Assembly (NCBI GenBank): GCA_013373445.1
Contig: JABXHV010000082.1
Location: 1-49,582, forward strand
DNA from: Paracoccaceae bacterium
GTDB taxonomy: Bacteria > Pseudomonadota > Alphaproteobacteria > Rhizobiales > Stappiaceae
Direction: 5' to 3'
DNA length: 49,582 nt
The translations under genes were made by a program, and so were the position numbers. The notes beneath the pieces are model-generated. The model saw nothing but the letters and a program-made list of their open reading frames with translations, did not search any database and was not told where the DNA came from. This document shows, in pieces, positions 1 through 49,582 of the stretch (the first letter of the stretch is position 1; each line of letters begins with the position of its first letter).

Positions 1-852
1 GTGCACAACAAGTTTGTGGTCGATGGTCTACGCGACAAGGGGGCGGTCTTTGTCGAGGAGTTGGAAGAAATCCCTGCAGAAGATCGCGAATGCCCAGTGA
101 TCTTCTCTGCTCACGGCGTGCCAAAGTCCGTGCCGGAAGATGCAGCATCGCGCAAAATGTTCTTCCTGGATGCGACCTGCCCGCTGGTTTCCAAGGTGCA
201 TAAGGAAGCCGAGATTCACGACCGCCGGGATCGGGAAATCGTTCTGATCGGACATCAGGGGCACCCTGAAGTTATCGGCACAATGGGCCAGCTGCCCGAT
301 GGCACCGTCAGCCTGATCGAGACAGAAGACGATGCTTGGGCCTTCCAGCCTAAAACAGATCGACAGCTTGCGTTTTTGACCCAGACCACTCTATCGGTTG
401 ATGATACAGCGGGGATCGTTCGGGTCCTCAAAGAACGCTTCCCCGATATTGTTGCTCCTCACAAAGAGGATATTTGTTATGCGACAACCAACCGCCAGGA
501 AGCCGTGAAAGAAGTTGCACCACAGGTTGATGCAATGATTGTCGTTGGCGCTCCGAACTCCTCAAACTCTCAGCGCCTGCGTGAGGTTGCCGAGCGTGCA
601 GGTTGTCGGGTTTCCCACCTCATCCAACGCGCCGCCGAGATCGACTGGGCGGCGTTTGAAGGTATTTCTACGCTTGGTCTGACAGCCGGAGCTTCCGCGC
701 CCGAGACGCTTGTGGAAGAAATCATCGCAGCATTTTCTGATCATTACACCGTGAAGGTGGAGATTGTGCGCACTGCAGAAGAAACCATTTCGTTCAACCT
801 GCCACGCGAACTTCGCGATTTTGCACAACAGGCGCGGGACGCCGCAGAGTAA
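1..852 (+). CDS. ispH: 4-hydroxy-3-methylbut-2-enyl diphosphate reductase, 5' partial
   Basis: Last enzyme of the MEP isoprenoid pathway, a 4Fe-4S protein that reduces HMBPP to IPP and DMAPP. The visible 283 residues hold two of the three cluster cysteines, in DATCPLV (Cys60) and [10 protein letters not shown] (Cys159). They also hold GHQGHPE with the catalytic Glu90, TQTTLS (127-132) and TAGASAP (228-234). The N-terminal segment with the first cysteine is missing. The GTG at base 1 is an internal valine codon ([10 protein letters not shown]), not a start, so the gene begins upstream of the window. It is followed after 3 nt by thrB, which implies cotranscription. Identification is secure. Confidence 0.97.
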
Positions 853-855
853 CAT

Positions 856-1821
856 ATGGCCGTATATACAGACGTCTCCGATGAAGAGCTCGAAGCCTTC
901 ATCGACACCTACGATATTGGGGGACTGCTCTCATTCAAGGGCATTGCGGAAGGTGTTGAGAACAGCAACTATCTGCTCCACACAGAGGGCGGCAGTTTCA
1001 TCCTGACCCTTTATGAAAAGCGCGTGAACCCGGATGATCTACCGTTCTTTCTGAACCTCAAGAAGCACCTGTCAAAGAATGGAATTTCCTGCCCTTTGCC
1101 CGTGGAGAACAAGGCTGGAAAGCTCTTGGGTGAATTGGCCGGGCGTCCAGCAGCAATCGTCACTTTCCTAGAAGGCATGTGGGTCAGGCGCCCAAAAGTC
1201 GCGCATTGCAGCGAGCTCGGTGCGGGGATGGCCAAGATGCATCTGGCAGGGCTCGACTTTGGCATGACCAGGACAAATTCGCTGTCGGTTCACGGCTGGC
1301 GACCTCTTTATGAACAAAGTGGGAGCCGGTCCGACACTGTCTCGCCCGGACTATGCAAGATCGTTGAAGACGAACTCGACTTTCTTGAGCAAAACTGGCC
1401 TAACGATTTGCCCTTTGGAGTGATCCACGCCGATCTTTTTCCGGACAACGTGTTCTTTCTGCAGGACAAACTTTCCGGTTTGATCGACTTCTATTTCGCC
1501 TGCACGGACGCCCTCACTTACGATCTGGCGATCTGCCTGAACGCCTGGTGCTTCGAAAGTGACGGCTCCTTCAATGTCACCAAGGCACGCGCACTTCTGA
1601 ATGGATATCAAAGTGTCCGCACGCTGGATGAAAAAGAATTCAACGCCCTGCCAATCCTGGCAAGAGGCTCGGCTCTTCGCTTCATGCTCACCCGTCTTTA
1701 TGACTGGCTCAGCGTGCCTGAGGGGGCATTGGTGACTCCAAAGGACCCACTCGAGTATCTCAAGAAACTGCGTTTTCATCAAACGGTTGAAAGTGCAACA
1801 TCCTATGGTTTGGTTCTATGA
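856..1821 (+). CDS. thrB: Homoserine kinase, APH-fold type (ThrB)
   Basis: Phosphorylates homoserine to O-phosphohomoserine, the substrate of threonine synthase. At 321 residues it matches the aminoglycoside-phosphotransferase-like ThrB of Alphaproteobacteria rather than the GHMP kinase of E. coli. The catalytic loop HADLFPDNV is at 191-199 and the metal-binding segment [17 protein letters not shown] at 210-226. The N-terminal lobe carries the nucleotide-binding VENSNYLL region (34-41). The ATG lies 3 nt after the ispH stop, and the TGA overlaps the rnhA ATG as ATGA. Its partner thrC is nearby at 8136-9542 on the other strand, so the two threonine genes are in separate transcription units. 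Confidence 0.95.
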
Positions 1822-2291
1822 GCGACAGTAACCGTGTCACGATCTATACGGACGGCGCCTGTTCGGGAAATCCCGGGCCTGGTGGGTGGGGCGCCATTCT
1901 GCGCTACGGCGACCATGAGCGAGAGCTTTGTGGTGGTGCTGCAGAAACAACGAACAACCGGATGGAACTGACTGCAGCGATTGAAGCTTTGAAAACGCTC
2001 AAACGCGCCTGCGCAATCGATCTGTATACAGACAGCACATATGTGCGCAGCGGGATCAAGGAATGGATTTCCGGCTGGAAACGCAACAACTGGCGCACTG
2101 CGGCCAAGAAACCTGTCAAGAATGCGGAACTGTGGCAGGAGCTCGATGAAGCTCGCCAACGTCATGACGTGACATGGCACTGGGTCAAAGGACATGCCGG
2201 CCACCCTGAAAATGAGCGCGCTGACGAACTTGCCCGTCAAGGCATGGCGCCCTACAAACCCGGTTTTGATCCGGACGGTATGGAGGTGTGA
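1818..2291 (+). CDS. rnhA: Ribonuclease HI
   Basis: Degrades the RNA strand of RNA-DNA hybrids, including R-loops and primer remnants. At 157 residues it is the usual RNase HI length. The catalytic acids sit in [16 protein letters not shown] (Asp12), NNRMELTA (Glu50), YTDSTYV (Asp72) and ENERADELA (Asp136), with the flexible-loop His126 in VKGHAGHP. All are offset by two from E. coli numbering. The basic handle region is present ([17 protein letters not shown], 86-102). The start overlaps the thrB stop by ATGA and the stop overlaps the next GTG, so all four genes at the left edge probably share one transcript. Confidence 0.96.
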
Positions 2292-3250
2292 GACCGGCAG
2301 AGACCAGTTCGGAAGCCCGTTCAGGGGCAAGTTCAAGGGCTATGGCCCCGATGCAGGTGCTTGCACGCAATGCGAACGGCAAGCGTATCCTTATGGTCGC
2401 CAACCCGACCAGCGGCGGTTACCGCCCCAAAAAACTCGCAAAAATCAAAACTTATCTTGAGACAGCAGGTTGTGACGTCAAATTGCATCTCACGACGCGT
2501 GCCGGCGAAATTGAAGATATTGCAGCCAACCCGGCCCTGAATGTCGACATAATGGCGATAGCTGGCGGAGATGGTTCGATCAATGAAGCCCTTACCGGCC
2601 TTCAGTCAGCAGCCAATCCGCCGCACCTAGCAGTCATTCCGGCAGGTACGGCGAATGTACTGGCCCTTGAACTGAAACTACCAAAGCGCCCATGGGCTAT
2701 CGCAAGATCCATCTTGAATCAGCGTACAAGGCCCCTTCACTACGGGCTCGCCAATGGACATCCCTTTGTTCTGATGGCCTCTGCGGGTCTCGATGCAGAA
2801 GTCGTGCACGGCCTTCCTCTGGATCTGAAGCGCCGCCTCGGCAAGCTTGCCTATGTGCTAACGGCACTCAAAATCGGTTTCACGCGTCAAGGTGCCAACG
2901 TTTCTGTCGAAATCGATGGTGGTAAGGAACTAATTGGGAAGCTTGTTGTTGCCACCAACGGTCGCTTCTATGGAGGCCCTTTTGTTATATGCCCGGACGC
3001 ATCAGTCACGACATCGGGCTTGCATGTTCTGGTTCTAAAAAACGACGATCCGATCTCGGCCATTCGCTTCTGCCTCGCCTTGCTGATGGGGCGAGTTCAC
3101 AGGGCGAAGGGTGTTACGGTCACGGCTTTCAAGACAGCGCGCTTTCTTGCCCAGATACCCGTCGCCATGCAAATTGATGGCGACCCGTTTGGGGTCACAC
3201 CAGTCACAATCGAGACTGGCAGGGATCATCTGGATATTCTTGTCAGCTGA
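2288..3250 (+). CDS. Diacylglycerol kinase-family lipid kinase
   Basis: Member of the DagK catalytic-domain family (COG1597 type), which phosphorylates diacylglycerol, sphingoid bases or related lipids at the membrane. The substrate cannot be told from sequence. Visible motifs are NPTSGG (39-44), the nucleotide loop GGDGSINE (93-100) and [12 protein letters not shown] (118-129). The C-terminal beta-sandwich follows. The start is uncertain. A GTG at 2288 overlaps the rnhA TGA, but its GGAGG is only 1 nt away. ATGs at 2342 and 2351 would remove a low-complexity N-terminus and start nearer the first conserved strand. The gene converges with the GGDEF/EAL gene with 3 nt between stops. Confidence 0.85.
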
Positions 3251-3253
3251 CAA

Positions 3254-6187
3254 TCAGAACTTTTTGGCAGTTCCCTTGCGCAGAAGCTTGGTTGCCTCGT
3301 CGGCCGGCATTGCCTGACCGAAGTAGAAACCTTGTGCGAATTCGCAGCCGAGCTGATGCAATTCAAGCGCATCGGCCTCGTTCTCCGCGCCCTCCGCCAC
3401 AATTGCCATTCCCAGGTCATGCCCCATCGCAACAATCGAGCGCAGCAAAACAGGCCGTGCGGACTGTCCGTTGGACTTTACGAACGACTGATCGATCTTG
3501 ATCGTGTCAAAAGGCAGGCGCTGAAGGTAGGACAGTGACGAATGCCCCGTCCCAAAATCATCCAGCGACAGACCTGCACCCAGAGCTTTCAGCCGTTCCA
3601 GTACCTTTGTGGAATACTCGGGATTGGACATGACCAGGGATTCAGTGAGTTCCAGTTTCAAAGTGCCGGGCGCAATGGATGACCTGGAGAAAATGGCTTT
3701 CACTTCATTGATCAGATCATGCTTTAAGAGCTGGCGCGACGACATGTTGATGCTGACGAAAGGCGGATGCTCGGTCTTGATATCACGCTGCCAGATCGCG
3801 AGCTGATGCGATCCTTTTTCGAGCATGTAAGTGCCCAGTTCATTGATCAGACCTGACTGTTCTGCAATCGGAATGAACTCGACCGGTGAAATCTTGCCTC
3901 GCTTTGGATGATCCCACCTTGCGAGAACCTCGAAACCGGCAATGGTCTGATCTTCAAGGCGCACAATCGGCTGGAAGAAGACACCAAGCGTTTCCTTTTT
4001 GATTGCGTCGCGCAGATCGCTTTCCATGTCGACAATGTTTTTGCCAAGTGGACGCAGGATCGGTCTGAAGACTTCCTGCCTGTCACCGCCGAGACGTTTG
4101 GCATGACTGAGTGCAATCTCACCATTCGCGACCAGTTCTTCGATGTCCTGTTTTTCGCCTTCGTAAAGCGCAATGCCCACGGAGCAGGTCAAGAAGATCT
4201 CGCGGTCGCCAAACGTAATCGGCGCCCGGACAGCTTTGCGCAAAGCATCAGCGAGTGCGACGATGCGGTCTGGCTCAGTCTCTGACAACAGGACGAGACC
4301 AAACTGATCTCCATTCACGCGGGATAGTGCGTCCTGACCGCCAATAATACGGGTCAATCTTCGAGCAACCGTAAGCAGGATACCGTCACCGGCAGACAAA
4401 CCAATACTGTCATTGACTTGCTTGAAGCGGTCGAGATTGATCACCAGGACGGTCGGTTTGCGTTCTTCTCCGGCGCGCGCCTGCGCTACGGCAACAGACA
4501 ACCGATCCATGAAGAGTTCACGGTTTGGCAATCCGGTCAGATTGTCATGAACCGCATCGTGCAGCAAACGTTCTTCAGCAGTGCGTTCTTCCGTGATGTC
4601 GAGGAGCGTTCCAACGCAGCGTATAACCTCGCCATCAGCACCAACGATCGGGCGCGCCCGCAGCTTGAACCAACGGAAGTGTCCATCTTCGGACCGCAGA
4701 CGGAAGTTCTGCTGAATTTTCCCACGGCGCTGATCAATCACTGCATCTAGCGTTGCCCTGAAGCGATCCGTGTCTTGTGGATGCAGCACACTCAACCAGT
4801 CGCGTGCAGGTCCAGCCAAGGTTCCCCGCTTCAAGTTGAGGATATCCTCAATCTCATTGCCGGTGAAGATGCGATCGCGGTCAACATCCCAATCCCAGAT
4901 GATATCGCCCGACCCTGTCAGAGCCAGTGCGCGACGTTCAACATCCGTGATCAGCCCCTGCGCGATTGCACCACCTGCGAATGCGTGCTGCATCACCGTA
5001 AATCCGATGAGCAGGACGATCAGGACCAGACCGCCGCCAAGAGCCGGCTGGACGATATCATTGGCCAGGTTGCCAGTGATCGCCATTGCCGCGCCAACCA
5101 TCCAGGATACAAGAAGCACCCAGGTGGGAAGCAACATGATGGCCCTGTCGTACCCTTTGACAGCGAGCATCACCACAGTGGCCATGCCCAAGATAGCGAT
5201 AATGGAAAGCGCCAGGCGCGCAATACCAGCTGCGACCGACGGGTCCCAAATCGCGACGCCCAAGAGGCCCAGCAACAGCACCAGCATGGTAAGTGCAAGA
5301 TGGCTGTAGTGAATATTCCAGCGATTGAGGTTCAAGTATGCGTAGAGAAAGACGATCAAGCTCGCCGCCAGCATGATTTCCGCGCACGCTCGGTATAATT
5401 GGTCATTGCCCTGCGTGACTTGAAAGACCCGACTGAAGAAGCCGAAGTCAATGCACAAATATGCCAATACGGCCCAGGCCAGTGTCGCAGTGGCAGGGAA
5501 CATGACGGTGCCCTTGACCACGAACAAGATGGTCAGGAAGAGAGCCAAAAGACCGGAAATGCCAAGAATGATGCCGCGATAAAGCGTATAGGCGTTGATC
5601 GTTTCCTTATAAACGTCCGGCTCCCACAGCCGGAATTGCGGCAGGTTTGGAGACGTCAGTTCAACAACAAATGTAATAATCGCCCCAGGATCCAGGGTGA
5701 TAAGGAATACATCCGCCTCGAGACTCTTGACGCGCTGTGCCGGTATGCCCTGACTTGGTGTAATTGCCCTGATGCGGGAAGACCCCAGATCCGGCCAGAT
5801 CAGACGCGATCCAACCAACTGGAAGAACGGTGCAACCAGCAAACGGTCGACCTGTTCGTCACTGGTGTTGGCAAGAGCGAAGACTGCCCAGTCGCGATTC
5901 TTCGCGCCTCGGGCCGCAACTTCAATTCGTCGGACAATTCCGTCTGCTCCAGGGGCCGTTGAAACCTGAATGCGCGACCCCGCGCCGCGATGAATTTCCA
6001 CCGCACCGGACAGGTCAAGCGCATCCACATCCAGCGGAACCTGAATCGGTTCGACGGCCTGTGCCGGCAATGCAGCACCAACGAGAACAACAAAAAGGAC
6101 CAGCAGGGCAAACAGCTTTGATATGCCCCGTAACCATTCCGGCATCAGTTTCGACATGTTAGGAAGAGTTACCGATTTGAACGGCAT
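3254..6187 (-). CDS. Membrane 7TMR-like/PAS/degenerate GGDEF/EAL protein, likely c-di-GMP phosphodiesterase
   Basis: A 977-residue inner-membrane signalling protein. In order it has a signal-like segment (22-44), a periplasmic beta-rich domain resembling 7TMR-DISM extracellular domains (about 45-200), about seven hydrophobic helices (204-402), a PAS (418-533), GGDEF (542-710) and EAL (720-970). The GGDEF signature reads NGDQF (625-629) and the I-site position reads GGQD (616-619), so cyclase activity and product inhibition are unlikely. The EAL side looks complete: EVL (753-755), Asn814, Glu846, Asp876/Asp877, Lys897, Glu932 and Gln952. Hydrolysis of c-di-GMP, perhaps tuned by GTP at the dead GGDEF, is inference. 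It is the last gene of the thrC transcript, 1 nt after the GNAT start region. Confidence 0.9.
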   Translation of the reverse strand: MPFKSVTLPNMSKLMPEWLRGISKLFALLVLFVVLVGAALPAQAVEPIQVPLDVDALDLSGAVEIHRGAGSRIQVSTAPGADGIVRRIEVAARGAKNRDWAVFALANTSDEQVDRLLVAPFFQLVGSRLIWPDLGSSRIRAITPSQGIPAQRVKSLEADVFLITLDPGAIITFVVELTSPNLPQFRLWEPDVYKETINAYTLYRGIILGISGLLALFLTILFVVKGTVMFPATATLAWAVLAYLCIDFGFFSRVFQVTQGNDQLYRACAEIMLAASLIVFLYAYLNLNRWNIHYSHLALTMLVLLLGLLGVAIWDPSVAAGIARLALSIIAILGMATVVMLAVKGYDRAIMLLPTWVLLVSWMVGAAMAITGNLANDIVQPALGGGLVLIVLLIGFTVMQHAFAGGAIAQGLITDVERRALALTGSGDIIWDWDVDRDRIFTGNEIEDILNLKRGTLAGPARDWLSVLHPQDTDRFRATLDAVIDQRRGKIQQNFRLRSEDGHFRWFKLRARPIVGADGEVIRCVGTLLDITEERTAEERLLHDAVHDNLTGLPNRELFMDRLSVAVAQARAGEERKPTVLVINLDRFKQVNDSIGLSAGDGILLTVARRLTRIIGGQDALSRVNGDQFGLVLLSETEPDRIVALADALRKAVRAPITFGDREIFLTCSVGIALYEGEKQDIEELVANGEIALSHAKRLGGDRQEVFRPILRPLGKNIVDMESDLRDAIKKETLGVFFQPIVRLEDQTIAGFEVLARWDHPKRGKISPVEFIPIAEQSGLINELGTYMLEKGSHQLAIWQRDIKTEHPPFVSINMSSRQLLKHDLINEVKAIFSRSSIAPGTLKLELTESLVMSNPEYSTKVLERLKALGAGLSLDDFGTGHSSLSYLQRLPFDTIKIDQSFVKSNGQSARPVLLRSIVAMGHDLGMAIVAEGAENEADALELHQLGCEFAQGFYFGQAMPADEATKLLRKGTAKKF

Positions 6188-6188
6188 G

Positions 6189-6830
6189 TCACAAGAATTC
6201 TTTCAACTTGCCCCCGATTGATACGCGCGGGGTTTTGTTTCTCATTGCCCAATCTTCAGCAAGACACGAAAAGAGCATGTGGTCTTGCCAACGACCGTTG
6301 ATCAAAAGGTAGTTCCTTGCATATCCCTCCTGCCGGAATCCGACAGTTCTGAGAAGTCTCATGGAACGTTCGTTGGTCGGCAGGCAAGCTGCTTCCACCC
6401 TATGAAGCCGCAACGTATGGTAACAAAATGGCAATACAGCGGTGACTGCGCGGGTCATATAACCTTTTCCTGCATTTTGCACGCCCATCCAATAGCCAAG
6501 CGTCACATTTTGGCTAACTCCACGTCGAATATTGGCGAGGGTGACGCCACCGATAACGGCATTGGTCTTTGCGGTCACGAGCAACATTGCAAGACTGCGC
6601 CCTTCCTCGCGCTCACGCGCATAGCGCTTCAAGCGTCTCCGGAAGGCAGGTTTGGTCAGGTCGTTCTCCGGCCATGCAGGCTCCCAGGGGCGCAAGAACT
6701 CGCGACTTGCCATGCGTGTTTCTGACCAGGATTCAAAATCGGACATCGAGGGCGGTCGCAATAGCAGATCCCCCATCTCGATATGTGGCAGATGGTCCAA
6801 AGAGCGCGCTGATGGTTTTGAAAAAAGCAT
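6189..6830 (-). CDS. RimJ/RimL-type GNAT N-acetyltransferase
   Basis: A 213-residue GNAT enzyme of the ribosomal-protein-alanine acetyltransferase type. It transfers acetyl from acetyl-CoA to a protein N-terminus or small amine, and the substrate is not predictable. Typical features are the N-terminal LLLRPPSMSDFESW, the AcCoA-binding segment GYWMGVQNAGKGYMTRAV (about 119-136), and the C-terminal RVEAACLPTNERSMRLL followed by VGFRQEGYARNYLLINGRW. The ATG at 6830 lies 15 nt after the M16 peptidase. The stop is 1 nt before the start of the GGDEF/EAL gene. In many Rhizobiales this GNAT follows thrC and the peptidase, so the linkage is old rather than accidental (from memory of the group). Confidence 0.88.
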   Translation of the reverse strand: MLFSKPSARSLDHLPHIEMGDLLLRPPSMSDFESWSETRMASREFLRPWEPAWPENDLTKPAFRRRLKRYAREREEGRSLAMLLVTAKTNAVIGGVTLANIRRGVSQNVTLGYWMGVQNAGKGYMTRAVTAVLPFCYHTLRLHRVEAACLPTNERSMRLLRTVGFRQEGYARNYLLINGRWQDHMLFSCLAEDWAMRNKTPRVSIGGKLKEFL

Positions 6831-6845
6831 CCTCGCGTCCCGGGT

Positions 6846-8132
6846 CTAGTTTGCGGCGGCCTGCAAGAGCGGCTCTGCTAACTTGTTTGCGAAGTCTTCG
6901 ACCTTCATCAGGTTGTTGACCGGACCGACTGCCGTCAAGGTTGGCATTGACCCGCAGAACACTTCCTTGGCCACCCGCCGGATATCGGCTGCCGTGACTT
7001 CCTCGATACGCTCGGAGATCTCATTGATATCCATGACACGGCCGTGAACGAGGATCTGCCGAGCGATCTGACCTGCCCGTGCCGTTGGACTTTCAAGCGC
7101 CATCATCAAGCCAGCACGGATTTGAGCGCGTGAACGCTCCACTTCCCGTTCGGAAATTGTTTCTCCGGCTTGCTGCAATTCATAGACGATCAGTTCCAAC
7201 AGTGGCGGAATGTCTCCCTGACTCGTGGCTGCATGGATTGCAAACGCACCGGTGTCAGAGAAAGCCCAATGGAACGAATAGATCGCATAGCACAGGCCAT
7301 GCTTCTCACGCACTTCCTGGAAGAGGCGCGATGACATGCCGCCGCCGAGTATCGAAGCCAAGATCTGGATTGCGTAATAATCCTTGGACTTGTAGGGGCG
7401 ACCTTCAAACCCAATCAGGATCTGAGCTTCCATCAGGTCCTTGACCAGACTGTTCTCGCCGCCCTTGTACTGTGCACCCGCAGTCTGAATGGCAGGCTCA
7501 GGGCGGATTTTGACAAACTTCTCTTCAGCCAGGCTGACAAGAGCATCATGATCGACAGCACCCGCTGCAGAGAGCACCATGTCGGGACCCCGGTAGCGGT
7601 CCTCCAAGTACCCCTGAAGCGCCTCGGTCGAGAACCCCTTCACACTTTCAGTCGTACCCAGGATCGGTCGACCAAGTGGTTGATCTGGCCAGGCAGTTGA
7701 CTGGAACAGATCGAATGCACGGTCTTCCGGAGAATCGATAGCAGCGCCGAGCTCTTGCAAGATGACATGTTTCTCGCGTTCCAATTCGCCTTTATCAAAC
7801 ACCGAATGCTGGAGGATGTCTGACAAAAGATCGACCGCCAAAGGCACGTCTTCTTCCAGCACCCGTGCGTAATAGCTGGTGTGTTCAATGCTCGTTGCCG
7901 CATTGAGCTCGCCGCCAACAGCTTCGATTTGCTCGGCAATCTCGAGCGCCGTTCGGGACAAGGTGCCCTTGAAGGCCATGTGTTCGAGCAAATGGGTGAT
8001 CCCGTTCTGCTCCAAAGTTTCTTCGCGCGACCCGGTGCGAACCCAGACCCCCAAAGCGGCGGTCTTGAGATGCGGCATATGATCGGTGACAACTGTCATG
8101 CCATTGCTAAGCGTGGTCGTACGAACATCCAT
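6846..8132 (-). CDS. M16 zinc peptidase (mitochondrial processing peptidase-like)
   Basis: A 428-residue insulinase-family peptidase resembling the beta subunit of the mitochondrial processing peptidase. The inverted zinc motif HLLEH is at 47-51, in NGITHLLEHMAFKGT, with the third ligand Glu127 in VILQELGA. This is therefore the catalytically competent type, not the inactive partner subunit. The C-terminal half has the second inactive M16 repeat, with the glycine-rich segment ASILGGGMSSRLFQEVREK. No signal peptide is seen, so cytoplasmic action is likely. The GGGAGG Shine-Dalgarno is about 8 nt before ATG. It begins 3 nt after the thrC stop, a pairing common in Alphaproteobacteria. Confidence 0.94.
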   Translation of the reverse strand: MDVRTTTLSNGMTVVTDHMPHLKTAALGVWVRTGSREETLEQNGITHLLEHMAFKGTLSRTALEIAEQIEAVGGELNAATSIEHTSYYARVLEEDVPLAVDLLSDILQHSVFDKGELEREKHVILQELGAAIDSPEDRAFDLFQSTAWPDQPLGRPILGTTESVKGFSTEALQGYLEDRYRGPDMVLSAAGAVDHDALVSLAEEKFVKIRPEPAIQTAGAQYKGGENSLVKDLMEAQILIGFEGRPYKSKDYYAIQILASILGGGMSSRLFQEVREKHGLCYAIYSFHWAFSDTGAFAIHAATSQGDIPPLLELIVYELQQAGETISEREVERSRAQIRAGLMMALESPTARAGQIARQILVHGRVMDINEISERIEEVTAADIRRVAKEVFCGSMPTLTAVGPVNNLMKVEDFANKLAEPLLQAAAN

Positions 8133-8135
8133 TAT

Positions 8136-9542
8136 TTAAGCCTCCCCGGCTGTTGCACGAGCATTGTCCTCGATGAAGCGCTCAACATCAATGAGGTCTG
8201 CTGGCAACGACGTGACACGTTCCTTCGCCTCCATCATCGGGAGCAGTTCTGGAGGAAGCTCTGGGCGAACAGCCGACGCTGCTTCAACCGCGTCGGGGAA
8301 TTTGGCAGGATGCGCGGTGCCCAGGATGACCATCGGCGTTGTGCCGTTGTCATACTCAGCCGCAACATGGACGCCGATGGCCGTGTGCGGATCAAGCAGA
8401 TAGTTGTTTTCTTTCAGCACACCCGCAATTGTTTCGGCCGTCTGAGCTTCATCGCATCGCCCTGCGGCAAAGTCGCGCCGAATGGAAGCGAGCGGCGCAT
8501 CTGCAATCGTAAAGCACCCTGATTGGCTAAGTTGAGACATCAAACGACCAACAGCCTCTCCGTCCCGACCATAAGCTTCGCACAACAAGCGCTCGAAATT
8601 GGAAGAAATCTGGATGTCCATCGACGGTGATGTCGTCTGTTTGACGCCGCGCATTTCGTATTCACCGGATGCCATGGTGCGCGCCAGGATATCGTTGACG
8701 TTGGTTGCTACGACAAGCTTTTCGATCGGCAAGCCCATCTGCAATGCCACATAGCCTGCAAAGACGTCACCAAAGTTGCCGGTGGGAACGGTGAAAGACA
8801 CCTTGCGATGCGGACTGCCAAGGGCAGCACCGGCGACAAAATAGTACACCACTTGAGCGACAATACGGGCCCAATTGATGGAGTTAACACCAGACAGGCG
8901 CACACGGTCGCGGAAGGCCGAATGATTGAACATGCCTTTGAGGATCGACTGGCAATCGTCAAAATTGCCATCAAGGGCCAGTGAATGCACATTGGACTCA
9001 GTCGGTGTGGTCATCTGTCGACGCTGAACCGGTGAGACCTTGCCTTCAGGAAACAGAATAAAGATATCGGTCCGGTCTCGGCCGCGGAAAGCTTCAATCG
9101 CGGCGCCGCCTGTATCGCCAGATGTCGCGCCAACTATCGTCGCGCGCAGATCGCGTTTTTCCAGAACGTAGTCCATCAAACGGCCAATCAGCTGCATGGC
9201 AACATCTTTGAAAGCCAGAGTTGGGCCGTGAAAGAGTTCAAGTACAAAACGGTTGGGAGCGATCTGAACCAGAGGCGTCACAGCCTCGTGCCGAAAGGTG
9301 GCATAGGCTTCTTCGATCATCGCACGCAGGTCATCGTCAGGAATCTCGCCACCAACGAAGGGCTGGATTACTTCGAACGCTACGTCGGCGTAGGGCTTGC
9401 CTGCAAATGAGGCGATTTTTTCAGCGCTGAACGTTGGCCATTCTTGGGGCAAATAAAGCCCACCATCGCGCGCGAGCCCCTGCAGGAGAACATCGGAAAA
9501 GCCAAGAATAGGTGCTTCGCCGCGCGTACTAAAATATTTCAC
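8136..9542 (-). CDS. thrC: Threonine synthase
   Basis: PLP enzyme converting O-phosphohomoserine to threonine. The 468 residues begin MKYFSTRGEAPILGFSDVLL, the usual N-terminus of the long (fungal and proteobacterial) ThrC type. The PLP lysine is Lys112 in FHGPTLAFKDVAM, and the phosphate-binding GATSGDTGGAA lies further along. The start is GTG at 9542, with GGAGG about 10 nt upstream. It heads a four-gene minus-strand run (thrC, M16 peptidase, GNAT, GGDEF/EAL) with gaps of 3, 15 and 1 nt. The 136 nt upstream (9543-9678) should hold the promoter, but no clear -35/-10 was identified. Confidence 0.97.
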   Translation of the reverse strand: MKYFSTRGEAPILGFSDVLLQGLARDGGLYLPQEWPTFSAEKIASFAGKPYADVAFEVIQPFVGGEIPDDDLRAMIEEAYATFRHEAVTPLVQIAPNRFVLELFHGPTLAFKDVAMQLIGRLMDYVLEKRDLRATIVGATSGDTGGAAIEAFRGRDRTDIFILFPEGKVSPVQRRQMTTPTESNVHSLALDGNFDDCQSILKGMFNHSAFRDRVRLSGVNSINWARIVAQVVYYFVAGAALGSPHRKVSFTVPTGNFGDVFAGYVALQMGLPIEKLVVATNVNDILARTMASGEYEMRGVKQTTSPSMDIQISSNFERLLCEAYGRDGEAVGRLMSQLSQSGCFTIADAPLASIRRDFAAGRCDEAQTAETIAGVLKENNYLLDPHTAIGVHVAAEYDNGTTPMVILGTAHPAKFPDAVEAASAVRPELPPELLPMMEAKERVTSLPADLIDVERFIEDNARATAGEA

Positions 9543-9678
9543 CGCCCGTTTGCCTCCGCGATACAGTTTATTGCTTATTGCCGGGAAAGATCCCGGTCAG
9601 TTTGACATCACAGCTACATAACCAAATATGCCAGTCAGTACAAACCTTGTATGGATTTAAAGGGTATTTTAGCGGTCA

Positions 9679-10260
9679 TCATGCGTGACCGGCGGAGCCA
9701 ACCAGCATTGCCGGATCGATGCCAAGCGATAATAAAGCTCGCCGCCATTTGTTTTCAAATGAGGCATCAAAGACGAGATCGCTGGTTGCCGGTCCAGTCA
9801 ACCAGCCATTTGCCTGAATTTCGCTTTCCAGCTGGCCTGGAGCCCAGCCGGAATACCCGAGCGCCAACAGGGCTCTATGCGGACCTTCACCGCTTGCAAT
9901 TGCTTTGAGAATTTCGAGCGTTGCCGTGAGACAAATGCCGCCAGAGATCTGCAAAGTTGATTGATCAAGCACATAGTCGTCAGAATGCAGAACAAAACCG
10001 CGCTCCACTTCGACCGGTCCGCCTTTGAAAACCGACATTGTGCGGAGATGGTCCGGAAGACGAATTGCGCTCTCATCATCGAGAATGTTCAGCTGCAGCA
10101 GTAGCTCTTCGACATTCATGTGGCTGGCAACCTGATTAAGGACCAACCCCATTGCCCCTTGCTCAGTATGCGAACAGACATAGACCACGGAACGCTCAAA
10201 GCGGTCATCTTCCATATTGGGCATGGCAATCAGAAAACTGCCCTCGAGCGACTGATGCAT
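9679..10260 (-). CDS. YqgE/AlgH family protein
   Basis: A 193-residue protein of the YqgE/AlgH (DUF179) family, structurally known but with no settled biochemical role. Family signatures are SLEGSFLIAMPNMEDDRFERS at the N-terminus, GAMGLVLNQV, FKGGPVEVERGFVLH and the C-terminal LLALGYSGWAPGQLESEI. AlgH has been tied to alginate regulation in Pseudomonas, but that should not be transferred here. The ATG at 10260 has a GGGAG Shine-Dalgarno 6 nt upstream. It is divergent from the DsbD-like gene across a 174-nt gap, and its own promoter region has no obvious consensus. Confidence 0.93.
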   Translation of the reverse strand: MHQSLEGSFLIAMPNMEDDRFERSVVYVCSHTEQGAMGLVLNQVASHMNVEELLLQLNILDDESAIRLPDHLRTMSVFKGGPVEVERGFVLHSDDYVLDQSTLQISGGICLTATLEILKAIASGEGPHRALLALGYSGWAPGQLESEIQANGWLTGPATSDLVFDASFENKWRRALLSLGIDPAMLVGSAGHA

Positions 10261-10399
10261 TTCTCACTCCCTGGATTCGCCGCAGAACATCCGTAGTCGA
10301 CAGTCCTAAGGGACACCCACGGACCTAGCGTGTCAAGATATGCAATGTCTGATCGGACTCAAAGCGCTGGTCACGAAAAATAACCAAACGCTCGCAACC

Positions 10400-10428
10400 T
10401 TGTTTACATACGAGCGGTTTCTTATCTG
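10400..10428 (+). promoter_or_regulatory. Candidate sigma70-type promoter of a possibly leaderless mRNA
   Basis: TTGTTT at 10400-10405 and TATCTG at 10423-10428 are separated by 17 nt. A start site about 7 nt beyond the -10 would fall on or next to the ATG at 10435. No Shine-Dalgarno precedes that ATG. The mRNA may therefore be leaderless, or the second ATG at 10444 may be used. This is a pattern match only. Confidence 0.35.
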
Positions 10429-10434
10429 ATAGAA

Positions 10435-11277
10435 ATGCAAGTCATGACAAGTCGAATTGCCAGTTTGGTTCTCGCTACCGCTGCCGTGGCCCTGCCGTTC
10501 GCAAGCGCAAACGCTGCGATAAGCGAATGGGTCAGCGTACAGGGAGGCGCTGTGCGCCTATTATCCAGTGAGCGTCTCGAAAGCGGTGATTATCAGCTCG
10601 GACTGGAATTTTCGCTCGACCCGGGTTGGCATACGTATTGGCGTTTCCCAGGCGAGTCAGGCATTCCGCCGCAACTTGATTTCTCCGCCTCCGAGAACCT
10701 TCGAACAAAGACAGTTCTATATCCAACGCCAGTACGCTACAGCGACGCTTACTCCAGCTCCATCGTCTACAATGAATCGCTGGTTCTTCCGATCATCGTG
10801 TCACCAGACAATGCCAGCGAGCCAGTTACGATCAACGCTTCCTTGTTTTTCGGTATTTGCAACGAAATTTGCGTCCCCGGCGATGCATCCTTTTCGTTGA
10901 CACTTTCACCTAAAGAACAAACAGACGAGCTGGCAAAGCTGCTGATTGATAACAATCTTTTAGCTTTACCTAAGACCGGGTCCCCTGCCCTGGAGAAAAT
11001 TCGTTCCATTGAACCCTTCATCGATGAAGGAGAAGAAAAGCTCTCCATCAAGGCAGACGTAAGCAATGGACACACTGTTGACCTTTTTGCGGAAGGCCCG
11101 GAAGGATCTTACATTTCGCTGCCCTCGCTCGAAGAGCAGGATGGCAAGAGTGCCACCTGGACGCTTTCTACCAAAGGGCTTTTGAAATCGGCTGAGGGAC
11201 ATACCAAGCTCACGTTGCTGCTTGTAGATGGTGACACGTCCTACGAGAGCGAGCACACCGTCAAGCTCGAGCAATAA
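10435..11277 (+). CDS. Periplasmic protein with DsbD/ScsB alpha-type thiol domain
   Basis: A 280-residue exported protein. The signal peptide is 1-28 (cleavage probably after ASANA). It then has an immunoglobulin-like domain resembling the N-terminal alpha domain of DsbD and ScsB, with WHTYWRFPGESGIPPQ (65-80) and FFGICNEICVPGD (138-150). The cysteine pair is Cys142/Cys146 with three residues between. DsbD alpha domains pass electrons to periplasmic thiol proteins, but the transmembrane beta and thioredoxin-like gamma domains are absent here. It must therefore get electrons from another protein or do something else. A second ATG (10444) is an alternative start. A peroxiredoxin gene follows after 145 nt on the same strand. 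Confidence 0.82.
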   Translation: MQVMTSRIASLVLATAAVALPFASANAAISEWVSVQGGAVRLLSSERLESGDYQLGLEFSLDPGWHTYWRFPGESGIPPQLDFSASENLRTKTVLYPTPVRYSDAYSSSIVYNESLVLPIIVSPDNASEPVTINASLFFGICNEICVPGDASFSLTLSPKEQTDELAKLLIDNNLLALPKTGSPALEKIRSIEPFIDEGEEKLSIKADVSNGHTVDLFAEGPEGSYISLPSLEEQDGKSATWTLSTKGLLKSAEGHTKLTLLLVDGDTSYESEHTVKLEQ

Positions 11278-11422
11278 CGCTCGCGCGTTAAGACTGCTAT
11301 CAGCCCGCTACAGCGCACATGCCATAGCCACCTGAAGCGAAATCAATGCTCGACGCATGCTGCCAAATTTCCTATGCCGGTAACACATGTCCGCATTATC
11401 CGAGGACTAAAGGAGAAAACTG

Positions 11423-11902
11423 ATGACAATCAAAGTTGGCGACAAGCTCCCAGATGCAACCTTTAAAATCATGACGTCTGATGGACCGAGTGAAATCACT
11501 ACTGCCGATCTATGCAACGGCAAGACGGTTGTACTGTTTGGTGTTCCAGGCGCATTCACACCCACATGTCACATGAACCACTTGCCAGGCTTCGTCGAGC
11601 ACGGCGACACCATCAAGGCCAAGGGCGTCGACACAATTGCAGTCGTGTCCGTCAACGACATCTTTGTTATGGATGCCTGGGCAACGGCGTCCAAGGCAAA
11701 AGGCATTGAGTTTCTCGCCGACACGGCAGCTGACTTTGTGAAGGCAGCAGGCCTTTCACTTGATGCGCCAATCTTTGGTCATAGCCGTTCACAGCGCTTT
11801 GCACTGATCGCGAAAGACGGTGTCATTACTTTCTTGAGCATTGAAGAAACACCATCTGAAGCAACCGCGACTGGAGCAGCAGCTATTCTCGCAGCTCTTT
11901 AA
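11423..11902 (+). CDS. Peroxiredoxin, Prx5/AhpE-like (redoxin)
   Basis: A 159-residue thiol peroxidase of the Prx5 subfamily, reducing H2O2 and organic peroxides in the cytoplasm. The peroxidatic Cys49 lies in VPGAFTPTCHMNHLPGF, with Thr46 as the conserved partner. Another cysteine is Cys31. No resolving cysteine can be assigned with confidence, so it may be 1-Cys or use glutathione. The start is well fixed by AGGAG at 11411-11415, 7 nt before ATG. It ends just before a strong terminator that separates it from the convergent oxidase cluster. Confidence 0.94.
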   Translation: MTIKVGDKLPDATFKIMTSDGPSEITTADLCNGKTVVLFGVPGAFTPTCHMNHLPGFVEHGDTIKAKGVDTIAVVSVNDIFVMDAWATASKAKGIEFLADTAADFVKAAGLSLDAPIFGHSRSQRFALIAKDGVITFLSIEETPSEATATGAAAILAAL

Positions 11903-11938
11903 TCAGTTGTAGAATTTCAAAGTTGATCTCCGTATGCG

Positions 11939-11980
11939 AAGAGCTCCTGGCACATTGTGCTCAGGAGTTCTTTTTGTTTT
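11939..11980 (+). terminator. Rho-independent terminator after the peroxiredoxin gene
   Basis: An 11-bp outer stem (AAGAGCTCCTG with CAGGAGTTCTT, one G-U pair) and a 4-bp inner stem (GCAC/GTGC around ATT) are followed by TTTTTGTTTT. The orientation serves the plus-strand gene and shields the end of the SURF1 gene. Confidence 0.85.
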
Positions 11981-11996
11981 CATCGAAAGAATGAGA

Positions 11997-12773
11997 TCAG
12001 GGACGCCGGCGCAGCACTGACAGAGAATACGTCGCGAACACGCCAATCAGAGTCGCAGCAAGCCCGAACCACGTGAGCGCATAACCAAGGTGATCGTTCT
12101 TGAAACGGACCACAGTTTCTCCAGCCTGTGGCAAACCTTCTGGACCTGTGAACTCTGCATCAAGGTCGATGCTGTATGGGGCAAGGTTATCGGGGTTCAG
12201 GCCCAGCACCTTGGCCATATGTTCAGTGTCGCGTGCGAACCATATCCGGTTTGTCTCATCAGCTTCCGGTGTCGTCCAATTCGGTGTTTCGGACCGGCGG
12301 AGCAACCCCACCAGTTTCAGTGAACCTGTTGGAACCTCTTCAACAGCAGACCTTTGATGGCGAAAGACGTCTTGTGGGATGAACCCTCGGTTCACGAGCA
12401 CAGACCATCCGTCTTTTGTCTGAAATGGGCTATAGAGCATATACCCCGGCCCACTATAGCGCCCGGAGCGTTCCGGCAATGAAGTGAAATAATAAGCCGA
12501 CCCCTGCAGAAAACTGCCCGTGATCGAGACATGGCGATAGTCGAGCGCCAGTACCTCTTCATCATTTTCAAGCGCCCCCCACGAAGCAGGGCCCGGAGCC
12601 GCTTCTGGTGGCGCATCGATCGAGGCCGTAACGTGAGCGATCAGATCTTCTTTTTCTGCAAGACGATCAAGCTGCCAATTCCCAAGTGCCAACAAGACAA
12701 GAAGTGCGGGCACCGCAAAAGCGGTCAACCAAACAAGGTGCCTTGCGGGCTTGGTGCGGTGCTCTTTTTGCAT
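11997..12773 (-). CDS. SURF1 family cytochrome oxidase assembly protein
   Basis: A 258-residue inner-membrane protein of the SURF1/Shy1 family, which helps insert heme a into subunit I of aa3 oxidase. It has two membrane helices at the ends, LVWLTAFAVPALLVLLALGNWQ with the family's LGxWQLxR motif (GNWQLDRL) and a C-terminal helix near 232-252. Between them is a periplasmic domain with LVNRGFIPQDV and the final PNDHLGYALTWFGL-like segment (here NDHLGYALTWFGLA). It starts 3 nt after the DUF983 stop, with GAGAAG as ribosome site. It is the last gene of the oxidase cluster, and the peroxiredoxin terminator lies just beyond its end. Confidence 0.93.
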   Translation of the reverse strand: MQKEHRTKPARHLVWLTAFAVPALLVLLALGNWQLDRLAEKEDLIAHVTASIDAPPEAAPGPASWGALENDEEVLALDYRHVSITGSFLQGSAYYFTSLPERSGRYSGPGYMLYSPFQTKDGWSVLVNRGFIPQDVFRHQRSAVEEVPTGSLKLVGLLRRSETPNWTTPEADETNRIWFARDTEHMAKVLGLNPDNLAPYSIDLDAEFTGPEGLPQAGETVVRFKNDHLGYALTWFGLAATLIGVFATYSLSVLRRRP

Positions 12774-12776
12774 GTC

Positions 12777-13166
12777 TTACTTCTCACTGTCATCCAACTC
12801 ACCCTCATGGGCACTGTGGTGATATTGGGCCCCTATCATCATGCCCTTTAGCGGCCGCAGAACACCCACAGACAACAAAACCGTCAAGGGCAACCATAGG
12901 ACCAGATGGACCCAGATTGGCGGCTGATAGGAGAGTTCAACTGCAAGAACCAATCCGACAACGATAAACCCGACAAGCATGATGACAAACACGGCGGGCC
13001 CGTCACCACTGTCGGCAAAAGAGTAGTTGGTTCCGCACTCATCGCATTCATCGCGCAGAGTCAGAAAGCCCTTGAAGAGCTTTCCTTTGCCGCATTCTGG
13101 ACAACGGCCTTTCAGGCCTGCCACCACAGCTGAGATCTCAGTATTGGCAACCTTTGATTCTGGCAT
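12777..13166 (-). CDS. DUF983 zinc-ribbon membrane protein of the cox cluster
   Basis: A 129-residue DUF983 protein. The N-terminal four-cysteine ribbon is RCPECGKGKLFKGF followed by CDECG, then two hydrophobic helices (VFVIMLVGFIVVGLVLAVEL and WVHLVLWLPLTVLLSVGVL). Function is unknown. Its fixed position between ctaE and SURF1 suggests a part in oxidase assembly. The start was set at ATG 13166 (MPESKVANTE), where AAAGGA lies 7 nt upstream. The longer frame from 13238 lacks such a site and adds unrelated residues. Confidence 0.9.
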   Translation of the reverse strand: MPESKVANTEISAVVAGLKGRCPECGKGKLFKGFLTLRDECDECGTNYSFADSGDGPAVFVIMLVGFIVVGLVLAVELSYQPPIWVHLVLWLPLTVLLSVGVLRPLKGMMIGAQYHHSAHEGELDDSEK

Positions 13167-13292
13167 GACAGCGTCCTTTGATGGCAATGAGACTAGTCTG
13201 GGAAAACGAAAGATGCCCGAACCAATATGGCCGGGCACCTTTCAAATCAGATTTATAGAGCAGGAGCGAGGCGCCGCGCCTCACCGGTCACT

Positions 13293-14165
13293 CTAGTGAA
13301 CCGATGGCGTACCTGCGCCCCAGATGTAAATGGCGACAAAGAGGAAGATCCAGACAACATCAACAAAGTGCCAATACCAAGCCGCAGCTTCGAACCCGAA
13401 ATGCTGTTCCTTGGTGAAATGCCCTGCCAATGCCCGGAACAGGCAGACTGCCAGAAAGATGGTCCCGACAATAACGTGGAAGCCATGGAAGCCGGTCGCC
13501 ACGTAGAACGTCGCTCCGTAAATGTGTCCTCCCAGCTCAAAGGTGGCATGTGAGTACTCATATGCTTGGCAAATACTGAAGACCAAGCCGAGAATGACGG
13601 TTACGATCAAACCCCACTTGAGGCCCTCACGATCATCATGCAACAACGCATGGTGAGCCCAAGTCACGCTCGTTCCTGATGCAAGAAGGATGAGCGTGTT
13701 GAACAATGGCAAATGCCATGGATCAAATGTCTCGATGCCTTCTGGCGGCCAAACTCCACCGGTAAACGCAACGCGGCTGACCTGGATCGCTTCGTCGGCA
13801 AAAAGAGCTGCATCAAAATAGGCCCAGAACCATGCGACGAAGAACATTACCTCAGAGGCAATGAACAACAGCATGCCATAGCGCAAATGCAGTGAAACAA
13901 CGCGCGTGTGATGGCCCTCATGAGCTTCCTTGATCGTATCGCGCCACCAGAGGCTCGAGATGATCACGACGCCAACAAACCCGACCGCAAAGAGCTTCCA
14001 ACCGGCCAGATCCACCCCAAAGAGGTCAAAACTGGCGCCACTCGACAACTTCATGAAGCCGATGCCTCCAAGTGCCATGACGAAAACGCTCATGGAAACC
14101 AGGAACGGCCACGGACTCGGATCTACCAGATGGTAGTCGTGATGTTTGTTATGTGCCTCCGCCAT
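13293..14165 (-). CDS. ctaE: Cytochrome c oxidase subunit III
   Basis: Third core subunit of the aa3 oxidase, a 290-residue membrane protein with seven helices. It binds lipid near the proton entry and stabilises subunit I. Recognisable segments are [14 protein letters not shown] (12-25), [37 protein letters not shown] and the C-terminal [25 protein letters not shown] lies about 7 nt before the ATG at 14165. It follows ctaG after 47 nt and is followed by DUF983 and SURF1, the order usual for alphaproteobacterial aa3 clusters. Confidence 0.97.
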
Positions 14166-14212
14166 AAACTAGCTCCCCCAACACATTGCTTCTCGTTGCG
14201 ACATTAACGAGA

Positions 14213-14824
14213 CTATAGCTTCGTTTCTAACTCTGTTTCCGTTGCGAGCGTCGAGACCTCGGCCTCCGACTCAGGCACAGGAAAGAATGTATAAGATAAC
14301 GTGATTTCTTTCACGTTCTTCAACTCAGGATCGCGATCCATTTCCGGATCAACGAAAAACACCACCGGCATTTCAACCCGCTCACCGCTTTCCAGCGGCT
14401 GTTCGGTAAAGCAAAAGCACTCGAGTTTGTTGAAATAGGCTCCCGCCTCATTCGGCGTTACATTAAACACCGACGTTCCAACCGTCTTTCGTTCACTCAA
14501 ATTGCGCGCGACGTAGGCGACTTGTCCGGTCTCGCCCATATGCAGTGTGACCGTGCGTTGCTTGGGTTTGAACTCCCAATAAAGCTCATGATTGACGTTG
14601 CCATCCAGACGGACTGTTATCTTCCGCTCAATAACTGTTTCGCTTTCACGTTCTGCAACCTGGGTTGTCCCGCCATATCCGGTTACCTGGCAAAACAACT
14701 TGTAGAGCGGCACGGCGGCATAAGATGCGCCGACCATGACAAAGAACAGACCCGCGCATGACAACGCAACCACCATATTGCGGTTGTTGTTGCCTGACTC
14801 CCGTGTCTTGTCTTCTTCGCTCAT
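14213..14824 (-). CDS. ctaG: Cytochrome c oxidase assembly protein CtaG/Cox11
   Basis: Copper chaperone that delivers Cu to the CuB site of subunit I. The 203 residues comprise one N-terminal membrane helix (17-40) and a periplasmic immunoglobulin-like domain. The copper-binding pair is Cys136/Cys138 in LECFCFTEQPL, and the helix-proximal cysteine is Cys45 in LFCQVTGYGG. The end of the domain has VEMPVVFFVDPE. GGGAGG precedes the ATG. It lies 19 nt after the 53-residue small gene and is part of the same transcript as ctaB and ctaE by spacing. Confidence 0.96.
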   Translation of the reverse strand: MSEEDKTRESGNNNRNMVVALSCAGLFFVMVGASYAAVPLYKLFCQVTGYGGTTQVAERESETVIERKITVRLDGNVNHELYWEFKPKQRTVTLHMGETGQVAYVARNLSERKTVGTSVFNVTPNEAGAYFNKLECFCFTEQPLESGERVEMPVVFFVDPEMDRDPELKNVKEITLSYTFFPVPESEAEVSTLATETELETKL

Positions 14825-14843
14825 GGCCTCCCCCGTTCGCGCG

Positions 14844-15005
14844 TTAAATAGGTCGGTTCAAAATTGCAGGACCCATTTTGATAACAGTCACAACGTAGAA
14901 CAAAACCACCAGCAGGCCTAGCACGATCGCGATCGCGACCGAGCGAGACCGCCGTCGGCTTTTCTGTTCATCTGTCAGCTTGATGCCGTTTGGTTCTTCA
15001 TTCAT
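14844..15005 (-). CDS. 53-residue membrane protein of the cox cluster (CoxF-like)
   Basis: A short gene reading [20 protein letters not shown] at its start, then a single hydrophobic helix (about 22-42, [20 protein letters not shown]) and the tail [12 protein letters not shown]. Its ATG overlaps the ctaB TGA as ATGA, and ctaG follows after 19 nt, so it is translationally coupled inside the oxidase operon. The basic cytoplasmic stretch KSRRRSR before the helix predicts N-in topology. Small proteins called CoxF sit at this point in other Rhizobiales, and that name is used from position and shape rather than from an alignment. A role as assembly factor or small subunit is inference. Confidence 0.85.
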
Positions 15006-15943
15006 GACACAAAGTACCTGGCAACAAGATGCTCCGCCAGCAGAACGGCGAACAGCGTGAACAGATAGAAAATCGAATAGGCAAAAAGACGAACACTGGC
15101 CTTCCGGGCAACTTCACCTTCGCGTTTGCGCCAGACATCAAATGCCATCCACAAAAACGCCGCTCCCATGACGGTCGAGATTGCACCGTATGCAATACCC
15201 GCCAAACCCACGGCACTTGGAAGTACTGTCAACGGCACGAGCAGGATCGAATAGATCAGAATCTGGTTGCGCGTCGACGTTTCCCCAGCAACAACAGGCA
15301 TCATCGGGATCCCGGCCGCCTTGTAATCACTGTTCTTGAACAGGGCGAGCGCCCAAAAGTGCGGCGGCGTCCACATGAAGATGATTAGAAACAGCAAAGC
15401 GCTCAGGTAGCTCACATCACCTGTCACCGACGCCCAACCGATCATCGGAGGGAAAGCGCCGGCAGCACCGCCAATGACGATGTTCTGCGGTGTCGAGCGC
15501 TTCAACCACATTGTGTAGATGACGACGTAGAAGAAAATCGTGAAGGCCAGAAACGCGCCTGCAAACCAGTTCACCAAAAGTCCCAGAACCAGGACAGAGC
15601 CAATCGACAAGGTCATTCCGAAGGTGAAGGCTTCCTCACGGGAGACCTTTCCGGCCGGGATCGGACGCTTAACGGTCCGGCTCATGATCCGGTCGATATC
15701 GGCGTCATACCACATGTTCAACGCGCCAGAAGCACCTGCGCCAACGGCAATACAGAGCAAAGCGACGCCGCCAAGCACAGGATGAATTTCACCCGGAGCC
15801 AGCATCATTCCAACAAATGCGGTAAAAATCACCAGCGACATGACACGTGGCTTCAGCAAAGCAACATAGTCGCTCACTGTCCCCTGCCCGCCGTTCCAGA
15901 CAAAGTCTTCAGTATCTAAATCGTGGCGCTCAATGAGCGACAT
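15002..15943 (-). CDS. ctaB: Protoheme IX farnesyltransferase (heme O synthase)
   Basis: Transfers a farnesyl group to heme b, giving heme O, the precursor of the heme a used by the oxidase. It is a 313-residue UbiA-superfamily membrane protein. The first aspartate-rich motif is NMWYDADID (76-84), followed by [12 protein letters not shown], and the second conserved region is [20 protein letters not shown]. The N-terminus has [19 protein letters not shown]. It starts 128 nt after ctaD and ends in an ATGA overlap with the small CoxF-like gene. The distant relative ubiA (30048-30992) differs in its motif NDIIDEDID. Confidence 0.97.
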
Positions 15944-16071
15944 GGACGCGTCCTTATCTATTACTGTCCGGGTACGGTTTCTTGCACAGTGGCGCCCCGG
16001 TTTGATTTTGGCACCCGCCCAAATGGGCGAATGCCATGTTCATTGCACATCAAAGGTGCCCAATAACAGGT

Positions 16072-17751
<1,680 letters not shown>

Positions 17752-18678
17752 TTAATTTGCAGCTACAGTCAATTCATCCAGCGTACCGACCTGTGCAGTC
17801 GCATTGTCGGTTTTGATAGAGGCCCACAACTGTTCGTTGGCTCCATCAATATCGTCCTGCGCAGCGGCAGCCCAAACATCAAACTGAGCCTTGGTGACCA
17901 CCCGGATGGCGATCGGCATGAACGCATGGTCCTTGCCGCAGAGCTCAGAACACTGACCGTAGTAGACACCGGTCTGATTGGCGTGGAACCAGGTCTCATT
18001 CAGGCGACCGGGAACGGCATCAACCTTCACGCCGAAAGAAGGCATCGCGAACGAATGGATCACGTCTTCTGATGTCACCTGAACGCGAACGGTCGTGTCG
18101 ACAGGAATAACCAGATCGTAGTCGACAGCCAGCAGACGCGGCACTTCGGCGAGCGTCAACCCACGTGCTGTCGCTGCGGCTTGTCGATCATCATTTTGCA
18201 AAATGATTGAATCGAAATAGAGATCACCCATACCTTCATCGGTGTACTCATATCCCCAGTACCACTGATAACCGATCGCCTTGACGGTCATGTCGTACTC
18301 GGGGATTTCAAGTTCCTTGTACAGAAGCCTGAATGATGGAATGGCAATCACGACGAGTATCAGGATTGGCAAAACGGTCCAGACAACCTCGATCAGGGTA
18401 TTATGCGATGTCTGAGAAGGTTCCGGGTTGCGCTTGGCGTTGAACTTAAAGATCGCATAGAGCAAGAGCAGCAGCACAAAGACCGTGATAGCTGTGATGA
18501 TCCAAAGAGTAAAATTGTTAAACCAACGGATGTCTGTCATCACGTCGGTGACCGCATCCTGAAATCCAAATTGCCACTCTTTAAAACCAGGCTCGGCAGC
18601 GAACGCTTGACCGGCAGTCGACATAATCGTCGCGCCAAATGCGCCGAACTTGATAAAACGCCCGTTCTTCGTTGTCAC
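17752..18678 (-). CDS. ctaC: Cytochrome c oxidase subunit II
   Basis: Accepts electrons from cytochrome c at the CuA centre. It has a signal peptide (1-28, ending AGQAFA-A), two membrane helices (about 54-80 and 97-119) and a periplasmic cupredoxin domain. CuA ligands are His208, Cys243, Glu245, Cys247, His251 and Met254, in VIHSFAMPSFG and QCSELCGKDHAFMP. No cytochrome c domain is fused. The start is GTG 18678, with AAGGAG 7 nt upstream. A TTG at 18696 would open a longer frame in which that Shine-Dalgarno lies inside the gene. It is the first gene of the oxidase operon, 84 nt before ctaD. Confidence 0.96.
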   Translation of the reverse strand: MTTKNGRFIKFGAFGATIMSTAGQAFAAEPGFKEWQFGFQDAVTDVMTDIRWFNNFTLWIITAITVFVLLLLLYAIFKFNAKRNPEPSQTSHNTLIEVVWTVLPILILVVIAIPSFRLLYKELEIPEYDMTVKAIGYQWYWGYEYTDEGMGDLYFDSIILQNDDRQAAATARGLTLAEVPRLLAVDYDLVIPVDTTVRVQVTSEDVIHSFAMPSFGVKVDAVPGRLNETWFHANQTGVYYGQCSELCGKDHAFMPIAIRVVTKAQFDVWAAAAQDDIDGANEQLWASIKTDNATAQVGTLDELTVAAN

Positions 18679-19230
18679 ACGAACACTCCTTCCCAAAGCT
18701 TCCGCTCCCTCATGATACAGAAAGTTCCTGATAGCGCATTTCAGCTAACGACGGAACCATCTCCTCAACTCTGCATCACCAATGCTATGCTATAACAACA
18801 TTATAGTTAGATTTCGAAGCTTTTTTCGCTCCGAAAACACGACTGTGACCTTCATGGTGACGATCGCACAGCCTGGTTTGCAGTGAACAGAGGCCTTTCT
18901 AATTGCCTCCAAGCGGCAAAATCGCAGTAATTACCGAAGATTTTTCGAAGTACGTCAAGACCTGTTGCGCCGCTGGGTGTCCGCATGAACACTGCATAAA
19001 ATAAGTTGCGCATAAATATCGCCTCGCCCTTTGGTTTTCTGGTCATAACAACTCCGATTGCGATCGATTGAAGAAGAGCTTCTGGCCATGAAAAGGTCGA
19101 TAAGGCACATTACGATTTGAATATTGGCCCCGAATCGCTTGACCTTCGTCGTCAAAGAACCGATTGAACACGAAAGCTTCCGCATCACATTTGGTGTCTC
19201 GGAAGATCAATTTGCGCATGGAGTTAGATC
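18679..19230 (+). other. Divergent intergenic region between ctaC and the IalB gene
   Basis: 552 nt with no convincing gene. Short frames on the minus strand at 18852-19046 and 18955-19188 have no ribosome site and no recognisable content. The region must hold the oxidase operon promoter on the minus strand and the start signals of the IalB gene (GGAG at 19220-19223). A TATAAT on the minus strand at 18800-18805 overlaps a small inverted repeat. Nothing else was recognised. Confidence 0.6.
18790..18806 (-). promoter_or_regulatory. Inverted repeat overlapping a TATAAT upstream of ctaC
   Basis: CTATAA, a 5-nt spacer and TTATAG form a perfect 6-bp inverted repeat about 112-128 nt upstream of the ctaC start. 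On the minus strand it contains TATAAT (18800-18805), an exact -10 hexamer. No good -35 was found 16-18 nt further upstream, which would suit an activator-dependent promoter. Operator function is a guess from position. Confidence 0.3.
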
Positions 19231-19743
19231 TTGATTAGCCGCTTGGTGACAATCGCAGCCAGCTTGGCACTTGTGTCTGCTGTTTCTGTTTTCAACGCGC
19301 CTGGTGCGCTCGCTCAAGGTGAAATCAAGGCCACGCATGGCGATTGGCAGATGCGTTGCGATACCCCCCCGGGAGCCACAGGCGAACAATGCGCCCTGAT
19401 GCAGAATGTAACAGCTGCGGATCGTGAAAATGTTGGCCTTTCGGTTATCATTTTGCGAACCGCGGATAAGAAAGCGCGCATCTTACGCGTTCTGGCGCCG
19501 CTTGGCGTTTTGCTGCCGTCCGGATTGGGGTTGCGTGTTGATGATGCTGATATCGGACGTGCGGGTTTTGTACGCTGCCTCCCGAACGGCTGCGTCGCGG
19601 AAGTTATTCTGGAAGATGCCTTGATTGATCAACTCAAGAACGGCAGTCAGGCAACGTTCATTATCTTCCAGACCCCGGAAGAAGGCATCGGTATTCCAAT
19701 TTCACTAAACGGATTTTCTGCAGGCTACGCAGCGCTTCCATAA
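19231..19743 (+). CDS. IalB-family (invasion-associated locus B) secreted protein
   Basis: A 170-residue periplasmic or secreted protein of the IalB family, named after a Bartonella factor for erythrocyte entry but widespread in free-living Alphaproteobacteria. The signal peptide (1-29) ends GALAQ. The mature domain has HGDWQMRCDTPPGATGEQC, a typical cysteine pair, and further on RCLPNGCVAEV. The start is TTG 19231, fixed by GGAG at 19220-19223 with 7 nt spacing. The ATG just upstream runs into a stop after six codons. Location beside ctaC is common in Rhizobiales, and a direct link to the oxidase is unproven. A terminator follows. Confidence 0.88.
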   Translation: MISRLVTIAASLALVSAVSVFNAPGALAQGEIKATHGDWQMRCDTPPGATGEQCALMQNVTAADRENVGLSVIILRTADKKARILRVLAPLGVLLPSGLGLRVDDADIGRAGFVRCLPNGCVAEVILEDALIDQLKNGSQATFIIFQTPEEGIGIPISLNGFSAGYAALP

Positions 19744-19782
19744 GAAGTCTGCCGTTTCTCAGACGCAATTTACCGACGCTCT

Positions 19783-19811
19783 AGCCGTGGCATATCTGTC
19801 ACGGCTTTTTT
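19783..19811 (+). terminator. Rho-independent terminator after the IalB gene
   Basis: A 7-bp stem AGCCGTG/CACGGCT with a 10-nt loop is followed by six Ts. It lies 40 nt after the IalB stop and 10 nt before the end of the convergent antiporter gene. Confidence 0.85.
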
Positions 19812-19821
19812 CGGTTTAGGC

Positions 19822-21615
19822 TTATTCAGACGCATCCAGGGATTTGGCAATCTCCTGACGCATATTGCGCGGGGTGACAGAATGCAGCTTTTCAGATCCG
19901 GCATAGAAACCATCCTTCAGCTGTAGCTCCAAACGCTCGTCATCTCGGCGGCGTACGTCTTCTTCGATCTGATCAATCCGATCGGTAGGCACCCCGAGAT
20001 CGTACAAAGCGGCTCGACCAAATGCGATACTGGATTCAAAGGTTTCACGTATCTGGAAGTCCACGCCCTTCTGCTGCAGCTCCAGAACATGCATGCGGTC
20101 AGTCGCACGGCAAAACAGCAGCGGGTCGGGGAACTGCTCCTTGATCAGGTCGATCGAGTTGCTCATGATCTTGTCATTCTCGATGCACATGGCAATCAGA
20201 GCGGCCTTACCTGCGCCAGCGGTCGCCAGCACGTCAGCGCGCGTCGCATCTCCATAATAGATGCGGTATCCAAGCTTTCGGGCCTGCGCGATGCGCGACG
20301 GGCTGTTATCGATTGCGCGCACTTCCAGACCTTCCGATGTCAGGAACTGCGCCACCATCATGCCAAATCGGCCAAAGCCCACAACAAGAACAGTTGGGGT
20401 GGCGTCTTCGAAGGTTTCAATCATCGGATTTTCAACACCGTGCGCCTTCAGTGCTTCGGCAATCCGGTCGACCGCAAGGCCAAGCAATGGCGTCATCAAC
20501 ATGGTCAAAATGACGATTGAGTTGAGCTGGTTCGAGATCTGATAAGAGAAGATTCCAGCGCTCACTGCCGCCGTAAACAACACGAAGGCAAATTCTCCGC
20601 CCTGTGGCAGGGTCACGGCAACGCGAACCGCGTCGGAATTGTCTGAGCCGCTAACCCGGGTCAAAGCCCATAGACAGAGCCCTTTGACAAACATGACGAT
20701 CACAACGCCGATGAGAATAATGCCGAGATTGTTCCACAGTAGATAGAAATCGAGCGACATGCCGACGGCGACAAAAAATAGTCCCATCAGCAAAGATCGA
20801 AAGGGCTCAATATCGGCTTCCAAAGTGTGCTTGAAACTTGTCTCCGCCAAAAGAACGCCTGCGAGGAAAGCCCCCAGCGCCATCGACAGCCCCACTGCAT
20901 GCATCAAGCCCGCACTGCCCAGAGCCATGAGCAAGGCAGCCGTCAACATGACCTCACGTGCTCTCGATCCGGCGAGGAACGAAAAGAACGGCGAGGCAAG
21001 ATAGCGCCCGACAATGACAACGGCCCCGATTGCACTGACGACAACCCCGACCTCTCGCAAGACATCATTTCGCGAGAAGGTCTCATGATCTGAGCTCAGA
21101 AGCCCGATCATTGCCAGAAGCGGCACAATCGATATGTCCTGCAGCAGCAAAATGCCGAAAGCCCTGCGTCCATAGGGCGATGATAACTGACCACGCTCCT
21201 GCAGAAGCTGAATGGCGAAGGCGGTTGAGGACAGCGCCAGACCAAAGCCCGCAACAAGTGAGAGCTTTTGGTCAAAGCCGAGATGACGACCAATTGAATA
21301 AAGGATTGATCCGGTGATGAGGACCTGCGCTGAACCGAGACCAAAGATATCGCGTTTCATGCGCCAGAGGCGTTCGGGCTCCAATTCGAGCCCAATTACA
21401 AAGAGAAGAAGAACAATTCCGAGCTCGGCGACAGGCAATACCTCTTCGCCAGATTGCAAAAAGCCCAAACCAAAGGGGCCGATCACCACACCCGCAGCGA
21501 GATAACCGACAACAGACCCGACACCCAACCGCTTTGCCAAAGGAACGGCAATGACCGTTGCCGCCAAAAAGACGATCGCCTCGGTTAAAAAGGGTGGTGC
21601 GCCCTCGGCGGCCAT
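19822..21615 (-). CDS. CPA2-family K+/H+ antiporter, KefB/KefC type
   Basis: A 597-residue monovalent-cation:proton antiporter. The Na_H_exchanger membrane domain spans 8-385 with about 12 helices and includes the conserved QD pair in ILLLQDISIVPLLA (Gln159/Asp160). A cytoplasmic TrkA-N (RCK) domain starts at about 405 with the Rossmann loop VVGFGRFGMM (411-420) and YYGDATRADVL. Such proteins export K+ under electrophile or alkaline stress, gated by nucleotides or glutathione adducts. No KefF or KefG partner gene is adjacent, so glutathione control cannot be inferred. It is divergent from nothing: tldD lies upstream on the same strand after 85 nt. Confidence 0.92.
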   Translation of the reverse strand: MAAEGAPPFLTEAIVFLAATVIAVPLAKRLGVGSVVGYLAAGVVIGPFGLGFLQSGEEVLPVAELGIVLLLFVIGLELEPERLWRMKRDIFGLGSAQVLITGSILYSIGRHLGFDQKLSLVAGFGLALSSTAFAIQLLQERGQLSSPYGRRAFGILLLQDISIVPLLAMIGLLSSDHETFSRNDVLREVGVVVSAIGAVVIVGRYLASPFFSFLAGSRAREVMLTAALLMALGSAGLMHAVGLSMALGAFLAGVLLAETSFKHTLEADIEPFRSLLMGLFFVAVGMSLDFYLLWNNLGIILIGVVIVMFVKGLCLWALTRVSGSDNSDAVRVAVTLPQGGEFAFVLFTAAVSAGIFSYQISNQLNSIVILTMLMTPLLGLAVDRIAEALKAHGVENPMIETFEDATPTVLVVGFGRFGMMVAQFLTSEGLEVRAIDNSPSRIAQARKLGYRIYYGDATRADVLATAGAGKAALIAMCIENDKIMSNSIDLIKEQFPDPLLFCRATDRMHVLELQQKGVDFQIRETFESSIAFGRAALYDLGVPTDRIDQIEEDVRRRDDERLELQLKDGFYAGSEKLHSVTPRNMRQEIAKSLDASE

Positions 21616-21700
21616 TTTATCTCCCGGTTATCTGGTTTCGCGTGCTTCTATAAGTTTTGAGTATCATCCATTTCTGAAGAAACCATTCATCGACGCTTGG

Positions 21701-23125
21701 TCAAACGTCCGTTCCGCCCACAGTTAATGCGTTGATACGCATGGAAGGCTGACCCACCCCGACAGGAACGCCCTGTCCCTGCTTGCCGCATGTCCCAAGA
21801 CCGCGATCGAGCTCCATGTCATTGCCAATCATAGAAATCCGCGTCAGCGCGTCCGGACCATTTCCGATCAACATGGCGCCCTTGAGAGGTTCACCGATCT
21901 TTCCGTCACGCAGACGGTAGGCTTCCGTGCAGGAGAATACAAACTTGCCGCTCGTGATATCGACCTGCCCACCGCCAAACGAAGCTGCGTAAATGCCGTC
22001 CTTGACCGATTCAAAGATCTCTCCCTGCTCCTTGTCACCAGACAGCATCACTGTGTTGGTCATGCGGGGCATCGGAATGTGAGCATACGATTCACGACGT
22101 CCATTACCCGTAGGCTCCATTCCCATAAGGCGAGCATTTTGACGATCCTGCATGTAGCCAACCAGAATGCCGTCCTCAATCAAAGTTGTCCGGCTGGTTG
22201 GTGTGCCCTCGTCATCGACAGTCAACGACCCGCGCCTGTCGGCGATTGTGCCATCATCGATGATGGTAACGCCTGGCGCAGCTACGCGTTCGCCCATTAG
22301 GCCCGCGAAGGCCGATGTTTTCTTGCGATTGAAATCACCTTCAAGCCCATGGCCAACTGCTTCATGCAGCAGGATGCCTGGCCAACCGGAACCAAGCACA
22401 ACATCAAATGTGCCAGCAGGTGCTGGCACCGCTTCCAGATTGACCAAAGCTTGCCGCAAGGCTTCATCAACACCCGCCTGCCAGTTCTCGGGTGTAATGA
22501 AGCGCTCAAATCCTTCGCGTCCGCCGCAGCCAAAACTGCCGCTCTCCTGCCGTTGGTTGTTGCCAGCCACAAGACTGACACTCATGCGGACCATAGGGCG
22601 CACATCGCGTACACGGTGACCGTCAGCGCGGAGAATATCGACAACCTGCCATGACGCAGCCAGTGAGGCGGTTACCTGCTGGACCCTGGGATCCTTGGCC
22701 CGGGCATAGGCATCAATTTCCTGCAAAAGCGCGACCTTTTGCTTAAAGGTCGGTCCAGCTAACGGGCTTTCAGCAGTGTAAAGTGATTGGGTTGCCGGTG
22801 CAGGTGCAGCAGCGTATGTGCCACTGTGACCGGATTTGACCACACCAACGGCGTCAGCGGCGCGGCGCAAGGCAGCTTCACTCAATTCGCCCGAATGCGC
22901 GTATCCCGCAGCATCTCCAACAACTGCCCGCAGACCGAAGCCTTGGGATGTGTCACAGTTTGCCGCCTTCAAACGTCCATTGTCGAACACAAGCCCTTCC
23001 GACTGCCGATATTCAACGAACAGCTCACCGTCATCCGCGCCATCCAGCGCCTCAGCGGTAATCTTGCGCGCTTTCTCGAGGCCCAAGCCCGAGGTTTCCA
23101 GAAGGTCTGTGGGGGCGTCGCTCAT
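21701..23125 (-). CDS. tldD: Metalloprotease TldD
   Basis: Catalytic subunit of the TldD/PmbA (TldE) protease, which trims flexible peptides such as modified-peptide leaders and the CcdA antitoxin in E. coli. From the chosen start it has 474 residues, with the zinc motif HEAVGH at 254-259 in ILLHEAVGHGLEGDF and the C-terminal cysteine ligand region GTCGKQGQGVPVGVG. ATG 23125 was preferred over GTG 23137 (four more codons), since both have only a weak AGAAAG ribosome site and ATG is the commoner start. Its partner pmbA lies about 4.6 kb away on the same strand. Confidence 0.95.
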   Translation of the reverse strand: MSDAPTDLLETSGLGLEKARKITAEALDGADDGELFVEYRQSEGLVFDNGRLKAANCDTSQGFGLRAVVGDAAGYAHSGELSEAALRRAADAVGVVKSGHSGTYAAAPAPATQSLYTAESPLAGPTFKQKVALLQEIDAYARAKDPRVQQVTASLAASWQVVDILRADGHRVRDVRPMVRMSVSLVAGNNQRQESGSFGCGGREGFERFITPENWQAGVDEALRQALVNLEAVPAPAGTFDVVLGSGWPGILLHEAVGHGLEGDFNRKKTSAFAGLMGERVAAPGVTIIDDGTIADRRGSLTVDDEGTPTSRTTLIEDGILVGYMQDRQNARLMGMEPTGNGRRESYAHIPMPRMTNTVMLSGDKEQGEIFESVKDGIYAASFGGGQVDITSGKFVFSCTEAYRLRDGKIGEPLKGAMLIGNGPDALTRISMIGNDMELDRGLGTCGKQGQGVPVGVGQPSMRINALTVGGTDV

Positions 23126-23478
23126 AGTATTCTGCACTTTCTAACCGGCCCGAAGGCGCCGTGTATCTAGCGGCTGTCACGTCAGGATATGTCTAGCTGG
23201 TGAAGCTGTTTCTACAAACAAGATAGGTGTTCGATTGAAAATATCACCCCATTGCACCAGATTTGGGCGATCATTCCTGGCCTATCAACAAGGAAGTCCG
23301 TGCCAGCGGCCAGATAGCGCCACCCAATCATCGCCATAGATGCATCGGCAGGCATGATTGGATTGCTCTGCAAACATGGATTTCCGGCCTTGCCGGAGCA
23401 CACGGAACACCATAGGATCGCGCTCGATCAGGCCCGGATCAAACGGCCTTAAAGTAATCTATTTTGCAAAGGACGAAG
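23126..23478 (+). other. Divergent intergenic region between tldD and the DUF2093 gene
   Basis: 353 nt. A 63-codon minus-strand frame at 23212-23403 has no ribosome site and no recognisable domain, and was not called. The only clear signal is AAAGGA at 23468-23473, the ribosome site of the DUF2093 gene. Confidence 0.55.
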
Positions 23479-23697
23479 ATGACCCGTTTCGAGCAACCGC
23501 GCATCCCAACAGAAGCCAGCGTTCGTTATCTGGACGGCGATTTTCAGGTTGAAAAACCAGGGACCTTCGTTCGCTGCGCCGTTACCGGTCAGGCTATCCC
23601 GCTTGATGAGCTGAAGTATTGGTCCGTCGCGCTGCAGGAAGCCTATTTTGATGCAGGTGCATCCATCAAACGTTATACGGAAACCAACAAGCGTTGA
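23479..23697 (+). CDS. DUF2093 family protein
   Basis: A 72-residue protein of unknown function, restricted as far as known to Alphaproteobacteria. Diagnostic segments are VRYLDGDFQVEKPGTFVRCA and GQAIPLDELKYWSVALQEAY. The single cysteine in FVRCAVTGQ and the absence of a partner cysteine argue against a zinc ribbon. The start is ATG 23479, 5 nt after AAAGGA; the longer TTG frame at 23464 would bury that site. It lies convergent to lpxK, next to which it is commonly found, but nothing in the sequence ties it to lipid A synthesis. Confidence 0.88.
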   Translation: MTRFEQPRIPTEASVRYLDGDFQVEKPGTFVRCAVTGQAIPLDELKYWSVALQEAYFDAGASIKRYTETNKR

Positions 23698-23767
23698 AAT
23701 TCTTGCGTTGCCATAGACGGAAAATCAACTTGAAATCGGTTATACTACTCAGTTAGCTGAATTTCAG

Positions 23768-24793
23768 TTACTTTGAGGACGATCGCGTGCGTATCTTCTC
23801 GTTAATATAGCCGATCAACCGATCCCTTTCTTCTATTTTCATTTCAATATCAAAAACTTGAACGTCTTTTGCAAAGACACGGCATTCAGGAATATCACTG
23901 CGCTCGAGGCGTGCGTGATCCTTTGATGTAGTGACCAATGTGCCTTGCAACCTTTTCGCTTCTGCCTGCAGATAGGACACGTCTTCAGCCGTGAACGCAT
24001 GATGGTCGCCGTAGGCTTCTGCCTGCACCACATCAAGCCCATCATTCTCTAGTGATTCAAAGAATTTGCCAGGTCTCCCGATGCCGGCAAAGGCAACAAG
24101 CGGCTTATCCCTGAGTGCCAGATTGTCTTTTGTAACCACACTTGCATGCAGGATCGGGATACCTTTTTGGGCTGCGGTCTGAACTGTTTCCGCGGCGGCC
24201 TGACCACGATTAACCAGAATCAAGATATTTGTTTTCGAGATCTGGGTTTTCATGTTTGCACGCAATGGGCCTGCTGGTACTGCCCAACCATTGCCCAAAC
24301 CTGTCTGGGCATCGACCAGGACGATATTGAGATCACGGTCCAGAGACGGATTTTGAAAGCCGTCATCCATGATAAGGATATCGATGTCGCCTTGAGCTGC
24401 AGCCAGTTTAGCGCCCGCCCCCCTGTCCTTGGACATGATCGTCGGGGCGTCGCAGGCAAGAAGCAAGGCCTCATCGCCAACCTGATCCACAAAGTGGCTC
24501 TTGGGGTCGACACGCAACGGACCTGTTTCCCGGCCGCCGTAGCCTCTCAGTAAAAAACCGGGACGCCGTCCTTCGGCGCGCATCAGCTCTGCGAGCATCA
24601 GACAGAATGGTGTTTTGCCAACACCTCCGACCACGAAGTTGCCGACACATATAACCGGAAGCTCGGAACGGACTTTTGGCGGTTGCAACATGCGGCGACC
24701 GGATACCGCAGAGTAGATAATCGAGGGAACAGCAAGCACAAGTGCCTGCCAGCCTGTCTTCTGTTTCCACCAAAAGTCAGGTGCCTTACGCAC
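23768..24793 (-). CDS. lpxK: Tetraacyldisaccharide 4'-kinase
   Basis: Phosphorylates the 4'-position of the lipid A disaccharide, giving lipid IVA at the inner membrane. From the chosen start it has 341 residues. The Walker A loop is GNFVVGGVGKTP (51-62), and the N-terminus MRKAPDFWWKQKTGW plus the helix LVLAVPSIIYSAV matches family members. A conserved acidic stretch ILIMDDGFQNPSLDRD follows. GTG 24793 was chosen because AAAGGAGG ends 6 nt before it. The longer frames (ATG 24814, GTG 24817) would place that site inside the gene. It follows waaA with a 20-nt gap on this reading. Confidence 0.95.
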   Translation of the reverse strand: MRKAPDFWWKQKTGWQALVLAVPSIIYSAVSGRRMLQPPKVRSELPVICVGNFVVGGVGKTPFCLMLAELMRAEGRRPGFLLRGYGGRETGPLRVDPKSHFVDQVGDEALLLACDAPTIMSKDRGAGAKLAAAQGDIDILIMDDGFQNPSLDRDLNIVLVDAQTGLGNGWAVPAGPLRANMKTQISKTNILILVNRGQAAAETVQTAAQKGIPILHASVVTKDNLALRDKPLVAFAGIGRPGKFFESLENDGLDVVQAEAYGDHHAFTAEDVSYLQAEAKRLQGTLVTTSKDHARLERSDIPECRVFAKDVQVFDIEMKIEERDRLIGYINEKIRTRSSSK

Positions 24794-24799
24794 GCTGAA

Positions 24800-24807
24800 C
24801 CTCCTTT
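24800..24807 (-). promoter_or_regulatory. Strong Shine-Dalgarno that sets the lpxK start
   Basis: AAAGGAGG on the minus strand, 6 nt before GTG 24793. It is the strongest ribosome site noticed in the window and lies just downstream of the waaA stop, which argues that lpxK is initiated independently here and not by the TGATG overlap at 24812-24816. Confidence 0.75.
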
Positions 24808-24813
24808 GCGACA

Positions 24814-26091
24814 TCACTTTTCCGACGACAAATACGGCGCCAGAAGAGCCAGGCTACGGTCCAGTGCGCCGCGCTCTGTCTCGATAAATTGCTTTGCCCG
24901 TTGAGCATATCGCTCGCAGCGTTCCGGGTCATCCAGTAAACCGCCGATCATCGCATGCAGCTCTTGAGGATCATCCAGTCGCAGTGTGACCTCCTCATCC
25001 CACAAGGTGCGATATATAGTGCGTGCGTTGGCGACTTTTGGCCCTGTAACAATCGCACAGTCAAAGCTGGCCGCTTCAACAGGATTGTGCCCACCGACCA
25101 GCGCAAATGAACCGGCAAGAAATACGACTTTGCTCACATCGTAGTAGATGCTCATCTCGCCAAGCGTATCACCGATGAAGACCTGCGCGGATGCATCGGG
25201 AAGGTGATCCCTACTCCGACATTGGCTTTTAAAGCCTGCTTCTTCTACCAGCCGTTCAACAGTATCAAACCGTGCTGGGTGACGCGGCACAAGTATCAAG
25301 AGGAGATCAGGGTTTGCCTTAAGCAAGGCTGCATGCGCCTGCACGGCAATTTCATCCTCGCCGGGATGGGTCAGGGCAGCCAACCAGATTGGACGCTCTG
25401 CGATTGCCTGGCGCAGGGCCTCAACAGCACTTCGATCAGCTCGGGCTGGCACTGCATCGAATTTCAGATTGCCGGGCTGTTCGACATGCTTGCAGCCCAG
25501 CTTGGCCAGACGTTCTGCATCTGCGGGGCTCTGGGCCAACGCCAGATTGATACTCCCAAATACGTGATGCGCATTTTTGCCAAGCTTTGACCAATTGCGA
25601 AATGACCTGTCTGACATCCGCCCGTTCACAAGACAGATTGGACAGCCCGCCATCTTTAAGGCCTCGAAACAGGCTGGCCAAATTTCGGATTCCACCATGA
25701 TCGAAAGAGCCGGGCGCCAATGGTCCAAGAACCTTTTCCAATACGATGGATGATCAAAACAGGCGTATTGATGAAGAGCGCCATCTGGTAGTCGCTTTTC
25801 TGCGATCTCAGCGGATGTCCGGGTGACCGTTGTCAGAAGAACTGGGAGACCTCTCGCCACAAGGCTCTCAATCAGTGGCAAGATCGAGTTTGTTTCCCCA
25901 ACGCTTGCCGCGTGCACCCAGATGAGCTTGCCTTGTGGCCGCGCAACGCTGGCCTTGCCAAAACGTTCGCCGCGTCTCGTGGGATCGTCCTTGCCACCGC
26001 GCAGTCGCGACAAGTGCAACAGGTGATAAACTGGCGTGCATACGCGCGCCAGAAGCAGATAAAGCGTGACCAAAAGCGGACGCTCAGCCAT
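24814..26091 (-). CDS. waaA: 3-deoxy-D-manno-octulosonic acid (Kdo) transferase
   Basis: Adds Kdo to lipid IVA, joining lipid A to the core sugar chain. It is a GT30 glycosyltransferase with one N-terminal membrane anchor (about 5-27). The catalytic glutamate region is RRGERFGK (Glu42 from the start used), followed by WVHAASVGETNS (58-69) and the C-terminal donor site with GHNPVEAASFDCAIVTGP. ATG 26091 gives an 8-nt overlap with the DUF374 gene and an N-terminus like family members. ATG 26112 would add seven residues and cannot be excluded. Also called kdtA. Confidence 0.94.
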   Translation of the reverse strand: MAERPLLVTLYLLLARVCTPVYHLLHLSRLRGGKDDPTRRGERFGKASVARPQGKLIWVHAASVGETNSILPLIESLVARGLPVLLTTVTRTSAEIAEKRLPDGALHQYACFDHPSYWKRFLDHWRPALSIMVESEIWPACFEALKMAGCPICLVNGRMSDRSFRNWSKLGKNAHHVFGSINLALAQSPADAERLAKLGCKHVEQPGNLKFDAVPARADRSAVEALRQAIAERPIWLAALTHPGEDEIAVQAHAALLKANPDLLLILVPRHPARFDTVERLVEEAGFKSQCRSRDHLPDASAQVFIGDTLGEMSIYYDVSKVVFLAGSFALVGGHNPVEAASFDCAIVTGPKVANARTIYRTLWDEEVTLRLDDPQELHAMIGGLLDDPERCERYAQRAKQFIETERGALDRSLALLAPYLSSEK

Positions 26092-26791
26092 CTGAACGCC
26101 CGACCAATTCATATGCTCTGGTCGTTGTCTGGCTCAGGCGCTCCTGTACCAACAAACGCGCTGCTTCAAGCGCATCATCATCAGCGTCTGCGTCGACATG
26201 AATCAGATCACCAGCGCAAATACCGCCGCGTCCGAATGGCAAATTCACACTGGCTCGATCCCAGGAGTTCAGTTCGATGCTGCGGCTGGTGGCGACGGCC
26301 ACTGGCAGAATCGGGCGACCTGAATGTTTTGCAAGCTGAACGATGCCGATCCCGGAGACCCGCGCCGGTCCCTTAGGAACATCTGCCGTCATCGCAATGC
26401 TAGACCCATCCTTGAGCGCGCGCATAGCTTCAATGAAACCACGCATACCACCACGTTTTGCAATCTGATGCGATTTTTGCGAACCGGACGCTCGGATCAG
26501 ACCAAGGCCAAGCTTTCTGGCGGCGATGGCATTGATCTCACCGTCAGCCGAACGGGAAATCATTACACTGGCCGGCCAATGCGACGGTCGTGCAAAGGGT
26601 GTCATGAAATGCTGACCATGCCACATGGCGATGATGACCGGGAGATTCTCGGGCATCTCTTCATAAATATCCTTCGGCTCTACAGTGAATCGATTGGTCA
26701 GATGCACCAACTTCAAATAGTAGGCCAGCAGGGTACCAATGATATTCAGCGTGACAGGGTGTCGGCCGATCTTCTTGAGCATCAATTTCAA
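26084..26791 (-). CDS. DUF374 lysophospholipid acyltransferase-family protein
   Basis: A 235-residue protein of the DUF374 branch of the LPLAT superfamily. Visible are MWHGQHFMTPF, ISRSADGEINAIAARKLGLG, RASGSQ and TADVPKGPARVSGIGIVQLA. In this branch the acyltransferase histidine region reads WHGQ in place of HxxxxD. An acyltransfer role in lipid A or phospholipid synthesis is suggested by its tight coupling to waaA (8-nt overlap) and lpxK, but the substrate is not known. It may function as a late acyltransferase, which is inference. The 121 nt to the CysQ-like gene contain no coding sequence that I can support. Confidence 0.88.
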   Translation of the reverse strand: MKLMLKKIGRHPVTLNIIGTLLAYYLKLVHLTNRFTVEPKDIYEEMPENLPVIIAMWHGQHFMTPFARPSHWPASVMISRSADGEINAIAARKLGLGLIRASGSQKSHQIAKRGGMRGFIEAMRALKDGSSIAMTADVPKGPARVSGIGIVQLAKHSGRPILPVAVATSRSIELNSWDRASVNLPFGRGGICAGDLIHVDADADDDALEAARLLVQERLSQTTTRAYELVGRSDG

Positions 26792-26912
26792 TCCGCAACT
26801 TCAACCAAGAACAAACAACATCTGGTTCGACCGCAAAGGATCCCGAGATGTCAAATCTCTCAGCCTCGGAGATAAAATGTATCTTGCGACACCGTGAATT
26901 TCGCAACGGGCA

Positions 26913-27743
26913 TCATCTTGGATCGCTCAAAAAGGGCTTCAGAATATCACGCGCCTCTGTCAGCAGAGATTCCGGTGCTCCCACGAGAGCCGGATGCCTT
27001 GTCTGGAGCTTGTTATAGCGTAATGTTTGGCCAGACAAGTCAGTCAATTTGCCGCCGGCTTCTTCGAGCAGCAAGTCGGCAGCCGCAAGATCCCAATCGC
27101 TGGGGCTCTTTGTGGCGCACATGACGTCAAGATTGCCATCAGCAACCCGTGCAATACGATAGGCGAGCGACCCTATGTAAGGCGCTGGCACCAGGCCGTG
27201 CGCGGCAAGCTCCCGCTGTTTTGCAATTCTGTGAGGCGCTACGATCGACGCGCCGGAAACGGATTTTGTCAGTGACACGGTCAAGGGCGTACCGTTCACT
27301 TTTGCACCGCGGCCCGCGATCGCCGAATAAAGCTGATCACGGACTGGATTGTAGACAACACCAACAGTTGGGCGACCTGCTTCAACCACCGCCAACGCGA
27401 CTGTCCAGTCTTCACCACCTGCCAGGAAAACCCTCGTCCCATCTATAGGGTCGACGATAAAGCAGCGCTGCCGTTCCAGGCGATTGTGATCATCCATGGT
27501 TTCTTCGGAGAGCCAGCCATATTGAGGGCGCTCCGCATGCAACGTCTTGGACAGGTAGCCATCCACTTCCATGTCAGCGACAGAGACAGGAGAATTGTTG
27601 TCCTTGTACCAAGTGTCCGGATCCTGGCGAAAATACCCCAGAGCGATGCGACCGGCTGCGATAGCCGCTTCCATCAGGAGCGCCAGATCCGAGGTGAATT
27701 CATCATCCTGGGTATCAAGTTCTGTCCGATCAGCTTCCGGCAA
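26913..27743 (-). CDS. Inositol-monophosphatase-family phosphatase, CysQ-like
   Basis: A 276-residue Mg2+-dependent phosphatase. The metal-binding motifs are WLSEET (78-82), DPIDGTR (98-104) and SDWDLAAAD (216-223), the set shared by IMPase, fructose bisphosphatase and CysQ. It likely removes the 3'-phosphate of PAP or dephosphorylates inositol phosphate; the split cannot be made by eye. The start is TTG 27743, with AAGGG 7 nt upstream inside the pmbA gene, which it overlaps by 14 nt. No ATG occurs until codon 24, too late for the fold. Confidence 0.88.
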   Translation of the reverse strand: MPEADRTELDTQDDEFTSDLALLMEAAIAAGRIALGYFRQDPDTWYKDNNSPVSVADMEVDGYLSKTLHAERPQYGWLSEETMDDHNRLERQRCFIVDPIDGTRVFLAGGEDWTVALAVVEAGRPTVGVVYNPVRDQLYSAIAGRGAKVNGTPLTVSLTKSVSGASIVAPHRIAKQRELAAHGLVPAPYIGSLAYRIARVADGNLDVMCATKSPSDWDLAAADLLLEEAGGKLTDLSGQTLRYNKLQTRHPALVGAPESLLTEARDILKPFLSDPR

Positions 27744-29073
27744 GCGTCATCCCTTCAATTGCAATTGATGGCGATGCTGTTGAGTATCGCGCATCAAGAT
27801 CGCTCGCAGGAACGAGGCGGGCAAACACATCATTCAAATTGCCAGCAATGGTGATCTCGCTGACTGCTTGCACGGGCTCTCCATTTTCGAACCAGAACCC
27901 GGCAGCGCCCCGCGAATAGTCTCCTGTGACGCCATTCACGCCATGGCCGATCAAATCGGTAATGAAGAGGCCTTCACCCAGCTCCTTCATGAGCGCTTCG
28001 GGTGTCTTGTCACCCGGGGACAAGGTCAGATTGGTTGCCCCTGGTGACGTGCCTGCACCACTACGATGGGCTCGCCCATTGGGCTCCAACCGCAATTCGC
28101 GGGCAGTTGCGCCGTCCAGGAACCAATGCTGCAAAACGCCGTCATCGATCATCTTCAAAACCTCTGAACCGGTGCCCTCACCGTCAAACGGACGCGTTGC
28201 AGCGCCTCTTGCCTTGAAGGGGTCATCGACGATCGAAATACCTTTGGAGAAGATCTGCTCGCCCATCTTCTCTTTCAAGAAGCTGGTCTTGCGCGCAATC
28301 GAGGCCCCGTTCACGGCCCCCGCGAAATGCCCCAGAAGGCTTTTGGCGGCACGGCTTTCATAAAGCACGTTGGCTGTGCGTGTTGTCAGTTTGACCGGGT
28401 TCAAGCGGCGAACAGTTCTCTCGCCAGCGCGACGTCCTATTTCTTCTGGGTCGGCCATATCCGACAGGAACATCCGGTAGTCAAAATCATAGTCGCGTTC
28501 CATACCAGTGCCTTCACCGGCAACTGCTGTCATGGACAGGCCGTGACGCGAACTCAGATAAGACCCGACGAAACCGTGGCTTGTCACAAGGGTCACGCCG
28601 CCCAAGCTCCAGGATGCCCCTGCACCGCCGGACTTCGACACTCCTTCAACGGCAAGACCAGCAGCCTCTGCGGCCAATGCGCGGTCGCTCAGAGCACCCG
28701 CTGTGATTTCGCTGTCATCAAGCAGCTCAAGATCCGGAAACTTGGTAAGCAGGAGATCAGCATCCGCCAAGGCCGCATAGGGTTCTGGAGGCGTGACTTG
28801 CGCCATCGCAACAGCCTTTTGAGCAAGTGCGTCCGGATCATCCAGAACATTCGCAGAGACCGACGCTACGCTTCCGCCGACGAAAACCCGCAGAACAAGA
28901 CCATTGCCTTCCGAACGCTCGGTTTCCTCGACTTTGCCCTCGCGGACACTCACCGACAACGACACTCCTGTGGATGCCACTGCATCACTTGCATCGGCAC
29001 CGGCTTTTTTCGCAGCCTCGACGAGGCTTTGAGCGCGTTTTTCAAGTTCGGTCTGATCAATTGCCGCGTGCAT
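27730..29073 (-). CDS. pmbA: TldD/PmbA-family protein PmbA (TldE)
   Basis: Non-catalytic partner of TldD in a heterodimeric or related protease. From the chosen start it has 447 residues and lacks an HExxxH zinc motif. It has the family's N-terminal VREGKVEETERSEGNGL and the C-terminal GHGVNGVTGDYSRGAAGFWF with ENGEPVQAVSEITIAGN. ATG 29073 was chosen because AGGAAAG precedes it; the longer frame to 29211 adds 46 residues of unrelated sequence. It heads the run pmbA, CysQ-like, DUF374, waaA, lpxK on the minus strand. The tldD gene is downstream on the same strand. Confidence 0.94.
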   Translation of the reverse strand: MHAAIDQTELEKRAQSLVEAAKKAGADASDAVASTGVSLSVSVREGKVEETERSEGNGLVLRVFVGGSVASVSANVLDDPDALAQKAVAMAQVTPPEPYAALADADLLLTKFPDLELLDDSEITAGALSDRALAAEAAGLAVEGVSKSGGAGASWSLGGVTLVTSHGFVGSYLSSRHGLSMTAVAGEGTGMERDYDFDYRMFLSDMADPEEIGRRAGERTVRRLNPVKLTTRTANVLYESRAAKSLLGHFAGAVNGASIARKTSFLKEKMGEQIFSKGISIVDDPFKARGAATRPFDGEGTGSEVLKMIDDGVLQHWFLDGATARELRLEPNGRAHRSGAGTSPGATNLTLSPGDKTPEALMKELGEGLFITDLIGHGVNGVTGDYSRGAAGFWFENGEPVQAVSEITIAGNLNDVFARLVPASDLDARYSTASPSIAIEGMTLAGS

Positions 29074-29412
29074 AAAAGTCACTTTCCTGAAGCTTTGGTA
29101 GCCGGACGTTGGCGGCAGGTTATCGATGTGCGCCAACGTGCTCAAACGCAATGTGGGTATTAATTGGAATTTTCCAAAACATTGCGTCCTGACTGCGGAC
29201 CGTACTCGCACAAGACCGGCCCATGGTTACCAAGTCTTTAAACCGTCCTGAACTGCGATTTATTTAAAAATACTAAACGGCACGATCATAAATAAGTAAC
29301 CCTTTCGAAAGTCAGGCTTTTTTAACTCTGTCTATTAAACTGATACGCACCTTTTATTCTTAAGATGAGCCTCAATTCAACATGTAGACCGAATGGTCAC
29401 AGGAGAGGCGTT
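29074..29412 (+). other. AT-rich divergent intergenic region between pmbA and the DUF6101-like gene
   Basis: 339 nt, visibly AT-richer between 29240 and 29360 than the genes around it. It should hold both promoters. AGGAG at 29401-29405 serves the TTG at 29413. A TTAA pair at 29327-29343 is spaced by 9 nt, not 7, so it is not a proper CtrA box. No other signal was recognised. Confidence 0.5.
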
Positions 29413-30009
29413 TTGGGAAATCAGTCTGCAACACATGAACACTCGCGTCCGAACGTCGCGTTGCTTGGTGAAAATTCTCCGAGTTGTCTTCCCGCTGCAT
29501 TTGCGAGCCGGACGTTTTGCCCTGTGGCTGCACTCGGAACGTCCAAAACAGTTGAGGCTGTTGTTGACACCAAGTCTGTGACTATCACAACCTTGGATGA
29601 AACAGATCCATCGACACTGGTCATTCCAATCCACCAGTTCGAAGGTGTTGTAGTCCATATTCAGGGTGCCGATGAGCCAGGCGCCGTGGTTGCTCGCCTC
29701 ATTTTGAAGCATTCTGATCCGCAGCTGTCTCTTTTACTTTCGGAAACCGACAAGCCAGAACTGCTCGCTCAGTCATGGCCTGCATGGGCCGAGGCCTTGG
29801 GACTGCCTATGCTAGTCTGGGAACTGGGTGGCATGATCAAGCCAATCGAGGCTTACAGCGCCCGCCCATCATGTGCGCCGCACCCACGCCGCAAGCTGCC
29901 CCTTCTAACCGGCCGTCGCCCACGTTTTCTCGTCCGCAGACCTGTCGGGCGATCTGCTGCTGATGCAACGGTGTACCAAGGTGAACGGGAAATCATCGCT
30001 CCACACTGA
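29413..30009 (+). CDS. DUF6101-like protein
   Basis: A 198-residue protein resembling the Rhizobiales-specific DUF6101 family. Supporting segments are VEAVVDTKSVTITTLDETDP, the central LILKHSDPQLSLLLSETD, WAEALGLPMLVWE and the C-terminal RRPRFLVRRPVG followed by YQGEREIIA. The function is unknown. The N-terminal 40 residues look unstructured. TTG 29413 was chosen because AGGAG lies 7 nt upstream; ATG 29365 gives 16 more residues but lacks a ribosome site. It converges with ubiA 38 nt downstream. Family assignment is from memory of the pattern only. Confidence 0.65.
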   Translation: MGNQSATHEHSRPNVALLGENSPSCLPAAFASRTFCPVAALGTSKTVEAVVDTKSVTITTLDETDPSTLVIPIHQFEGVVVHIQGADEPGAVVARLILKHSDPQLSLLLSETDKPELLAQSWPAWAEALGLPMLVWELGGMIKPIEAYSARPSCAPHPRRKLPLLTGRRPRFLVRRPVGRSAADATVYQGEREIIAPH

Positions 30010-30047
30010 CCTCAGCACTCACGGAACATGATCAGCCCTAGCGAGGC

Positions 30048-30992
30048 CTAAAAGGCCTGTACCGCTGCGTCGACGCAAAGCCCAATGAAGACGAACCATC
30101 CATAGGTTCTGTTGGAGCGAAACAACTTCAGGCATTGGTCGCCATCATCAATGTCGAGCACTAGGATCTGCCACAGCAAATGACCGAGTCCAGCGGCCAA
30201 CCCGACGAAGGCTGCAGGTCCTGCATCCACGACACTCGCAGACAACCCGAACAAAACTGTTGCGCCTAGGTAAAGAAGGAAGATAGCTGGCTTCGACCAT
30301 TCCCCGAAGAGCCGCGCTGTCGACTTGACCCCCACGAGTGCATCGTCTTCCTTATCCTGATGGGCATAGATGGTATCATAACCAATCGTCCAGAGGATGC
30401 CGCCTGCGTAAAGAAGGACCGGCGCCAACGAAATACTTCCGAATTGCGCTGACCATCCCATGAGCGCACCCCAGGAAAACGCCAGCCCCAAAAACAACTG
30501 CGGCCAATTGGTATACCGTTTCATGAAAGGATAGATCGCGACCGGCAACAGAGACGCGATGCCCAGAATGACTGTGAACCAGTTGAACTGCAGTAGAACT
30601 GCCAAGCCCACCAAGGTCTGAAGAACCAGGAAGATTTTTGCCTGCAGGCGCGAAACCTGACCCGAAGGGATAGGTCTGCTGCGGGTTCTTTCCACTTGCG
30701 CGTCGATATCTTCATCAATGATATCGTTGTAGGTGCAGCCAGCACCGCGCATAGCGATGGCACCGATCAGGAACAGAGCCAAATGCCAGGGGTTTGGAAA
30801 GAACTGTCCGGACGCGTCCGCTGCCAATGCCGAAGACCAAAAGCAAGGCCACAGCAACAACCACCATCCAATTGGACGCTCCCAACGCGCCATACGAGCA
30901 TATGGACGAGCCCAAGGTGGCAGGCGCGTATCAACCCAGTGACGCTTCACGGCATCGGCCACAGGGCCGGTATCTTTGGTATCAAAAAGCAT
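30048..30992 (-). CDS. ubiA: 4-hydroxybenzoate octaprenyltransferase (UbiA)
   Basis: Attaches the polyprenyl chain to 4-hydroxybenzoate in ubiquinone synthesis. From the chosen start it is a 314-residue membrane protein of the UbiA superfamily. The first diphosphate motif is NDIIDEDID (89-97), then RTRSRPIPSGQV, and the second is YDTIYAHQDKEDD. The N-terminal segment PYARMARWERPIGWWLLLWP is typical. ATG 30992 matches family length. ATG 31094, coupled as TGATG to the upstream GNAT-like gene, would add 34 residues with no family counterpart, yet the coupling keeps it possible. It supplies quinone for the respiratory chain that includes the oxidase at 11997-18678. Confidence 0.92.
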   Translation of the reverse strand: MLFDTKDTGPVADAVKRHWVDTRLPPWARPYARMARWERPIGWWLLLWPCFWSSALAADASGQFFPNPWHLALFLIGAIAMRGAGCTYNDIIDEDIDAQVERTRSRPIPSGQVSRLQAKIFLVLQTLVGLAVLLQFNWFTVILGIASLLPVAIYPFMKRYTNWPQLFLGLAFSWGALMGWSAQFGSISLAPVLLYAGGILWTIGYDTIYAHQDKEDDALVGVKSTARLFGEWSKPAIFLLYLGATVLFGLSASVVDAGPAAFVGLAAGLGHLLWQILVLDIDDGDQCLKLFRSNRTYGWFVFIGLCVDAAVQAF

Positions 30993-31093
30993 GCACTTCT
31001 TTAACTGTGCAGAGCCTTCTGTGCGAGTGATAATTTCACTCTTGGCCGAAGATATCTGCAAACACCAGTTCGCTGATTCACCGAAAACAGACA

Positions 31094-31564
31094 TCAATCC
31101 CAGTCTTCGTCTAGTCCAAGACCGCGCCGATAGGCCATGCCGGACCAGGGTTCAAAACCACATAGTTGCAGCGTTTCAGTGAGCTGAAAACTGAAGGCGG
31201 CTGCCGCATGCACAGCTACAATTCCAAATGAATCCAGATCAATCAACAAGGCCTCGAGTGACTTGATCGCGATGCGTTCGTTGCGGTGTTCGGGCACAAG
31301 GTAAAATTCCTCCACCATTGCGCATCGACCTGCCTCACGAACTGAATAGAAAAACAGGACCGCGATAAAGCCGACAGGATAGCCCTTGTGTAGAATGACA
31401 TGCATGCGACCGGCTGCGGCGTTAACTTGCAGCATCATGAACGCTTCGCGGTTTTCCGCCGTCATGATTTCTTCACGCTCTCTATAGGCGGCAGCGGCAA
31501 GCTGCTCCAATACCCGACCTTGGCTGGGGCCGCACAGAGCAAGTTCAATCGAAGCTTTTTTCAT
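31094..31564 (-). CDS. Putative GNAT-fold acetyltransferase
   Basis: A 156-residue protein with a likely GNAT core: GYPVGFIAVLFFYSV, then VEEFYLVPEHRNERIAIKSL, where the expected R-x-x-G-x-G loop is altered to RNERIAI. The alteration weakens the assignment and could mean reduced acetyl-CoA binding. A C-terminal LCGFEPWSGMAYRR fits the last strand of the fold. AAGG precedes the ATG. The TGA overlaps a possible ATG of ubiA. Substrate unknown. Confidence 0.65.
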   Translation of the reverse strand: MKKASIELALCGPSQGRVLEQLAAAAYREREEIMTAENREAFMMLQVNAAAGRMHVILHKGYPVGFIAVLFFYSVREAGRCAMVEEFYLVPEHRNERIAIKSLEALLIDLDSFGIVAVHAAAAFSFQLTETLQLCGFEPWSGMAYRRGLGLDEDWD

Positions 31565-31739
31565 TATATCTACCTTACGGGAGAGCTTCTAAACGGCTCA
31601 TGCCTCGTTTTGCCCCGGTTTCAGCCACCATGCGCATTGAATGGTGCAGGCTCGACGTGCTAGACCGCCGCTCATTGCAGACTACGTGCGTAAAGAGCAC
31701 CTCTTTCGCCTGACGCAGCTTTTGAGAAATGGGACGCAT

Positions 31740-33017
31740 ATGAACATCCTTCTGATCGGCTCTGGTGGCCGCGAACACGCAATCGCCTGGGCGCTGTCCA
31801 AATCTCCCCTTTTGACGAAGCTTTACGCCGCGCCTGGAAATGCTGGCATGCGTTCGGTTGCCGATCTCGTCTCTCTTGACGTTACAAGCCATTCGGATGT
31901 GATTGCTTTTTGCAAAGAGAAAGACATTTCCTTCGTCGTAGTCGGACCTGAAGCCCCTCTGGTCTCTGGCCTTGTCGACGACCTGGAAGCCGCAGGCATC
32001 AAGGCTTTCGGACCGAGCAAAGCCGCCGCTCAACTCGAGGGTTCAAAAGCCTTCACCAAAGGCGTTTGCGACGATGCTGATATTCCCACAGCCGGATATG
32101 GCCGTTTTGACACCAAAGAGGCGGCACTTGCCTATATCTCGAAGCAGGGTGCACCAATTGTCGTAAAGGCCGACGGACTGGCCGCAGGCAAGGGCGTTGT
32201 CGTCGCAATGAGCGAAGCGGAAGCGAAAGAGGCCGTCGAGGCCTGTTTTGATGGTGAGTTCGGTTCAGCCGGTGCAGAAGTGGTGATCGAGGAATTTCTG
32301 GAAGGCGAAGAAGCCAGTTTCTTTGTCTTGTCGGACGGAACGAACGTTTTGCCATTGGCAACTGCCCAGGACCACAAGCGCGCCTTCGACGGCGACACCG
32401 GACCGAACACCGGCGGCATGGGCGCCTACTCCCCCGCCCCAGTCATGAATGCGACAATCGTCCAGCAAACGATGGACAAGATCATCAAGCCCACCGTTGC
32501 TACGATGGCTGCCCGCGGAACACCATTTAAAGGTGTCCTGTTTGCCGGTCTGATGATCACCAAAGATGGTCCCAAACTGATTGAGTACAATACCCGTTTC
32601 GGAGATCCTGAATGCCAGGTGCTCATAATGCGGCTGCAGGCAGACCTACTGCCGTTGCTCCTCGCAACAGCCGACAACTCCCTGGACCAGGTCAGTGCGC
32701 AGTGGAGTGACGACGTGGCGATGACCGTGGTGATGGCCGCAAACGGTTACCCGGGCTCGTACGCAAAAGGTACCGAAATCAGGAACCTCGACGCGGCGAC
32801 TGCCGATGAAGACGTCAAGATCTTCCACGCCGGCACAAAAGCCGACGGCGACAAGATCCTGGCGAACGGAGGTAGAGTACTCAATGTTACCGCTCGCGGC
32901 TCGAGCGTTCGTGAGTCACGCGACAAGGCCTATGCGGCCGTGGAAAAAGTCGACTGGCCTGAAGGCTTCTGCCGATCAGATATTGGCTGGCGTGAGATCG
33001 CCCGTGAAGGCAAATGA
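31740..33017 (+). CDS. purD: Phosphoribosylamine-glycine ligase (GAR synthetase)
   Basis: Second step of purine synthesis, joining glycine to phosphoribosylamine with ATP. From ATG 31740 it has 425 residues, the usual length, beginning [20 protein letters not shown]. The ATP-grasp domain has [37 protein letters not shown] and [17 protein letters not shown], with the metal site [13 protein letters not shown]. The longer frame to 31641 adds 33 residues from the upstream intergenic region and was dropped. It is divergent from the GNAT-like gene with a 175-nt gap. A 6-bp hairpin at 33038-33054 lacks a T-tract. Confidence 0.97.
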
Positions 33018-33165
33018 TCTGAGGACCTCTGCTGCAATGGCGCCTCCAGCGCCAAGGAGCCTCACTCCAAGAACCTTCAAAGATTGTAAAAACAACCAGG
33101 AATTTCATCCATTACTGTAAATTTCGCAAAGTAATCGGAATTTTAGTATCAATTTAGGTGAGTTT

Positions 33166-33181
33166 TTAATTCTCTATTAAC
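33166..33181 (+). promoter_or_regulatory. Full CtrA-type box TTAA-N7-TTAAC
   Basis: TTAA at 33166-33169 and TTAAC at 33177-33181 with exactly 7 nt between. CtrA is the alphaproteobacterial cell-cycle and motility regulator with this consensus. The site ends 42 nt before the ATG of the unknown gene at 33224, a position fit for promoter control. On random sequence about one such match is expected in a window this size, so the evidence is position more than presence. Confidence 0.5.
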
Positions 33182-33223
33182 GGTTAGAACCAGAGTATCG
33201 AGTGAAACACATAGGTCACCGAT

Positions 33224-33568
33224 ATGAATAACCCATCAAATTCTTACATCGCTGCGGACTGTCCCGTTACAGAGGCTTTCTTCGCCGAGCTGGTTTCCGT
33301 GCCGCTTGAGACGGCGGGTGTACTGGTGGAGAAACTTTCCTCTACGGCACGTGCAAGTCTTGCGGTCTACTGCTATCGCAGAAGCCACCTGCGTCGCCTC
33401 GGGTTGGTGGTCGCTTCCAAATGCGCTCGACCTCATCTGGTCGCCGAAGCCGGGCATGCCGGTGAGTTGATCCACCTACAAGCACAGAACCTGGACAAAA
33501 TCCTTTTGAAGGATGAGGCTAAATCTCCCCACAGTGTTCGACGCACTGGAACCAGTGGCTTGTTCTGA
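33224..33568 (+). CDS. Hypothetical protein, 114 residues, behind a CtrA-type site
   Basis: No family recognised. The protein is soluble in character, has a hydrophobic middle (TARASLAVYCYRRSHLRRLG) and a His-rich segment (ARPHLVAEAGHAGELIHLQ), and three cysteines. There is no signal peptide or membrane helix. AGGT about 10 nt before the ATG is a weak ribosome site. It sits alone between purD and the MBL-fold gene, preceded by a TTAA-N7-TTAAC box, and may be under CtrA control. It could be a small cell-cycle or motility protein, but that rests only on the site. No coding shadow explains it, so I treat it as real with moderate confidence. Confidence 0.55.
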   Translation: MNNPSNSYIAADCPVTEAFFAELVSVPLETAGVLVEKLSSTARASLAVYCYRRSHLRRLGLVVASKCARPHLVAEAGHAGELIHLQAQNLDKILLKDEAKSPHSVRRTGTSGLF

Positions 33569-33680
33569 CAGCTCGACCCGATATCTGATAAGCATTTTTC
33601 CAATCATCAACTCAAAGTTACTTTGAAAATGAGCCTCTCCGGCGCACCCTGAATGGGTCTCTGGCAAGAGAGGTGTCTAA

Positions 33681-34523
33681 ATGCGTCCCGTTATCAAGAA
33701 CTATCAACGCCTACGATCTGTTTTCAGCTGGCCGTTTGGGATCTTCGCCCGTCTGACGGCTGCACTTATATTATTGTTCTCCTTTACCAATTCGGCCAGT
33801 GCTGTTTGCCAATTGCTGGCAAGAGCACCAGAAGCAAGGGTCCAGCTCGCCTCCCTGAAAGCTGATGAAATTAAAATCCGCTATATCGGGCATTCGACGT
33901 TCGAACTCGAAACACCGATGGGAATTCGCATCGCGACCGACTACAGCGACCGATACCAGCCAGAACTGATCCCAACAATTGTGACAATGAACCGTGCCCA
34001 CAGTTCGCACTACACCTTGGCGCCATCCCCCGAGATCAAACACGTCTTAACAGGCTGGAATCCCGAAGGAGGTCCAATCGACCATGACCTTTTCGAGGGT
34101 GATGTCAGAGTACGCAACATCCAGACCAATATCCGAAACTGGGTCGGCGAAACGGAGCGCCTTGGCAATTCCATTTTCATCTTTGAAGTTGCCGACCTGT
34201 GTCTGGCCCATCTGGGCCATCTCCATCATCGCTTGACCGAAGACGACTTGCTACGTCTTGGACAAATTGATGTTGTGTTTGCCGCCATCGACAATTCCAA
34301 CACTCTGCGCGTGGATAGCCTAATGGATGTACTGGAGGCCATATCACCGTCTGTGGTGATCCCAATGCATTTCCATTTTGCTGGCGCTTTGGAGACTTTC
34401 ACCCAGAGGGCGCTCGCACAAGGATTTGCAATGAACGCGGTGGCCGAGCCTGATCTGATCCTAAGCAGAGCAACGTTGCCAGCCCGCAAGAGCGTTTATC
34501 TCATGCACCCAGAAAAGCATTAG
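33681..34523 (+). CDS. Secreted MBL-fold metallo-hydrolase-like protein
   Basis: A 280-residue protein with a signal peptide (about 22-41, ending SASA) and an MBL fold of the UlaG/COG2220 branch. It begins with KIRYIGHSTFEL. The classical HxHxDH is replaced by NRAHSSHYT (105-112, His107 and His110). Downstream histidines are in LAHLGHLHHRL (175-185) and VIPMHFHFAG (226-235), with Asp204 in AAIDNS. The zinc site is therefore unusual for the superfamily, yet similar NxAHxxHYT proteins occur in other Rhizobiales (memory, not search). Substrate unknown. AGAGG lies 7 nt before the ATG. Confidence 0.82.
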   Translation: MRPVIKNYQRLRSVFSWPFGIFARLTAALILLFSFTNSASAVCQLLARAPEARVQLASLKADEIKIRYIGHSTFELETPMGIRIATDYSDRYQPELIPTIVTMNRAHSSHYTLAPSPEIKHVLTGWNPEGGPIDHDLFEGDVRVRNIQTNIRNWVGETERLGNSIFIFEVADLCLAHLGHLHHRLTEDDLLRLGQIDVVFAAIDNSNTLRVDSLMDVLEAISPSVVIPMHFHFAGALETFTQRALAQGFAMNAVAEPDLILSRATLPARKSVYLMHPEKH

Positions 34524-34553
34524 ATACTGTGGATATAGACAGCGGTCCGCGGA

Positions 34554-35111
34554 TCAGTCGCCATTTTTTATAAAGAGGATCTGGCTGTCACCAACGGTTC
34601 TTTGATCCAGAATTTCAAAAGCGTTCGGTAAATCGATTGATGCACTGGCGCGCTCTTCGAGAAGACACAGCGCACCGGGTTTCAACCAACCGCCTTCACG
34701 CGCCGACACGAGAGCTTTTTCCCCCATTCCCTTATCGTAGGGAGGGTCTGCAAACAGCAGATCAAACGGCTCTATGTTGCCAGAGGATCCAAGTTTGGTC
34801 GCATCACGGCGAAAGATCTTCGCCGCCCCGTTCAGGCCCAATGCTTCCATGTTACTGCGGATCACGCCGCGCGCTTCGGCGCCGTCCTCAATGAAAGTAC
34901 AATGGCGTGCACCACGACTGATGGCTTCAAAGCCCAGCGCACCGCTGCCTGCAAACAGGTCAAGCACCCGCATCCCATCCAGATCCACTTCAAGACCATG
35001 GGCCAGGATATTGAAAATCGTTTCTCTCAGGCGATCCGACGTCGGCCGTGTGGCCTGGGTCCTGGGCGCTGCGATGGCAGTCCCTTTAAAGCGACCGGCT
35101 ACAATACGCAC
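34554..35111 (-). CDS. rsmD: 16S rRNA (guanine966-N2)-methyltransferase
   Basis: Methylates G966 of 16S rRNA in the assembled 30S subunit using SAM. The 185 residues have the SAM loop VLDLFAGSGALGFEA (49-63) and the catalytic DPPY at 122-125. The N-terminus MRIVAGRFKG is standard. The start is GTG 35111 with GAGG 6 nt upstream inside the end of the pseudouridine synthase gene, 2 nt after its stop. The two rRNA-modification genes are thus cotranscribed, a common alphaproteobacterial pairing. Confidence 0.95.
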   Translation of the reverse strand: MRIVAGRFKGTAIAAPRTQATRPTSDRLRETIFNILAHGLEVDLDGMRVLDLFAGSGALGFEAISRGARHCTFIEDGAEARGVIRSNMEALGLNGAAKIFRRDATKLGSSGNIEPFDLLFADPPYDKGMGEKALVSAREGGWLKPGALCLLEERASASIDLPNAFEILDQRTVGDSQILFIKNGD

Positions 35112-35113
35112 AT

Positions 35114-36691
35114 TCAGCCTCTACGTTTGCCCGAACCACCTGGACGCCCTGGACCACCGGGGCGACCAGCACTGCCAGACCGCGATGGCCCTGACGAGCG
35201 TTCAGGCTTGCCGTTGCGGTCGGGTCTGCCAGAACGATCAGGTTTGCCAGCACGATCAGGCCGTCCTGGTTTCTCGAATCTTGTCGGTTTGTCAGCGCGA
35301 ACCGGTGCCGAGTTTCCGGCGCCCTTGCGATCCTCTCCGCGCGCACCCGCCAAGGGATGACGCCCAGCGGTATTGCGATCTTCCTGACGTTTGTCTTCGA
35401 CAATACCATCACTGCTCCAGATGCGTCGCTGTGGACGCTTCGGCGCTTCAAAACCTCGTTCACCGCCGCGGTCATTCCGGTCAGTACGTGGTTTGTCCCG
35501 GTTCTGAGACCCCACACGTACTTTCGGCTCGCGCCGCTCCGGCTTTGCGCCACGAGGACCGGACCGTCCGGATGTCTTTAACGCAGTTGCTTCACGTTCA
35601 CTGACCCAGCCACCCGATGCCTTGTCACCGCGGCCACCAGACGAGCGACCGGCGCTTTTGCGATCACGCCCAACTTTTGCGTCAGGGGTACTGGTCTCAT
35701 TGAGGATGGGCGCGTCAAAGTCTGCACCGGCCTCTTCGGCAAGCTTGTCGCCAAGCTGCTCTCGCAGAACACGCCCGCGAATTTCGCGCACTTCACCATC
35801 CGCAAGATCCATCAACTGGAAAGGACCGAAAGACAAGCGGATCAGCCGGTTCACGGACAGTCCCAGGTGCTCCAGAACACGTTTGACTTCCCGGTTCTTG
35901 CCTTCACGCAAACCAATGGTCAGCCAGACGTTGTCGCCCTGCTCCTTGTCCAGAGTAGCTTCGATAGAGCTATAGAGAATACCGTCAATGGCAACGCCAT
36001 CTTGCAGCGTATTCAGTTCTTCCTGAGTAATCCGCCCATAGGCGCGCACGCGGTAGCGACGCAGCCAACCAGTTGCCGGCAACTCAAGAACCCGAGCCAA
36101 ACCGCCATCATTGGTCAACAACAGCAGGCCTTCGGTATTGATATCCAACCGGCCAACAGCCATCACACGCGGCAAATCCTTCGGCAACCGGTCGAAGACC
36201 GTCTCGCGGCCTTCCGGATCGCGGTTGGTCGTTACCAGACCTTTTGGCTTATTATATAGCCAGAGGCGGGTTCGCTCGCGCATCGGCAATGGTTCACCGT
36301 CAACGATGACCGTATCGGACGATGTAACTTTCACCGCAGGTGTGGTCAGAACTTCACCATTGACGGAAACACGCCCTGCAGCGATCCAGTCTTCCGCGTC
36401 ACGGCGTGAGCAGAGCCCAACGCGCGCCATCACCTTGGCAATACGCTCGGCTTCGGCATCAGAAAACCGCTTATCATCGCCCAGCGCAGGTTCTTTCGAA
36501 CGACCCTTGTCACGCTTCTGGTCTCCAGATCCTTTTGCCCCAACCGGGCCTGGTTTGCTGGATTTACGGGAAGGCGCGCCTGCGCCTTGTCCTTTACGCG
36601 ACTTATCGGCTGAGCCTGAAAAGCCTCCTTTGCGGGAACCGCCGTCACCGGTGTTTCCGCCACGTTTGCTGGATCGATCATTTGACATCAT
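35114..36691 (-). CDS. Pseudouridine synthase (RluB/RsuA family) with long basic tails
   Basis: A 525-residue pseudouridine synthase, about twice the family core. An S4 RNA-binding domain (82-128, [20 protein letters not shown]) precedes the catalytic domain with the nucleophile Asp183 in [17 protein letters not shown]. RluB-type enzymes modify 23S U2605 and RsuA 16S U516. The class fits RluB, but the exact target is not certain. Residues 1-75 and 325-525 are low-complexity, rich in R, G, K, P, S and D, with hexapeptide repeats near the end. Such tails probably bind RNA or ribosomal precursors. The ATG at 36691 is followed by a second ATG. Confidence 0.92.
35195..35266 (-). repeat. Four tandem 6-residue units in the pseudouridine synthase tail
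   Basis: Residues 476-499 read [18 protein letters not shown] and GKPERS, an 18-nt repeat imperfectly copied four times. It lies in the basic C-terminal tail and could vary in copy number by slippage. Confidence 0.75.
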
Positions 36692-36843
36692 GTGCGCGTC
36701 ATATCAGAGCTTGAGCGTTTCGGGAATTGGCAAGTTCACCCATCTTTTGCATTTTCCGGCGCGAAATACGAAAAACATGCTACCCATAAACCGCTCGTCG
36801 GTCCGCCCCGCGCTTTGAGCCTGTCACGAAACAACACAGTCTT

Positions 36844-37314
36844 ATGTCTCAGCTGCCACCCAAGAACACCTATAGCTCGTTCATGAGCATTGCCCTTGAA
36901 GAGGCCCAGAAAGCTGCTGAACGAGGTGAAGTGCCGGTTGGCGCCGTTCTGGTGCAAGATGGTGTGGTTCTGGCGCAAGCAGGTAACAGAACGCTAGAAC
37001 TGAATGATCCCACGGCTCATGCCGAGGTGCTCGTCATACGTGAGGCCTGCCAGCAGATCTCCAGCCAGCGTCTGCCAAACGCCGACCTCTATGTAACTCT
37101 GGAACCCTGCCCGATGTGTGCCGCAGCGATCTCGTTTGCGCGCATCAAGCGTCTGTACTATGGCGCGCAAGACGCCAAAGGCGGCGCGGTCGAAAGCGGC
37201 ACATGTTTCTTTGAGCAGCCTACGTGCCATCATGCACCTGAAGTTTACAGCGGATTGAGTGAACGAGCCTCCAAAGACCTCCTGCAAAAGTTTTTCCAAA
37301 GCCGCCGCTCATAG
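36844..37314 (+). CDS. tadA: tRNA-specific adenosine deaminase
   Basis: Deaminates A34 to inosine in tRNA-Arg(ACG), allowing it to read CGU, CGC and CGA. The 156 residues have the zinc and catalytic motif TAHAEVLVIREA (His59, Glu61) and PCPMCAAAI (Cys89, Cys92), plus FARIKRLYYGAQDAKGGAVES, which marks TadA over other cytidine deaminase relatives. No strong ribosome site precedes ATG 36844. It is divergent from the pseudouridine synthase gene, 152 nt away, so both tRNA and rRNA modification genes lie together. Confidence 0.95.
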   Translation: MSQLPPKNTYSSFMSIALEEAQKAAERGEVPVGAVLVQDGVVLAQAGNRTLELNDPTAHAEVLVIREACQQISSQRLPNADLYVTLEPCPMCAAAISFARIKRLYYGAQDAKGGAVESGTCFFEQPTCHHAPEVYSGLSERASKDLLQKFFQSRRS

Positions 37315-37508
37315 AAGTTCGGTTTTTTCGTTTTTCTCGATAATCGAAAGCGATTCTAAACTTTTGTGACGTATTTTTACTTACAAAGCGTCTGGATTGT
37401 AAAAAGTTACGAAACATCAACAATTCGCGCTTAAGTATTAATGCGTACAGAACACCCTCTAAAGGTGAAGTCGGTGCAGCAGGTTGATTGCTTCATAGGG
37501 GCACTTGA

Positions 37509-40500
37509 ATGGAATTCCGACAGGAAGCTCGCAAATTGGTCTCGAAAACATTGCTGATAAGCGGCCTTTTCGGAGCTCCAGCAGCCTTTGCACAAGACAA
37601 CGAAGCTGCATCCGTTTTGGCAGAAGTCCAACAGATGCTAGATGTTACCTGGGTCATCGTTGCGGCTTCGCTTGTTCTGCTGATGCAAGTCGGGTTTCTT
37701 TTGGTTGAAGCTGGATTAGTTCGTTCGAAAAACTCAATCAACGTCGCTCAAAAGAACCTTCTGGATCTAACGCTATCCGTTCTGGTCTTCGCCGCATTCG
37801 GCTTCATGCTGGCCTTTGGTATCGCCGGCAGCTGGCCACTTGGCGCGGACAGCAAGTTCTTCATGCTGCAAGACCTGACGCCCTGGCAGTTGGCCTTCTT
37901 CACTTTTCAAGCGATGTTCTGCGGAACGGCAGCCACGATCATATCTGGTGCAGTTGCCGAACGGATGCGCCTGACTGGCTACATCTGGGTCACGTTGCTC
38001 ACTGCTGGCATTCTCTATCCCGTTTTTGCGCATCTGGCGTGGGGCAACGCCCTGTTCGATAACAACAGCGCCTTTCTGGCAACTGGCGGCTTTGTCGATT
38101 TTGCTGGTTCAACTGTTGTCCACGCCACGGGTGGCTGGATCGCACTTGCTGCCGTGATGATCATGGGGCCTCGTATTGGGCGCTTCGACCCGCTCGGTAG
38201 ACCCATACGCATTCAGGGCCATAGTCCGGTCCTGTCCACCGCGGGCACATTGATCCTGTTTGTTGGCTGGATCGGATTCAACGGCGGCTCGACACTGGCA
38301 GCGAACAGTGACGTCGCGCCAATCATCGTCAACACCATCCTGGCGGCCTCAACGGGTGCGATCATGGGTTACTACATCGGCAAGCGCCAGGATCACGGCA
38401 TCGTCCTGCCGGCAAAATCACTCTCAGGCATGCTCGGCGGTCTGGCAGCCGTCACTGCTGGCTGTCAGGTTTTGACGCCTACCGGCGGTGCCCTGGTTGG
38501 ACTTTTGGGCGGCGCGGCGGCTGTCTTCGGCAATTCCTTTCTCGAGAGAAAAATGAAGATCGATGACCCGGCGGGCGCAATCGGTGTTCATGCGATTGCC
38601 GGGGTCTGCGGTACACTTGCACTGGCCATTCTCGCACCAGTCGAGAACCTGCCACTCGGTGAACATTTCGCGCAGTTCTTTGTGCAGCTGCAAGGCGTTG
38701 GCATCAACTTTGTTTGGTGCTTCGGCGGCGGTTACATCCTTTTGACTCTCTTGAACCGGTTTTCACCTTTGCGTGTTTCGGCACAGGATGAAGAAGTCGG
38801 AATCAACCAGGCGGAACATGGCAGTCGTCTCGGTGTCGGTCATGTTGAAGACGCCCTGGAGCGCGTCATCAGCAACAAGGCCGATCTAAACCTTAGGCTC
38901 AATGTATCGCAAGGCGATGACAGTGAACGCATCACGCGTCTGTTCAATGCCTTGATGGATACAATCCAAAATGAAGAGACTGCACAGGTCAAACAGGCAA
39001 ACGCTAAACGTACTCGCGAGGAAGCTGAGCGCCTCTCCGCTCTTGCAAATGCGACCTTCGATGCGATTGTCATCTCGGTTGACGGAAAGATCTTGGACGG
39101 CAACCAGACACTTGAAACGCTTTTGGGATACAGCATCGAAGATTTGAAGATGCGCGGACTCTATGAATTCGTGAACTCAGAAGCGAGCGAAACACTTGAA
39201 ACACATCTGATCAAGGCAGAACGCGCGCCACGCGAGTTCGAGCTGATCAATTGTGACGGCGAAACCATCCCGGTTGAAATTCGCACACGCGTCATTTCCT
39301 ATCGTGGAACACCGACCCGCGTTTCTGCCCTGGTCGACTTGCGCGAGCGCAAAAAGGCCGAGGAGCGTATTTTGCACCTCGCGCAGCACGACAATTTGAC
39401 TGACCTGCCAAACCGCTCTGTCTTTACCAGCGAACTGTCTTCCGCTCTGCAGACATGCAAGCGAGGAAAGCGGATGGCGGCTCTGCTGTTGATCGATCTT
39501 GACCACTTCAAGGACATCAACGATCTGCACGGTCACCCTACCGGTGACAAGGTACTCAAGGTTACAGCTGAACGCCTGTCCAAGATCAGCCGCAAGTCGG
39601 ATTCTCCATTCCGACTGGCAGGTGATGAATTCGCATTGATCCAACGTGGCGTGCAATTCAATGCACAGGCGCAAGACGTAGCCCGCCGCCTGATTGAAGT
39701 GCTGTGCGAACCGATCGACTGCGGAGACGGCCTGCTGGTACGCCCTAGCGTCAGCGTCGGTATTTCAATGATTACGGGCAACCAAAGCGAGGCCGCCGAG
39801 CAAATCGTCTACCAGGCCGACATCGCGCTCTTTAATGCGAAAAACGCCGGCCGTAGAACTTTCTGCTTCTATAAAGATGGAATGGGGGAAGCTGTACGCC
39901 AGCGCCGCGAGACAGAGGCTGCGTTGCACACGGCCATTGCAGAAGAGCAATTCGAGCTTTTCTTTCAGCCGCGCATGAACATGAGCACCGGAAAGATAAA
40001 TAACTACGAAGCCTTGATACGTTGGCAACATCCTGAAAAGGGAACCATCAGTCCGGTGGAGTTTATCCCGGTCGCAGAATCCAGCGGTTTGATCGTACCG
40101 ATCGGTAAATGGGTTCTGGAGACTGCACTGCGCTGCGCCGCTGCCGATATCCCTGACGCAAAGATCAGCGTCAATGTCAGCCCGATCCAGCTACGCGACA
40201 GCAACTTTGTCGATTATGTCGAGCAAGCATTGTCAGATTCCGGCGTGCCCGCCGAACGTCTGGAGCTGGAAATAACCGAAAGCCTGCTGATCGAAGATGA
40301 CGCTCGTGCCCTGAATATCTTGAACCGGCTCAAGTCGCTTGGAATTCGTCTGGCACTGGATGACTTTGGTGTAGGATATTCATCACTCGGCTATCTCAGC
40401 CGGTTCCCGTTCGACACGATCAAGATCGACAAGTCCTTCATTCAGGACACGTCAGAAGTGAGCAGTGCCCTGGCCATCATTGAAAGTGTGGTCCATCTCG

Positions 40501-40718
40501 GGCGCGCCTTGAAAATGTCAATTGTGGTCGAAGGAGTGGAAACGGCGGACAAGATCCCACTCTTGCAGACCATTGGCTGCGATGAAGTACAGGGCTACCT
40601 GATCGGCAAGCCAGCATCGATCGACAACCTTCTGACAGAAGCACCGGCCGAAATCATTGCATTGCTGAAGCAAGACGAACCATCTTTGCAAGAAGAAGAA
40701 CTGACGCTGTCAGCATAA
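37509..40718 (+). CDS. Ammonium transporter fused to HAMP-like, PAS, GGDEF and EAL domains
   Basis: A 1069-residue inner-membrane protein. The signal-like N-terminus (1-29) is followed by a full Amt domain (40-418) with channel residues matching E. coli AmtB: Trp178 (AHLAWG), Asp197 (VDFAG), twin histidines His205 and His361, and Phe257/Ser261 (GFNGGS). A HAMP-like linker (441-487), a PAS (508-612), GGDEF (618-790) and EAL (800-1055) follow. The GGDEF site is AGDEF (704-708) with an intact I-site RKSD (695-698). The EAL set is complete: E834-A-L, Asn889, Glu921, Asp951/Asp952, Lys972, Glu1008 and Gln1028. It may sense or carry ammonium and change c-di-GMP. No glnK is adjacent. The net direction is unknown. 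Confidence 0.93.
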   Translation: MEFRQEARKLVSKTLLISGLFGAPAAFAQDNEAASVLAEVQQMLDVTWVIVAASLVLLMQVGFLLVEAGLVRSKNSINVAQKNLLDLTLSVLVFAAFGFMLAFGIAGSWPLGADSKFFMLQDLTPWQLAFFTFQAMFCGTAATIISGAVAERMRLTGYIWVTLLTAGILYPVFAHLAWGNALFDNNSAFLATGGFVDFAGSTVVHATGGWIALAAVMIMGPRIGRFDPLGRPIRIQGHSPVLSTAGTLILFVGWIGFNGGSTLAANSDVAPIIVNTILAASTGAIMGYYIGKRQDHGIVLPAKSLSGMLGGLAAVTAGCQVLTPTGGALVGLLGGAAAVFGNSFLERKMKIDDPAGAIGVHAIAGVCGTLALAILAPVENLPLGEHFAQFFVQLQGVGINFVWCFGGGYILLTLLNRFSPLRVSAQDEEVGINQAEHGSRLGVGHVEDALERVISNKADLNLRLNVSQGDDSERITRLFNALMDTIQNEETAQVKQANAKRTREEAERLSALANATFDAIVISVDGKILDGNQTLETLLGYSIEDLKMRGLYEFVNSEASETLETHLIKAERAPREFELINCDGETIPVEIRTRVISYRGTPTRVSALVDLRERKKAEERILHLAQHDNLTDLPNRSVFTSELSSALQTCKRGKRMAALLLIDLDHFKDINDLHGHPTGDKVLKVTAERLSKISRKSDSPFRLAGDEFALIQRGVQFNAQAQDVARRLIEVLCEPIDCGDGLLVRPSVSVGISMITGNQSEAAEQIVYQADIALFNAKNAGRRTFCFYKDGMGEAVRQRRETEAALHTAIAEEQFELFFQPRMNMSTGKINNYEALIRWQHPEKGTISPVEFIPVAESSGLIVPIGKWVLETALRCAAADIPDAKISVNVSPIQLRDSNFVDYVEQALSDSGVPAERLELEITESLLIEDDARALNILNRLKSLGIRLALDDFGVGYSSLGYLSRFPFDTIKIDKSFIQDTSEVSSALAIIESVVHLGRALKMSIVVEGVETADKIPLLQTIGCDEVQGYLIGKPASIDNLLTEAPAEIIALLKQDEPSLQEEELTLSA

Positions 40719-40736
40719 CGGCAGCCGTCAGTTTTT
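40701..40736 (+). terminator. Terminator overlapping the end of the Amt fusion gene
   Basis: CTGACG (40701-40706) pairs with CGTCAG (40726-40731), extended by CTG/CAG with one bulged base, and five Ts follow. The stem starts inside the last codons of the gene (stop at 40716-40718). It separates this gene from convergent mutL. Confidence 0.7.
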
Positions 40737-40738
40737 GC

Positions 40739-42637
40739 TCATTTGCGTCCAAATAGCTTTTCAATATCAGTCAGTTTGAGTTCAACCCAGGTCGGGCGCC
40801 CATGGTTACACTGACCTGAAAGCGGGGTTGCTTCCATTTCGCGGAGCAAAGCGTCCATCTCCTGCGCCCGCATGCGCCGTCCAGCCCGAATTGAGCCATG
40901 ACATGCCATCGTGGCAGCCACATGGTCCAGCTTTTCGCGCAGCCCTGTTGCAGTATCCCATTCCACAAGCTCATCCGCGAGATCCTGAACCATCCCCCGG
41001 ATATTCATGTCACCAAGCATCGCGGGGGTTTCGCGAACCGCAATTGCGCCTGGACCGAACGCTTCCAGGCTCAGCCCCACTTGCTCGAGCTCTTCGGCAC
41101 GCTCCACCAAACGCGCCGCGTCTTCTTCCGGCATCTCGATGACTTCCGGAATAAGAAGGATCTGACGCGCAACCGCCTTGCTGGCAAGCGCTTCCTTCAA
41201 CCGCTCATATACCAGTCGCTCATGGGCGGCATGTTGATCAACAATGACAACGCCCGTCTCTGTCTGCGCAATGATGTAAGTTTCATGCAGCTGAGCACGT
41301 GCCGCGCCAAGGGGCAAAGCAGTCTTTTCGGTCTCAAGCGGAAGGTCATTGGCGCGCGCATCTGCAGATGGGACCTGAAAGCCACTCAACCCTTGCTGGA
41401 ACTCCTCAGCGACTTCGGACCCGACCTCAGAAAAGCCGGTTCCAGCACCTGCATATTGGTCAACAGGTTGGTCGAAGGGCGCAAAACTTTGATTGTCCCA
41501 GTGCCTAGATGACTGAGACCAACCGGAGGTCTGGCCGGCACCGTAGGACTGAGATCCAGATGACGTTTGAGGTGCGGACGTCTGATGACTGCCGGCCCGC
41601 AAGGCATCCAGGGCAACTGCTGCATTTGATGTTGAAGACCGGTGCCCTGCTTGTACCAATGCCTGCTTGATCGCCCCGACAAGGAGCCCTCGCACCAGTT
41701 GCCCATCGCGAAAGCGCACATCTGCCTTGGCGGGGTGGACGTTCACGTCGACATAGGTCGGTTCCAAATCGACAAACAGCACGACGACTGGATGGCGATC
41801 ACGCGCTAAAACATCGGCATAGGCACCACGCAATCCCGACAACAAAAGCTTGTCCTTCACTGGACGGCCATTGACGAAGAAGAACTGCTGTTGCGCATTG
41901 CCCCGATGATAGGTCGGCAGGCCGGCATACCCATGGAGGCGGACACCCTCACGCATGGCATCGATATGCATCGCGTTGTCCACGAACTCCTGTCCGAGGA
42001 CCTGCGCAATGCGCGTGAGATGCGCATCTTCACCCCGGGCGGCGGGCCAGGACTGTGATTGCCTGTCGGCACCGCCGAGTGAGAAACCGACTTCAGGATA
42101 AGCCAGGGCGATCCGCTTGACGATTTCGGTTACTGCAGCGGATTCAGCGCGGTCGGATTTCAGGAACTTCAAACGCGCCGGAGTGGCAAAGAAAAGATCA
42201 CGGACCTCGACCTGAGTTCCCTTGTGACGTGCTGCCGGCATAATAGGTTGTTCCACACCGCCCTCGACCGCTATTTTCCAAGCATGATCTTCATCAGCGT
42301 TGCGCGTCTGGATGGACAAGCGGGCCACGGAACCGATGGACGGCAGCGCCTCTCCGCGAAATCCGAGTGTTCTAATATCGAACAAATCGTCTCGGCTTAT
42401 CTTGGAAGTGCAATGCCTGCGGATTGCCAATTGCAAATCATGCTGATCCATTCCGTGACCATCATCCGACACACGCATCAGCGTTTTACCGCCGGCGGCA
42501 GTGACCACTTCAATCGAATTGGCGCCCGCATCAACTGCGTTCTCTACAAGTTCCTTGATGACGCTCGCAGGGCGCTCGATGACTTCACCAGCGGCGATCC
42601 GGTTGATGACATCTTCATCGAGTTGTCTTACCTGCAT
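40739..42637 (-). CDS. mutL: DNA mismatch repair protein MutL
   Basis: ATPase that links MutS mismatch recognition to strand incision. The GHKL domain has [14 protein letters not shown] with Glu29 and Asn33, DDGHGMD and [11 protein letters not shown]. The C-terminal endonuclease motif [12 protein letters not shown] is at 467-478, with ACHGSI and CNHGRP as further metal-site segments. It is therefore a nicking MutL, as expected where MutH is absent. Between about 350 and 440 is a Ser/Gln/Gly-rich linker. 632 residues is normal. It is divergent from the HAD gene with 107 nt between. Confidence 0.97.
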
Positions 42638-42744
42638 ACTAGGCCTTTCGCAGTTTCGCTTCGGACAGAGTTCCTATATGGTCCCGATCGCTGGGCATTG
42701 ATTCCGGCACACTCTATCAGACACCCGCTTTCGAGTTACATATC

Positions 42745-43617
42745 ATGACCGCTTCTACACCGCTTCTTGTGCCAGGCCTTGGCGCAATCGCCTCAAACTA
42801 TGATGGCATCCTGTGTGATGTATGGGGTGTTTTGCACAATGGCGTCGCCAGTTTCCAGGATGCGGTCACCGCATTGCAAACGTTTCGCAAGGAAACAGGC
42901 GGTTCGGTGGTCCTGATCACCAATGCGCCTCGCCCCAATCCACCGATCCGTGAGCAGCTGGCGAGCCTCGGCGTCCCCGATGATGCCTATGACGATATTG
43001 TCACCTCTGGCGATGTTACACGTCAGCTTTTGGAAGAGAACGCGGGATCCAAACTCTTCCGTATCGGTCCAGAACGTGACTACACGCTCTACGAGGGTAC
43101 TGGCGTTATCCTGTCATCTGCGGATGAGGCTGAGTTGATCGGATGCACCGGTCTCTTTGACGACGAAGTCGAAACTCCCGATGATTATACCGAGTTGCTG
43201 CAGGGGTTCGTGAAGCGCGGGCTCAAGATGATCTGTGCCAACCCAGACATTGTCGTTGAACGCGGCAACCGGTTGATCTGGTGTTCGGGCGCATTGGCGC
43301 GTGATTACGAAGCCATGGGCGGCGATGTCGCAATCGTCGGCAAGCCCTTCACGCCGATTTACAAAAGCGCTCAGGCCAAACTGTCAGCTGTGCGCGGCGG
43401 AGATGTTGCTCAGAACCGCATTCTTGCGATCGGTGATGGCCTGCCGACGGACATCAAGGGTGCCTGCCAGGAAAACCTGGACGTGCTTTTCATCACTGGC
43501 GGTATTCACGCAGCAGATTTCGGACCTACAGATGCACCAGACGAAGCTTTGGTTCTGGAGCGATTGGCCAAAGAGGGTTTACGCGCAACGGCTGCTGTTC
43601 CGCGTCTAGTCTGGTAA
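42745..43617 (+). CDS. HAD-superfamily class IIA hydrolase, TIGR01459 type
   Basis: A 290-residue HAD protein related to NagD. Motif I reads DVWGVLH (25-31), where the usual second aspartate of DxD is tryptophan; this DxWGVLH form is a family trait but should weaken ordinary phosphatase chemistry. Motif II is ITNAPRPN, and the Mg2+ motif is GDGLPTDIKGA. The cap has RGGDVAQNRIL. Function is unknown. It is often found near ribF in Alphaproteobacteria, and ribF is about 2 kb downstream here with cheZ/cheY between. No strong ribosome site precedes the ATG. Confidence 0.9.
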   Translation: MTASTPLLVPGLGAIASNYDGILCDVWGVLHNGVASFQDAVTALQTFRKETGGSVVLITNAPRPNPPIREQLASLGVPDDAYDDIVTSGDVTRQLLEENAGSKLFRIGPERDYTLYEGTGVILSSADEAELIGCTGLFDDEVETPDDYTELLQGFVKRGLKMICANPDIVVERGNRLIWCSGALARDYEAMGGDVAIVGKPFTPIYKSAQAKLSAVRGGDVAQNRILAIGDGLPTDIKGACQENLDVLFITGGIHAADFGPTDAPDEALVLERLAKEGLRATAAVPRLVW

Positions 43618-43651
43618 GGCAAGACGCAGCCAGGCACACCAACAAGAACGC

Positions 43652-43678
43652 AAAAAGCCGCCCAGAAGGCGGCTTTTT
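43652..43678. terminator. Bidirectional terminator between the HAD and cheZ genes
   Basis: An 11-bp perfect stem (AAAAAGCCGCC with GGCGGCTTTTT) around a 5-nt loop. The A- and T-tracts on each side serve both convergent genes, whose stops lie 34 and 20 nt away. Confidence 0.9.
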
Positions 43679-43697
43679 ATTTGTCTGAATTCTTGGC

Positions 43698-44372
43698 CTA
43701 ATCGAACAGGCTGTCGATATCGAAGTTCGGGTCGTTCAGCATGTCATCAACATCGTTCTGTGACACGCCCTCTCCGCCTTGTTGAGGTCCGTGAAGGATC
43801 AGCTCGCGCTTGCGGCGCTCCTCTTCGGTTTCTTCACCCGTTTCTTCCATATCTTCGGTAATGCGCAGATGATTAACAAACGCGGTGACGCGTTCATCAA
43901 TGTAGTTCAAGGTCGACACGACCTTTGAAATGCGCTGACCCGTGATATCCTGGAAGGTGCAAGCTTCAAATATCTCGATCATCTTGCCGTTGACGAGTTC
44001 ATGATAGGCTGCTGCATCGCTCGCATCAGCGCCCATGATCTCTTCGGCGGCTTCCATGATGGTGTTGGTTGCCGTTTCTGTTGCCTCGACAATCGCATCA
44101 AGTTCCATACCCGCGTCTGGAATCTTGGAAGATCGCATGTCATTGGCACGCAAAGAAGTGATTTCGCTTTTCATGCGCGAAATTTCTTTTGCAATAACAG
44201 TAAGCTCTTCTGTCACCGCCGGTTTTACGGTGGTGAGGAAATCGTGCATCGATCCTGACATGACTTCAGCCAGATGCATGACATCATTAAGAGAGACGTC
44301 GCCGCCCCGATTTTTATTTTCTTGTAGAAAATCAATGACTCGCGCCACGTTTTCTTTTTTTAAATCGGCCAT
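43698..44372 (-). CDS. cheZ: CheZ-family chemotaxis phosphatase
   Basis: Dephosphorylates CheY-P to end the motor signal. From ATG 44372 it has 224 residues, mostly helical. The catalytic helix has FEACTFQDITGQRISKVV, with Asp142 and Gln146 matching the essential pair of E. coli CheZ. The C-terminus QNDVDDMLNDPNFDIDSLFD resembles the CheY-binding tail of E. coli CheZ. AGGTGG lies 5 nt before this ATG; the frame to 44417 adds 15 residues without support. The cheY gene is 159 nt upstream on the same strand. No kinase, adaptor or receptor gene is nearby. Confidence 0.88.
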   Translation of the reverse strand: MADLKKENVARVIDFLQENKNRGGDVSLNDVMHLAEVMSGSMHDFLTTVKPAVTEELTVIAKEISRMKSEITSLRANDMRSSKIPDAGMELDAIVEATETATNTIMEAAEEIMGADASDAAAYHELVNGKMIEIFEACTFQDITGQRISKVVSTLNYIDERVTAFVNHLRITEDMEETGEETEEERRKRELILHGPQQGGEGVSQNDVDDMLNDPNFDIDSLFD

Positions 44373-44531
44373 TACGCCACCTTTCGTCAAAGGGCAACGG
44401 TCTTCGGTGATGCGCACAGATGCGGCATTACTTCACCAGAAGCTTCCTATTTGCCCTGAGATAAACGCGTTTCCCAATCCCCTCAGCGCGGGCAGCAATA
44501 CAAGATATGGCTGCCACCGCTGCTGTAGATT

Positions 44532-44915
44532 TTAGTCGGAGAACACGGCTTCGATTTTACCTTTGAGGGTCTGAGCGTTGAACGGTTTAACAATGTAATT
44601 GTTCACGCCAGCCTTTTTGGCAGCAATAACGTTTTCGGTCTTAGATTCCGCAGTCACCATAATGAATGGTGTCTTGGAAAGACTACTGTCAGAACGCACC
44701 TGCTTCAGCAGCTCATAGCCAGTCATTGGCTCCATGTTCCAGTCAGAAATGACCAGTCCATACTTGCGTTGCTGCATTTTTTCCAAAGCTTCGGTACCAT
44801 CTGCGGCATCATCGATATCTTCGAAACCAAGCTGCTTGAGCAAGTTGCGAATGATACGAATCATTGTCTTGTAGTCATCGACCACTAGGACCGGCATCGT
44901 AAGATCAAGGGCCAT
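44532..44915 (-). CDS. cheY: Chemotaxis response regulator CheY
   Basis: A 127-residue single-domain receiver that binds the flagellar switch when phosphorylated. The phosphorylation site is Asp58 in VISDWNMEPMTG. Acidic Asp13/Asp14, Thr88 (VTAESK), Tyr107 and Lys110 match CheY Asp12/13, Thr87, Tyr106 and Lys109. The receiver is closest in look to the chemotaxis CheY class, not an orphan output regulator. GGAG lies 6 nt before the ATG. It is followed by cheZ, 159 nt downstream. Confidence 0.95.
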   Translation of the reverse strand: MALDLTMPVLVVDDYKTMIRIIRNLLKQLGFEDIDDAADGTEALEKMQQRKYGLVISDWNMEPMTGYELLKQVRSDSSLSKTPFIMVTAESKTENVIAAKKAGVNNYIVKPFNAQTLKGKIEAVFSD

Positions 44916-45606
44916 CGTCTACTCCATAACTGTCAAAGTGCGCCGCCCGTGGCCTTGGACCATAGCGCGATTGACTTTCAAGGAGAGAGACACCGAAGTG
45001 TCCTCACCTCCCCACACTCTGGAGACATTAAAACAAGGCCCTGAAAAGACCGTTAATGCCGGAGATTTTCTCTTCTCAACACTAAAGCAGTACTCGAAAA
45101 CAACTGATTTCCTTGGGTTTCTGCCATCTTATCTTATTGCGAAATCTCTTAAACCTGCTTCAACTGCTGTAAAAAGTAACCATTTGTTTGCCATGTTTTC
45201 GAGATTCAATGCCAAAATCTTGCTTCTGATCATGAACACTCTGGAAAGTAAAAAAGGTGCCGTAACTGCATGCTGCGATCCTGCCCCCGCAAATCCGGTC
45301 TGAAAACCTGTTCCTGCGGGACATTTCAGATTTACTTCACCTGTTTTTTACCCGGGCAGCTTTCCAAACAAGAAAACTCTCGAAACCTTCGCAGCGCGCT
45401 TCTGCCATCCATGCTCGCTCTATTGCTTTAAAATACATGATCTATGGCTATCCGTGGCACATTCGGGAACTTCGGCTTGACCTTTGTAAGGGAAGCCGTC
45501 AGTTTCCTGCCGACTTCTGGCCTGGTCTTCAAAGATCGTCAGCCGCAAGCCACATCACAGATTTTCGCAGTCAGCTGCAGCCTAAAAAAGCCTGGCCGGT
45601 AGAAGA
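44916..45606 (+). other. 691-nt intergenic region between cheY and ribF
   Basis: The longest gene-poor stretch in the window. Frames at 44938-45303 and 45437-45787 have no ribosome site, composition or domain support. A weak small ORF at 45444-45602 is listed separately. TTAA-N7-TCAAC at 45149-45164 is one base off a CtrA box. It should contain the cheY promoter on the minus strand and the ribF promoter on the plus strand. No riboswitch was recognised. Confidence 0.5.
45444..45602 (+). CDS. Possible 52-residue small ORF upstream of ribF (weak)
   Basis: Starts MAIRGTFGNFGLTFVREAVS and ends four bases before the ribF ATG at 45607. The third-position GC is similar to neighbouring genes, and the stop-to-start spacing would suit coupling with ribF. 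Against it, no Shine-Dalgarno precedes its ATG and no family is recognised. It may be spurious. Confidence 0.25.
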   Translation: MAIRGTFGNFGLTFVREAVSFLPTSGLVFKDRQPQATSQIFAVSCSLKKPGR

Positions 45607-46596
45607 ATGGTCCTCAAACCTCAGTCCGAATTTGTTATCGCCAAGGAAACAATCGATTTTCCTGCGTCTTTACAAAACGGCGTCGTCGCCATTGGCAACT
45701 TCGATGGTGTTCACCGCGGTCACAGGGCTGTGTTGGATAAGGCCCTTTCGATTGGGACATCATGCAAAGCGCCGGTCTACGCGCTGACTTTCGAACCCCA
45801 CCCGCGCTCGTTCTTTCGCCCCGACGTTCCAGTTTTTCGCCTGACACCAGGAGATCAAAAAAATGACGTCCTCGCAGCGTGTGGTCTCAAAGGCAGCCTG
45901 ACACTGCCCTTCAACGCTGATTTTGCCTCAACAGAGGCGGAGGCATTCGTCGAGGAAACGCTGATTGAACGCTTGCGTGCGCGCCATGTTGTCATTGGTT
46001 ATGACTTTCATTTTGGCAGAGGTCGCCGCGGTACACCCAGCTTCTTAAAAGATGCAGGCGACCGTCTCGGATTTGGCGTCACGCACGTTGAGCCCGCTCA
46101 AGACGAAGGCGCCACCATTATTTCATCTTCGCGTATCCGCGCCGCACTTGCTGAGGGTGACCTCGCCCTCGCCAATGGCCTGTTGGGATATCGATGGTTT
46201 GTCGATGCGGAAGTACAGCATGGAGACAAGCGGGGTAGAGATCTTGGCTATCCGACTGCCAACCTACGTGTGATGGAAGCCTGCGGACTTAAGTATGGCG
46301 TTTACGCGGTGAAGGTCTCAATTGATGGCGTGAGACATGACGGCGTTGCCAGCTACGGTCGACGTCCGACGTTCGATAATGGAGCAGCCTTGCTCGAGGT
46401 TCACCTGTTCGACGTAAGCAAGGACCTTTACGGGAAAATCATACGTGTGCACATGATTTCCTTCTTGCGTGAAGAGTTGAAATTTGATGGTGTGAACGCT
46501 CTGATCGAACAGATGAACCGTGACAGTGATGAAGCTCGTGCCGCCATTGCGTCCATAGAGCCTCTTTCAGATTTGGATCTGTCTCTTACCTTTTAA
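45607..46596 (+). CDS. ribF: Bifunctional riboflavin kinase/FAD synthetase
   Basis: Makes FMN from riboflavin and FAD from FMN. The 329 residues have an N-terminal nucleotidyltransferase domain with AIGNFDGVHRGHR (28-40), TFEPHPRSFF and SSSRIRAAL (173-181), and a C-terminal kinase domain with RGRDLGYPTANLRV (209-222) and GVASYGRRPTFDNG. The usual alphaproteobacterial length is met. The ribosome site is weak (AGAAGA). It is followed after 9 nt by the EamA transporter gene, whose AAGGA overlaps the ribF end. Confidence 0.96.
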   Translation: MVLKPQSEFVIAKETIDFPASLQNGVVAIGNFDGVHRGHRAVLDKALSIGTSCKAPVYALTFEPHPRSFFRPDVPVFRLTPGDQKNDVLAACGLKGSLTLPFNADFASTEAEAFVEETLIERLRARHVVIGYDFHFGRGRRGTPSFLKDAGDRLGFGVTHVEPAQDEGATIISSSRIRAALAEGDLALANGLLGYRWFVDAEVQHGDKRGRDLGYPTANLRVMEACGLKYGVYAVKVSIDGVRHDGVASYGRRPTFDNGAALLEVHLFDVSKDLYGKIIRVHMISFLREELKFDGVNALIEQMNRDSDEARAAIASIEPLSDLDLSLTF

Positions 46597-46605
46597 GGAA
46601 CCCAT

Positions 46606-47535
46606 ATGCAGGACCAGTCTGTTGTCGCACGTGACAATCTCGCTGCGATTGTGATCATGTCGTCGGCGATGATCTTCGTTCCTGTAATGGACATTATTGC
46701 CAAGTATCTCTCGTCAGACTTGCCCCCGCTGGAGATCACCCTCGGACGCTTTCTGTTCCAGTTTCTAATTTGTGTGGTCCTGGCAATTGTCACCTGGGAC
46801 AAACGCGTTCTGCATTCCAAACGACCGGGTATCAACTTTTTGCGCGGAGTTCTGCTGGCTTGCGCATCTTTAGCCTTTTTCTCTTCGCTGAAGTTCATGC
46901 CGCTGGCGACTGCAATGGCCATCTTCTTTATTGAACCGATGATCCTGACACTCCTGGCTGCGCTGATCTTGAAAGAAAAGTTCGGTATCCGTCGCGTCCT
47001 GGCCATCCTTGCCGGTCTTGTCGGAGTGATGATGATCCTCAGCCCGAGCTTTGAGAACGTCGGACCGGCCGTGTTCCTCCCGATGGTGGCGGCAACTTTC
47101 TTTGCTTGCTACCTGCTGATCAACCGGCGTTATGCGGGATCAGACAGCCTGCTGACCATCCAGATCACGACCGGCTTTGCCGGAACCATCGTCTTGGGCC
47201 TGGCATTGATCGGGGGCTCGTTTTCCGGCGATGCGGATTACGCCTTCCTCATGCCGACACCAATGCAGATCCTGCTGCTTGCCATCATTGGCGCGATCTC
47301 ATTCGCCGGCCACGCGATGGTTGTCATTGCGTTTCAGAAAGCCGAAGCATCGCTTCTTGCGCCGCTAAACTATATTGAGATCGTCAGCGCGGCTATCTTG
47401 GGGCTTCTGGTGTTTGGCGATTTTCCTGACATGCAAATGTGGATCGGAATTGCGATCATCATCGCAAGCGGTCTTTACATCGCACATCGCGAGCGCGTGC
47501 GTTCAAAACGCGTTATGCCGCCCGTGATCACATAA
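46606..47535 (+). CDS. EamA-family (DMT) transporter
   Basis: A 309-residue, ten-helix drug/metabolite transporter with two EamA repeats. The first repeat runs about 10-140 (FIEPMILTLLAALILKEKFG near its end) and the second about 150-290 (FQKAEASLLAPLNYIEIVSA, then DFPDMQMWIGIAIIIASG). Substrates of such carriers include amino acids, riboflavin and other metabolites. Adjacency to ribF might suggest a flavin or related compound, but that is only position. AAGGA lies about 6 nt before ATG 46606. Its stop is 25 nt from the convergent glycosyltransferase-like gene. Confidence 0.9.
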   Translation: MQDQSVVARDNLAAIVIMSSAMIFVPVMDIIAKYLSSDLPPLEITLGRFLFQFLICVVLAIVTWDKRVLHSKRPGINFLRGVLLACASLAFFSSLKFMPLATAMAIFFIEPMILTLLAALILKEKFGIRRVLAILAGLVGVMMILSPSFENVGPAVFLPMVAATFFACYLLINRRYAGSDSLLTIQITTGFAGTIVLGLALIGGSFSGDADYAFLMPTPMQILLLAIIGAISFAGHAMVVIAFQKAEASLLAPLNYIEIVSAAILGLLVFGDFPDMQMWIGIAIIIASGLYIAHRERVRSKRVMPPVIT

Positions 47536-47560
47536 TACACCATGTAAGAGCTCTAAGTCG

Positions 47561-48766
47561 TCACACAGCCTGCGTACGCGTCTGGCTGTAGATTTGCCTC
47601 ATGCCAATCGCCATTATAATCGCAGGCGCCAATGGCCCGATTGGAACCCCCATTTGTCCCGCAACATAACGGGATGCACCGGCGATCAGGACTGCCAGAA
47701 CACCGAGACTTAGATCCCAGGGTAATAACTCACCCCTGATCTTTTGGGCATAAAGGTAGACTACACCAACTCCGATCAAGGCCAAGTCGTAGGAGAGCAA
47801 GAAGGGCGTCGCCAACAGACCTCCGCCGATCAAAACCAACGCCTTTGAGGAGAAACGGGCGGGTGAGCGCCACGCCCATAAAACAACCAATAGCACTGCA
47901 GTTGATATCGCTCCCTGGAGAGCGAAGGCCAGAGGGATACTTGCCCCGATAAGCCGAGCTCCGGCAAAAACCGAAACCAACTTGTGAAACGCTACCAAGC
48001 CGTCACTCATGGCCTCACGCGCGAACTCTCCTTGATCGAAAAACGCAAGCCAGACATCTGTGCCAAAGACCAGCCAGCTGGCTGCCGCAAACACAAGCGT
48101 TGTTAGACTAGCGGTGAGAAATGTTCTCCAGTAGCCACCTGCAATCAGGGCAAATGGGATGAGCAATCCCAGTTGCGGTTTGACAGTCAGAACCCCGATC
48201 AGGATGCCGGCAAGGACCCCTTTGTTTTCAGAAAGCGCCCAGAGCGCGCCTCCCAGAAGAGCGCTGGTCAAAAAACCATTCTGCCCATGAAAGATCGAAG
48301 CGATGCTCGTCGGTATCAGCAGAAACAAAAAAGCTCCGCGCCAGGTGCCCGCTATACGCCACGCCATTGCAGATGCAGCGATCATGCTTACCAGCTGAAA
48401 AGTGGCAAACGCCATGAAACCTGTCAGATAGCCAAGCGGAAATAATAGGAGCAAGTAGGTTGGCGGGTAGAAAAATGCGAATGGCGGCTCGCCATTCGAT
48501 GTTGCTGCCTGAAGTCTAGAAAACAGGTCGAACTGATAGGGAACTTCCGCGTTCCCCTGAACCGCCTGCTGGCTCGCAAGGGCGAAACTCACAAAGTCAT
48601 TGGCAATTGTTCCGTTTGCCGGATCGCCTAGTGTGTGGGCATGTATGAAAAGAAGATAGAAGGCAACCAGATAACCCACAGCAGCCATTACACCGGCTGG
48701 TATCAATCGGTCAGCCGTTGCCCAATGGGCGTTTTTAAGGCCGTTAAGGCCACTGGTTACATTCAC
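47561..48766 (-). CDS. GT87/DUF2029-family membrane glycosyltransferase
   Basis: From GTG 48766 it has 401 residues with about ten helices. Family signs are NDFVSFALAS near the first periplasmic loop, FAFFYPPTYLLLLFPLG, HGQNGFLTSALLGGAL and KPQLGLLIPFALIAGGYWR. GT87 enzymes use polyprenyl-phosphate sugar donors to mannosylate lipids or glycans on the outer side of the inner membrane. The acceptor here is unknown. GGGGGG lies 5 nt before GTG 48766; the longer TTG frame at 48781 includes that G-run. It is divergent from ileS. Confidence 0.85.
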   Translation of the reverse strand: MNVTSGLNGLKNAHWATADRLIPAGVMAAVGYLVAFYLLFIHAHTLGDPANGTIANDFVSFALASQQAVQGNAEVPYQFDLFSRLQAATSNGEPPFAFFYPPTYLLLLFPLGYLTGFMAFATFQLVSMIAASAMAWRIAGTWRGAFLFLLIPTSIASIFHGQNGFLTSALLGGALWALSENKGVLAGILIGVLTVKPQLGLLIPFALIAGGYWRTFLTASLTTLVFAAASWLVFGTDVWLAFFDQGEFAREAMSDGLVAFHKLVSVFAGARLIGASIPLAFALQGAISTAVLLVVLWAWRSPARFSSKALVLIGGGLLATPFLLSYDLALIGVGVVYLYAQKIRGELLPWDLSLGVLAVLIAGASRYVAGQMGVPIGPLAPAIIMAIGMRQIYSQTRTQAV

Positions 48767-49133
48767 TATCGCCCCCCACAAAATCCTCAGAGGGACGCTA
48801 GACAGAAGTGCTTACAATTCCGTTATGGCGACAAAAGTTTGCCCGTGCGCCAAGGAGCGGCCAAGTAAGACTTTTATTGCCTTAAAAGTACTGCTATGTG
48901 CTGTGCCATGACTTTGTGCCAAGATTTGCATTGGGGCGACATACGCCACCTGACGATCACGCTCATTCAAGGGCGAATTATTGGCCCGGCCCTCGGCTGA
49001 CGCTCCACGAGAAGCGCCCCTGGGACCGGGATTGCCCCCTTATGCAAAACGGTTGAAACGCCGTATCCCCATTCATGATGACGACCCAGTGCAGGAGACA
49101 TCCCTGCCAAGGGTCAACCGGACCATACGATCC
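48767..49133 (+). other. Upstream region of ileS with a possible structured leader
   Basis: 367 nt with no supported gene. Near ileS, GGTTGA (49051-49056) can pair with TCAACC (49114-49119), enclosing a 5-bp hairpin GCAGG/CCTGC (49091-49107). A structured 5' leader is possible, but no T-tract or start-site occlusion is seen, and T-box control is not expected in Alphaproteobacteria. It also contains the minus-strand promoter of the GT87 gene. Confidence 0.4.
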
Positions 49134-49582
49134 ATGACCGACACTGAAAACAACACACGCGACTATTCCGAAACGCTTAATCTGCCGCAGACCGACTATC
49201 CGATGCGCGCCGGTCTGCCAAAAAAAGAGCCTGAGATTCTGGCGCGCTGGCAGAAGACTGGCCTCTACAAGAAGCTCCGCGAAGCTGGCAAAGGCCGCAA
49301 CAAGTTCGTCCTTCACGACGGCCCTCCTTATGCAAACGGCAACATCCATATCGGTCACGCCCTGAACAAGACGCTGAAGGACATCGTGACCCGCTCGATG
49401 CAGATGACCGGTTGGGACAGCAACTATGTTCCTGGTTGGGATTGTCATGGCTTGCCAATCGAATGGAAAATCGAGGAACAGTACCGCGCCAAGGGCAAGA
49501 ACAAGGACGAGGTTCCTATCAACGAATTCCGCCAGGAATGCCGCGAATTCGCCGAGCATTGGATCGGCGTGCAGCGCGAGGA
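49134..49582 (+). CDS. ileS: Isoleucyl-tRNA synthetase, 3' partial
   Basis: Charges tRNA-Ile. Only the first 149 codons are in the window; the frame is open to the edge. The N-terminus [20 protein letters not shown] leads to the class I signature [20 protein letters not shown] (HIGH at 72-75) and [19 protein letters not shown], which are diagnostic for IleS over the other long class I enzymes. No clear Shine-Dalgarno lies before ATG 49134; the closest is CATACGATCC. In many Alphaproteobacteria ileS follows ribF, and here an EamA and a GT87 gene lie between them. Confidence 0.97.

Follow-up and report, generated by a model that had tools for sequence, protein, structure and literature searches.

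What does an ammonium transporter domain do at the head of a chain that ends in enzymes of c-di-GMP turnover? The question is raised by one gene in the window, the 49,582-nucleotide stretch of contig JABXHV010000082.1 (Paracoccaceae bacterium; GTDB family Stappiaceae). A single intact open frame of 1069 codons encodes one 1069-residue fusion protein, and its features are collected in Table 1. The protein is probably a receptor for ammonium, built on an Amt module in the membrane, and it would shift the balance between c-di-GMP synthesis and breakdown through its predicted ammonium site and its two predicted activities.

The open frame, Pfam matches, and linker comparisons agree on a single protein of the order Amt, HAMP-like linker, PAS, GGDEF, and EAL, as a sequence-only reading of this DNA had described it. 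The domain search proposed in that reading returned Pfam matches for Amt, PAS, GGDEF, and EAL. The fusion protein scores 338 bits against PF00909 (curated cut-off 23.2) and 354 against TIGR00836, the NCBIfam amt model (cut-off 343.3). By domain match it is a member of the Amt branch of the Amt/Rh ammonium transporter superfamily. Because such fusions can score above the NCBIfam amt cut-off, automatic annotation may label them as plain ammonium transporters. The linker gave no Pfam HAMP match in the protein itself, even at E = 10. Of 10 aligned orthologues, however, 4 do match HAMP, with a best E of 1.9e-5, and when residues 438-505 were compared with the linkers of 11 Amt-MCP proteins, 7 matched at E <= 1e-3 (best 5.7e-7), a count in which L096 is a near copy of L098; L098 itself, with its own HAMP match at 9.2e-8, lies outside the seven. 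The description of the linker as HAMP-like is therefore fair.

Table 1. Coordinates of features in the window and, where a locus is named, in other genomes.
Feature	Coordinates	Strand	Basis
TadA-like nucleoside/tRNA-type deaminase (putative name), upstream neighbor, not part of the system	36844..37314	+	Pfam, synteny
Amt-HAMP-like-PAS-GGDEF-EAL fusion protein, 1069 aa (P0001)	37509..40718	+	Open frame, Pfam, homologues
Probable cleaved signal peptide, residues 1-29, ends AFA/QD	37509..37595	+	By eye from sequence
Amt receptor domain, residues 48-439	37650..38825	+	Pfam PF00909 Ammonium_transp 6.4e-101
Predicted two-ammonium site stretch, Q60, E67, N83, D86, T143, S146	37686..37946	+	Alignment with Ks-Amt5 Q24, E31, N47, D50, T109, T112
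N433, Asn versus Asp of transporters, common to 127/127 aligned fusions	38805..38807	+	Alignment
HAMP-like linker, residues 440-505	38826..39023	+	HAMP in 4/10 orthologues; match to Amt-MCP linkers
PAS domain, residues 518-611	39060..39341	+	PAS_9 3.2e-9
GGDEF domain, residues 625-783	39381..39857	+	Pfam 2.2e-40
I-site RKSD, residues 695-698	39591-39602	+	Motif
AGDEF motif, residues 704-708	39618-39632	+	Motif
EAL domain, residues 804-1035, catalytic residues present	39918..40613	+	Pfam 2.5e-71
mutL, downstream neighbor, convergent, not part of system	40739..42637	-	Pfam, synteny
Second GGDEF-EAL protein of the window, 977 aa	3254-6187	-	
206-218-aa protein	L124:6268-6924, L125:6311-6955, L127:6245-6898	+	Beside receptor-site stand-alone Amts
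206-218-aa protein	L128:5447-6091, L126:2412-3032	-	Beside receptor-site stand-alone Amts
Two Amt fusions of G026, 1079 and 1071 aa	L135:4606-7845 and 11999-15214	-	
VUPS-GGDEF protein	L188:9121-10467		
Amt-MCP-PilZ protein (G007)	L251:2817-5489		
Long Amt protein, 728 aa	L308:946-3132	-	

The receptor assignment rests first on the ammonium site. Ks-Amt5 is described in PMC5764959 as binding two ammonium ions via Q24, E31, N47, D50, T51, T109, and T112 and as not translocating ammonium efficiently. These ligands align here with Q60, E67, N83, D86, L87, T143, and S146, so that five are identical, one is changed from Thr to Ser (S146), and one, T51, is lost to Leu87. The T51 position is Phe in the solved Amt-GGDEF chain 8qj3, and this ligand is therefore not common to the Ks-Amt5/8qj3 kind. 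Every site residue that the two solved chains share (Q, E, N, D, T, and Thr/Ser) is present in the fusion protein. Its nearest solved chains are 8qj3/8qpf (Amt plus GGDEF) at 294 bits and 6eu6, which is Ks-Amt5, at 282 bits; AmtB and Af-Amt1 match at 139-148 bits, about half the bits of the receptor-type chains.

The six-residue site was followed through 127 distinct Amt fusions (113 with GGDEF and EAL, 11 with MCP, 2 with kinase domains, and 1 Amt-PAS protein, L120). It reads QENDTS in 122, QENDTA in 2, EENDTS in 1, and QENNAS in 1; the remaining fusion, L123, comes from a cut stretch and lacks most of the site. The full QENDTS set occurs in 0 of 91 other distinct Amts, three of which are partial frames without the site columns; these 91 are a non-random sample, since they were drawn mostly from the best-scoring matches in Pseudomonadota, with the long protein L308 included. 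Part-matches among them read HEIDAS (13) or AENLSS (10), and these 23 have about half of the set; AENLSS is also what the genome's own transporter shows. A scan over every Amt column for positions with one residue in at least 95% of 126 fusions (L123 excluded) and that residue in at most 5% of 30 classical Amts picked 25 columns, all six site positions among them. Among the 392 Amt columns, 87 are invariant across an alignment of 33 sequences, again including all six, an outcome with a chance of about 1e-4 if invariant columns were placed at random.

The idea that only fused sensors have the ammonium site was weakened by five stand-alone Amts (L124-L128) that carry the full QENDTS signature, so the site alone is no proof of a fused sensor. 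A second search, covering 398 genomes, returned the same five and none further. No PII frame was found in these five loci. Directly after the Amt gene, all five encode a conserved protein of 206-218 residues, with 28-34% identity to the first of them. It gave no NCBIfam match (five checked), no Pfam match (three scanned), and no solved relative (one searched), and it may be a separate signaling partner.

A further one of the 25 scan columns is residue 433, in the C-terminal G-hydrophobic-(D/N) motif. This residue is Asn in every fusion (127/127) and in both solved receptor-type chains, versus Asp in 91/91 other Amts, the five receptor-site stand-alones, and both solved transporters. The 442-residue frame L129, which runs off a contig end, has Asn, as expected of a cut fusion. 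L308, counted among the 91, speaks against the marker, being a long Amt protein with Asp. In that protein the Amt domain, whose site reads RESDIS, is followed by a tail of about 340 residues without a Pfam match, perhaps a degenerate kinase-like output. In a quick tree (76 rows, SH-aLRT only), the fusions fall near one clade with 83% support, although that clade also takes in L129 and the long-branched L130, the genome's own transporter, and the outgroup is not clean. Given this grouping, the change from Asp to Asn may have happened once, and conservation among the fusions should not be counted as many independent events. The marker did not occur in the portions of the literature examined. Within the set examined, this one C-terminal Amt residue is an inexpensive way to tell fused receptors (Asn) from transporters (Asp) by sequence.

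The genomic setting also bears on the role of the Amt module. The window contains no PII gene, and both PII matches of the genome sit on other contigs, in agreement with the earlier remark that no glnK lies nearby. The genome, a 3.64-Mb draft in 201 contigs, encodes one other Amt (L130), of the marine subtype (TIGR03644, 629.5 bits versus a cut-off of 514), with a PII gene directly upstream. PII adjoins all 31 stand-alone Amt loci of a first control set (L130, L137-L166). Within the fetched stretches, a PII frame was found in 1 of 133 fusion loci (L112), a scan that leaves out L004-L022 with their short flanks and includes some duplicate fetches of a gene. In a second control set, 11 of 40-odd Amt loci had no PII frame in the short stretch fetched; PII adjacency is therefore common, not universal. 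The site residues, the lack of a nearby PII gene, and the nearest solved homologues (the Amt-GGDEF protein and Ks-Amt5) together support the part of the sequence-only reading that saw a sensor feeding c-di-GMP, with control by ammonium being its predicted component.

In the enzyme half, the AGDEF motif and the I-site RKSD lie where they had been reported. Among the 113 Amt-GGDEF-EAL relatives, the motif is GGDEF in 110, AGDEF in 2 (this protein and L219), and GGDEY in 1 (L089), and an I-site RxxD is found in 45, this protein counted. An AGDEF cyclase, VCA0965, is active (PMC3974145). The EAL domain has the full catalytic set attributed to it (E834, N889, E921, D951, D952, K972, E1008, and Q1028), and these residues are invariant in 33 homologues, this one included; a few EAL domains of the 113 are degenerate, for example one with DHFGTSS versus DDFGTGY. 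With motif, metal, and catalytic residues all present, c-di-GMP phosphodiesterase activity is predicted. We infer that the family is built for both synthesis and breakdown. Because the cyclase motif of this strain is AGDEF and not the GGDEF of the family, synthesis may be weaker here and the balance tilted toward breakdown. The genome holds 22 GGDEF and 16 EAL matches, and the fusion is thus one of many c-di-GMP proteins. The window itself encodes a second GGDEF-EAL protein.

Other outputs are found on the same receptor module. Amt is joined to MCP domains in L098, L101, L106, and L115 and to kinase domains in L104 and L108, which fits the expectation for a sensor. Amt-MCP proteins were also detected in three Roseibium-group genomes (L249, L250, and L251; by phmmer in all, by Pfam in L249 and L251). 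The one at L251, in genome G007, ends in a PilZ domain (1.1e-7) with the sequences RIFPR and NISIDG, which we take to be the usual c-di-GMP-binding motifs of PilZ, RxxxR...NxSxxG. G007 also encodes an Amt-GGDEF-EAL protein. From its domains, the L251 protein is possibly a chemoreceptor that reads both ammonium and c-di-GMP. Tentatively, these proteins could form a modular Amt-receptor family in which the QENDTS intramembrane site and the C-terminal change from Asp to Asn turn a transporter into a signal-transmitting receptor; Roseibium would then have an ammonium circuit in which Amt-GGDEF-EAL sets c-di-GMP and a chemoreceptor of the Amt-MCP-PilZ type, present in at least one species (G007), reads ammonium and c-di-GMP.

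The pore residues raise the question of whether the Amt domain also conducts. The twin histidines His205 and His361 align with Ks-Amt5 H171 and H326, so the histidine-less pore that the sequence-only reading had named as a refutation was not found; the Phe/Ser site is likewise in place, with F137/F257 aligned with the Phe gate of Ks-Amt5 and W178/S261 with its selectivity filter. The gate, filter, and His pair, as the set FWHFSH, are kept in 124 of 127 fusions. Their retention would suit a transceptor, in which the Amt domain still conducts ammonium and the GGDEF-EAL output is driven by transport, not by static binding. Of the helix-1 residues that block the pore of Ks-Amt5 (F27, Y30, and F34), not all are copied: the fusion has F63, V66, and L70, and the genome's own transporter has F, L, and L there; given this resemblance, the fusion could still conduct. 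However, Ks-Amt5, an inefficient translocator according to PMC5764959, also has the whole set of gate, filter, and His pair, and these residues therefore neither demonstrate conduction nor rule against it. The designation of the protein as an ammonium channel is accordingly not supported. Pore residues and helix-1 bulk proved unusable as a conduction test, the other Amt of the genome being alike at these positions. The lack of a PII gate nearby and the presence of a separate, PII-linked Amt in the genome also argue against transport-driven signaling, which we regard as a possible but doubtful account.

Information could also flow in reverse, with the cytoplasmic domains sensing c-di-GMP or GTP and gating an ammonium transporter. 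The I-site and the EAL domain could bind c-di-GMP, and AGDEF departs from the family motif. Yet nearly the whole family retains catalytic residues in both domains, which a pure binding role would not need, and the MCP and kinase outputs of the sister proteins are effectors, not gates; gating from the inside is thus improbable. That an Amt gene and a GGDEF-EAL gene were falsely joined, by the gene model or in the assembly, has nothing in its favor but the draft state of the genome. This explanation is refuted by full-length homologues in 26 of 44 other Roseibium genomes (27 of 45 with its own counted) and by the 113 distinct proteins with Amt, GGDEF, and EAL. Relatives among the best 80 of 316 loci and the same position between deaminase and mutL in several species also stand against it, leaving it a negligible probability.

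The fusion is not uncommon, as had been supposed, but widespread in Alphaproteobacteria and present in other classes of the phylum. A sample of 297 genomes from the order contains 26 with a frame of more than 1000 residues around an Amt match (E <= 1e-70), three of them (G263, G128, and G314) known by Amt match and frame length only; a sample of 398 from the phylum contains 16, and both counts include the own genome. With Amt-linker-PAS as the query, named genomes gave 316 stretches that encode a relative; the best 80 of these 316, which were kept, include Roseibium, Stappia, Rhizobium, Neorhizobium, Ciceribacter, Agrobacterium, Mesorhizobium, Devosia, Hyphomonadaceae, and others. Among the titles and abstract starts of the open-access matches listed, none had an Amt-GGDEF-EAL protein as its topic.

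The gap between deaminase and mutL holds the gene in 6 of 19 named Roseibium-group loci (L167-L184, L241), the other 13 not showing those neighbors, and no locus outside Roseibium shares the neighbors of the window. An operon link to nitrogen genes was considered and rejected: of ten neighboring frames scanned, nine had a Pfam match, and none of these is a nitrogen gene. A pattern scan of positions 37200-37700 for promoters and terminators found nothing. The Roseibium-group genome G026 encodes two Amt fusions about 4 kb apart. One gene family lies directly downstream of the fusion, on the same strand, in 19 of 59 loci (from L185-L246, where L241 is Roseibium); its single tested member is a VUPS-GGDEF protein, which would be another transporter-like sensor on a cyclase.

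These analyses allow a mechanism to be proposed for the favored ammonium receptor. Ammonium from outside would pass the W178/S261 filter and the Phe gate and settle in the predicted intramembrane two-cation site formed by Q60, E67, N83, D86, T143, and S146. Binding would move the C-terminal end of the Amt domain, which bears Asn433 in place of the Asp of transporters, and the movement would be relayed through the HAMP-like linker and the PAS domain to the GGDEF-EAL pair, shifting its balance of c-di-GMP synthesis versus breakdown. Uptake would be the job of the other, PII-linked marine-type Amt of the genome. If this is correct, external ammonium is linked directly, by one protein, to a messenger that often sets attachment or motility, and the link would reach across marine bacteria, many Rhizobiaceae, and other Rhizobiales.

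Comparison with known systems places the protein among Amt receptors. AmtB/GlnK-type transporters share the Amt fold and pore residues; unlike the fusion, they lack the receptor-site set, have Asp in the C-terminal motif, and adjoin PII, as in all loci of the first control set. DibA-type PAS-GGDEF-EAL proteins have the same domain order and catalytic residues, whereas the sensor input here is an Amt module; at 413 bits against the NCBIfam NF045675 cut-off of 980, the fusion protein is not DibA by the curated criterion. Ks-Amt5 of Kuenenia stuttgartiensis (6eu6) is an Amt receptor with an extra two-ammonium site, such as is predicted here, and likewise keeps the His pair, gate, and filter and has Asn at the 433 position; it differs in its histidine kinase output and in its T51, Y30, and F34, which the fusion does not copy. 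The Amt-GGDEF protein of 8qj3, 8qj4, and 8qpf, which we take to be the receptor Sd-Amt1 of Shewanella denitrificans (Sci Adv 2024), shares the Amt module, a GGDEF output, QENDTS, and Asn at the 433 position. Unlike the protein described here, its chains have 644-661 residues, no EAL or PAS domain was matched in them, and the motif is GGEEF. Judged by its domains, the fusion protein is of the fused-receptor kind represented by Ks-Amt5 and 8qj3, with Amt joined in one chain to a signaling output; it would be a receptor of known kind with a predicted c-di-GMP output fuller than that of the solved Amt-GGDEF protein.
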